A stretch of 64,000 nucleotides of DNA from Tubulanus polymorphus (lineage: Eukaryota; Nemertea; Palaeonemertea; Tubulaniformes; Tubulanidae), in contig NC_134026.1 in the NCBI RefSeq assembly GCF_964204645.1, positions 24,446,650 through 24,510,649 on the forward strand, read 5' to 3'. Shown here in pieces: positions 1 through 64,000 of this stretch (the first letter of the stretch is position 1; each line of letters starts with the position of its first letter). The position numbers and the translations under genes are program-made. The notes under the pieces were generated by a model. It searched no databases. It saw nothing but the letters and a program-made list of their open reading frames with translations, and was not told where the DNA came from.

Positions 1-3000
1 TTCCGATGACGTTTTCCTTCGCTACGAAGTATAACCACGTCACAATGGTTTGGATGACACATTTGCCGCCTGCGAAGATTGTTCTAAAATAATTCGTGAT
101 GTCCGGCGTCACTGATACTGTCTGTTTTAGCACTTACCCAATTACACGTGTCATGTCTGATGTAGTTTTAACTTCAATTTTTTTTTGTGTGTGTGTGTTT
201 GTGTCAGTCATGATTTTGAACTGAAGCGAGACGTTCTTCGGTAGGAATTTTGAGAAACCGGCGCAGTTTCATTAATCTCATTCCCTGACAGTCATTTCCT
301 CCGTCCCTTAATAGTTTACGATTAATACTAAGTAATTGGCTGCCATTTCCCGTACAATAGCATTGACGCTGTAGCAGGACACTGGGTTATACCATGGACT
401 CTATAGCGTTTTAGAGTCCGCAATGTAGTAAGTCAAAGAGTCAAATCCTAACTCCTGCAGATTACATGTTACTGGCGAAGTACACATAGAAGAAGATTTA
501 ATTTCTGTATTCATTATCTCATTTCTCCAAATGATAACGCGTTGCAGTGTTATTGTCCTCACGCATGTTAGATCCAATGTGGGTTGGCTCCGAGAATATT
601 CAATCCGCCGTATTCGAAAAAGTGGTCTTGGTTTTTTGCCCGCACTACAGTGTGCCACGCAAGAAAACATAAGACATTCGCACCAATCATTGTGTCAAGT
701 TTTTGCGAAACCTCCGACGTATTTTTGTACATCGGTGTCCTTTAGTCTGTCCATCTTCATACAGACTGAAGATATTCTCTCGGCGAAACAAAGGGAAATT
801 ATTGTTTCAACTATTCAAAATATCTGTTCTAGTTCTGGCATGCTATAGCTGTTATGATACTTTTCGATTGCAGTATCCCAGGGTATGGATGTGCTTGAAA
901 ATATGATCCATCGTACGGAATTGATATTGTGTCAAATAAAATTATTATAATTTACTACGAACTTGGGGAATCGATCTTCAAGTGGGTGTCTCTTGCGGTT
1001 CCATGTAACATGAGTCCCTGCAATCTATAGAACCTTCAACTTTGAATATCGATAAAACCTAAATGTTCAGAGCAACGAGGTACATGTATAACGCGCGCGT
1101 GCTCATCGGTGATGGGTGACCTAACATCCTCTTTGTTTTATGCACCAATGCTATCGAATAAAGCCTGTTTTGACCAACATACTTCCAATATATTCTGAAA
1201 AACCTCTATGAAAATCTCAAAAGCGGCTGTAAAAGAAGAAAAAAGCGATAGTAATTTAGATTTCCGAATAAACAAGTTGGTTTATTTTATGTTCGAGATA
1301 TGATCTGGTCGTTACGGTGGCACTGACCTCGTAGACTTGTATTGCAATTTGAAGAATATAAAAAAGCAAACAATGAAAGCAATGAAATATCGAAGTTTTT
1401 CTCCCTGTCCTGTTTGTAAGGGGGGCACTGTTATTGTCATTTATGAAAGGTCAGTGATACGGTTGTTAATAACTAACAGATTATTATCACAATGAACATC
1501 GAGTTTGAATGTTCTCGAAATATTTCATTGTCGTTCATCTTTGATCTCTCGTCGAGCGGATGCGTCGATGTATTTTTGCTACCTCTCTCATACGTTCGGT
1601 CACATTATCCGTACGTTTGTGTGTAATCAACCAGAAGAAAGCCTGTATTATCTATACGTATAATGGATAACATTGAACAATCAATTTGAATTCACCCCGT
1701 CTCTTGTTAGTCTCTTGTTAATCAAAACGTAGAGATGAGGAAAATGCGACATTATATACTAATCTATTAAAGTCGCATTGTGCGCAGGTTTCATCGTTGG
1801 TACTGTTCTTCGGTTGCTATCGGTCTGCCTTGAGGGCTTCTATTAGTTGAAAATGGACGGCTTTCACAGCGTCTGATGTTTGAACATAAAGAAGGGCATT
1901 TAGAAATCATCCATAGACGCATAGCCGCTAAAATGTCTCATTATCGTCATTAACTGAGCACAATAATGAAGAAAGGGTTACCGTTATGCATTAATCCGCC
2001 GTTTAAATTACGAATTATACATGCTGTTGATTATCGGCAGCAGAAACAGACTGAAATCTTTTGTTTCATGTATTACAACTTACATCATACAGTTTGACAT
2101 TTGCAGCATTTTAAATGCATTGATCGGCAATTTCTGTTACAATCACTGATTTTCAATGAGAAATGCCCGCCATATTCCCTATTCAATCTATTGTCTACTG
2201 TTATAATAAGCCGACAAACCTTTAAAAAAGTTTTTTGTTTCTATTATTTCTTTATTTGTCACGTTCATGTTACCAGTAAAATCCCGGACGCACGCATTTC
2301 CGCCATCGGCCAGCCAATTTGAGGATGATCAGGTGATGCCCGATGATTGGTGCCAGTTTATATAAGCCCCGTTAGGTAGAAAAATAATCACATGTCTTTT
2401 GTTGTCGCGAATGAAAGGGTTCAATGGTTCACTCGCTATGCGCTCATGTGAATGAATCAACAGGGTTTTCTGTCTCCAACAGGTGAATAAGACAATGAGG
2501 ATAAATAGCACAAAGATGTGAATATTTCAAGAATCACCTTTCAAGAATCGCGTTTAATTTACAGAAGGTTTTCTGTTTTTATCGAATTAATTGCGACAAT
2601 GCAACGGTTTTCCCCCAATTTTTTCGTCTGAGATTTTTTCCTCCTATTGAAATCAGTTAAGATCTGATATGCCCATTGAATGACTTATTCGATATGATAT
2701 CTTTAAAAAATCCGCTGATGTAACAAAACGAAAGAAATTTGGGTTAGTTTCGTCATTGAAGAAAATTGAGAAGAAATTCAATCGTGATTAAAGAGCTCGT
2801 CATCTATTGTGTCTGAAAGTCATCAAAGCTTAAGGTTTCATTTGCATTTGTTTCTGAATTATAGATATTGAAATTATGGATATATGATTCTATAAATCTA
2901 GGCAACAAACGAGAATAATGTTACCTCCCTAGAGATCGAATATCAATTTGTTAATATCATAATGTTGTGAACCAGATCTATATCATACATGATTAATAGC

Positions 3001-6000
3001 TGTATATCTCTCGCCAAACTGGAGTTTATTTCATGCGTGCTCGCTCGAAGTTTTGTTCATCTGAATTAATCATAAATAAAAGAGCCCAGTGCTTCATTTC
3101 TAGTTTTAGTTTTTAGGGTTTTTCTCGATGGAATAAACTCTATAGGGGTAGTAGTTTAATTTTCGAAATGATGTATTTCATTCTTTGTAAACCCCTGCAA
3201 ATATCTTCCATTTCCATAGCAAAATTAAGGATATAACCTGTTGATGTTATTTTGAATCTTTTATCAATTTCAAATAGCCCATCCATTGAATGTCTTTACA
3301 ACCCCCAAAATCGGAATTCATCGAGCATCCTCTCAATTGGCATCGATGTATCGATATATGTTTATCTTTGTATCTGGTATTTTTAGAAAATCTGAGTGCG
3401 ATTTTTTGCAGAAATTCTTTTGTTTGCGACAACTCAGCATGTGGAAAGAATGCGCGAATTCAATATTCCCATAACCCGAGGCAATGCCCCTTGTACAGCA
3501 CGCTGTCACTGACGACTGTCTCGTCTCTCGCTTGTTAAACGCGAACTGAAACGAATTCCATGTACTGCTCGGTTTTTACGGGTTTAATTTAAATACATAT
3601 CTATATTTAGAATCACAAACGTGTACAATTTAAGCAAAGACGCTGCGCTCAGTAGTTTTTTTTTCAAATGCAGTAAGTTGACGTGAGATCGGGTGACTCG
3701 ACTAAGAGATATTTAAAACCTATTCCGACACGACGTGCATTTGACGAAGTTTCAGAAAATACACGTAACGTCTCCGATTGAGAAACTGTCAGGATAATTT
3801 AGAAAAGCTTGCTCTGAATTCATTATGATTTCCAGACCCGTGTCGAGCATTTTGGGGGGCGGTTCATTTCAAGATAAAGTGCACTTTTCCACCGTGAAAA
3901 CGATTGTCTTTCCTTTTGAAAAATGACAGAGTTTAGAAATGATTTATTTCGATAACCTAAACTCAAACAACGTCTCATTTGTATTTTGAAAAAAAGCCGA
4001 GTACCGTTACCTGAATAAATCATTAGAGAATGGATTACTTTTCCTTTTTCGAAAAACCATGAAAATTGTAATCTTGACCCAAATTTTTGAAACTGACTTG
4101 TTGGAGGGCACTCTGTAAATTTTAGGTACCGTGGATTATCCATGGACTCGTTCGTTTAAAACATCATATATTATCTATTTTTCGAAGTTTTTGCGCAAAA
4201 CAAGTTACGTTCAAAAAGATTAAAATGGATGTGCTAATGGATCATTTGCGTATGGTTATTTGCAAGTTATAACTGACATTCACAAAACCTTGTTGCTTGT
4301 TGCCATTTTGCAGAAATGAGTCTGATCATGTCTTTATCCATCCGACTCTCGTATATTCTGTCATTTCTCATTCAGTCATGTCAGCATTTTTTGCAATTAC
4401 TTCTCATCCATGTTGACGCCGGACGGTAATTTGCTGAATTTTCTATTTCTTTTTTCATTCCAAAAATAGAAATATCAAAATGCGAACGTACTAACGATAC
4501 GTGATTGGAATTAGTCGACGGATAAAATTGGCTCGTCTGATATAGCGTGGTGGTGTCTAGCTTCGGGCTATATTCGTATCGCCATAAGGCTCGTTTCGGT
4601 ACATTCCTCTAACAATGTAAAGTTCAAATTACAATTCCTGGCATATACTCTGTTTTCTCTGGGCATACATATTTGTATGCAAAATTTTATCCATCAAAAA
4701 CAGGATGGTGTAAATCTATTAGGTCCTTTGTTCTTGAAATTTAGAGATTATGGAGAAAATGAGTTTGACCCAATTGTTACGGACAATCTCTCGGTATCGA
4801 TAAATCTAAAGCTTTTAGTAAGATTTGGAATATTTAATATATTTCCTTCCTTTTTTCCCATTGGTGAATTGGTTTCGTGCATGTATGAACTTTTACGCTG
4901 AAAATGATCGTTGGTGTCAGGTTCGGAAACATCTATCTGAGTTAGTCGTGATGATCTGTTCATCGCATCAATACATAAAGCTATCAGACCGAAACACCAA
5001 ACTGCACCTTGTATTACCCCGGTGTAACGGGAACCCTGGTATATACCAAATTGTATAGATCGGTTAGAATTTCCGGCATCGATATGAAATATGTATCAGT
5101 ACTGATGATCTACAACTGAAGGGAAATTATAGTGTATCGAATTAGTGGTTTTTGAAATCTATTATATTCCTGTTGGTCGTAGAAAATTCCAGTATACTCG
5201 AGACACGGTGTCAATAAACGCCGATGGCTCTATCGGCAAAATATCCATCAGCTGCAAGTCGTAAGTGACACGTTGCACATCCTCTGTCGGAATGCGTCGC
5301 GCAATTCGAAATCGGGTCCTATATATATTATTCTAAATATAGATTCCACGTAGCATGCTGATTCTTTGTCGTGATTGGCGGCGATGTTGACGCTGTTTCG
5401 TGGCGGATTTTTCATATTTTCCCGGGGGCATTGATTCGTGGATGCCTTCATGTTTTTCGTTTCCTCGTCGCGTGTTTAATGCATTCTGCCAACAACCGGT
5501 GACATCACCCCGGCATATATATCTATCTGTACGTGCTGGCATTATATAGCCCGAAATGTTCATATAGCTATATGTTACCTGAGCTACCGGTGCAAATCGT
5601 GACTTCAAAGATTTTTGTAAATTGCTCTTGGCGAGGAATTGATTCCAAACGGAAAATCAATGGCCCCACTGGTGATTGAAGACTGTTGTGAATATTGGGC
5701 TTATTGCCAAGAATAACGTATAGATGCATACGTGGAACAGCAAATTAACTGCTCCGAGGAAAATACTCAAGGGTTTTTATTGAGAAATGTGGGAGCAATT
5801 TCAAACGTTTATGTTGTGGAACAGTTTGATTCAGTTTTGTTTGCATTGGGGTTTTTTGAGAGTAATGATTGCATAGGTGTACCCTGTAACATTGATAACA
5901 GTCTTGACGATTGATAACTTGATGGCAAAAAACAAAAACGGAGAAAACCTAAATAAAAGAAATGCTCTTCGATGTGTTTTGTTGATTGATAGTTGTATGA

Positions 6001-6010
6001 AATGAGTGCG
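1..6010. other. Intergenic, no gene recognised
   Basis: Reading frames here are short and AT-rich and carry no recognisable domain or splice-consistent chain. A short T-rich/GT-rich patch lies near 180-206. I see no RNA gene. Distal regulatory DNA or exons of an unrecognised gene cannot be excluded by eye. Confidence 0.5.
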
Positions 6011-6014
6011 CGTT

Positions 6015-6110
6015 TGGGTAACGCGGAAACTCAGGATTCAAAACCTAACCATTTCCTGACCTAACTTTAGAAAGTGAAGACCCTTACCGCTCAGCCAAAC
6101 GTCCGTTTGA
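6015..6110 (-). repeat. tRNA-like SINE head or tRNA pseudogene
   Basis: On the minus strand a block reading TTGGCTGAGCGGTAAGG matches a Pol III A box of the Ser/Leu tRNA type. About 45 bases later comes GGTTTTGAATCCT, a B box with one extra T. The order and spacing are those of a tRNA gene, but the arms do not fold into a clean cloverleaf by eye. A tRNA-derived SINE head or decayed tRNA is more likely than a working tRNA. Confidence 0.45.
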
Positions 6111-6471
6111 GAAAAATATTATGACCTTACCGGTATGCTACAATTGTAAGTTACCCCTCGTGTAAGACCCTCGATCTGTACTTTGGCGATGGAGAAGTAA
6201 TTGTGGGAAGTGTGGATGTATATTCTGAATATTGTGTATTTTCGACACGGTCAAAATGTGTTTTAGAAATGATGCATACACACTTGCCGCAGCTCCTTTC
6301 TCGAGTGCGTTTTTCGCCAGGTGGTGGACTCGATTCCGCAGTGCGTACCACGAACTTTGAACAGCGCGCAATTTGCGTACGCAATTTTCGCTCGTGTGCG
6401 GCGGGCTTAAGTGCTACATTTTCCAATATCGCAATCAATGGCATTAATGAATACTTTCCTTCTTTCCGCAG

Positions 6472-6580
6472 ACGCTTCTTTCATAGCGAAGGCGTCGGTG
6501 TACGTCACCAGCGGTGTCGAGTCCAGCTCGGCATGGCGTACACGATCCGGTCATGTCGGTCATGTTCTACTCTTTGATGG
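6472..6580 (+). other. Exon-like, CpG-rich segment, unassigned
   Basis: A pyrimidine-rich AG acceptor (TTCTTTCCGCAG) precedes, and a GGGTATTT donor-like site follows, a segment with an open frame of about 36 codons (starting ASFIAKASVYV). The block from about 6290 to 6560 has more CpG than its surroundings. No domain is recognised and no neighbouring exon could be linked in phase. It could be an exon of an unknown gene, a non-coding RNA exon or a regulatory CpG-rich patch. Confidence 0.2.
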
Positions 6581-9500
6581 GTATTTACCGTACCATTGCG
6601 TGAATTGCTTGTACAACTTTGGCGACCGTGTTCAAATCAATTATGCGGAAAGATTAGGTAGCATTTCATCCTGAAATCTTTTTCTCCTGTGAATTGCAGC
6701 ATTAGCGAATTGATATTCTGCCAATGGGGAGAAATGATTATGCTTCATAAAGCATGGACAACGTGGGCTGACAGCTAAAGCTTATAACTGGGAGGATAAA
6801 GTAAAGGAAATTAGTGCCATCTAGGTGCTTTGCTGCATGAAATTGACGCCGTGACTGTCAAATGAAACTTTTCATTATATTCATAGCTTTTCATTAAATT
6901 GCCCGTCCACCCTGTAGTGCATCAGCATCATTTTGGGCCGTGGGTGCTGGAAAGATGTCAGAATGAGAGAGAGCATCGACGTTTATCATTGAATTCTATG
7001 CATTTTATCTAAGTATAAAAATACTAGTCTAATGATTACTTAGCGAGTGCTTTTCGATGCCCCTCTCAGAATTTGCCTAAAAATGTTTTAGGTGGCCGAA
7101 CATCTCCTCCTATAGTGCCAGTGATGGCATCATGTCCTAACGTTTCTCATGATTCAAAGATTAATAAATAAATTCTTTACATCTTTTAGTGCAATTTTAT
7201 CTGCTCGGTGAAACGCTCATTCGTTGTAATCGTCTGATATATTTTCTGGAATGGGGTGATGTATTTCCACTGCTTCTCGATGACGGCGGAAGTACGCTGA
7301 ATTTATGAACGCTTCCTTCATAGTGTAATAATGCTCAATTTGCTTTCTGTTCTTTTATGTTCCACTTATACCAACTATCTAGTTTGGACACTGGAATTGC
7401 TTATGAAATATTAATACCTCAGAAAATTACTTCAGATAACCGTTGCTATTGATAATTCGTTCATTGCGATGTATTTCTACTCAAATAATTGGATTTGCGT
7501 GGAGGGGACTATTGATTTTCGATCGCCGAATTTCCCATCGCCGCGACTTTTTTCTCTCACTTTCTCGTGATAATTAGACGCTACAATCCGAGATTTTGAT
7601 TTAGATTTGATCATACTTAATTCGAATGTTTTTTAATTAAAACCATATAGCTTTGCTACAAGCAATGGAATGAACATGCAGAAATATGTTGTTAAATGTT
7701 AGACAGGCCGGTAGCGTCACTGATTTTAATTTATGGGCACAGGGGCAGAGCCAGGATTTTCAAAGTGGGGGTGCTCCGCTGGTCATCCCCCGAATATGTT
7801 TAGAATTATTGTACCATATATAAATTTCTAGTGCACCTTTTTCAGATTTCGGACGATTCGTCATAACCCCAACGTTTAGGCCTGTTAGATATAATTGGAA
7901 GAATTAGAAGTTCGTGGTTACGGTATTATCATGACATAACATCCTTCAGCGTAACGTTCATCATTTTACGGATTTCAATTATTGAGGTCCATCATTAAAA
8001 CAGCCGGACGAGAAGGAAAAGGAAGCTCGAGAAATGTACATTTTCTTAGCTGTAACGAACACGCTTTGATTTCGAAACGGCTATTTAGAGTTCTCTTTCA
8101 GTCAGACGTGCCGCAGTTGGTTCTGTAATAACAGGTTTCACGTTTCAACAACTCATGACAGATCAAGATATTCATAACACTTAATACTGTATCTGGCAGA
8201 TACATTAGGACAAATCTGTGTCTCTTTGTATAGCCTATCATGTAAGATGACGTGAACTTGTATTGTATATCTGTTTATAATTGAAATCCGGCTTCCCCGT
8301 CATGAAGTCAACAACATTTGGCCATTGTTTGTTACGGCCCATTTGACTTTTAGCTTTTGTTATGAAATTACTATCGAAATCAGTTTCGTATGATTTATGT
8401 TTTTGTCATATCACGAACATAATGAGGTCCTTCGCGTGTCGACTATTATTCTGCTTACCAGGGCTACTTGTGCGCTTACTGGACACAGGTCATGCTCTTG
8501 ACAGTTTCAGCTGATTTTTGGTTATGAACGTAATGATCGCGAGATATATAGCCAGAGGATCGAGATCAATTCGGAATGAAGGATCTGAAAGACATTGAAT
8601 GAAAACTCGCAATAGATATTCAAAAGCCTATGTTTAACTTAAATATCTCGGGCATTTTCCATTGTCGTCATTTTTGCATGACCACGTATCAGCTCAGAGA
8701 CTGACAAGAAAGCGAATCAGTAAACAATAAGCGATTTAACAGAAACATCCTGGAGCATAAAGGGGCAAATCAGTCGTATCAAATGATGCGAGCTGCGAGT
8801 AATTGTAGTTTATGCCTGAAACTTTGTCTTATGTTCATTCTATACGTGATTATGTTGATTGCGTATATAAAACCAGTTTAATAGCTACAAACATACATAT
8901 ATCATGTTACTCCGAAAGATCAATTTCTACGTAATATGAAATAATGAATTCTTCGTCGAATTTGGTATCGTGTTGTCTTTTATCCTTAAATTTGCGCTGA
9001 AATCATAATTCATAGCTTGACTCGTAACCATAGCGATGTATAAATGCGCTTCATTTGGCCCATAGTAGTGGGGAATCCGAGCCAAGCACCAGACTCGAAT
9101 TGATACGTGTTAAATTTCACGTGTCCTAACGATGCCATTTGAAATGAATTGATTTTAAACAGTATAATAATTTCAAAAACGAACTTTCAGCATATCTCTG
9201 CCTGTTGCAAAACCTCTGGATATAGAATCATTTTACTTATGATGTTTTTTTGCGACGTCAGCTTCAGATATTTCTATGAAAGTTTTTATTTCGAGATTGT
9301 CTTTTTATATTTGTTCTGTTATTATGAAGCGCAAGCATCAATCTTAACAATGAATGATTAGTAATATGTTTTCTGATTTCAGTTTATATGTCATGACCCT
9401 GGTTCTGACAGCGGAACACCAGCCTGTAATCAAGTCTGCGTAATTGCCGAGTTCTATAATTTTCTGACTGAAAATATCAATTTCACACAGTAGAACTTCA

Positions 9501-9837
9501 AATAAAGAGATTGAAAATCAATTTTTCCTGTGATCTCGATGCTAATTATAAATCTATTGTGATGACTATCGCCCTTATACTGCTGTCTGGTAGTTTTGCC
9601 ATTAGAATGCTTATCATTTGTATATTATATAAAAAAACTTGTTCTTCTATTTTGTAATTTTATGAACTTAATTGTATTTCTAAACGTTTTAGATGAGCTT
9701 TAAGCATATCACCTTTATATTTTCCATGCAATGATTTACACACCCAATTAGTATTTTGTCGAATGATATCTGACTGATCTTGCAACATGAAAAAATCATT
9801 TCATAGATTTTGTATTGTTTGGAGCTGTGATGTTAAG
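6581..9837. other. Intergenic, no gene recognised
   Basis: No coding exon is recognised. A stretch at about 7737-7795 (GGGGCAGAGCCAGGATTTTC, then a G-run) resembles the ends of dispersed repeats common in invertebrate genomes, but I could not find a second end. The rest is unremarkable AT-rich spacer. Confidence 0.45.
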
Positions 9838-10085
9838 CCCTGGCCGGTTGCATAGTCACGGCTTAGACTTAAGACCGTTCTACGGCCATCTTAGTTCTAA
9901 CAACTTAAGACCAGACTTTTGACCATTAAGTCTCGACTACTGAACCGGGCCAGTTCCATAGTTGTGACTTGAGACCACAAGTTGTCTGGAAACCTGAGTC
10001 TGGTCTTAAGTTGTTAGATTGGCTATAGGACTAAGATGGTCTTACATTGGTCTTAAATCATGACTGTGCAGCTGGCCCCTGGGTC
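9838..10085. mobile_element. MITE-like long inverted repeat, about 248 bp
   Basis: The first 80-90 bases (from CCCTGGCCGGTTGCATAGTC) are matched in reverse complement by the last 85 or so. The shared blocks include CTAACAACTTAAGACCAGAC, CCATCTTAGT and the tip GGCC-G-TGCA-AGTCA. A third, partial direct copy of the left tip lies inside the element near 9946-9977. There is no open frame of note. The arms are imperfect and indel-bearing, so the insertion is old. I did not find a convincing target-site duplication. A non-autonomous DNA transposon is the best reading. Confidence 0.6.
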
Positions 10086-11728
10086 GAAAAAAGGTATTTG
10101 ATTTATAACACTGGCAATTATAATCCTATAATGATTTTACATCCCTGTGTCCCTTTTATAAACTTTCTTTGTATATATTGACGTTAAAATTGAAAAATAT
10201 TTTTCTTTATATCAAACATCGTATTTGTTCTAAATTCTATCTCTAGGGAATCAGATCTGCTATAGATTTTAATGTCTACATAAGTAATACGATAACATGT
10301 GACATCAAATCCCCAATTCACGAATCTGGTGACAGAATATAAAATCATTTTAGTTTTCGATTCGGCTGTTTGATATATAATTCTACGTGTTACCATAACA
10401 AAATGAACCCGGTGATTCTAGCTGTTAGTTAATGTTTCTGTCGTTTTCATAGAACGTTACACCGGTGTTTATTGTATAAGAGTTGTTAAAAGCAAATCGT
10501 TTTTCGATGTTTATCTTCGTGAACTCCGTCCATTATAATCGATTTGCTTCCCGTCAGAAAAATCGCGCAGGGTCCTTAAAAATCGGTTGTCTTAAGTCAG
10601 ATAAATGATTCCATTATGTACGGTTAAACTAGTGGAACTCGTTTCGCGTATGCACAATTTACGTTGACATCAATTTGTATTGGAAGTTGTTAGGTTTAGT
10701 GCAGTATCGCCCGTGTCGGCTGGGTGGCTAATTTAGTTGGTAAATTTTAATGAGTCCACTAATTTGTATTCAGTCTCATTAAGGGTTGAATTTTCAATTT
10801 GCTCGCCAAATTGCGCGAACAAATTTTAAACAATGTCACCAGTAATGAGGAATATGATACGGTGGCAAAGAATCAGAATTCAATTTAAGATTGATAGCCC
10901 GCAGCTGAACTGAGAACTGATCGCTAATAGATGAACACCAGAGTCAGGCTAGATTTTATCATTGCAGTTTTCGATTGCTGTTGGCTGTGTGTAAAGCCTC
11001 GTTAAATTCTAACGTCATTTTAGAAAAATTCCAATACCATCAATAAAGCAATGACGTCCAGGCTGTTGGCTTCACATCAGTATTATTGTACAATAGGTGC
11101 TGACTCTTTTGTGCGCGGCGAACGTGACTTTTTATGTTCGGAAATTGCGCTCAATGAAGCCTTAGCTTTGTTCGCTGTGAACATAGTGCACACCTGATTT
11201 ATCTTCGCGATGTTTATTCATTCGTGTCTAAATGGCTTGTTACTGCCGGATTGGTTGACTGGTAAATGCTACGAAAATGAAAGGCTTCACACTTTTTTTA
11301 CCGTATTGCAGGACTGTGTCCAGAAGCGGTTGACTATTGAAGCCGCGTATAAACACGTTACTTGAAAGTATCACCAGTAACATTTGCAGAATATTCCAGT
11401 AGATATGGCTGCTTCCGCGATGCGTTGTGATTCTGTAAATCAATGGTTCATTGACTTTGTGTTTCGAGTTTTTACCAGTTATATAATCGTCTACACTTAA
11501 CTTTTTTTTTATTGGGTCTGAAGTTATTATGTTCAGTGAGGTGCGAGAAAACACCTGCTTGATAAGACAGACGTGCACTTTATAGCAATTAGTAAATAAA
11601 TGAAAAATATATTTCTGTTATTCTTGTTGTTTTTTATATACTTTTTTCGTTCACATGTGTCCTCCATCAAAGGTGAAACTTCTGATTCTTTTTTTGACAT
11701 GTGTGCATCCATCAGGTCTGTTACTAAG
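10086..11728. other. Intergenic, no gene recognised
   Basis: No exon, RNA gene or repeat with clear boundaries was found. Frames in this stretch are short and have no recognisable domain. Confidence 0.4.
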
Positions 11729-12024
11729 GCCGCGATCACGCGAGCTTTTTTTGGGCCGGAACAACAGTGTGTATAAACAGATGCTTAATGGTTCCGTGCC
11801 TGTCTTTGACCAAAATCGTCGGACCAGGCGCGAGCCAAAATTTTGCATTGGTCAAAACAGTGGGTTAATTGCTACAAAGCGTCCCACTTGGTTTTGTCTG
11901 AGCAAGTGGTTTACGTGTGAAAGCGCTCTCTAATTAGGCACGGGCCGAATTTGATTCGGACCAGACGCGTGTCAATTTTCTAGCCAATTTGGCCCGGACC
12001 CAATCGTCTCCGCGTGATCGCGGC
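11729..12024. mobile_element. MITE-like element with GCCGCGATCACGCG inverted ends
   Basis: The left end GCCGCGATCACGCG is mirrored exactly by CGCGTGATCGCGGC at 12011-12024, and the similarity continues inward on both sides to a GGGCCGG/GGCCCGG block. The interior is about 230 bp without a transposase frame. The 92-codon plus-strand frame crossing it runs through the terminal repeat and is not a gene. TAAG/TTAAG flanks both sides but does not align cleanly as a target duplication. Non-autonomous DNA transposon; superfamily undecided. Confidence 0.65.
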
Positions 12025-15000
12025 TTAAGTTTACCTGGACATCACACCATTCCGTTTCGTAATTTTTCTGGCGTGGCTGCGGTCCTCACTGAATTAAAAG
12101 TGAACCATTGGATTTAGATAAAACATTGCTAACATTTCTAGCGGATTGTTTCATCTTTCGTTACCAATTACGTAGATGCATTAATTTTTGCGCGTAATCT
12201 CTGGATGGACGACACGATTGCCCCAGGACAGTAATTTCACGAGTGTCGCCGCAATTAATTCTGATTAAATATTTGTCATTAACAGCTGTCCACGCGTAAT
12301 GAGAAAGTATTTTTCAATGACGATATTCCGATGAAACATAACGCGACGACCGCTTGAACAAAGCAACATACCGTCGCAGATATACACTTAACTAACAAAC
12401 CGGTTTTTAATTGTCGGCAATATTCATTACTCGCTCGCTAGAGTTATTCGCGCCAAACGATCGAAACGAGTGGCGATGATTTGATTTTTATCTGCGGCTG
12501 ATATCGTGATGAGAGCGATGACAATTAACAGTTCCACGTTTATTAACTAACTACGTATTGTAAACCGTACGTTCCCGTTTCTTACGTCACGATCGTTGAT
12601 ACAACCGCCTAGCGATTGCAGGCATCGGTAAAGATCGTCTTCGCTCTGGGATCAGGGCGTACAACTTGAAAAATGATTTTGTCAAAATCCCAATGACAAT
12701 GACAATCAACAATTACTTCAATATTCAGAAATAACATTGACATTAGAAGTGTTTTGAAAATCGGCACATTTTCTTTTAAATATGAATTTATTCACAATGT
12801 ATATACTAAAATAATGACTATAAACACAATACATCCACATACACCGTGTATATAATTCGTCAGGTTAAACAATGGTAATTCTGTTACAGTCAACCACATT
12901 ATTTACTGCTGTAATACAAATTAAGACAGGATTTGGATGTATAGTCCGGTTCCCGTCAACCACCCTCCTTTGGTAAGATTCAAACTTAATGACATCGGGG
13001 CTCAGGTGTTTGTAACACAGTACCGTGATATCGCCAGAGGATGCTGGACCTCCGACCAAATAATGTAGGCTATGAGTTCAAAATGTCATCGAGTCGATAT
13101 CAATCCAGGAGGCGGCGGATGATCAATTTCCACACTGACGCAGTTGACGAAGAAATGTTGACATTTTGTCGCCGTGAGTTATTACATCAGTTTCTAATTA
13201 TCAAAGTTTTGTTTTCGCACGGAGGTGGTTGATGATGAGGACGATATGAATATTGCTAGAGATCCGTGTGATACGATCGTCACTGTCAGAGACAAAACTT
13301 TTCATTAGCATGTAATCTTGCGATGATCTAAAACCAGATTCTCACCTTCATTAGCGTCTGTTATCGTGTATATTGTTCTCCACAGTTTACTAGTTTACTA
13401 CACCGGAGACCCCGACTGGGGGCAGCCGGTAGAGTCTCGTGTCATCGGCTTATTGTTAATGTATATTCTGCGCGATTCCGAAATGATTAACACTAAAAAC
13501 AGTGACGTTAATTCGAAAGCTCGTTAACGATAAACAGTAAACTGTGAGGCAATAAAACGTGTTAACAGTTCAAATAGATTATTGAAACACGACCACTGCT
13601 GTGACCGAATCAACGGTACCGGTACCCTGCCTGAAAATAAACACATACATCTAAAACGAACCAATACAAGCTTAACCATGATTGTACGACCTGATTGTAC
13701 ACAACATTAAGAATACAAGTGACTACATATTTTTTCAAAAGTGTTTAATTGATAATCATTTCTGGTTTATTTTCTATGTTTAGCAGTAAATCATTGATCT
13801 TTAGTGGGTTATATGGTACCACGTCATGTGGGAATAATCGCGATCTTTTCGGGCTCAATTTAATCTTCGATTGTCCTACAAATTGGTAACATAAACCTTG
13901 TATCCGTGATGAAACCTGTTAATTAGAACATGTTGTAATTTGCGCCGCAGTCAAGTACCCGTAATGATCTGTTCGTCCGCTTTGTCACTAGAATTCACCG
14001 GTGGCCAGCAACATCAATAAGCCGGTCAAATCATAACCACGAGCCGGATTATAATAACCGGTATTCACGGATACTTTGCGCCGTTCACAGGGGAACAATA
14101 GCGATCCGTCTTTCATAAACGAGAAAATTTGAAATTTGATGACATGTAGCTATCTATCGGGAAGCAGGTATGAACGTGTTGCCATGGTAAGCATACCAAT
14201 GATGACCACCTGATTACTCTCTGGAGTGCGTCGGTCGCCGTGGTTTTTATTGATATTTCATGACGTGCTTCGCCGTCAGTGACCCATCTAGGGACCCTGG
14301 TCAATCACGGAAGTAACGTCCGTGGCCATTATTTGGTGGCAGTTTTTTTCGACGGTACACGTCGCAGTAATTTTCAAAATTATCAATTTTCTTTGCGCGC
14401 TCTCGGAATGCTACCGGTCGGTTATGGCAGGAAGTGGTGACGTCATTGCAAATTTACGTCCTGTTTTCTCCTCGTGATAGGATTTCTACGATGAAATATC
14501 ATATGTCATGAAGTTTAGAAGTTCTCAAAAAATCATTTTTATTAGTGGCAGTATTTATTTACGTCACTATTTTTTGGAATCTACAAGCATCACATTTATG
14601 TTTTGAAAAGTATCAATTCCCCGAAGATTCAGTTTTTCGTGTTATTCGTTAAATATGACGCCGTTTAACGACTTACTGCCGTTCTAGAATGAGTCTTGCA
14701 CATGACAAAAGTACTGGAGTTGTCTGTTCCAAGGCTTAGGGCGGTTATGCTTGTTTAAATTGAACGCAAACATCCGATATAATAAGTCTTCAAAGCCTTT
14801 TTTAGACTAATTATTAACATGGAAGCGTCCCGTGTCTTTTAACTCGGCATAAACCGTTGCTCGTTGCCGGGGGCGGTTCGAATATATATTGTTTAATTCG
14901 GTCTTCTAATGAAATAGATTCATCAGGGCATTGTCTGCCCACCAGATTGCGCTCTTGCTGAAAAAGGGTGCCGATGTCTCGAACCAGCAGCTATCGCTGG

Positions 15001-17859
15001 TTCCCCGTAGAGGAGGCGTTTTTGGCGTACTGGATCCGCGCTAATTCGCTTTATCCCGACGTTCGTCCGCGCCTGATACATTCCCACGGCCCTAAAAACA
15101 CACGCTGCCTTGTCTATAACTGGTTTTATCTTACGGTATCGCATTTTATTCTATCCGGGATAGAGATCATGTCAATTATACCTAATTCGATAGTTGTACA
15201 CGTAGTCAACTTCATTAATACGCGTAGTTCGATACATATTTGGTCGCCGAACTTTTTCCAGATAAGCGTATTTGTTTACAATAAATTTTCGTGATACTAA
15301 AAATAAATACCTTTCCCAATCAGATGTTCACAAAATAATTTAGATTTAAGGAATAACTAATTAATTTGAGATTTTTGCCATTTTTTATCAAATGGTTGAT
15401 TAAGCCGTAAGTAGAAGGCGAAGCAAGAAAAAGCACAGATGAAAGAAAAATATTGCCATAGCCAGTGAATCCATACCATAAACAAAGACAATGAATGGTT
15501 TTGCCCTTGCAGAATTATGTATTCTGTGACAGAAGAGTCCATGGTTGAACCAGGCAGCCATATAACAACTTAGAAACCAGCGGTGAAAATGAAAGTTTTA
15601 GGTTGCCTAGGGCCAAGGAAATGATTCACGTTCCGGGCACACGACCAGCCCAGGTGTGAAATCGTTGAGATTACAATAACAATTTCCTGGTGAAAAAGAC
15701 ACCCCAGGAACCGCCGACAGTTCTATAGGCATCCAGCTGATATGAGTCATTATAATCAAGTTTCCCTATTGTCACTCGAAAACTGCGAAAATCACCAACA
15801 TATTATCATATATTTATTCACCCCAAGACCGACTGACTCATCGTCGCTGAATATAGGCTTCGGCCCTAGATATTCATGAGTGTCCCCGAAATAAGAATAT
15901 CATCGACAGATCAAAAGCGTAAGAGAAGATTCCGCTACGTATTACGCATGTACATGCAAGTTTAGAGCAGAAATTCAATGTCTCAAATAAAGGGCCTGTT
16001 TCACAACACGAAATCCCAATTTTTCTATACGCATAAAAATCAATCTTCCTTAATCTGATGTTTAGAATAATCGCATTTGAAAGGTAATATACAACCATGC
16101 GGTGTAAGTTCAAGTTCATCATCACATATGATCATTTGCTAATAATTGCAACCCAGAAAATTCACGCGCTAGATCACTTTCATTACGTGAAGTGTGGTGA
16201 GAATGTAACAAGCAAACTTCACACAAGCCAAACATACTGATGAATCCTGGAATAAGGATAAACCTATTTTCAAAGCTGATGAACGATGGTTTTGCTTTAA
16301 TACAAACCATATAAAACTTCATTCGTAGTTGCAAATTGTCGGCGATCAACTGGTGAATTAACGTCTGCACTCGTCATCTGAAACTTAACCAACGTTCGAT
16401 TTGCCGGAATAAAGAAACTCGCTAAAAACCGATATTCATCGTATCCATGATTCGGTCTCGTATATTGAGTTAATTAATTCGCTGAAATGAAGTTATATGA
16501 AATGTTATTCACAGAACATCTCAAGCAAGAGTTCGCGGGTTTTCACTTAAATGATTTACAAAATCTTTAATTTTACAAATAATCAGCATCTGCGCACTGA
16601 AGTGAGGAGTACCCAATGATCAGCCGTAATGAATATACGATTGTAATAAACATGTTGTAGTCGGCAATGTCGTGATTTCATTTCTTTTATTTGTGGTAGA
16701 GTCCTGTGGCTACTATATACACTCTCTCGACACTGTCAACATAGACAGCGACTGGCATTATTTTCTGATCATATGTTAAAATAAACACTGATAATGACAC
16801 TGATATTGCGGTCGGGGACAATTTAAATTCATCGGTGTCACAAATGATCGCTATAAATGTCGATCTGATCTTAATTTGAGTTGGTAAATGTATACACGAC
16901 AATCTTGTTATTCACGTTCCCACGCATGCTTCTTCGCAGAGATCACTTGACATTTTGAAGTTAATTTTTTTCATATCAGGTTTATATATACGTAACGTAC
17001 CATTGTGACAATATTTGATCATATCAATACTGTACTGCCATTCACTATTGATATATCGCACTCATCCCTCAGCTGGCCAGGCGGTCCAATAGAATATACA
17101 TGAGTCCAAACTCATCAATTGCTTCTCTACGACTCGGGTTTTCAATTGATTATCATTACGCTTGGATTTGGGAACTGATGTATGTTGATTGATTTTTCAC
17201 CAATGCCAACCCGAATTATCGCAAACCTGGGAAAAGAAACTTAAAATGAAAAAATTGAAAAAACGCTTAGGTGGTCGCCACGTATTGTTAATTCACTACG
17301 ATATTTCCGAGCTTCCCAGGAAAAATGCAACGACTCATAGTCCAACATGGCAGAGAGTTTCGTATCAATTCTTCAAAAAAGTGTAGATTTATGGATTTGC
17401 AATCAAGGATTTGCTTTTAAGATCAGGCAGTTTGTTAATTCAGTGGCACAAGTACCACCGGGTCACACGGGATTTGTGGCCCCTGTCAAAAGTAATTTGG
17501 GAATTCACATATCCCTTTAAAAAAGCAAGAAGACCTCTTTTGTGTGTTTCAGGACCCGATGTAAACAGTTTGCCGGTAGTTTTATGAATGACATGATCGG
17601 CTCGTCCGGACCGACTTTTAATATATACCGATACTAAAAATAGAATTTCTAGGATATTAGTCACAGTGCGCTTGTCAGCATTTTAGTGTCGCAAGAAATA
17701 TGCGAAATATGTGGAAACTCGACCTAAATCGAACCAGCTGTTTCATAGATGACTCAGCGCCACCGTGCGACATGTATTTGTTGTGAATGAAACATGGCAA
17801 CGCTCGATCGAAGCTCCTCTCAACCCACGAGCTAGTTGACACTGAGCCATGCGTGTTGC
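12025..17859. other. Intergenic, no gene recognised
   Basis: About 5.8 kb upstream of the KLF gene. There is no domain-bearing frame and no repeat with defined ends. Distal enhancers of the KLF gene could lie here, but nothing in the sequence singles one out. Confidence 0.45.
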
Positions 17860-18152
17860 GCGGGAGCTCTTTATATATGTTACTAAAAATAGTTCTTCGT
17901 TGCTATTGGTTGGATTATTAATTACTTCCATATACGGCGCACGCTTGACATTTGGGCCAATCACCTTGCACAACAGCAATATTTTGAAAATTGCCGGTGA
18001 ATCATGCATATTCTAATGAGTTTGACTGACCTATTACGAAAATCGCGAATGAAAATATCGTAATGCTCGAACTTCGAACAGAACTCGTGTTTATGTCGAA
18101 CTGTCAACAGTGAACAGAAAATAGCTGCTCTTAGATAGAGTACTCCATCAAT
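17860..18152 (+). promoter_or_regulatory. Candidate proximal promoter and 5' UTR of the KLF gene
   Basis: A TATA-like TTTATATAT lies at 17870-17878. An inverted CCAAT motif (ATTGG) is at 17905-17909 and a direct CCAAT at 17957-17961. They sit 190-280 bp before the start codon at 18153, at a plausible distance for core-promoter and CCAAT elements. The transcription start itself cannot be read from sequence, and further upstream non-coding exons are possible. Confidence 0.3.
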
Positions 18153-20775
18153 ATGGCGCAAGTGATGGATCCATTACTGACCACGACAAATCTTTACACA
18201 TCGGCTTTACTGACCAAGTATAACGACGAAAACATTGACATTCAGTCGGTAAGTGAATTATTTCCTTTTATTAGATATTCAAGCGTTTAAAGCTGTGGCA
18301 TTTAGTTAGCTTATACGCAACACGTGGTTGCATCCGAATTCGCAGAGTCTGAAGAGTCAGGTTTATTAGCTTTTTACACAAGACTAGCTGCAATTTAAAA
18401 CCATTTAATGACAACAAGACAAATCTAGATACTCGAAACTAATCGAGTTTTTAGAGAGTTACGTATCTTTAAAAAACCTTGAAAATGGGAATGATTCGTC
18501 AAATCTATGTTATACAGCTAACAGATGTATACACAATAGCTATAAGTCTCATCATCAGAGAACCGAACTGCAGCAGTAGGTGTATGCTAGCGAACATCTG
18601 CGCTGTTTGTAGCAGACGATATTTTACTGAGCAGACGACACGAATGTTATTGATCGATTGGAGTAGTCCCAATCCATCATATTCTCAACATTTAGTAAAA
18701 ACATAGTTGTTTTGAAAAGGATAGCATAATAGACTTCGTAGTTGACATTTTTGCAGTAAAATAAACTTATCAACCTATTTCTGTGCATTAGCTTGATAAT
18801 GATCACTCAGTGGCCTCCCTCTGACTCGAGAGGTTCGAGTCCTGTGTGTGAGTGTCGAATTAGTATTATTCTAGAGTAATACGAAAATAAATAAATATTG
18901 TTCTTATGACATGAGCTGGTGCTTGAATTGAAAAATCACTGCCCGGAGATATAAAATTGCAAACCTCGAACAGCATTGTTCGACTAATGATCGTTGTTGC
19001 ATTTCACACCTGTGGATGGTTAGTTTTGCATATGTAACCCGCTATCAATATTACTTGAAGCAAACTGATGGTAGATGTTAATAACGGTTCATAAAAGAAA
19101 CACGGTGTCGAATTCTGGGTGTAAATTGAAATGTTGCACGCGCTCCCAGTGGGTGGTTGCACGCGCTGCCTCTGGCTATATCATTGTACATAGACTCGTT
19201 ATTGGTTTCATTCTTCAACGATTTGGACAAAGAAATGTAACAAAAACGAAAAACATGTAATTTTTCTAAGTTTTGAAAATATTTCGAAATGAAAGGCATT
19301 AGTTCGAATACAGAATAAGACATTTTTCATTGCCGTTAGGTGATTTCCGATACGGTTTATAGCTGAAACTCCATTGACCTTTTTTTTTAAAGTATCAAAA
19401 TCATTGGCCTGATTGAATTAGTCGCTATCGTGCGTAAGCCGTGTTACGAGTATTTAACGCCTGTTGATAATAGTAATTCATCAAGCACATTTAGATAATG
19501 CATCACAATAAGATTATCAAACACTTCAGCAAATTCGAGGACAATCGTATTTTCTTCAATGAAGATTTTCCGCTCACAAAGAATTGGGCCGATTTTTTTT
19601 CTTTTAAAAATAACACTCAATTAGTCCCATGTAAAAACTATCGTTGACGAAACGAAAGAAAATCATTAGGCATTCTTGGTATCGCCTTGGAATCGAGGCA
19701 TGACTTTTCAGCGACACGCGATGTATTACGAACCACTTATCGACGGATAAATTACATAAAACAAGCTTGTTATCTTGTTCTGACCACTCGGTGTTTATCT
19801 ATTTTTCAGGCCTGGCAGGATGTTGAAAACTTCCTACAACAGGAGATGACTGCTTATGACAAGATGCTGCTCTCTGGGATGCAACACGATGGTATCCATG
19901 GCAACACATTTTACGATATGTCGTCCAGATTATCGGATGTTCCACCTCAAGAGACGTACCGTTTCCCTGAAGATTATGAATCATTACTGGATTTTGATTT
20001 TATCCTGAACAATACGGTAGAACACATGTCAGAGAATGTGAACTTCACCGAAGAGGGCTTACAACGGCTAAAACAGTCTAAAATGTCGTTACCGAACTTT
20101 CAATCAGCATTCATAGAGTTACCAGAAATTAAAGAAGAAAATTCGCTATCAGACTCTCGCTCACATCATATATCTAGTGAACAATATTCAGAATCGGGAT
20201 ATTCAGCTGGATTAATGCACGGGCATGTAAACATTCCCGGTCAATTATCACCCCCTGCTTCTCCAGAAATGACGGATGAACCGCAAATGTTAGATTTGCG
20301 TACAACGAAACAGCAACAGGACATGCTAGGCACTGCCACACAGGAACTTGTCGCCCGTGTCTCCCAGTCTCAAATGAAACCCATATCTCATATGATAACT
20401 CCTCCGTCGTCACCGCAGCTCACTGACTTGTTAAATTTATCCCACCAACAGGCGGCCCTCGTGGAGGGTATGCCAAAAAAGCGTGGGCGACGCAGCTGGG
20501 GCCGCAAGAAGCAGACGACTCATACGTGTTCGTACCCCGGTTGTAGTAAAACGTACACTAAAAGTTCACACTTAAAAGCTCATCTGCGTACTCACACGGG
20601 CGAAAAGCCGTACCATTGTAATTGGGAAGGATGCGGTTGGAAATTCGCGCGATCAGACGAACTTACACGACATTACCGAAAACATACTGGTGACCGGCCG
20701 TTCCAGTGTCAACTCTGCGAGCGCGCCTTTTCAAGAAGTGACCACTTATCGCTTCATATGAAGAGGCATATGTAA
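18153..20775 (+). CDS. KLF4-like (KLF1/2/4 group) zinc-finger transcription factor
   Basis: Two coding exons, 18153-18248 (32 codons, donor GTAAGT) and 19810-20775 (acceptor TTTTTCAG), join in phase 0 to give 353 residues. The C-terminus (272-352) has three C2H2 fingers with the KLF linkers TGEKPYHC and TGDRPFQC, so it should bind GC-box/CACCC DNA in the nucleus. The basic run before the fingers with GRRSW (258-262) is typical of KLF1/2/4, as is the N-terminal acidic patch [10 protein letters not shown] (91-100), which resembles the KLF4 activation segment. IKEE (139-142) fits a SUMO consensus. SPPAS (179-183) and TPPSS (229-233) fit FBXW7-type phosphodegrons. All three fingers lie in one exon. 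The in-frame extension upstream of 19810 is intronic. Family assignment is firm; one-to-one orthology with KLF4 is not shown. Confidence 0.93.
18810..18900 (+). repeat. SINE-like fragment with Pol III B box
   Basis: Within the KLF intron, GGTTCGAGTCC is an exact B-box consensus. It is followed by CTGTGTGTGAG and, about 45 bases later, an AAATAAATAAATATT tail. There is no A box at the right distance and the T-arm pairs over only about three bases. A truncated tRNA-derived SINE fits better than a tRNA gene. Confidence 0.4.
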
Positions 20776-23700
20776 TCGAAAATTTGCTATTATTATCATA
20801 TTCATGTGACTCAATATACACAGCGTTGGTTCTTGAGTGTCGATCACTCGTGCTAAGGACTAAGAAGACAATTATTATTTGGTGCAGTTCGAAATTGTCA
20901 GTATTTCTTTAAACGGTGCATAACCACGTGCGTTTTGTCATTTCAAAAAACCCGCTTTTTCCCGTTTTTCGCGCGGTAATTCTATTTCATTCAGAGACTG
21001 GTATTGCCTTCTCCAAAACTGCATCTGCTGGCTGAAAGATGCGCGAAAGGGGGCGAAGCGATGACCATGTCTTTCTATAATGCGAATAATACTCATTTTT
21101 TAAGTACTCCTATGTCCACAGCGTTTCTGTCCAAGCAATACACTACCCGGAGGTCATATCAAGTTGATATGCGTAACGGGTTGGGTATCATTTGCACAAC
21201 ATCTGTCCAAATCTAACGTCCGGAACGGGTGTAAAAACCACCAGTAAATTCTGAAACGCTTTCTATGCAACAACTTCGAAGTTGAATGCAACCGGCTCTG
21301 TATGTCTTTTTTGTACAACAAGAGATTTTTTCACGGCTATGATATAGATATGATTATATATGTAATATAAACAGCAGAATTGCAGTATTTTGGTGGTTGT
21401 TATACCTTTATTTCAATGACGAATCGAGCACATGTTTGTTTTATCTGTGATAACGTATATTTTACCTATATCTACATAAATATACACAGGGACTAGACAA
21501 AAGTATGGTATTTTAGGATTTCAGATTTATTGTTAAACTCAAATATAATCCTCTCTTCGAACTGGTGACGTCCGCTTTCGCTTTGATACTATTCGGCCTA
21601 CCTACTTAAATTCGTCCACACCAGTTTCTCAGTCCTGCCGATATAACTTTGGAATATGTATTTTAAAAAACTTACACCGTCCTGAGTTTCGTCCAATATT
21701 TAGTCAGTTTATGAGAAATACCGCAAATGATAGAAAAGTGTTTTCTGGAATCATGAACATTCCTATTCAAACGTTCTTGTAAAAACGGCATTTTTGACTG
21801 TCTCAGAATACATCCTATACTTATGCTTACATATCATGTGATTATGTATCAATGTTATTGGTTACGCTAAGGTTACGAAAATCATTAATTGGGATGATGG
21901 ACATTAGATCCGTGTACTTTCCTTCACGTCTTCTTGAATTATTTGGTTGTGACCAAGATACTTGTATTAAATGTTTTCCAAATTTCGATGGCTTTGGTTC
22001 GTTATGATGTGTGTACATATATTGTCCTGTTAACAAGACAGCCAGCACTCCGGCTAGCCTACCTTTAATAACGGCTGTCATCGTTGACTAAATTTACGTG
22101 CATTTGTTTAAATTAATTATCGCAGGGTAGAGTGAGTTTCCCTGACTGTCCACATATACACACGCTATGAAAATAATCTGGTCAAAACGTCTGTGACGTC
22201 ATATAGTCTTCGTGCAATCGCTGTAAATAGTGTCGATATATAAATGATATATATCTATTATATATGTACAGTAATTTATTTACCAATGAGGTCTCGTACA
22301 TGTTGTCGTTTTTATTCGTGAGAAATAACTACCATGCCAAAAAGACATCTTTGGTGATATTTCTTTTCAATCGACACTTTATGGTAGATGATGTTGATCA
22401 AAAATACGAATTTTGTCACGTTTATTTCTTTTTTTTTTGTATGGATATATACATACATACGAATATGATAATTTAAGGAGTATATTATGATATGTACGGT
22501 GTATATAGAAAAAAAATGATATTTTTAAATATCTAGACAAGATTTTCTGGATAATTTTGTTAATAACTTATAAATGTGAACAAAAGAAGAAAATGTGAAC
22601 AAATAAACTTCTTTTGACAAGTGAAAAAGATCGTGAACTTTCTTTCTTTCTCCAATAATTTTCGTTACTCTTCCCAAAAGATATCTCTTGTCTGGAAGTG
22701 GAACCAACGGCACTGACTAGATCCGGAGCTGGGAATATTGTGGCTAATCAGCTATGGAGTAGATGACAGTTCTTACATTTTGCTCAACGAGAAACATATT
22801 CATATATTCAGTAGAGTAAGACTCCGCTCGAGTCGGATCCGATCAATTCAGATGTTAGTTGAAATAATTTTTGTTACACTCCAGTCGGACACATTTTACG
22901 GTCCCAAAAGATTCGACTTGGGCGGAGTTTCGGATGATCAAATTCGCCTTGATTGAACTTCGGCATCCTGGTCGTTCTGAACAAATTTACAGCCAATCGC
23001 TTTGATCTGCACCGGGTATATGACCTATTTTGAACCGCAATACAGGAGAGGATGATATGAAGCCTCTGAATGAAATTATTCATTCAATGCTCTGTGTATA
23101 TTTCAGTTAAGAATCATTTCCAATCGAACTCTGAAACAGATATATTCGTATAACATAATATATATATTCTGTTAAGTGCCCTGCTTTAGAAACAAGGAGC
23201 TCTATAAGTTTCATAATGATAGAGTAATGGTGGTGATAATAGTAATGATAATAATAACATAGACAAGGTGACTATGGTTTTTGAATGTACAAGAGATTCA
23301 TTATTTCCTTGTTATTTCTAGTACTAGAGTGTATGTATTGAAACGATGCTTTGGAACCATTGGATTTATTCCGCTAAAACGATAAATTGAAAACGTGCAT
23401 TTCTTCCATATAAATGGATAAAAGTCATACATAAAAAAATCATCATGTTCAGCAGAACTATGAAAGATTGGCACGAATTGGCAGTATCCTCCTAGGGGCA
23501 ATGGATCTGAAGCGTTTCTGAAATACAAATTGGAAATATGAATATCAACCACTATTTCTCGAATATTGTCATTTTTCCAAATCATATCTGTGAAATTTGA
23601 GATAGTCTAGCTGTCCATAACACAAATTAGTAGCAAGAGCGGTTCCGTTTTGTTTATGCTTGTCTTTGACGTGGGTAAATTTCGTGACTGCCGTGAATTT

Positions 23701-24014
23701 GATACAGCAAAACAATCATATTGCGGGACATTCGAAATGTAGATCTACGCACCGAATTTACGTGAATAGATACTTGAGACTTTGAAATACCGAATTGCAA
23801 TCGTTACCAAATGATATGGCAGTACCAATGCAATAAAAAAGCCAGGCTTTCGTGTTTTAAATATCAAGACAATATTCTAAAGTAATACGTACATACAAAG
23901 ACGTCGCAGTTCAATTTGAATAAAGGTATTCAGGTATTATGTTAAATAGTCAGTTTTTAGAAATTAATCATTCGTGACTTTTTTCACACCTTAAGGTAAT
24001 GCAATATAGCGTGA
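20776..24014. other. KLF 3' UTR and intergenic spacer
   Basis: The first part must hold the KLF 3' UTR. I found no AATAAA close to the stop, and the first clear one is near 22597. The rest lies between the convergent KLF gene and the minus-strand gene at 24015. Imperfect inverted blocks near 22815-22935 (ACTCCGC-C-AGTCG) hint at a small decayed element. No coding exon is recognised. Confidence 0.4.
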
Positions 24015-25667
24015 CTACTGCTGCTTGCTCGGAGACCCGAAACCTTTCGAAAAGTCGGAAAGCTGTAAGATGGCAGGCGGAAGCGGGAGAACTTTGTTTC
24101 CGTTTCGTTCCGGCGGCCATTTGTATTTGACGCACGATAGTTGCATGTCACCCAACGTCAGTGGATTCATTTCCAATCTACGGTTAAGCCCATGTGGCCA
24201 CAAGCTGTCGTGTTTTAGGATCATATCATTGAAGTCTATATCGAGATATTTTGTTTCTTCGGTAGTCGTGAAATAAAAGTACCAGTCTTCGGCTTTTGTG
24301 CTCAATAGAAGAGCGGCTAGTTGCGGAAAATGGGAACATGCCGTGAGGGAGTCATTTATGCACTGTCGAACAGAGTCTAGAACATTTTCAGACTTGTCCA
24401 CGTACCGTAAATGAGGCATGGTCTTATGTTGGAAACAGAATATCCCCGGATGACCAATGTTTTTGTAAAGTTCAGGCTCATCAATTTCCGGACTCCATAG
24501 TAAACATTTCCTTACGAGAACATCAGTAAGACACGGTAAATTCATTATTCTTCCATTGAATTCATGGATGCCACGCATTATGTCAAGACCCCACCAGCCA
24601 CTTTGCAGCCTCGTATCTATTTTAAGAGCACGCACGTTGTCCTTGTCTTCTCTTTTAAAGATCTGAGCGTAGAAATCAACGATATGCTGTAAATTTGACC
24701 AATCTTCATCAGTGAACGAGTCGTGCCTTGTCTTAATCTCGTTCACCATTTCATACATGCGTCTTACGTCCTTCCCGTATCTTTCCAGGTGTTTATCATC
24801 CGATTCGACGATGAACTGTCGGTATTCGGAATAAGTGAGTCCCGAAAGTCCGGTGATGCGATCCTCACCGATACCATTGCCAGATAAGCTGGATTCCATT
24901 GAATCTATCGTTCGGTTAGCTATAGGTGGCCAGTGCCACTTTTTTGCAGATCTTCGAATTTCTGGAAGTGTCATCGGTGTTAACTGTAAGTTGATATTTC
25001 CACCAAATGGCCATAACGTATGGTGTTTGAAAATAGCCTCGTTATATGCCACGTCGATTGCGCCTTGGTCAGTAAGTGGTTCGAAATAGAACGCCCACTC
25101 ACCTGCCAGAGTCGACAACAGAATTGGCAAAAATGGCTCGAACTCCATTGTCGCACCTAGAGCGCCGTAAATGATTTTCTGACATGCGTCAAGAATATTT
25201 TTACCCTGTCCTACGTAACGAAAACATTGTATATTCTTATGTTGAAACACAAATATACCGGAATGGCTGATTTTTTCCGATTGTTCCATCATGACGTCAC
25301 GAATTTCAAACCATTCCATCTTTTTCAAAACTAAAGTCTGTTTCAACTTTTCGATGTTCATAGTTTTTCCACTTGGGCCATTAAACGATGACTTTTCGTC
25401 GGATCCCCACCATCCGCTGTGAAAACGTAAAAGTTTCATGTAAGTTTCGCGTTCTTGTGCTGTCATGGAAACGCAACGTTCCTTGTGACGTTTGTAGATT
25501 TCTTGGCAGGTCTCCCAATCGCCGACTTCAAAGTTGTCACTTCTTTCAAGAATTGAATTTTCGAGCATTACAGTTGATCTACTTCTCTTTATGCCTGCCT
25601 CTACCGGTTCAGGTGTAGCATGGCCCATTCTACCGAGCTGGGGAACGCTCAAACGATTTGCATCCAT
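24015..25667 (-). CDS. Protein with two degenerate GIY-YIG-like modules
   Basis: Uninterrupted 550-codon frame. A clean acceptor (ATTTATATTTCTAG) ends 14 bases before the ATG, so a non-coding 5' exon lies upstream. The protein is an internal duplication with a period of 271-272 residues. Module 1 has SGWWG (84-88), SGIFVF (136-141), RYVGQGKNIL (150-159), NEAIFKH (209-215), GGN (222-224) and KKWHWPP (242-248). Module 2 has SGWWG (356-360), PGIFCF (407-412), RYVDKSENVL (421-430), NDMILKH (480-486), GLN (493-495) and VKYKWPP (513-519). The order GIF, YVG, N-I, E, G-N matches the GIY-YIG nuclease fold. However, the catalytic Arg, expected ten residues after the Tyr, is Ala161 or Ser432, and the metal-binding Glu is E210 but D481. 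It is probably not a nuclease; the fold is retained for another use, perhaps binding. No signal peptide or membrane segment. Function unknown; fold assignment is inference from motif order. Confidence 0.85.
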   Translation of the reverse strand: MDANRLSVPQLGRMGHATPEPVEAGIKRSRSTVMLENSILERSDNFEVGDWETCQEIYKRHKERCVSMTAQERETYMKLLRFHSGWWGSDEKSSFNGPSGKTMNIEKLKQTLVLKKMEWFEIRDVMMEQSEKISHSGIFVFQHKNIQCFRYVGQGKNILDACQKIIYGALGATMEFEPFLPILLSTLAGEWAFYFEPLTDQGAIDVAYNEAIFKHHTLWPFGGNINLQLTPMTLPEIRRSAKKWHWPPIANRTIDSMESSLSGNGIGEDRITGLSGLTYSEYRQFIVESDDKHLERYGKDVRRMYEMVNEIKTRHDSFTDEDWSNLQHIVDFYAQIFKREDKDNVRALKIDTRLQSGWWGLDIMRGIHEFNGRIMNLPCLTDVLVRKCLLWSPEIDEPELYKNIGHPGIFCFQHKTMPHLRYVDKSENVLDSVRQCINDSLTACSHFPQLAALLLSTKAEDWYFYFTTTEETKYLDIDFNDMILKHDSLWPHGLNRRLEMNPLTLGDMQLSCVKYKWPPERNGNKVLPLPPAILQLSDFSKGFGSPSKQQ

Positions 25668-25680
25668 CTTCGAAATCAGT

Positions 25681-25685
25681 GCTAG
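25681..25685 (-). other. 3' splice acceptor upstream of the duplicated GIY-YIG-like gene
   Basis: Read on the minus strand, a T-rich tract ends in TTTCTAG and the exon begins 14 bases before the start codon. The AG occupies 25682-25683. This fixes the 5' limit of the coding exon and implies at least one upstream untranslated exon on the minus strand, not located. Confidence 0.6.
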
Positions 25686-28600
25686 AAATATAAATGAGAT
25701 ACTGGATCAGCAAAATAAGTAATCTGGTATTCTAGCATTCTTTTTTATTCATTTGTTTTAATTGATTAATTTTGATTCTAGTTTATTTGATTTGAATTTT
25801 GGGTTTCCTTACAAACTCACCACACACCGGGAATGCAAACAAAGGGTTTGATTTTGAAATCAAAGTATATACAAATATAGTTGGGTGATCGGTCAAATTT
25901 AGATGATTTTCTCCTAAATCGAAGTAGATGATTAAAAATGTCGGTATTCAGATATTAACCAGATTTAATCTTGAATGTATCCTTAAAATCTGTTCTTCTT
26001 AAGCAATCCTAATTGGCAAACAGCCTCTTCTTATTATCATTAACCACCGCCTAATCTTTAGATTCTATAAGTTTTCAACTTAATTTCAATTTTAAGAAGG
26101 TCACTATAACGAAAGAATAGCTAACTCTATAATACTCTGAAATACATCAACCCATACATCGACAACCAGTATGTAAACATTTTCTATTTCAGCAATAACA
26201 TGAAATTTTCTCTTCATTTAGATAAAAGCTTCGAGACCACTAATAGTACGGATGTAACACGGTTTAATGGATATATATGCAGAATTTCATATAAAAATAC
26301 AAGCCACTAGAATGATAATATGACGAATTGATAACAGTTAATAATTCGCGAATACTATTTCTTTTTAAATGCGATGTTGAAAAATCAAAATAATTACGTA
26401 TACATGTATTGGTATTATCATGGTACGTGCGTGAGCATCTATTTTTCATTATTGAAGAACGCCAGTCCGGATAAACCCCTCTCGATCAATTTATTGCCAT
26501 GTTGTCAATTTCAAAATCACATCCGGACTGAATACGTGTATCAGTACCAGGGAAAATTAATAAATCTGTACAAATCACTATGATGTTTTAAACTAAACCG
26601 CAAATAAACCTGGTAATCCCTGATATAAATAATGACCTGCGTTTATTTATATATGATATCACAAATCATGCATATATTTTCATCTATCCATTTGCCTTAT
26701 ACCTAACGTATATTTGATAACGAAGATACAGTACATAAAATATATATGCGACGTCCTTTTGCTATTCATCTTCATTATCGACGAACAGGCTGTGTTGTCC
26801 AAACGGATTTTTTCTCAATACACACGGAGAAAGTTGCTCTATTATATTGTTTATCAAAGCAAATCTAATTAATCTGATATTGGATGGTTCTGATGCGGAC
26901 ACGGACGCTGGGTCCGCGCTGGTAATCCTGACAAAATGCTTAAAGAAACAATTTCGCCACCAACTTCGCTCCTTACACCGGATTAGTTCCGTTTATACAT
27001 AGGAGTAAGCGAAGCGAATGGGCCGATCATTAACTCGTCTGTGATGCACTCGTATGAGTATTATACATATCATAATGATGCTGTTTCTGGAGGTCCTGTT
27101 ATCCACACTCCTTTCTGTCCCGATTTGACTTTTCTAAACCATTGAGAGTGATTTTCTTGTGCTCGCTGTTGCTCGTATATTATAATATCCACTGGGTTAG
27201 CGATTTTTGATTGTGATATATATTTGAATATGAATGTAACATAATCAAAGCCTGTTGCAATTATATTACCTGAATCACTACAGTTTACCATCAGTCTCTC
27301 CCAATTTTGTTTTAAATCTCCAATTTGTGGTAACCCTTTCTAAATTTTGTTGATGATATAATGGTACTAGCTGAAACGCTTATTTCGGTCATTTTCCCAC
27401 TCCGATCTGTGTAAAGATTGGTATTTCAAAAAAAACTAACGGCGATTTTGAACCCAGCGGCAGATTTTGCTTGGCTTCCTTTCGAAGCGAGTTTTGAGGG
27501 TCTTCGCTAGGAACTCAACTCCTTTGCTTTTGGTTCGTCGCTTGCAATTGAAGGCAATCCAGCGAACAATGGACACGTGTATTTTAACTTCTAAACAAAC
27601 GTCGTTTTCCGTCGCAAATTGCGGCGATTGTCACCAAAGAGCAGATAGCGGCATTGATCGAGTGGCGGAATAAATCGATTATCGACCAATCGATGAGATG
27701 CGGATTTCATCTGATTAGTTTCAGTACAGACGACATATCGGGTTGTTCCTAGTTGTATGAGACTTTTTTCAGTATGACACCGAACATTTGTTATAACATT
27801 CAAATGAAATATTCATAAGAAATGGTTTTTAAACGTATATACATATGTATATATATGTACATATACATTAGAAATTAGAAATCATTGTATAGGAAATTGA
27901 ATATAAAATTGAGCTTAAGAAAGATGAACTTTCATGATATTCATATTGGACACACGGCTGTATTCATCTATTCATTTAATCAATTTTAAGAATTGTACAA
28001 TTGTTTGACCTTATTGCTAGTTTCGAAATTGTCTGATTTCCTTAACCGCATATTCGAGAAATGCAAACATTTCCCTTGTGCCCCAATGATTCGTCTTACA
28101 GTCGTTTTGCTATTTAGTGCTAACGCTGCACGGGGAGCGTTTTACAAATAACTTCCATTTATGACTTATTTAGACACTAATGAAACCACTCTATTTACAC
28201 CGTTCAGCCGGTTCATAACTTTATATCCCAATGTTAACGAAATGATGGATCATTTTTTTGTAAGAAAAACCAAAAGTTAGACTAAGAGCGAATGGAGATC
28301 TCGATTTGAAACCTAACATGTACCGCAAGTCTTATGTTGCAGTTCATATGTTATAAGCCATCTTTAGCTTTTGATTTGAGAAAATTGGCAGCCGGATTAG
28401 ATGGTGAATTCAGGTGCAAACGAACCCTTCGAGTTTGGAAGGGGGCAACCGAAAAGCCCTCGATTCATCCATCTTTTATTAGATTGGCTTCTTTCAGTAT
28501 GTTGAATAATTCAAGCAAAAAAGGGAAGTTCCAAAAAATTAATCAGAGAGGTAAGAAGCACGTTACACCAACCGGTCCCGGACAATATCACTACAGTGCA

Positions 28601-29246
28601 CAGCACCAGAGAGTTCCAGAGCCCTTGGCTGGCTGGTCCCGTCTGTTCATTACAACAATTTCATATCTGTCTAAAAGAAAATATTGAGTTTTACAGTTAA
28701 CCTACGATTATTGCCGCCTTTAACTTACCTTTTCTACGAGGATAAGAAATGAAATATTTCAGCGTGTACTGGTACTATCGAGTGTAAATCTGCTGGAATG
28801 CTGGTCTAAACAGCTATAGCTAGTAGATATCGGGTCTCCATTAGCTACCATATATACCAGTTGTGTGGCATAGAATGAAATGTCAACATATTCTTTTGAT
28901 TTGCAGACCTGCACGTAGTATGAACGCAGTAAAAGAGAAACGAGGACCGAGTCGATGGGTGTCCGCGACCTGATTAGATTTTATCGGATTATTTAAGGCC
29001 TGTCTTAAAATAAATCTTTATAATCATTGTCATGCGATATTAACGATTTATTATTCTATTCTCATAACTACATACTAATCTGCCATAAGCCGCTATGTTC
29101 GCACCGGTCACGTATGTTGCTAATAATTCGTTTGAGCTTCATATATTTACTACTTTTAAAATGGTTTTTGTAGTGCCGAACCTCAAATCTAGGTACACAG
29201 GCATGAAAAAAGACTAAAATCATTAATTGAACCAATAAACTAACTA
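25686..29246. other. Intergenic, no gene recognised
   Basis: This holds the unlocated 5' exon(s) of the minus-strand GIY-YIG-like gene. A 117-codon plus-strand frame at 28334-28687 has no domain, no signal and no splice context, and I do not call it a gene. AT-rich alternating purine/pyrimidine runs occur near 27835-27870. Confidence 0.4.
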
Positions 29247-29252
29247 TTTATT
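29247..29252 (-). terminator. Candidate polyadenylation signal of the TGFBI-like gene
   Basis: AATAAA on the minus strand, about 245 bases beyond the stop codon at 29498-29500. It is the first canonical hexamer seen downstream and would give a short 3' UTR. Confidence 0.45.
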
Positions 29253-29497
29253 ATCGATAAAACGAACGTCATTACACAGGTTAATATAAATGTAGTATAA
29301 ACTACTAGACTCAAAATCAAGCGATTTTCTCAAAAACAAACTGTAATATTTGGAATAATATATGTATATGTATGTACACAATGCTGATTGCTTCTTGCAC
29401 AGTCTCATAACTTAAGAAGATGGGGACAAGCGTTTCCAACGAGGCAAATCCTTTAGATGCGAATTGGCATATACGTTTTTTTGGAGAGGATTTAATT

Positions 29498-32400
29498 TTA
29501 CAAGGAAAAGTCAAAGTCGTCCAAATCACTTTGTATGATGTCAAAAATCTCGGAAATACCGGGGCGCAATCCCTCCAAGGTTTGATCAACTACGTGGATA
29601 ATTCCATTGGTTGCTGGCAGGTCACATGCGCTGATACGAGCGATATCTCTTCGTCGATTGACTATTCGAACATCACCGGCCACATGACGGAAATTCAAGG
29701 TCATTCCGCTGAGGGAAAATGCTGGTAGTACTGAGCTACTCTTACAGCAGAAAACCCCTATTATGAGAAATGTATGATAGCTCAACAAACATTTTTAAGG
29801 TATTAATCAAACACGCTGAAAAACCTTATTCGGAATTACCTCTAATGATGTGACTTTTTATGAATTCTTTCAGGTTTCTCCTTCTGCCATGCGACCGACG
29901 CGACATCTGAAATACCTAAAAAATCTCATAGTCAGTTAACTACATCAAAATGCTGAAGTCATGAATAATCGCGGAGAGAAATTATTCGTTTTTACCGCAT
30001 TGGTTGGGGCTAAAATAGTCATAGGATGGTCAGATTGTAAATGATGATGTAAGCCTGTCGTTCTCAAAAGAGTGACAAATTCTGTGAATTGTGGATCGGC
30101 TGAAAGCGTGTCCAACAGGTTCGCTTGCGGCGTGTGTAACACCTATGATGATACGGAAAATCGTAGACAGTAAATTCTGACTCAAGTAATATAATCCTTA
30201 TGTGCCGTATCTTATGGCACTTCATAGATTTTAATGAATATCATGGTTCATACACAGACCTTGTCGATAAGAAACACGTTTACGTTAGAACACGTTCTTA
30301 GATTGTATTTCACCAACTGGGCGCATTGTACCAATGGCTTAATCCACTGAAATTCAAATAACGACATATTTTCACTAGAACTAACAATTCTAGTATAATG
30401 TGATTTTTCTTACGGATTCCAGTTTATGTGATACGCACGTGTCTCGAGTTGACAGTGAGAGTCTTGTTCTCGGACATTGATGGTAGATGTCGCGCGTGTT
30501 TTATTTTACGATAGTCGTACAGTCCGCTGACGAAATGGTACTTCAAAAGCGTCTTCAATTCCTGCTTGTTTTTCATCAATTCATCCATTTCTTCTTTCGG
30601 TTCTTGCTACAAAGGAATTGATGAACTAATTACCATTGTGAATTCCAATCAACTGATTTGGTAATTAATGAAAACGTATTCTATCTATCTACACACACTG
30701 CAGACAGGAGTGCCGTTCCCGCATTAGCAACACAGCCATAGCGGACGCTGTCCACAGCAATAGGCTACACACAGGGCTTGATCCCATGATCCTCCGGGAC
30801 CGAGACCGGTGCCTACTATTTCATTTATAGACCAATTTTATTTTCATTTAAGTGACATGTCCTTACTATGATGGCTCCGTTCGTTGGTAAGAATAGGGTT
30901 GCGTTCTCCATGGATTCTACATATGACAGTAATTCCGCTTTCTTTATCATATTGATGATTTCAGTGGCGCCTTCTGCTTTCGCCAAACTAACGGGACTCA
31001 TTTCTAAAAATAAGAATATACACCTGTTCAACTCCTCATATAAGATTCAAAAGTTGGTGCTTTTTTTCCTAAATAGCCAATTTCTGTCCATACTTTCCAT
31101 CCCGAGCACCTTGTCAACAACCAGAACAACTCCGTCACTTGCCACATAACTAGCAGTGACCTTGACCCCAGAGAGAAAAAGACTATTTTCCGCATCTTTC
31201 GTCAGACGTAATCGTTTCTTGTTTAGATCAGTGACTGTAAGACCATCAGTAGTGATCACCGTCGGACATATCGAATTCTTGATCACGTGCGACCGAAGAA
31301 AATCTAGAGTGACGAGAATATAGTGAAACTGTATACATTGTAAAATCATCCCGTCCCGTGGGCGTGTATATAGGAATATACTCACGATCACCGAAACATT
31401 TTTTCAATAGATTTTCCAGATTCGGTTCGTTGAAGGCATTATCTGTCGGAGCAATAATAGTATAACCGTCATCGCCACGGAGAGTTTCATTCCACTTCGA
31501 CTTCAATTCTGAAATGACCATGTGATCAGATTCATAATCTGATAATAACGTGATGGCTATATTGCGATACACAAACATATCTAAATGCGAACCTTCGATG
31601 AATTTCTTATGATTTCCAGTGTCTTGAAGAATCTGTATTGTTGTTCTGCCGATAGTTGGAATAATGTCTTCGGCAACGTGAATGATACCGTTAGATGCTA
31701 GATTATCCACAGAGACCAATTTCACACAGTTTGCCGTTATTACCTTAACAATTTAACCAATCATCTTAATGATACATATTTTTTGGATGATAAATTCAAT
31801 ATAATGAATTGTGAGTTCACCTAGAAAGTTTTTTTTTTAAATTCAAACTAACAAAATGATTCAAAGTCAAATATGTAATGTCAGAATTGAGGTTTTCTGT
31901 CTGATATTTTTATCTAGTGTGTATCACTGTTCGTGCCACATATAATTAGCAGTAAGAATTAGCATACCCCAGTACGTTTATCCTTATTAAACCTGATTTG
32001 AGAACCGGGCAACGTTGGATCCACCACCATATCGTCTATCATGTGGTGAGAAAGCAACTCTCTCTTTGGGATTATATGATTGAGTACAGTTTCTACTGCG
32101 TGGCCCGCCTCACTCGCCGTATCTTGCGATACCACCACCAAGTTGTTCATCAGGAGATTCTAAAAAGCAAATTTTATTTCATGTAAGAATTTTGTGTAAA
32201 ATTGTGTAAACATGCCTAAGATTAATGAAATTGCGTAGCCTTCAGTGTCAGTCTCTGTTTTCCATTTTCAGTACCTGTTCCGATGTATACTGCTTCAGTT
32301 TTTCGTTAGGGGGCGCTAATAGTGTGAGCGTTGTATTTGTTAACGATTCGTTGAGCCCTATGCTGGATAATGCTCTCCTGAACTCGGTCAGATCCAAATC

Positions 32401-34531
32401 CTTCAAAACCTCTAGAATATCTTTCAGCTCCACCTCTGAAATAGGATAATTTTCAGAATCGTTCATGATATGCGTTTTAATATGTGAATTATGTAATTAT
32501 ATTTAATTCAATTTTCTTTTCTCTTCACTCCAGTTCATTCAATCTGAATCTTCTGCAGTATACTCAACAAACTTTACCCTGTTGGCATCCTAGTTCTCCT
32601 TGTCTATGACCAAATCCACTACAACAGGTGTATGTTACCACACTCGTATTCTTCCATGCGCCACATTCGATACTATGAAAGTTATAGATTCATAAATTAA
32701 TTGCAAATCGTAAGTTTAATGGTACTTGGTTTTACGTACGTGAAATTTTCACATTACATAATTTAATCAAAGATAATGTTAACGAAGAGACAATGTATTT
32801 AATCGAAAGAGAGCATTTACAAACACAATATAATACAAACTATACTTCGTTTGCAATCTTCAAAAAACTTATGTCGAAAGAGACACGAGAGGTAAAAACA
32901 AAAGCTTACGTTGATTCACAAACATAAGCAGAAGCTTTGTCTTGACATCGGTTGATTTTCGTGATGAAAAATGAACTAGACGGGTTTTCTTTGCGTTCAG
33001 TGGTCGTCCGCCTCTTCTTACAAACGTTAGGCCTGTAATCCAGTGATACAAATAGCAGTTATATGCAATAAGTGCAATAGAACGAAACTATGCACATTTG
33101 GCATTTATTGACCATATAGATGCCCTAAAGTGAAATAATGCTAGAACATATCTCTGCTGCTTTTGGATTTTACGTCAATCTAAAATTATTCACGGAAAGA
33201 AGGAGATTAAAAATACGTACCCTCTCCACCAGTCAGTTGAACTGCTGAATTCAACATCGAAGTCGAAACCAAAATTTATATCCCAGTCAGGGATACCCAG
33301 TCGTGCGGCTAGTTGTACCCAACTGAAAATATGTGCATTTAAAAGATACATTTAAGGGAACGCGTTAGTTTGAGTCTCCTAATTAATCTCAGAATGTTCT
33401 CATTTTCATTTTCACGCTGAGCAACTTGTTTCTGAATCGTTGCCAAACGAATTGTTTTGCACTTCTCGATGCGTGAAAACAAGCTTGTATCCGCGTCTGA
33501 ACTTTGTGTAAACACTCATGTTTCCTGTTCATCTTGCCAACCATACAGATACACATTTCCATGATTTACACAGCGCCATCAAATCCTCATAACGTTTACT
33601 CGATAGTTTATCTTCTACAAGGAGTATGTTTCGCGTATTTTCCATGGCAAAATAAGAAAGACTCAATACAATTAGATCAGACTGTTTCGTCTAATTTTGT
33701 TTGGAGTTTTCTAGATCTAGATTGACAAGAAATACAAAATACAACACGAAAGAAACAGATTTTAGATAGATAGAAATTTTCAATGCGGATTAAATTCGTT
33801 ATCGATAGTGTTCTTTTACGGTGGAGGCGTCCTATCAACAATCCCCCCCCTTTCCAGCATTCCTTCCTAGCGTATCTTTCATCAAGCAAGTTAATCGAGA
33901 AAGGTTAAACCTGCCGTTACGAATTAGATACATCTAGCTGAGATCTCATCAGTCTTTGCCAACTTCTCTGAAAATACCTTTCTGTTCCGCTCGATACGTT
34001 CATTTAATACAAGAATTCATTTACTTACTCTACCAGGTTTTTGCCATTTTCCAAAATACTGCTTTGTCTTCCTCCACGCCGCTTCGAAGAACCACGTTTG
34101 TGGGTAACATGGTGCCCAGGTCTCCGGGACACTCCTCGGCCTCCTCGTCCGAATCCTCCTCTCCGTCCAATTGTCCGACTATTGAGTTCCACATCGTCTA
34201 CTCTTCCTCCGCGTCCTCTTCTGCGATTGTCTCCCCTTGAAGGTTGTCGTATCCTAAAACCTGGATCTTCGATGCCGTGTACTCGTCGCCATGGTGGATC
34301 AACTGAACCCATATTTCGGCCACTTTTTGCCAGCCAGTCGTAGTCGTACACATCATCACCACCATCGTCATATTCGTCAAAATAATCGTCCAGTAAGTCA
34401 ATATCCGTAACGAATGGTTCCAAGGCTTCAAGATGATGCGGTCCTCGCCGACTTAAGGCTTGTTGCCACGAAACACGCCCTACAGATAAAGACACGCACA
34501 CTAAACAAATCAACAACAGTGCTAGTCTCAT
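29498..34531 (-). CDS. TGFBI/periostin-like secreted matrix protein (EMI + four FAS1)
   Basis: Fourteen coding exons in transcript order: 34531-34029, 33322-33221, 33032-32910, 32672-32578, 32435-32275, 32159-31968, 31743-31386, 31303-31094, 31003-30867, 30606-30439, 30346-30260, 30142-29996, 29906-29840, 29730-29498. All junctions are GT-AG and keep phase; the product is 860 residues. A signal peptide (about 1-18) leads into an acidic Asp/Tyr stretch (43-65) and an Arg/Gly-rich stretch (92-155) containing RGD (99-101). The EMI domain follows (about 201-273; GPNVC, then TYTCCSGF). Four FAS1 domains occupy about 275-425, 426-582, 583-712 and 713-845, with APTNA/APTDNAF and SNGIIHVAED/TNGIIHVVDQ motifs. 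EMI plus four FAS1 is the TGFBI/periostin architecture (human TGFBI has 683 residues); the extra length is mostly the N-terminal charged insert. Role by family: matricellular adhesion. The shortest exons and the start of exon 14 (acceptor GTAGCTCAG) are the least certain. Confidence 0.92.
30715..30820 (-). repeat. SINE-like fragment with Pol III B box
   Basis: On the minus strand GGATCAAGCCCTGTGTGTAG contains a B-box-like core and is followed by sequence with no coding potential. It lies in the intron between exons 9 and 10 of the TGFBI-like gene. The CTGTGTGTAG extension recalls the one after the B box at about 18835, so both may belong to one SINE family. No A box was recognised. Confidence 0.35.
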
Positions 34532-35247
34532 TTTGTTGTTGCCCCTCGTGTAAGAATCTGGTAAATAAACTCTGTATCGATGTTGTGAACAGTAAGTATT
34601 ACTGTTATACTATAAATATCGCCTTATCGTCAGTGAGGAGAGAACTCCCTGCTATCCGGGAAAACTCGAATAATCACGCGCTCGCAGATGGTTTTGTAAC
34701 ATTTTTTCTTTGTCAAAACTCATCTTCAAGTGAATGTCACTTGAGTTTGAGTAATCTTTCTTCGAAAAGAGAGCAACCACCAAGAATCGAAATGGAAGAT
34801 TTTTTGTGTGTGTTGGCGTTAGACAGCTGGTTATATAGCTTAGAGGTCCTTTTAGCTAACTATCAAACTGAATTGAAATGAATTAATTATTCTTTGTTGC
34901 AACTTGATATGATTTGTAAAAGCACTGAAGATACTTAAGTAAAATGTTGGAGTAAAATTTTTTCATTTCTCATACGTTAAATGAACGTCCAATGACTGTC
35001 CAATGAATGTCCATCGGATTATTGTGGTTTAACATGACTCAACATACAAACATAGTTATCATTCTATGGTATGTGGGCGCATTGAGTAAACCTTCAGTTT
35101 TCGCTAATAACGCGACCTTGGATAAATATTGTACATTGTCATTAATCCAATAAATCGGTTAATAATTAAAGAATATGCCCAAACCATTGATATGCATAGC
35201 TCGAATGACACACTCAGTTAGTCGCGAACTTTCTATAGAAAATAACG
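34532..35247. promoter_or_regulatory. 716-bp divergent promoter region
   Basis: Spacer between the start codons of the minus-strand TGFBI-like gene (34531) and the plus-strand Ig/FN3 gene (35248). Both 5' UTRs and probably both core promoters must lie here unless untranslated first exons sit elsewhere. I see no clear TATA box or other named motif. The 155-codon plus-strand frame at 34414-34881 overlaps the antisense of exon 1 and is not a gene. Confidence 0.4.
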
Positions 35248-38200
35248 ATGTCGCGAAAAAATCAAATGTTGTTTTCACTCTTGACTTTTTGCAGCATCCT
35301 GTTTGGATTTAACACTTTGTCAGTTAAAGGCTTCACAGTATCTTATCCATCAGTTTTAGGTTCGACTGCTAGTTTGAATTCGTGTAAAAAACAAATAACT
35401 CAAGGCGCAATTCACGTGTGGGCACGTAAGACCGCTTCTTCGGAACCAAGCGTCTTATCATTGAACGGGCTACTGGACCAGTTTACTGATCGAAATAAAT
35501 ACTCGGTACGCGTTAGTGGAACAAATGTTGTTCTGGATATTTTGCAAGTTTCGCTTGGTGACGAGGGGGAATATTTGTGTTATTATTTGAATCAGCAGAA
35601 TGATGCCAGTTCGTTCAGATTGATCGTACTCGGTAAGTACCCGCAGTTAAGTCAGCCTTACGCAAAGCTGATGAGGTGATATACAACAGGAAAATCCGCA
35701 CTCAACGCAAAACATAAAATTATTGAAGGCTGGTTTCCACATGCAGTTTCCAGCGCAGAGAAACCGCTCGAATATCGAAAAACTTGTCCCGAACCGGAAA
35801 ACGCGGCAGCAGAAAAAACTACTGCACAATCTGCAGGAAATAGCTGACTGGAAACCGCTCGTCAAAGCAAGCCTTTATTTCTGAGAAATGACTGACGACT
35901 GCAAGACATCTGGCTTCGAGATTGCTCGGGAGACTGCGGCGTTTACGGAAAACTTGGAAAAGAATATTTTTCCCCCTTTGTTTTGAGTAAATGAATTTAA
36001 TTGCAATTTGATTGTTTAACTATTTGTTGATATAAGATGGTATAAATGCTACTGCACGTCGACCACTAATCGGTTTCAAGCCCTTAAAATCCATTTTAAA
36101 TTTAATTTGAAATCCTATTTTAATCTTTTGTAATTTCTTTGCAAACTTATTGACCATGGAATACTAATCATATAATACTATAGACATTTTATTTTTTGTT
36201 TATGCAAGTTTTTGAGTGACAAAATGCAAATACAGGGTTGCTTCAACTATTAAGAATAGGTCCATGAATTTACATAAAAATGTATTCCAGTTCGCCCTAC
36301 GTCACTTTTTGCTGAAAATCCGATTCTACCAGTGAAAGAAGGCGGTAAAACAAGTTTGAAATGTCGTGCAAGTGCTTCGAAGCCACTCCCAGAGATAACA
36401 TGGACAATCAAAGGTAACTACGTTTCTAAAACTTCTATAATTTCTCTTTTTATCTGCTCAAGAATTATTGTTGGATAAAATCCAAAATTAAGCTCGTGGG
36501 TTAATAACCTCAAGCAATAGATATGTTAGTAAGTAATTCGAAATTATCGAATTTACTTTGGCGTATGTGTATATACATGACTTATCCCAATGTTTAGGAC
36601 GCTAGTATTATGAAGACAATGTGGAATCCACAAAATTATTCTAAATTGATTATAGTGAGCATAAAATGTGCATTACTGGCAAATCGTTAAGTCATGGGTG
36701 GAATACACTATCCTCATGAATGGATAGATCCCTGAGCATGAAAAACGATTGAAGAAAATCTCGATTTTTTCGGCATTTTCCGCTTGATACAGTTTTGATA
36801 AATAAGTATGAATGTATGCATATCACCCAGCCCCAATCACCCTCAATGTATCCTGAGAATCGAGCATGTGAGTTTGGCATTTAGTGTTCACTTATATAAT
36901 CGCATTATCCCTCACTTAGGAAGGTTCTACACTTTCATCTAATTTCGTTCGCACAATATATATCACAAATTACTAAAGGCATAAAAGTGTTTTTTTTGCC
37001 AAGGTGTTAAACTTTTTTTAAGACACATTGTCGTTCGAGCATTAAAGATTGTTGTCGGTAGTCTAATACAAATCATATAAGTAGGAGGCACGAACATTCT
37101 TCTTTTCCATCATCGCCCTCCTGAAAGGTTTACACGTTTTGCTGGTTACGAAAACCTCATTAAGACTTGTATCATTTCAGCTGCAGATGGTAGTTTGATC
37201 AGGTTCGAGGATGATATAGGGTCCGTTTCTAATTCCGATAATCAGTTCCCCAATGGTACCGCCAGTCGAGAGAGTACACTCAGCATAACAAACGCCACCA
37301 GGCAACTTTACCGATCCACCTTCAAATGCGAAGCCACCATACAATATTTCTACTACGACGAGAGAAAATTGCCGTTCACTATGAAAGGTACAAAACTTTC
37401 CACTTAACCAAAAATCTGAACTAATGAAAAAATATCGACACTTTCTCCGCTGAATATATTAATGTGCAATTTTCTTCGTAGTGAGTCCAATGCGGCCCTA
37501 TTTTTCTGGACTATCTGCTGATGTAGGTATGCCGCTTACACTTACCTGTCACGTGTACGGTGCAGACCCAATAGCTGACGTTATCATACTCGAAAATAAC
37601 GTCCGTCTACTAAGGGTCCGCACCGACTTCATCAACATTGCCGACGGTACCACGAATACCACAGGGTCCGTAGAAATTAAATCTATAGCAGAAGTTACGG
37701 ACGACGGGCGTACGTTTGAATGCCGCACAACAAATGGAATTCTTTTGCCAAGAAATCAATTTGGAATTGTGTCCATAAATCGTATGTATCAATTTCAACA
37801 GAATGAAACAAATATTATACACTCATATATGTAATGGAATGAATAACAAACTAGTCGCCAGGTGAACTAAACATACTTAACTTAATGAGTAGGAAGAATA
37901 TCTGAGATCTGAGGCGCAGTTTCTTTATTCCAAATTGAGATTAAGACGTTTCGGCCTTAAAACCTTTATCAATTGAACGATTTTGAAAAAAACATTCTTC
38001 CTACGAGGTGAGGTGAACACGATTAACTCCATCAACATTTCTAAATACCTAAAACTTAACAATAAACTAAGCCATCACGATGTTACGTAGGGTACTTCCT
38101 CGATGAGGATTGTATCATCATTTACGATATACTTTTGCATTATCATTCGGTTCTATATCGTTCTACCAACTGCTATTAATGAACTTTCTATGAATTACAA

Positions 38201-41200
38201 ACTTCTTTAATGAAATTTGTGTTCCTATTTATATTCGTGTTCACATGTATTTGAAACAGGTGCACCAAGTTATGCTTTTTTATCAGCCAACTCCTCCACA
38301 GCTACAGAAGACGAGCAGTTCAAGTTATATTGCTCGTCAGATGCCAATCCTGCGCCTTTAAACTCTCAAGTCATCTGGTTTAAAAATGAAGCAACTATTG
38401 ACGTCACGATATCGATCCATTACGTCACAACCGTCCGTAACGATACTGTGGCAACGTTGACACTGAACACAGTTAAAAGGTAGAGCAATGGCAATGAATA
38501 ATATGCTTGGTGGTTCTTTTTTTGGAATCGTAATTTTTTGAATAATTGGAAAATCGTAAATATTTGAGCATGTGATGTTATACAGAACTGATGCAGGCGT
38601 ATATCGATGTCGTATCGAAAACAGACTAGGCGTGGCGTTGAGTGCCCCTTACGAGATCCATACTTTATGTACGTAAATTGAGCGGTTTCAGAAAGAGAGC
38701 ATAGTATCCAAAATCCTCATTCTACTTTGCTTACTTGTATATTTTAACCTTCTTTTGAAGATCGACCAGTTTGTCGGCCTTTCCAAACGCTGAAATACGC
38801 TTGTAGGCAAGGTGAAACCGTTGAAATTGCGTGCTACGTATTGGCCAATCCTAGTAGTGGCGTCATGTTTAACTGGACCCAATCGGATGGCGCCCTGGAT
38901 TCTTATGGAACGACGTTGGGGAGCGAACTCTCGACTAATATCGTTGTATCGACAATTCCCGTTTCAGTCAGGTGGGTAATAAGATAAACGGCCTCCACCC
39001 ATTCTATACAATTTTCTCCTGTCAATTTATCACGGAGCTTCTAATTAGTCGACTCCGGGTAGATTGTAATTCAGTTTTTAATTACAAAAAACAGAAACAA
39101 ACAGGGATCTGATGCTGTGTTCCCATCAGCTACATTCAGCGTTTAATTAATTTAGAGTTTTTGGTTAATTGGATCAATTTCGTTATGCACCGGTTAATGG
39201 ATCATGCAACGTCGTAACTAAGTACATGTCAATTACATAAAATTCCTAGACTAGCAAGTATGTCACTCAATCCGTGAACACATGAAGTGGGATCATTAAA
39301 TCACGGGAAGTTGTCAATGTAAGATGAAGACTCTTACTGTTAGTTTTTAAGTACAGCGTTCGCTATATCTTGCTTACAGGGCAGCTTGCGATTACAGATT
39401 GTATGAATGTAAAGCTAGTAACGACATCGGCGAAATGGTTTCACCGTGTCGCATAGCAGTTGTTCAGCCCGGTAAGAGAAAGTTCCTTCCATCGCGACAA
39501 ATTGTAATCACTATTTCAATCAACCAACGTTTTGTTTGCCAAGGTGTAGGATAGAAACATCGTTTATTACGCATGGCTGCAACTTCTATTACTTTCTAAC
39601 ATATCTGCTCTGTCTTCTTCCGTTTAATGTATATACACAACCTATGAAATGGTTTTCTATTTCTCGCTTATTTTACTGTTTGAAAGATTTTTTTGTTTAG
39701 TTTTTTGTTATGATGATTGTTGGAAATTATTGGAAACGATGAATAAGGCTTTGATTGTATTTCAGGTAAGGCTGAAGCACCGATTAACTGTCAAATAAAC
39801 AATCTCACTGATTCTTCCCTGGATGTTGTATGCATCCCTACTTTTGACGGGGGTTCGAAGCCACATTTTGCCATATCTTTGAAGTCAGCAAAAATCAATG
39901 GCGGAGAGTTCGTAGTAAAGTCTAATCTAAGTGATCCAACATTTGCCGTTTTTGGTTTGTTGCCATCGACGGAGTACTATTTTCAAGTGTGCGTATCCAA
40001 TGCTGAGTTTTGGAAGGAGGTCGACTGTACTCAAGAATCAGTTTTCACGACATCAGGTAAGCGCATTTATTGGGTTTTCTAGTTACAGGAGACGACGCGT
40101 CCGACTGATTGAAACGAGGGTTTTGGAAGACTCGTATTCACAGAAACATAACCCTGAAACGCTAAGTTAGAAATAAGTACCGTAAAACGCCTGTAACGTC
40201 CAGATGCGATCGACAGATTCTATAGAGGAGTTATTACTGATCTTGATACTATTTCCAAATATGGTTAAATCCTCGATATTTTCATTTAAGTAAAATGCCG
40301 TGTTTTCATTCGTTTAGAATCCAACGTGACATTGTCTCAAGCGGGATTGGTGTCACCAGAGATGTTACCTCTGGTGATAGCTTCTACCGTTATTGGAGTG
40401 CTCATAATTGTTCTCGTCGTTGCTGTTCTAGTGATGACGAAAGGTCAATGCCATCGGTGTCGACATTCTCAGGTAAGATAATCGTCTCCGGTGTCTTTCG
40501 CTTGATGTTTTATTACCTCAGCATCGATACGATCATGTTCACGTACTATCTATTATGACTCGACATCGAAGTAAAAAGATCTTTAAAATTGTTATAAAAA
40601 TTACACGATAATGTATCTAATGAGTCATGGTGAACGGGAGACATCGAAAGCGATATGTGAAAGGTTCGATTTCATGTCAAGATCAACGCGTTCAATTTCA
40701 GGCAGACGTCAACAAAAGTTCAACAAGCATCGAAATGAGTAAGTAAAAGTTCACAAACGGAATATTCCTTGGATAGTACCTAATTGGTTGTCGCCTCTGG
40801 TATTCGATTTAACTTCGTTAGATGTTCGTATTGATAAGACGGCCGTACGAGACAAATCAACTAGAAATTCTTAATTAAACAATTACAAAACATTGACCTG
40901 CAGATATAGCCAACGGCATCTTCACACGCAGGAAATGAAAGCTCCATATTCTGTCCATATGACTACTACGGTCATCCTAGCTAACGGAATATATATATTT
41001 GTTACATTCCAGATCCTCCACCATCAAAATCAAATCTGAGACCAAGCATCGTAACGGTGTACGAAGATTCGATACATTCCGAAAATGGGAAAAATAGAAG
41101 TAAAAAAGTTACTCGATTCAGTGACCAGGAATGCGTTCAGAATCCGGCACAGATATGGCTCGGTCCTGATGATCAGCGCATCCAGAAAGATGACGAAATG

Positions 41201-41857
41201 AGTGGCTTTCATCAGAATATGTCGCAAGAAGATAACTCCGACCCAGATACAGCGGATACATTCATATCAAACGGAGAAGAAAGTTCTGCGAAGCCTGCTA
41301 CCCCAGTTGTCGGTGATGCACCCACTGACGAAAGAAAAATTAAACCATACTTATCACGTAGTGTTAATGTCGACGACAACGATGATGAGGCAGTAGAACA
41401 CGAGGGGCAAGAATCGCCTCGAAAAGCGTCGATAGACGTGACAGCTGTGATACAACAACTGCGAGCTGAATCCGCTGAAAGACGCACAAGTCTAGACTCA
41501 CCACCACCACCACTTCCTCCACGTAGCTCTCCAAAACCGGCGATTGCCAAACGTAACGCCCCAGTGGTAGCCAATGACAGTCATGAACATCCTCAGAGAC
41601 TTCGACCAGCGTTATCCTTCCTGGAAGCTATTGGTGATAGTTCTACGTCTGAGTCGGAGATATCTTCCTCCTTCTCGTCTGAGGCCGGGGAAGAAAGATT
41701 TATCGAAGCGTCGATTTCCCCAGATGACGTCCAGGTTGATGCAAATTTGAGCAATACTGATGGTCAGACGACCGATGGTGAATATTCGTCTGCGAATACT
41801 TCACAGGATGACTCGGCAAGCTTTACTATCAGAGATGACTTTGAAATGGATGTCTAA
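35248..41857 (+). CDS. Single-pass Ig-superfamily/FN3 adhesion receptor
   Basis: Twelve coding exons: 35248-35632, 36291-36413, 37181-37387, 37482-37781, 38260-38479, 38586-38668, 38761-38971, 39380-39471, 39766-40056, 40318-40472, 40702-40738, 41013-41857. All are GT-AG and phase-consistent, giving 982 residues. A signal peptide (about 1-28) is followed by five Ig-like domains: exon 1 (GDEGEYLC), exons 2-3, exon 4, exons 5-6 (DAGVYRC) and exons 7-8 (DYRLYEC). Then come one FN3-like domain (exon 9, LLPSTEYYFQV) and a membrane helix (about 654-680). The cytoplasmic tail of about 300 residues is rich in Ser/Asp/Glu, with an SH3-type proline motif SPPPPLPPR, and ends in MDV, which could bind a class II PDZ domain. 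Domain edges mostly coincide with phase-1 introns, as usual in this superfamily. Role: cell adhesion or recognition at the plasma membrane. I cannot name an ortholog; nephrin-like and other Ig/FN3 receptors share the plan. Confidence 0.9.
37885..38010 (-). repeat. Short dispersed element with GAAACG hairpin motif
   Basis: Inside the intron after exon 4 of the Ig/FN3 gene, a 10-base inverted pair (TAGGAAGAAT ... ATTCTTCCTA) encloses about 100 bases. On the minus strand the interior reads TTGATAAAGGTTTTAAGGCC then GAAACG, and AATAAA follows about 30 bases later. The layout (TGATNA, small hairpin, GAAAC, then AATAAA) is that of decayed hammerhead-bearing repeats of Penelope-like elements. No outer stem is seen, so it is a relic at best. 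Confidence 0.35.
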
Positions 41858-41953
41858 AGAATATCCTTTGTTATGAGGAGATATTTAAAAAAAATGATAT
41901 TCTTTAATCTCAAAATCACGTTATTTTATCGATAGCTAATTATGTTTAAAACT

Positions 41954-41959
41954 AATAAA
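41954..41959 (+). terminator. Candidate polyadenylation signal of the Ig/FN3 gene
   Basis: AATAAA about 100 bases after the stop codon; a second AATAAA at 42011-42016 is an alternative. Either gives a short 3' UTR. Confidence 0.5.
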
Positions 41960-42016
41960 CTAATTAAACGTTACTAACTAAAGCAAGTCGAAAATAATTG
42001 AATGGAATTGAATAAA

Positions 42017-43445
42017 TCATGAATTATGTGATCCAAAGAATTCCTGTTTTAAGACTCATTTAAAAATTTGCGCATAATGGTTGGCATTGTTTTGGATGTC
42101 TTCGGTGTTTACTATGTTCTTCATATTTCCGAATTGGAATTGTCATATCGTCGTATCGGTTTCATCCACTGTGTTATGGTGATAAATGATCAAAGGGGTC
42201 GATTATAGGGATATTCCACGCGCTTCTGAATTTGAATTTAACTCTATGAATTATTTGCGAATTGAAACGACGTCTCGATATAACACTTTCATTCGCTTCC
42301 CTTCTGTGCTGTCTTTCGATCGTGCTAGCCTATTAACCTGTTTACAATCGCTCCATTGTTTCTATGTTTATTAATTCAATACCTACGTTATATCGTCTAT
42401 GCGAGGAGTCCTTTTGTGCGCTGGGTTTAGTTTATAAACGACTCGGTAAAGTTGATTATAACGCCCTATAGCCAGTGAAGTCCGTCTCCTTAGTCTCGCT
42501 ATAACTGACGCTTAATCAGTTACAAATCTTCATTACGTCGTTGGAGTGAATCGTACCTCGCGGCCCCGATCAAAGTGCCGGAGATAATCACTACTAAATT
42601 GGCGCATGTATAACGAGCGAGCTGGTAACTGGGGTTTCTCTAGTGCATCACCATGATGCACTAGATACATGTAAATGATTTAGCGCAATCCCAGTTATCT
42701 TAAAACTTCCAATCTCAATTGGCAAACAGCTATTTCTTTTTTTCTAGCACCTTATACATTTTTCATTGACAGAGCAAATAGATCATTTAGCGATATCTTT
42801 TCTACATAGTCGTCTAAAGAATAACTAGACATTACCATACATTTCAATGCACCGAGGTTTTTTTACGGTAACTTTTTTATTTTCTGCTCTACATCGACTT
42901 TTGAGTAATACACAATTGTTTCTATATAACTACTTTCAACTTTTCAATATAACGAGAACATTAATCATAATCATATCCAATGAGATATAGTTCAACCTAT
43001 AATGGGCTTATCGTGCCGGCTTTCAATGTCACCTAACGTGCTTCGCCGATTCCTCATATTTCATGGGCTATTATAACATTTCATTATATATATTTTGCAT
43101 TCAGCTAAATACTCATATAATATGTATATGTATCAATCATGCATATACATGTACACCGTTTCAAAAAATAAATTTTTCCAATGAATAATGCATGAAAAAT
43201 AATATATCATTGATATTCCATCATTGAATTTCTTTTACACAGCACAATGATAACTAAACGTTTGCTATGAACTAGTTATTAATTCTCATTACATATATAT
43301 ACATATATAATATATATATATTTCATTTTATCCATTCTGTTGATATAATATTTTAGAACATTAAACAAATACTTATTTATATGTAAGTTACGTATAGTTT
43401 GAACGGTGCTCAATACGAGTACAGTGTATTCCGGTATTGTCTCTT
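42017..43445. other. Convergent intergenic spacer
   Basis: Spacer between the 3' ends of the Ig/FN3 gene and the vesicular transporter gene. It contains the hairpin at 42640-42664 and AT-dinucleotide-rich runs near 43290-43325. No coding exon is recognised. Confidence 0.45.
42640..42664. repeat. Perfect 11-bp hairpin
   Basis: CTAGTGCATCA and TGATGCACTAG are exact reverse complements separated by CCA. A weaker outer pair (AACTGGGGTT near 42627 and AATCCCAGTT near 42692) suggests a small nested inverted repeat, perhaps a tiny MITE. No gene end is close enough to call it a transcription signal. Confidence 0.5.
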
Positions 43446-43451
43446 TTTATT
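43446..43451 (-). terminator. Candidate polyadenylation signal of the VIAAT gene
   Basis: AATAAA on the minus strand, 58 bases past the stop codon. It is the nearest canonical hexamer; if used, the 3' UTR is very short. Confidence 0.4.
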
Positions 43452-43508
43452 TTCAATCACTCCACGCTTTGGAAGAAATATTTTCTTAGAACGATTCTGC
43501 ACCATCCT

Positions 43509-53503
<9,995 letters not shown>

Positions 53504-55711
53504 GGTGTTGTAAAGACTATTTGAAAATTATCTACTCATACAATGTTCTCAATCAGTGTATGCCATCGTTGCAAACAGGTGTGATCCTTATGAATAAATT
53601 TGATTATTCATTGCGGTCATTCTTCCCCAAAAATGACTTCGCTAAATGATTGACTAGTTCCGATATGGTGGAGCGAAAGTTTATTTAGTTGATTCCGGTT
53701 TCCGCTGCTGCGCTAATGCCATGTCCGACGTGGTAAGTGATAAGGAAATGGGCGGCACCTTCGGTTGACAGCGCGCGCCGCCAGTAAGAGACTGCACGAC
53801 GCAAATCTCAAGAACGCTGGCGTATATTTGAATCAATGAAACAGCACCAGAATTTTATGATGACATTACAATATTGAAAGTGCACAAAGTAAAATGAATT
53901 GATGATTGATCAGTTATAGCTGCTGTTTCAAATAAATGGTACCAAATCAAGATCTGCGAATATCAATTTTCAAATATTTTGAACCAATCATTAAATATCT
54001 GTAAAAGAGGATCGATTGGGATGAAATAAAAATCTCTTGATGGGCCAGTCATGTTCTAGATTTATGACCGACATAATTCATAACGATTTCAGGAAAGTCA
54101 CCAATGAGCAACTGGGCCCATACTTCATTCTAACCGAATCTGATTCATAGATGCCAGTGATCATACTCCAGGACCCCTGCCTATCATTGCTGCATACGTT
54201 TATCACGCAATATCGTGACTTGTTGCACATTTTGCACGTCATGCACTCGAAAAACTGCGCGGTCACAAGATGCAACACAGCATGTGTGTAATGCGATGTC
54301 GGATCCTTTCAGAATTGTTCATTCATCGTCGACTGACGGAACTTCGTTTGCAGTCCATGATATGATAAACTCATGCAATAGTTGAATCAGCATCAAAACT
54401 GAAGGTTTGGTTACAGCCAGAAATATATATGCGTCGGTTTTTAGGATAGTCACAAAACCTAAGTGAACCACCAGACTAGTTTACCAGACGGGGGAATTAC
54501 TACGAATGACTTTTCATCCAACCATCGAAGATAATTCTATCAAGTGGAGGCTTATATGATAGTATATATTCTTGCGACGTCTCGTGTCGCCGCATAATCG
54601 CTATCAATCCAGTCCCTGTGAATTCCATTTGTTTGTCATTAGCCAGTTTCTACTCGTGTGCACAATTCTTCTCGGGTGATTGCAAATAATGTTTTCCGTA
54701 ACTCGAAACAAACAGTTGCTTTGCCCTGCTAATTAAGTATCATTTCAGAGCTCGGGTAGCGACCGTAAATCTACGACATATTTTGTGCTTTCGCCTGAGT
54801 TGATGCTTCAAAAGCGCCGATCATTCAGACTCAATAACGTATGTGACCAGCGTAGAATTCCAATAGACTCGTGCTCGCACCGTGCAGCTGCCGCCATTTC
54901 GATATAGCAATTACCAGTTTCCCTGATTGGCATTTGTGCATGTGTGATCGCTTTCAGGATCCATCCATGCGTCCCGTATAAAAACGGGTCGAATGTCGGG
55001 TTATTGCTGCTATACCGAGCTAGATTCCCCCTTAATCCTGCTGCCAGAAGGAAGGACGTGATTCAGTTAGCGGTGTATATTCTTTATTTTATGGCGATGT
55101 CCACTTACCATCGGCCACTGAATCGTTTTGGCGCGCGTAACGTTACAACAGTAAGCTTATTAAGAGTTTATCCTTTTTTGTAAAGATATGATCGCTTCGA
55201 ATTTCTAATGTTCGATTGACGGGATTATTGTGTCATTTGCGCGATAAGGGCAATAAATCGATTTATGATTTGTCGGAACTTCATGCAAACAAACAAGAAA
55301 AACAGCTGGGAGAAATTTACTTCGTAGATAGTTCAATTTATCCATAAGGATGTTAGTTTTTAAGATTAGGATATCAGTAGAGAGGTCCGTTGACAGGTAA
55401 AAAACCGGTGTTTGACTTTTATCATCAAACTGATGCCGATGATTGAAACACTGCTACATAGCGAATGATTTTACATCCAGCAATCGACACAACGCCAATA
55501 TTTCTATGAGACAACTATAAAGTCGATATCATCTCACAATGACGACGAAGAGTAACTCTTAAGTACTCGTATGTCAAGAAAATTGGAGCTTCTCAATGGT
55601 TGGACAGCTGTTTCGATTCTCACATATCCAAGCAGATTTAGCACCGTCATAGTTGGCAGGCGCTCCATTTCAAAACCATTTGAATCCTTAAGTTATCATA
55701 TCCAAAAAAAT
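53504..55711. promoter_or_regulatory. Upstream region of the VIAAT gene
   Basis: This contains the 5' UTR and promoter of the minus-strand transporter gene at its left end. A GC-richer patch at about 53690-53830 includes GGCACC (53754-53759) and TGACAGCGC (53766-53774), which resemble two half-sites of the REST/NRSF element with non-canonical spacing. No TATA box is evident. The rest is spacer without recognisable exons. Confidence 0.3.
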
Positions 55712-55783
55712 AAGAATATAATGTAAAATGTATTGACAAACACCTCAAGAGGTGTTTGTCAATACATTTTACATTATATTCTT
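55712..55783. repeat. Perfect 72-bp palindrome (35-bp arms, 2-base centre)
   Basis: Arms 55712-55746 and 55749-55783 are exact reverse complements around AA; the inner part is ACACCTC-AA-GAGGTGT. No mismatch is seen in 35 bp. On an RNA it would form a long hairpin; on DNA it could extrude as a cruciform. It is either very recent, maintained by conversion, or an assembly or library artefact. Confidence 0.97.
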
Positions 55784-56401
55784 GTGGTGTGGCTCTTCTA
55801 CAAGATTGTGAAGATATTCTCGGCGATGAAGTGATTTACGCCGACTGGTGTTCGAAGAATATTTCATTGGACATTGCGATTTATGAATAAGCAGATTTTC
55901 TGCTAACGCCTGATTAACGTGAATGAAGGATATAGGATCGCGCTCAATGTGTCGTTTCTTTAAGACCCTTTTCGCTGAAACTTCGCTAAAACCAATTCCC
56001 AATTTAGACATAAAGAATTTAGTCATAAAGAATTTAGAAACTTTGATTAAAAACTGCAAATTTTCAGTTAGCTAAATTCACCCAAAAAAGAGTTTTGTGT
56101 TTTGAATTTATTTTTGCGCCGTTATCTACTTTTGTGCATTTAAATTTGTGTATGCGTGTTTTCGTGGAAGATGATGAAAACAACCGTGGCCCGAATCAGT
56201 CGCTCCATTCTGTTTTAAGTGTTTCTAGAGACCTCTCGACGTCGGCTCCATCTACTGTAAAATATTAAGTAATAAATGTGATATTTCAGCTTGTAACGAC
56301 TGCCATCTTAATCATGTTAACTTCAATTTCCTCCTCCTTATTAAGAATCGCACTATTCAATATATAAACAGTACTATTCGTCGAATGAGGAGAGTTTTAG
56401 T
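55784..56401. other. Spacer with an unrecognised minus-strand frame
   Basis: A 96-codon minus-strand frame (56059-55769) runs into the right arm of the palindrome and contains LGIGFSEVSAKRVLKK, vaguely like a UBA helix pair. I find no splice context and no convincing family. Three near-copies of TAAATTCTTTATG lie in its 5' part, a small local duplication. Not called as a gene. Confidence 0.3.
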
Positions 56402-56460
56402 ATGGAATTCCTCAAGGGCCATACGAGTAACGATTTACGAATTACGAGTTATCTACCATC
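56402..56460 (+). mobile_element. Solo end of the foldback-like element
   Basis: ATGGAATTCCTCAAGGGCCA followed by TACGAGTAACGATTTACG repeats the left tip of the element at 56709 in the same orientation. No matching right end is found nearby, so this is a truncated copy or a nested insertion scar about 300 bp away. Confidence 0.6.
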
Positions 56461-56708
56461 TCCGGCTACATAATCAATTATTATCTAGAGATATCATCAA
56501 CACGATCTCTACTAGATTTTGGTTAGATATAATAAAATTTGTAATCAGTTCCTGCCGGGTCTTTTATAGGGTTATGGTATAAATTGATCAGGATTTTAAA
56601 AACAGTGTAGGCCTACAGGCCCGGTAGCCGTAGGAGCCCGTCAGTCAATAGAGGGAGACATAGCACCGATCCTTTGAAATTCTGCCAAAGACTTCTTTAC
56701 CATTCATT

Positions 56709-57570
56709 ATGGAATTCCTCAAGGGCCATACGACTTACGAGTTACGTTTTACGACTTACGAGTTACGTTTTACGAGTTACGATTTACGTTTTACGAGTTA
56801 CTTATACATTTCCTTGAATATTCGTTACGACTTCCGTTTTATGAGTTACGAATTACAACTTAAATACGTTTTACGAATTACGAGTTACGATTTACGAGTT
56901 AAGTGTTGGAGTTTCGGTTTGCAAGAGTTCAAGGACAGTGGCCACGTGGTAGGCCATTTCACTGTGTGGGTGTAATTATTAGACGAATAACTGTAACGAT
57001 GATGGATTGCTGTATGCGGCCCAGTGTTTTCAAAAAATAAATACATTTTTTCTAAATTGATGAATCTTGTTCTAATTATCAAAATCATTTCCAGCTAAGA
57101 TCTATTGAAATATCGTCTATTAAAATCATCGTGCACGTAACGGGGCAGTCATCAGTCAGTGTGAAATGTATTGTCAGCATTTAATAGATTTTGAGAAGGT
57201 TCGCACCAGATGGCCAACGCGCAAATTTTCTGTCCTGTAATAGACCACTGCAGTCGAGATTGATTCACTATGTACAATAAATTACTCTTATTATGCTGTT
57301 TGAAATGACAATTCGACTTCATTTTGAAACCCGTTCTTTGAATTATGCGCTTCGGATATCCGAAGCCAGTTAGTGAAAAACGTGTAATTCGTAAAACGTA
57401 AGTCGTAAATCGTAAGTCGTAACGTATTGTAGGAAATGTATTAGTAACTCGTAAAACGTAAATCGTAACTCGTAAAACGGAAGTCGTAACGAATATTCAA
57501 GGAAATGTATAAGTAACTCGTAAAACGTAAATCGTAACTCGTAAGTCGTATGGCCCTTGAGGTATTCCAT
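56709..57570. mobile_element. Foldback-like element with subrepeat-built inverted arms, 862 bp
   Basis: Left arm (56709-about 56900) and right arm (about 57379-57570) are inverted copies. Each starts ATGGAAT-CCTCAAGGGCCA and continues as many short direct subrepeats of the type ACGAGTTACG, ACGATTTACG and ACGTTTTACG, with a shared ATACATTTCCTTGAATATTC block. The middle (about 56900-57378) is unique and non-coding. Long inverted ends made of short tandem subrepeats are the hallmark of foldback elements. The Tyr/Glu/Leu/Arg-rich frames across the arms are artefacts of the repeat. Confidence 0.75.
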
Positions 57571-57987
57571 AATTATTCAATAATTCGGCCTGAATATCTC
57601 GCGGATTACACAAAAAATACTGCCGTGGATACCCTGATTTGAATATTCTCGGAGCTACCCTTTGTATTCGTCGGTACAGAAGAGACCTGCAAGTGGAGCC
57701 GGAAATTGCGGGAATGGCATTAATGGCGGTGTTATTGAAGCAGGTATAACTGTATGCCGTTTTACGGCATGCAGCCCCAATTAGCGGCCCCAGGGATCTT
57801 AACTGGATGGGTATTGTTCGTTAACGTCCCTGAGGATATTGAATGGTCATATCTGACATACTTACAGCCCTTTAGGGTAAATTGATTAATTATATTTCTA
57901 TGAGTAAATGTGGCTTTAAACGAACCAAAAAAGTCAAAATTCAGCAAAATATCCCTCCGGATTGTTGATTTAATCAGATAAATTTTT
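57571..57987. other. Left flank of the satellite, with one diverged unit
   Basis: 57786-57845 aligns with the 68-bp satellite consensus (CAGGGATCTTAACTGG, then TTAACGTCCCTGAGGATATT) but is diverged, so the array once extended further. 57933-57977 is an exact 45-bp copy of part of the protease-like exon at 60174-60218. No gene. Confidence 0.6.
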
Positions 57988-59268
57988 ACAACCCTGGGAA
58001 CTTTGACTGGACATTATCTGGCATATTTACATACCTGGGGCTGATATCTGCATTAACAACCCTAGGGACCTTAACTGGACATTATCTGGCATATTAACAT
58101 CCCCAGGGCTGATATCTGCATTAACAACCCTGGGGACCTTAACTGGACATTATCTGGCATATTAACATCCCTGAAGTTGATATTTACATTAACAACCCTA
58201 GGGACCTTACCTGGACATTATCTGGTATATTTACATCCCTGGGGGTTGATATTTACATTAACAACCCTGGGGACCTTAACTGGACATTATCTGGCATATT
58301 AACATCCCTGAAGTTGATATTTACATTAACAACCCTGGGGACCTTAACTGGACATTATCTGGCATATTAACATCCCTGAAGTTGATATTTACATTAACAA
58401 CCCTGGGGACCTTACCTGGACATTATCTGGTATATTTACATCCCTGGGGGTTGATATTTACATTAACAATTCTGGGGACCTTAACTGGACATTATCTGGC
58501 ATATTAACATCCCTGGGGTTGATATCTGCATTAACAACCCTGGGGACCTTAACTGGACATTATCTGGCATATTAACATCCCTGAAGTTGATATTTACATT
58601 AACAACCCTGGGGACCTTAAATGAACATTATCTGGCATATTTACATCCCTGAAGTTGATATTTATATTAACAACCCTGGGGACCTTAAATGAACATTATC
58701 TGGCATATTTACATCCCTGGGGGTTGATATTTACATTAACAACCCTGGGACCTTAAATGGACATTATCTGGCATATTAACATCCCTGAAGTTGATATTTA
58801 CATTAACAACCCTGGGGACCTTAACTGGACATTATCTGGCATATTAACATCCCTGAAGTTGATATTTACATTAACAACCCTGGGGACCTTACCTGGACAT
58901 TATCTGGTATATTTACATCCCTGGGGGTTGATATTTACATTAACAACCCTGGGGACCTTAACTGGACATTATCTGGCATATTAACATCCCTGAAGTTGAT
59001 ATTTACATTAACAACCCTGGGGACCTTACCTGGACATTATCTGGTATATTTACATCCCTGGGGGTTGATATTTACATTAACAACCCTGGGACCTTAAATG
59101 GACATTATCTGGCATTTTTACATCCCTGAAGTTGATATTTATATTAACAACCCTGGGGACCTTAAATGAACATTATCTGGCATATTTACATCCCTGAAGT
59201 TGATATCTGCATTAACAACCCTGGGGACCTTAACTGGACATTATCTGGCATATTAACATCCCTGGGGA
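57988..59268. repeat. 68-bp satellite array, about 19 units
   Basis: Head-to-tail units of about 68 bp with landmarks CATCCCTGAAGTTGATATTT, ACATTAACAACCCTGGGGAC and CATTATCTGGCATATTAA. Two variant classes are seen. Units with TTACCTGG and GGTATATTTA are always followed by CATCCCTGGGGGTTG; the more common class has TTAACTGG and GGCATATTAA. The TTACCTGG type starts at 58207, 58412, 58889 and 59026, distances that are near multiples of 68. This implies higher-order units of two or three monomers and spread by unequal exchange. The 75-codon frame at 58757-58984 is the repeat read through and not a gene. Confidence 0.97.
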
Positions 59269-59520
59269 TAGCTGACATCCTCTAACCATTCGTCCATCCA
59301 TCAACTTTCGATTCAAATTGCACCACGAGTCAGTATATCCATAAAAACATAGAAAATATCTCCTTTCACCAAAAAATACAGTAAACCTTGACCGACCAAC
59401 TTGAACTTAATAAGTGCAAGTCTGAATGAGTTGGTAATGTTTTACAATCCAATGTAAGAGAAAAACGATTACAGTATAAAATATATTTCGAATTGTCTAT
59501 TCACAAAATACAAAACATTA

Positions 59521-60972
59521 TTACAGTGCACAAATTGGACAAACACCTCTTCTCAATCGGCAACTTCCTTTACCCCTCTTGATACACTGCCTGTGCAGCC
59601 AAAAGAATTCACACCTCTCACATCCTTCCTTAAAAAGAGATAATCCAATAATCTGATCAGAGTATGGTAATAATAATATAAGTGATTATTAACAGCTTTT
59701 TTGTATCTCTTACCCAGAGAATTCTTTTGTGTTTGTCATCAGCTGGTTCCTTTTGGCCACACAACCGGCATACCATTTTTAGTATTTCTGTATCTATAGA
59801 AATATATATATTGTTCATTTCATTTATTTCAGATGTATCTTGACCACCAACAAGTTGCGCTTTGATCTACTGATAGAAGAGTACCTACCGCATACACCAT
59901 GGAGAATTTCCAGCACTTGTTCTTGCATAGATTCGATTCCAGAACTAGCTGATTCAAAATCCTCTAGCGAGGTTTCGCATATTAGACCTTCAGCGAACTG
60001 AAAGAAGAGAATTTCAGGTAATGCGAAGACCTATAAATTAAAGAAACTATCAGTGATTATTTTGAAGGAGTTATTGAATTTTTTTTGCTACTCACAGCAA
60101 GGCATAGAAGTCCACATGACGTGCTATCCTGCTGCTTAGTATGTGGAATTGTCCTGATTTTCCATTTGTTTCGGTCAAAATTCAGCAAAATATCCCTCCG
60201 GATTGTTGATTTAATCAGGCCACCATGTAGGTCTATTCGTGTCATGGCCCCATATTGATCGACTTTTTTTTCCTTCTGAAAATAACATAAGAATTTGTAA
60301 TAGAATGTATGATTTAACCTTACTTGGATCAGCCTCCCAGAATTCTGCCAAAATCATCTAATTAAAGAAAAAGTCCTCCCTGTTTTCATCACAATTTTTC
60401 AAAAGTAATAAATTTTTTTGTCATGTACGTCTCGGTTTGCAATCTAGCAACTTGTAAAAATTTATGTTCATCTCAATGTTCAATCTTGTAATTTTCAAAA
60501 AAAGTTTTTTCATTTCTCCCATTATTTGAATCAAATTCATCACAATTTTCACTCCTTTTTTATTTTTTTCTGCAGTCCTTCTGAGGTTTAATGTAGGAAA
60601 TACTCAAAATAATTCTAAAAAACTTTTTAAAAAAAATTTTTTCCCTGTTTTCTTCCAGTTTAAAGCACATATTATCAAATATTCCCTTAGCCCTCCCACT
60701 ATTTCGTGAAAAATTCTGAACTCCGACTAATAAAAAAGGCCTTAGTGTTAACTCACCAGCTCCGACGATAATTCTTGAGACCAAAGCTCTTAGAGTATGA
60801 TTCCCTTGGGCGTCAATTTCTTCATATGCATGGTCCTTCAATGAAACTTTACTCCATAACGCTTCTCCATCTGAATTTTCATCCGTAGATTTTTTTAGGG
60901 ACGCTACTACCACTTTTAAGAACTCCGACTTAAGTACGGAATTTTGTGTTGCCGTCTGAAGTGCAGGGATGT
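59521..60972 (-). CDS. Ulp1-like cysteine protease/PHD-finger protein, 3' part, likely transposon-derived
   Basis: Exons in transcript order: 60972-60757, 60344-60319, 60275-60096, 59997-59889, 59793-59714, 59628-59521 (stop TAA). All use GT-AG and keep frame. Exon 60275-60096 encodes a segment ending in KQQDSTSCGLLCLA, the Gln-x-Asp...Cys-Gly motif of C48 (Ulp1/SENP-type) peptidases, continued by FAEGLICETSLEDFE. The last two exons give a PHD-type zinc finger: CRLCGQKEP, then CERCEFFWLHRQC, then CPICAL at the stop. The exon fragment ending at 61747 (TVIFTGGIFSYNRLT) joins 60972 in phase, but going upstream it meets an in-frame TAA. The catalytic His and Asp were not found. Ulp1-like domains with PHD fingers occur in animal transposon-encoded proteins, and the repeat-rich setting agrees. 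It may be a decayed copy; the 5' part is missing or lies beyond the window. Confidence 0.6.
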
Positions 60973-62906
60973 CTAAAAAGAAAAAAAATATTTGCTGAAT
61001 TATGATCACTTGATTGTCACCAAGTCATGTGGTTCCATACATGTATTTATCAAGAAAAATTATCCTGTGAATTGTCAGATATGAGAATCATATATATTCG
61101 TTAAACAAGTATTTGAAACAATAAACATGTTTGGTACTTGCTTGAAACAATATCTACAGACCCCTTGTTATATTGAAGTAAAACCATTGCTGGCAAGTTC
61201 TTTTCTGATTTTATCTGAAAAATGTTATAATCATATGAAAATCTCGTAGGCCCTTTCATTTACTTTTGAATATATTATGAAAACATGATTCTTGTATGAT
61301 CTGTTCTTATAAAAGTAATTTTGTTTTCACCTTTTTAGTTATTCTTGCAAACCTTTTTCTTTCATTACACCTCAACTTCTGTAGAGAGGTCAGCTTGCGT
61401 TTAACAGTCTGAAGATGAGAATAATGCATGACCGTTACAAATTTATCAAAAACATATTTAACTACTGGTATAAGATAAGGGGTAGTAGATAAAACCCCTG
61501 GGTTGAAATCCTTTGAAGTAGGTAAAAATCTCTACTTGGTATTTTCAATCACATATCAAAAAAAAGATGATTCTCCAATTCTATTAGCTTGCAATAAAAC
61601 TGCAATATATCCAAACAGTGCAATAAACTCTTTCGATAGATTCTTAAATAAATAATTAGAACTGTGCGATTAACACTGAAACCAATTTTTCAGTTTCCTG
61701 CAAGATAAAGGGTTATGCTATGTGAACTTTTTTTTACCTGACTTACCTGTGAGGCGATTGTAGGAAAAAATACCACCAGTGAAAATGACAGTAGGAAAAA
61801 AATGCCATAGACATTCAGAATATAATTACTGCTTACGAATTTGATTTTAACTAACAATAGAGTAATAATTTTTGATTAACTTTTAATTTTTGATTTAAGT
61901 AATGTTCATAGTATGCCACAAACTAAAGAAATTTTAAGTGGAGAAACTTAGGGGTACTAAAATACAGCGCCAAATACAATAGCAGGTTTGAAATTCAATA
62001 GAAAGAGATCATTGATAAAATGACTGATAATTAATGCAGTCAACTCGAATACATATGTTCATAACAACTGAGTTCTTTTTCCTACTATACAAAAAGTGAC
62101 ATTTTTTCCTATGTTGCAAAATTTGGTGGCAATAGATATTGCCAACACAAGTTCTAGGGATTGTCCAAAGCAATGCAAGTATTATGTGAAAGTATTATGT
62201 AATTATGTGAAATTACCTACATTACCAAGTTAGCAAGGCTAGACTGGATCATTTTTTCAAACTCAAAAATCTTTTTTCAAGGACTGTGTTTTAGAAGTAT
62301 TTGTCATTTTTCATTAACTAAGAATTAACAAACACCCATAGAAATGATTCTAGCTGTCTTAATATCCATGATATCATAAAAGTGTGTAAGCAAACTTCTA
62401 TGACAATACAGACCATGAGCTTCACCTGGCCTTGCAATCCTATTGTCCTGTTGTTAACATGAACAATTGCCATGCAGTTGTGGTCCCACTAATTATTTAA
62501 GTATTGGCTGGATTCCTTACAATTAAGATAATGAAGTTGAACTAAGTAAATATTAACAGCTTTACTTAATGGGGAGCCACAACTCTGGAAATCGAAATTG
62601 TAAAAATCCATAATATGATCAATAATTTATTATGCTAGCTTGATTTCAAAATATTTAATAATTAATTCTAATAATTCATCGCATCGCACAGTTAAAAATA
62701 CTACAAGTAAAAAATTGCCAAGAGTTGATTTTTACCTACTTTGAAGATTTTGAGATGATTATTGTACCATTTGAATGAAAAGGTACTGCAAATCAATAGT
62801 TCATTAATACTAAGTTAATACTTAAAGTTACCGCACAGCTCAAATTTATCACGAGTTGAAGAAAATTCATCACACAGTTTAAATAGATTACACTAGCTAA
62901 ATAGAT
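60973..62906. other. AT-rich region upstream of the protease-like exons
   Basis: Strongly AT-rich. On the minus strand a partial exon ends at 61747 with donor GTAAGT; its 5' boundary is unclear because of the in-frame stop noted for the protease-like gene. No other exon, including one with a catalytic His, was recognised. Confidence 0.35.
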
Positions 62907-62968
62907 TACACAACTGTTTAAAAAAACACCTGACGATGATCTCTAGGTTGAGATCGAAACGTTGTGTA
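62907..62968 (+). ncRNA. Hammerhead-ribozyme-like fold
   Basis: Core CTGACGA (62930-62936) and GAAAC (62956-62960) flank a hairpin with a 6-bp stem, GATCTC/GAGATC (62938-62943 and 62950-62955), and loop TAGGTT. An outer 8-bp stem pairs TACACAAC (62907-62914) with GTTGTGTA (62961-62968). GTT at 62916-62918 sits where the cleavage triplet is expected. This is the type III hammerhead layout. Deviations: one extra T at 62915, one at 62937, and a weak helix I (GTTT/AAAC over an A-run). AATAAA follows at 62988-62993. Hammerheads with this layout are known from Penelope-like retroelements and retrozymes. Activity is not implied. Confidence 0.5.
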
Positions 62969-63370
62969 TTCTATATATTTTAGATTGAATAAATAAATTC
63001 TTGTTTTTAAATTCTTTTAATCTGTAAGTAGTGGGTTTTTATCTTATTATACGTTCACCACATTTGAGTGTGGTTATCGTTCTATCAAAATATTTCAATT
63101 TTGAATTTTGAAATATTACATAAGTTCATTAATTCCATCAATTTAACAATTTATTTAATTCTGAGAATTAAAAGTTAAAAAAACACGAATTGGAGAAATA
63201 TATTTAAATAATTGCTGACCAAAATGGATCATTCGATGATTCCAAAAATGTATTTTAGTGCAAATCCTATTTTTAGAATAGCCTACATGAAAATCTGAAA
63301 ATACGTATGGATGCCCTTGATTTTGAAAATGACGGATGTCACTGCTTTAAAAAAATGTTCTGTCACTTAC

Positions 63371-63562
63371 CGTATTCGTGAATGATTGTTCATCAGACAT
63401 CGTGTACTTTGTTTTGTCAATTCCTATATGTATATTTATCTCTTCCAGGTTGGTTGATCTAATAATAAGCGGGTTATGATCCTCAGCACCCAGAAGTATA
63501 TTTATATGCAGAGCCTCCGAAAATACCCGTGAAAGGATACTAATTAACGCTCTCAAAAACAT
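63371..63562 (-). other. Exon-like open frame with strong donor
   Basis: The minus-strand frame begins at ATG 63562 and reaches a GTAAGT donor at 63370 after QSFTNT in phase 0, about 64 codons. It contains FSEALHINILLGAEDHNPLI, which recalls the core strand of OTU-type or similar cysteine proteases (Ala-hydrophobic-I-x-I). It could be an upstream exon of the protease-like gene, or a separate transposon gene fragment. I could not link it to a downstream exon. Confidence 0.3.
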
Positions 63563-63567
63563 GGCAT

Positions 63568-63951
63568 GGCATTTATGATAAGGTTTAATTCAGGTGGCTG
63601 CTAGTTACTGATGGAATTTAATTACTGGCTAGGAAGCAGTTGTTAATTAATTATTTCTACCTGTTTCAGCTGCTTATTTTGTAAAGCGTCACCATTAATT
63701 TGATATTATAAGTCAGACCACTTGACAGAATGAAGTAGAATTGTACATTGTAATTACTTTGGCATTTATAAGGTTTAATTCAGGTGGCTGCTAGTTATTG
63801 ATAGAATTAAATTACTGGCTAGGAAGCAGTTGTTAATTAATTATTTCTACCCGTTTAAGCTGCTTATTTTGTAAAGTGTCACCATTAATTTGACATTATA
63901 AGTCAGACCACTTGACAGAATGAAGTAGAATTGTACAATGTAATTACTTTG
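63568..63951. repeat. Tandem duplication, two units of about 190 bp
   Basis: GGCATTTAT-AAGGTTTAATTC starts at 63568 and again at 63761, and the two units match to TGTAATTACTTT with only a few substitutions and a 3-base indel. No coding potential. The array may continue beyond the window as part of a longer satellite or a duplicated element end. Confidence 0.92.
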
Positions 63952-64000
63952 TATGGACAAGAATAATACAAATGTATCAAAATTATGATGAAATCTGTAA

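Follow-up and report, generated by a model that had tools for sequence, protein, structure and literature searches.

The locus described here raises the question whether an animal protein built of two repeated, GIY-YIG-like modules is a duplicated nuclease that has lost its catalytic centre, as an earlier note made from the sequence had proposed. We therefore examined the gene, its catalytic positions, its possible relatives and its predicted fold.

An internally duplicated gene in single copy

The gene lies in the window, a stretch of 64,000 nucleotides from Tubulanus polymorphus, and the coordinates of its open reading frame were exact on rechecking (Table 1). An open frame of 550 codons is far beyond chance: the longest open stretch in 20 mononucleotide shuffles of the window, read in three frames, is 149 codons. 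An acceptor-like TTTCTAG precedes the ATG by 14 nt, and an upstream, possibly untranslated, exon or a 5′ UTR intron is therefore likely. The window's own genome (268 Mb, 77 contigs) was searched with each module at E values up to 10, and the only matches were the module itself and its sister; the gene is single copy. Nothing resembling the ends of a transposon was seen around it, and repeats in 22500-27500 are only 16-22 nt long. No part of the encoded protein is hydrophobic enough for a membrane segment (mean over 19 residues at most 1.2), and residues 27-30 form a short basic stretch, KRSR.

The duplication itself is beyond doubt. The two modules share 79 of 230 aligned residues (34%; blastp E 2e-42), and their Smith-Waterman score is 337, against a maximum of 55 across 500 shuffles. 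The reported period of 271-272 residues was confirmed: it is 272 at SGWWG (84/356) and 271 from GIF (137/408) onward, through FQHK (141/412), RYV (150/421), LLST (183/454), FYF (193/464), LWP (218/489) and WPP (246/517). Among the landmarks named before, SGWWG, GIF and YV(G/D) hold for both modules, but the motif on the helix is N(E/D)xIxKH rather than (E/D)xxIxKH, and KWPP occurs literally only in module B, the form common to both being K(W/Y)xWPP. The cores can be aligned without gaps over 124 residues, 49 of which are identical. Agreement between the cores at codon positions 1, 2 and 3 is 57, 64 and 31%, and among the 16 fourfold sites whose first two bases match, 1 agrees. The silent sites are therefore saturated, and the contrast among codon positions indicates that both modules have long been held by selection at the protein level.

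Table 1 Features of the gene in the window
Feature	Position	Strand	Remarks
Whole coding frame	24015..25667	-	550 aa, about 64 kDa, pI 6.2, no intron inside
Module A, residues 37-251	24915..25559	-	
Module B, residues 303-522	24102..24761	-	
GIY-YIG-like core of module A, residues 128-251	24915..25286	-	F139, Y151, A161, E210, N224
GIY-YIG-like core of module B, residues 399-522	24102..24473	-	F410, Y422, S432, R434, D481, N495
SGWWG signature of module A, residues 84-88	25404..25418	-	
SGWWG signature of module B, residues 356-360	24588..24602	-	
Candidate splice acceptor TTTCTAG	25682..25683	-	14 nt before the ATG; judged by eye from the consensus alone

The catalytic positions

Escherichia coli UvrC (Y21, Y32, R42, E81 and N93, numbered in the translated frame) served as the ruler for the catalytic sites. 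The Tyr of the YIG motif is retained in both modules (Y151 in YVG, Y422 in YVD), and the Tyr of the GIY motif is replaced by Phe in both (F139 and F410), a point that the earlier note had missed. The absence of the key Arg from both modules is borne out, since its site, Tyr+10 in UvrC, holds Ala161 and Ser432; Tyr+12 is Q163 in module A and R434 in module B, so that an Arg is found there in B only. The weakening of the presumed metal-binding Glu in the second module is likewise seen (Glu210 in A, Asp481 in B), at a position where the UvrC alignment could also put the preceding Asn. The terminal Asn, not remarked on before, is retained 14 residues after the Glu or Asp in each module (N224 and N495). 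Slx1 lacks this terminal Asn of GIY-YIG nucleases, according to the portion of the 2006 GIY-YIG survey available to us (PMC1564403).

The active residues of ANKLE1 are given as Y453, Y486, H498, K519, E551 and N565, and its activity is undetectable once Y453 is deprived of its phenolic oxygen, in the accessible part of that report (PMC10287932). If Y453 corresponds to the GIY Tyr, as the order of residues in the paper implies (PMC10287932), the GIF of both modules would amount to the same change. The Phe in both modules is thus the strongest ground for catalytic death if the fold is GIY-YIG. Together with the Ala and Ser at the Arg site, it gives the description as a dead nuclease a good foundation, provided that the protein does have this fold: if the protein is GIY-YIG by descent, it is, judging from these residues, very probably dead.

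Sequence searches for a family

The view that the protein belongs to no nameable family was upheld by searches of Pfam, NCBIfam, PHROGs, PADLOC and PDB sequences, in which matches were at most at chance level. Pfam hmmscan of the full protein, its halves, its cores and the SGWWG-to-WPP stretches gave no GIY-YIG family (PF01541, PF22945) at E up to 10, with HMMER filters that drop weak matches. Weak Pfam matches to MAAL_C (E 0.071) and DUF1397 (E 0.19), and PDB sequence matches to CD1d, DCC1, DNA polymerase alpha and a designed barrel (best E 0.059), were taken as chance. No relatives were found in viral contigs (queried both with the protein and with an alignment of the modules), prokaryote genomes, phages or plasmids, collections that are ill-suited to animal genes. 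No tandem family of this kind is named in the open-licence PMC papers searched. The same holds for the available portion of the 2006 survey, whose groups include eukaryotic Slx1, COG3680 (ANKLE1), Penelope, a MutS fusion and some unorthodox homing types (PMC1564403).

When the two cores were shuffled, a loose GIY-YIG skeleton pattern, composed after seeing the sequence, turned up in 4 and 2 of 20000 cases, respectively. An HMM built from 80 phage GIY-YIG sequences gives module A 4.9 bits, a score that 3 of 400 shuffles exceed (best 9.5), and module B -1.2 bits, mid-range among its shuffles; the true members YhbQ (3.4 bits) and UvrC (0.8 bits) both fall below module A. When the two cores were combined as a two-row alignment for hhalign, 1 of 100 shuffles did as well against the phage set, but in a wrong register, 10 of 100 against UvrC, in the right register, and 1 of 100 against a merged GIY-YIG set. 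These tests are low in power, true pairs being also weak in part of them (UvrC with the phage set, 14.3; YhbQ with Penelope, 15.4), and at least one shuffle scored higher in each of them, so that the profile check suggested earlier yielded no placement. As for the reference sequences, an I-TevII scan of viral contigs returned one identical copy and a YhbQ scan none, an I-TevII search of phages returned 93 records, two of which were taken, and a five-sequence reference alignment was too poor for use.

Predicted structures

The AlphaFold model of module A (pLDDT 40.4, pTM 0.29) has an order of elements that agrees with the three-stranded sheet flanked by helices of GIY-YIG, and GIY-YIG endonucleases of several families recur in its lists of viral and PDB structure matches, with 7 of 41 VIA-align rows. 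Chains of ERH (enhancer of rudimentary homolog), an unrelated fold, however, come first for this model in both Foldseek and VIA-align and stand above GIY-YIG in PDB, making up 17 of the best 50 PDB rows and 11 of the 41 VIA-align rows; the former count includes 6akj, which we take to be an ERH chain. No structure match of module A reaches E 0.001. The ERH rows head a PDB list whose best E is 0.62, for a model with pLDDT of 40, and the protein itself has no Pfam match. For the core of module B, the model (pLDDT 40.2) shows an order of elements that differs from GIY-YIG. An archaeal tRNA-splicing endonuclease heads its PDB matches (E 0.043, prob 0.90), and no GIY-YIG enzyme occurs in the best 50 of 489 PDB rows or in the 50 VIA-align rows listed, the latter an absence that excludes nothing. 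Structure prediction by module, as the earlier note had envisaged, thus draws GIY-YIG nucleases for module A, but below ERH, and points elsewhere for module B. The proposed fold is favoured by the order and spacing of the motifs and the matches of module A, and disfavoured by the lack of a profile match, the rank of ERH and the model of module B. The GIY-YIG reading is plausible, and we consider the odds of such ancestry about even.

GIY-YIG elements elsewhere in the genome

The same genome holds at least 150 PF01541 matches (150 scored of 306 candidates), many of them in frames of 817-841 aa. Some of the matches form pairs of opposite orientation, separated by a few kb, in the manner of Penelope-like elements (L201 and its neighbours at C5:7313720-7320417 are an example), and the uninterrupted Penelope-type frames could reflect recent activity. 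At C5:7368485-7369514 on the minus strand (L202-L204) lie exons that encode a GIY-YIG domain of LEM-3/ANKLE1, in which the regions of YIG, His and Glu are present. The window gene is neither among the PF01541 matches listed for the genome nor in the LEM-3_GIY-YIG list.

Alternative readings

The modules might instead have some different alpha/beta fold, whether new or already known (such as an ERH-like one), in a duplicated adaptor without nuclease ancestry, the GIY-YIG landmarks being coincidental. The leading position of ERH for module A, the proximity of the module B core model to tRNA-splicing endonuclease subunits and the lack of a GIY-YIG profile match all speak for it, whereas the rarity of the motif skeleton in shuffles and the recurrence of several GIY-YIG families in the viral and PDB lists of module A speak against it; we regard this reading as a serious possibility, with a chance somewhat below one half.

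A GIY-YIG domain domesticated from the Penelope-like elements of the genome and duplicated later would fit the abundance of those elements and the coding frame free of internal introns. Against it stands hhalign of the cores with Penelope-type pieces (18 of 30 fetched loci), which gave no signal, 79 of 100 shuffles scoring at least as high, while the same pieces were matched well by the phage GIY-YIG set (prob 89) and weakly by UvrC (prob 30). The flanks contain no repeat longer than 22 nt, and no reverse transcriptase before the GIY-YIG domain, as in the Penelope type, was detectable in the ORF with Pfam; we hold such an origin to be very improbable. Scarcely more can be said for an active GIY-YIG nuclease whose catalytic residues have moved, with a metal at E210/N224 or D481/N495 and R434 of module B, at Tyr+12, in the site of the catalytic His of ANKLE1. 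The Glu or Asp and the Asn are retained in both modules at the ANKLE1 spacing, but Tyr+12 is Gln in module A and both modules carry Phe for the GIY Tyr, a loss of the oxygen that abolishes detectable ANKLE1 activity in the part of the report available (PMC10287932). Retained activity would therefore be most surprising.

A putative non-cutting scaffold

The reading that we prefer, to which we give an even chance, is a single-copy gene with an intronless coding sequence for a two-module, GIY-YIG-like, non-cutting binding scaffold. The product would be a soluble protein with two modules of about 220 residues, in each of which helices lead into an SGWWG...G(K/R)xMN segment and then comes a core of GIY-YIG layout, namely two strands (GIF and YV(G/D)), a helix, a strand, a helix with N(E/D), and then GxN. 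Cutting activity would have been lost by the changes of the GIY Tyr to Phe, of Arg to Ala or Ser and of Glu to Asp in module B, and the two domain copies may grip a nucleic acid or a protein partner. The protein has a KRSR stretch, two linked copies and conserved Trp/Pro signatures, with no membrane stretch; the simplest supposition is a bivalent scaffold to which nucleic acid or a partner would bind. The broader proposition, an undescribed animal gene family of tandem dead GIY-YIG domains with SGWWG and WPP signatures of its own, which selection would keep as a bivalent clamp or scaffold that binds branched nucleic acid or other proteins, is tentative, and we would put it a little short of an even bet.

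Compared with the GIY-YIG superfamily (I-TevI, UvrC, Slx1 and ANKLE1), the protein shares the order of landmarks, the YIG Tyr, the terminal Asn, probably the Glu of module A and, in its predicted model, a weak structural resemblance of module A. It differs in the Phe for the GIY Tyr, the Ala/Ser at the Arg site, the Asp for Glu in B, the tandem arrangement, the added SGWWG segment and the lack of a profile match. Module A resembles ANKLE1/LEM-3 (COG3680) in a YVGxGK-like second motif and an E-to-N spacing of 14; unlike ANKLE1/LEM-3, which has its separate LEM-3_GIY-YIG locus on C5 of the same genome, the window protein gives no LEM-3_GIY-YIG match.

By analogy, the nearest precedent for its function may be uncharacterized domain 1 (Unc-1) of ANKLE2, which, in the part of the report available, is described as having a GIY-YIG-like structure without clear motifs and no nuclease activity in an assay, with a scaffolding role suggested for the inactive domain (PMC13179284). 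The likeness, drawn from the paper's description and not from the ANKLE2 sequence, is that of an animal GIY-YIG-like domain minus the catalytic motifs (PMC13179284). ANKLE2, however, is an ankyrin/LEM protein, whereas the window protein has two copies of its domain, no Pfam match (ankyrin repeats, LEM and ANKLE2 domains included) and GIF and YV(G/D) motifs that are still visible. If the scaffold reading is true, the gene would be another animal case besides ANKLE2 in which the GIY-YIG fold is kept for non-cutting use, here in two linked copies, and would provide a natural test of the role of the fold minus its chemistry.

Other open reading frames in the window

Four further frames were noted, and those for zinc fingers, a fasciclin piece and a transporter point to an animal genome. 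At 19687-20775 on the plus strand lies an ORF with three C2H2 zinc fingers at its end, which we presume to be KLF-like. On the minus strand, an ORF at 34025-34531 has a signal-peptide-like start and an Arg/Gly-rich tail and matches nothing in Pfam at E 0.001 or below, and 31246-31725 encodes a fasciclin-domain piece (E 6.2e-6). The minus-strand frame at 43509-44789 encodes an amino acid transporter that covers most of the Aa_trans profile (E 3.6e-90).
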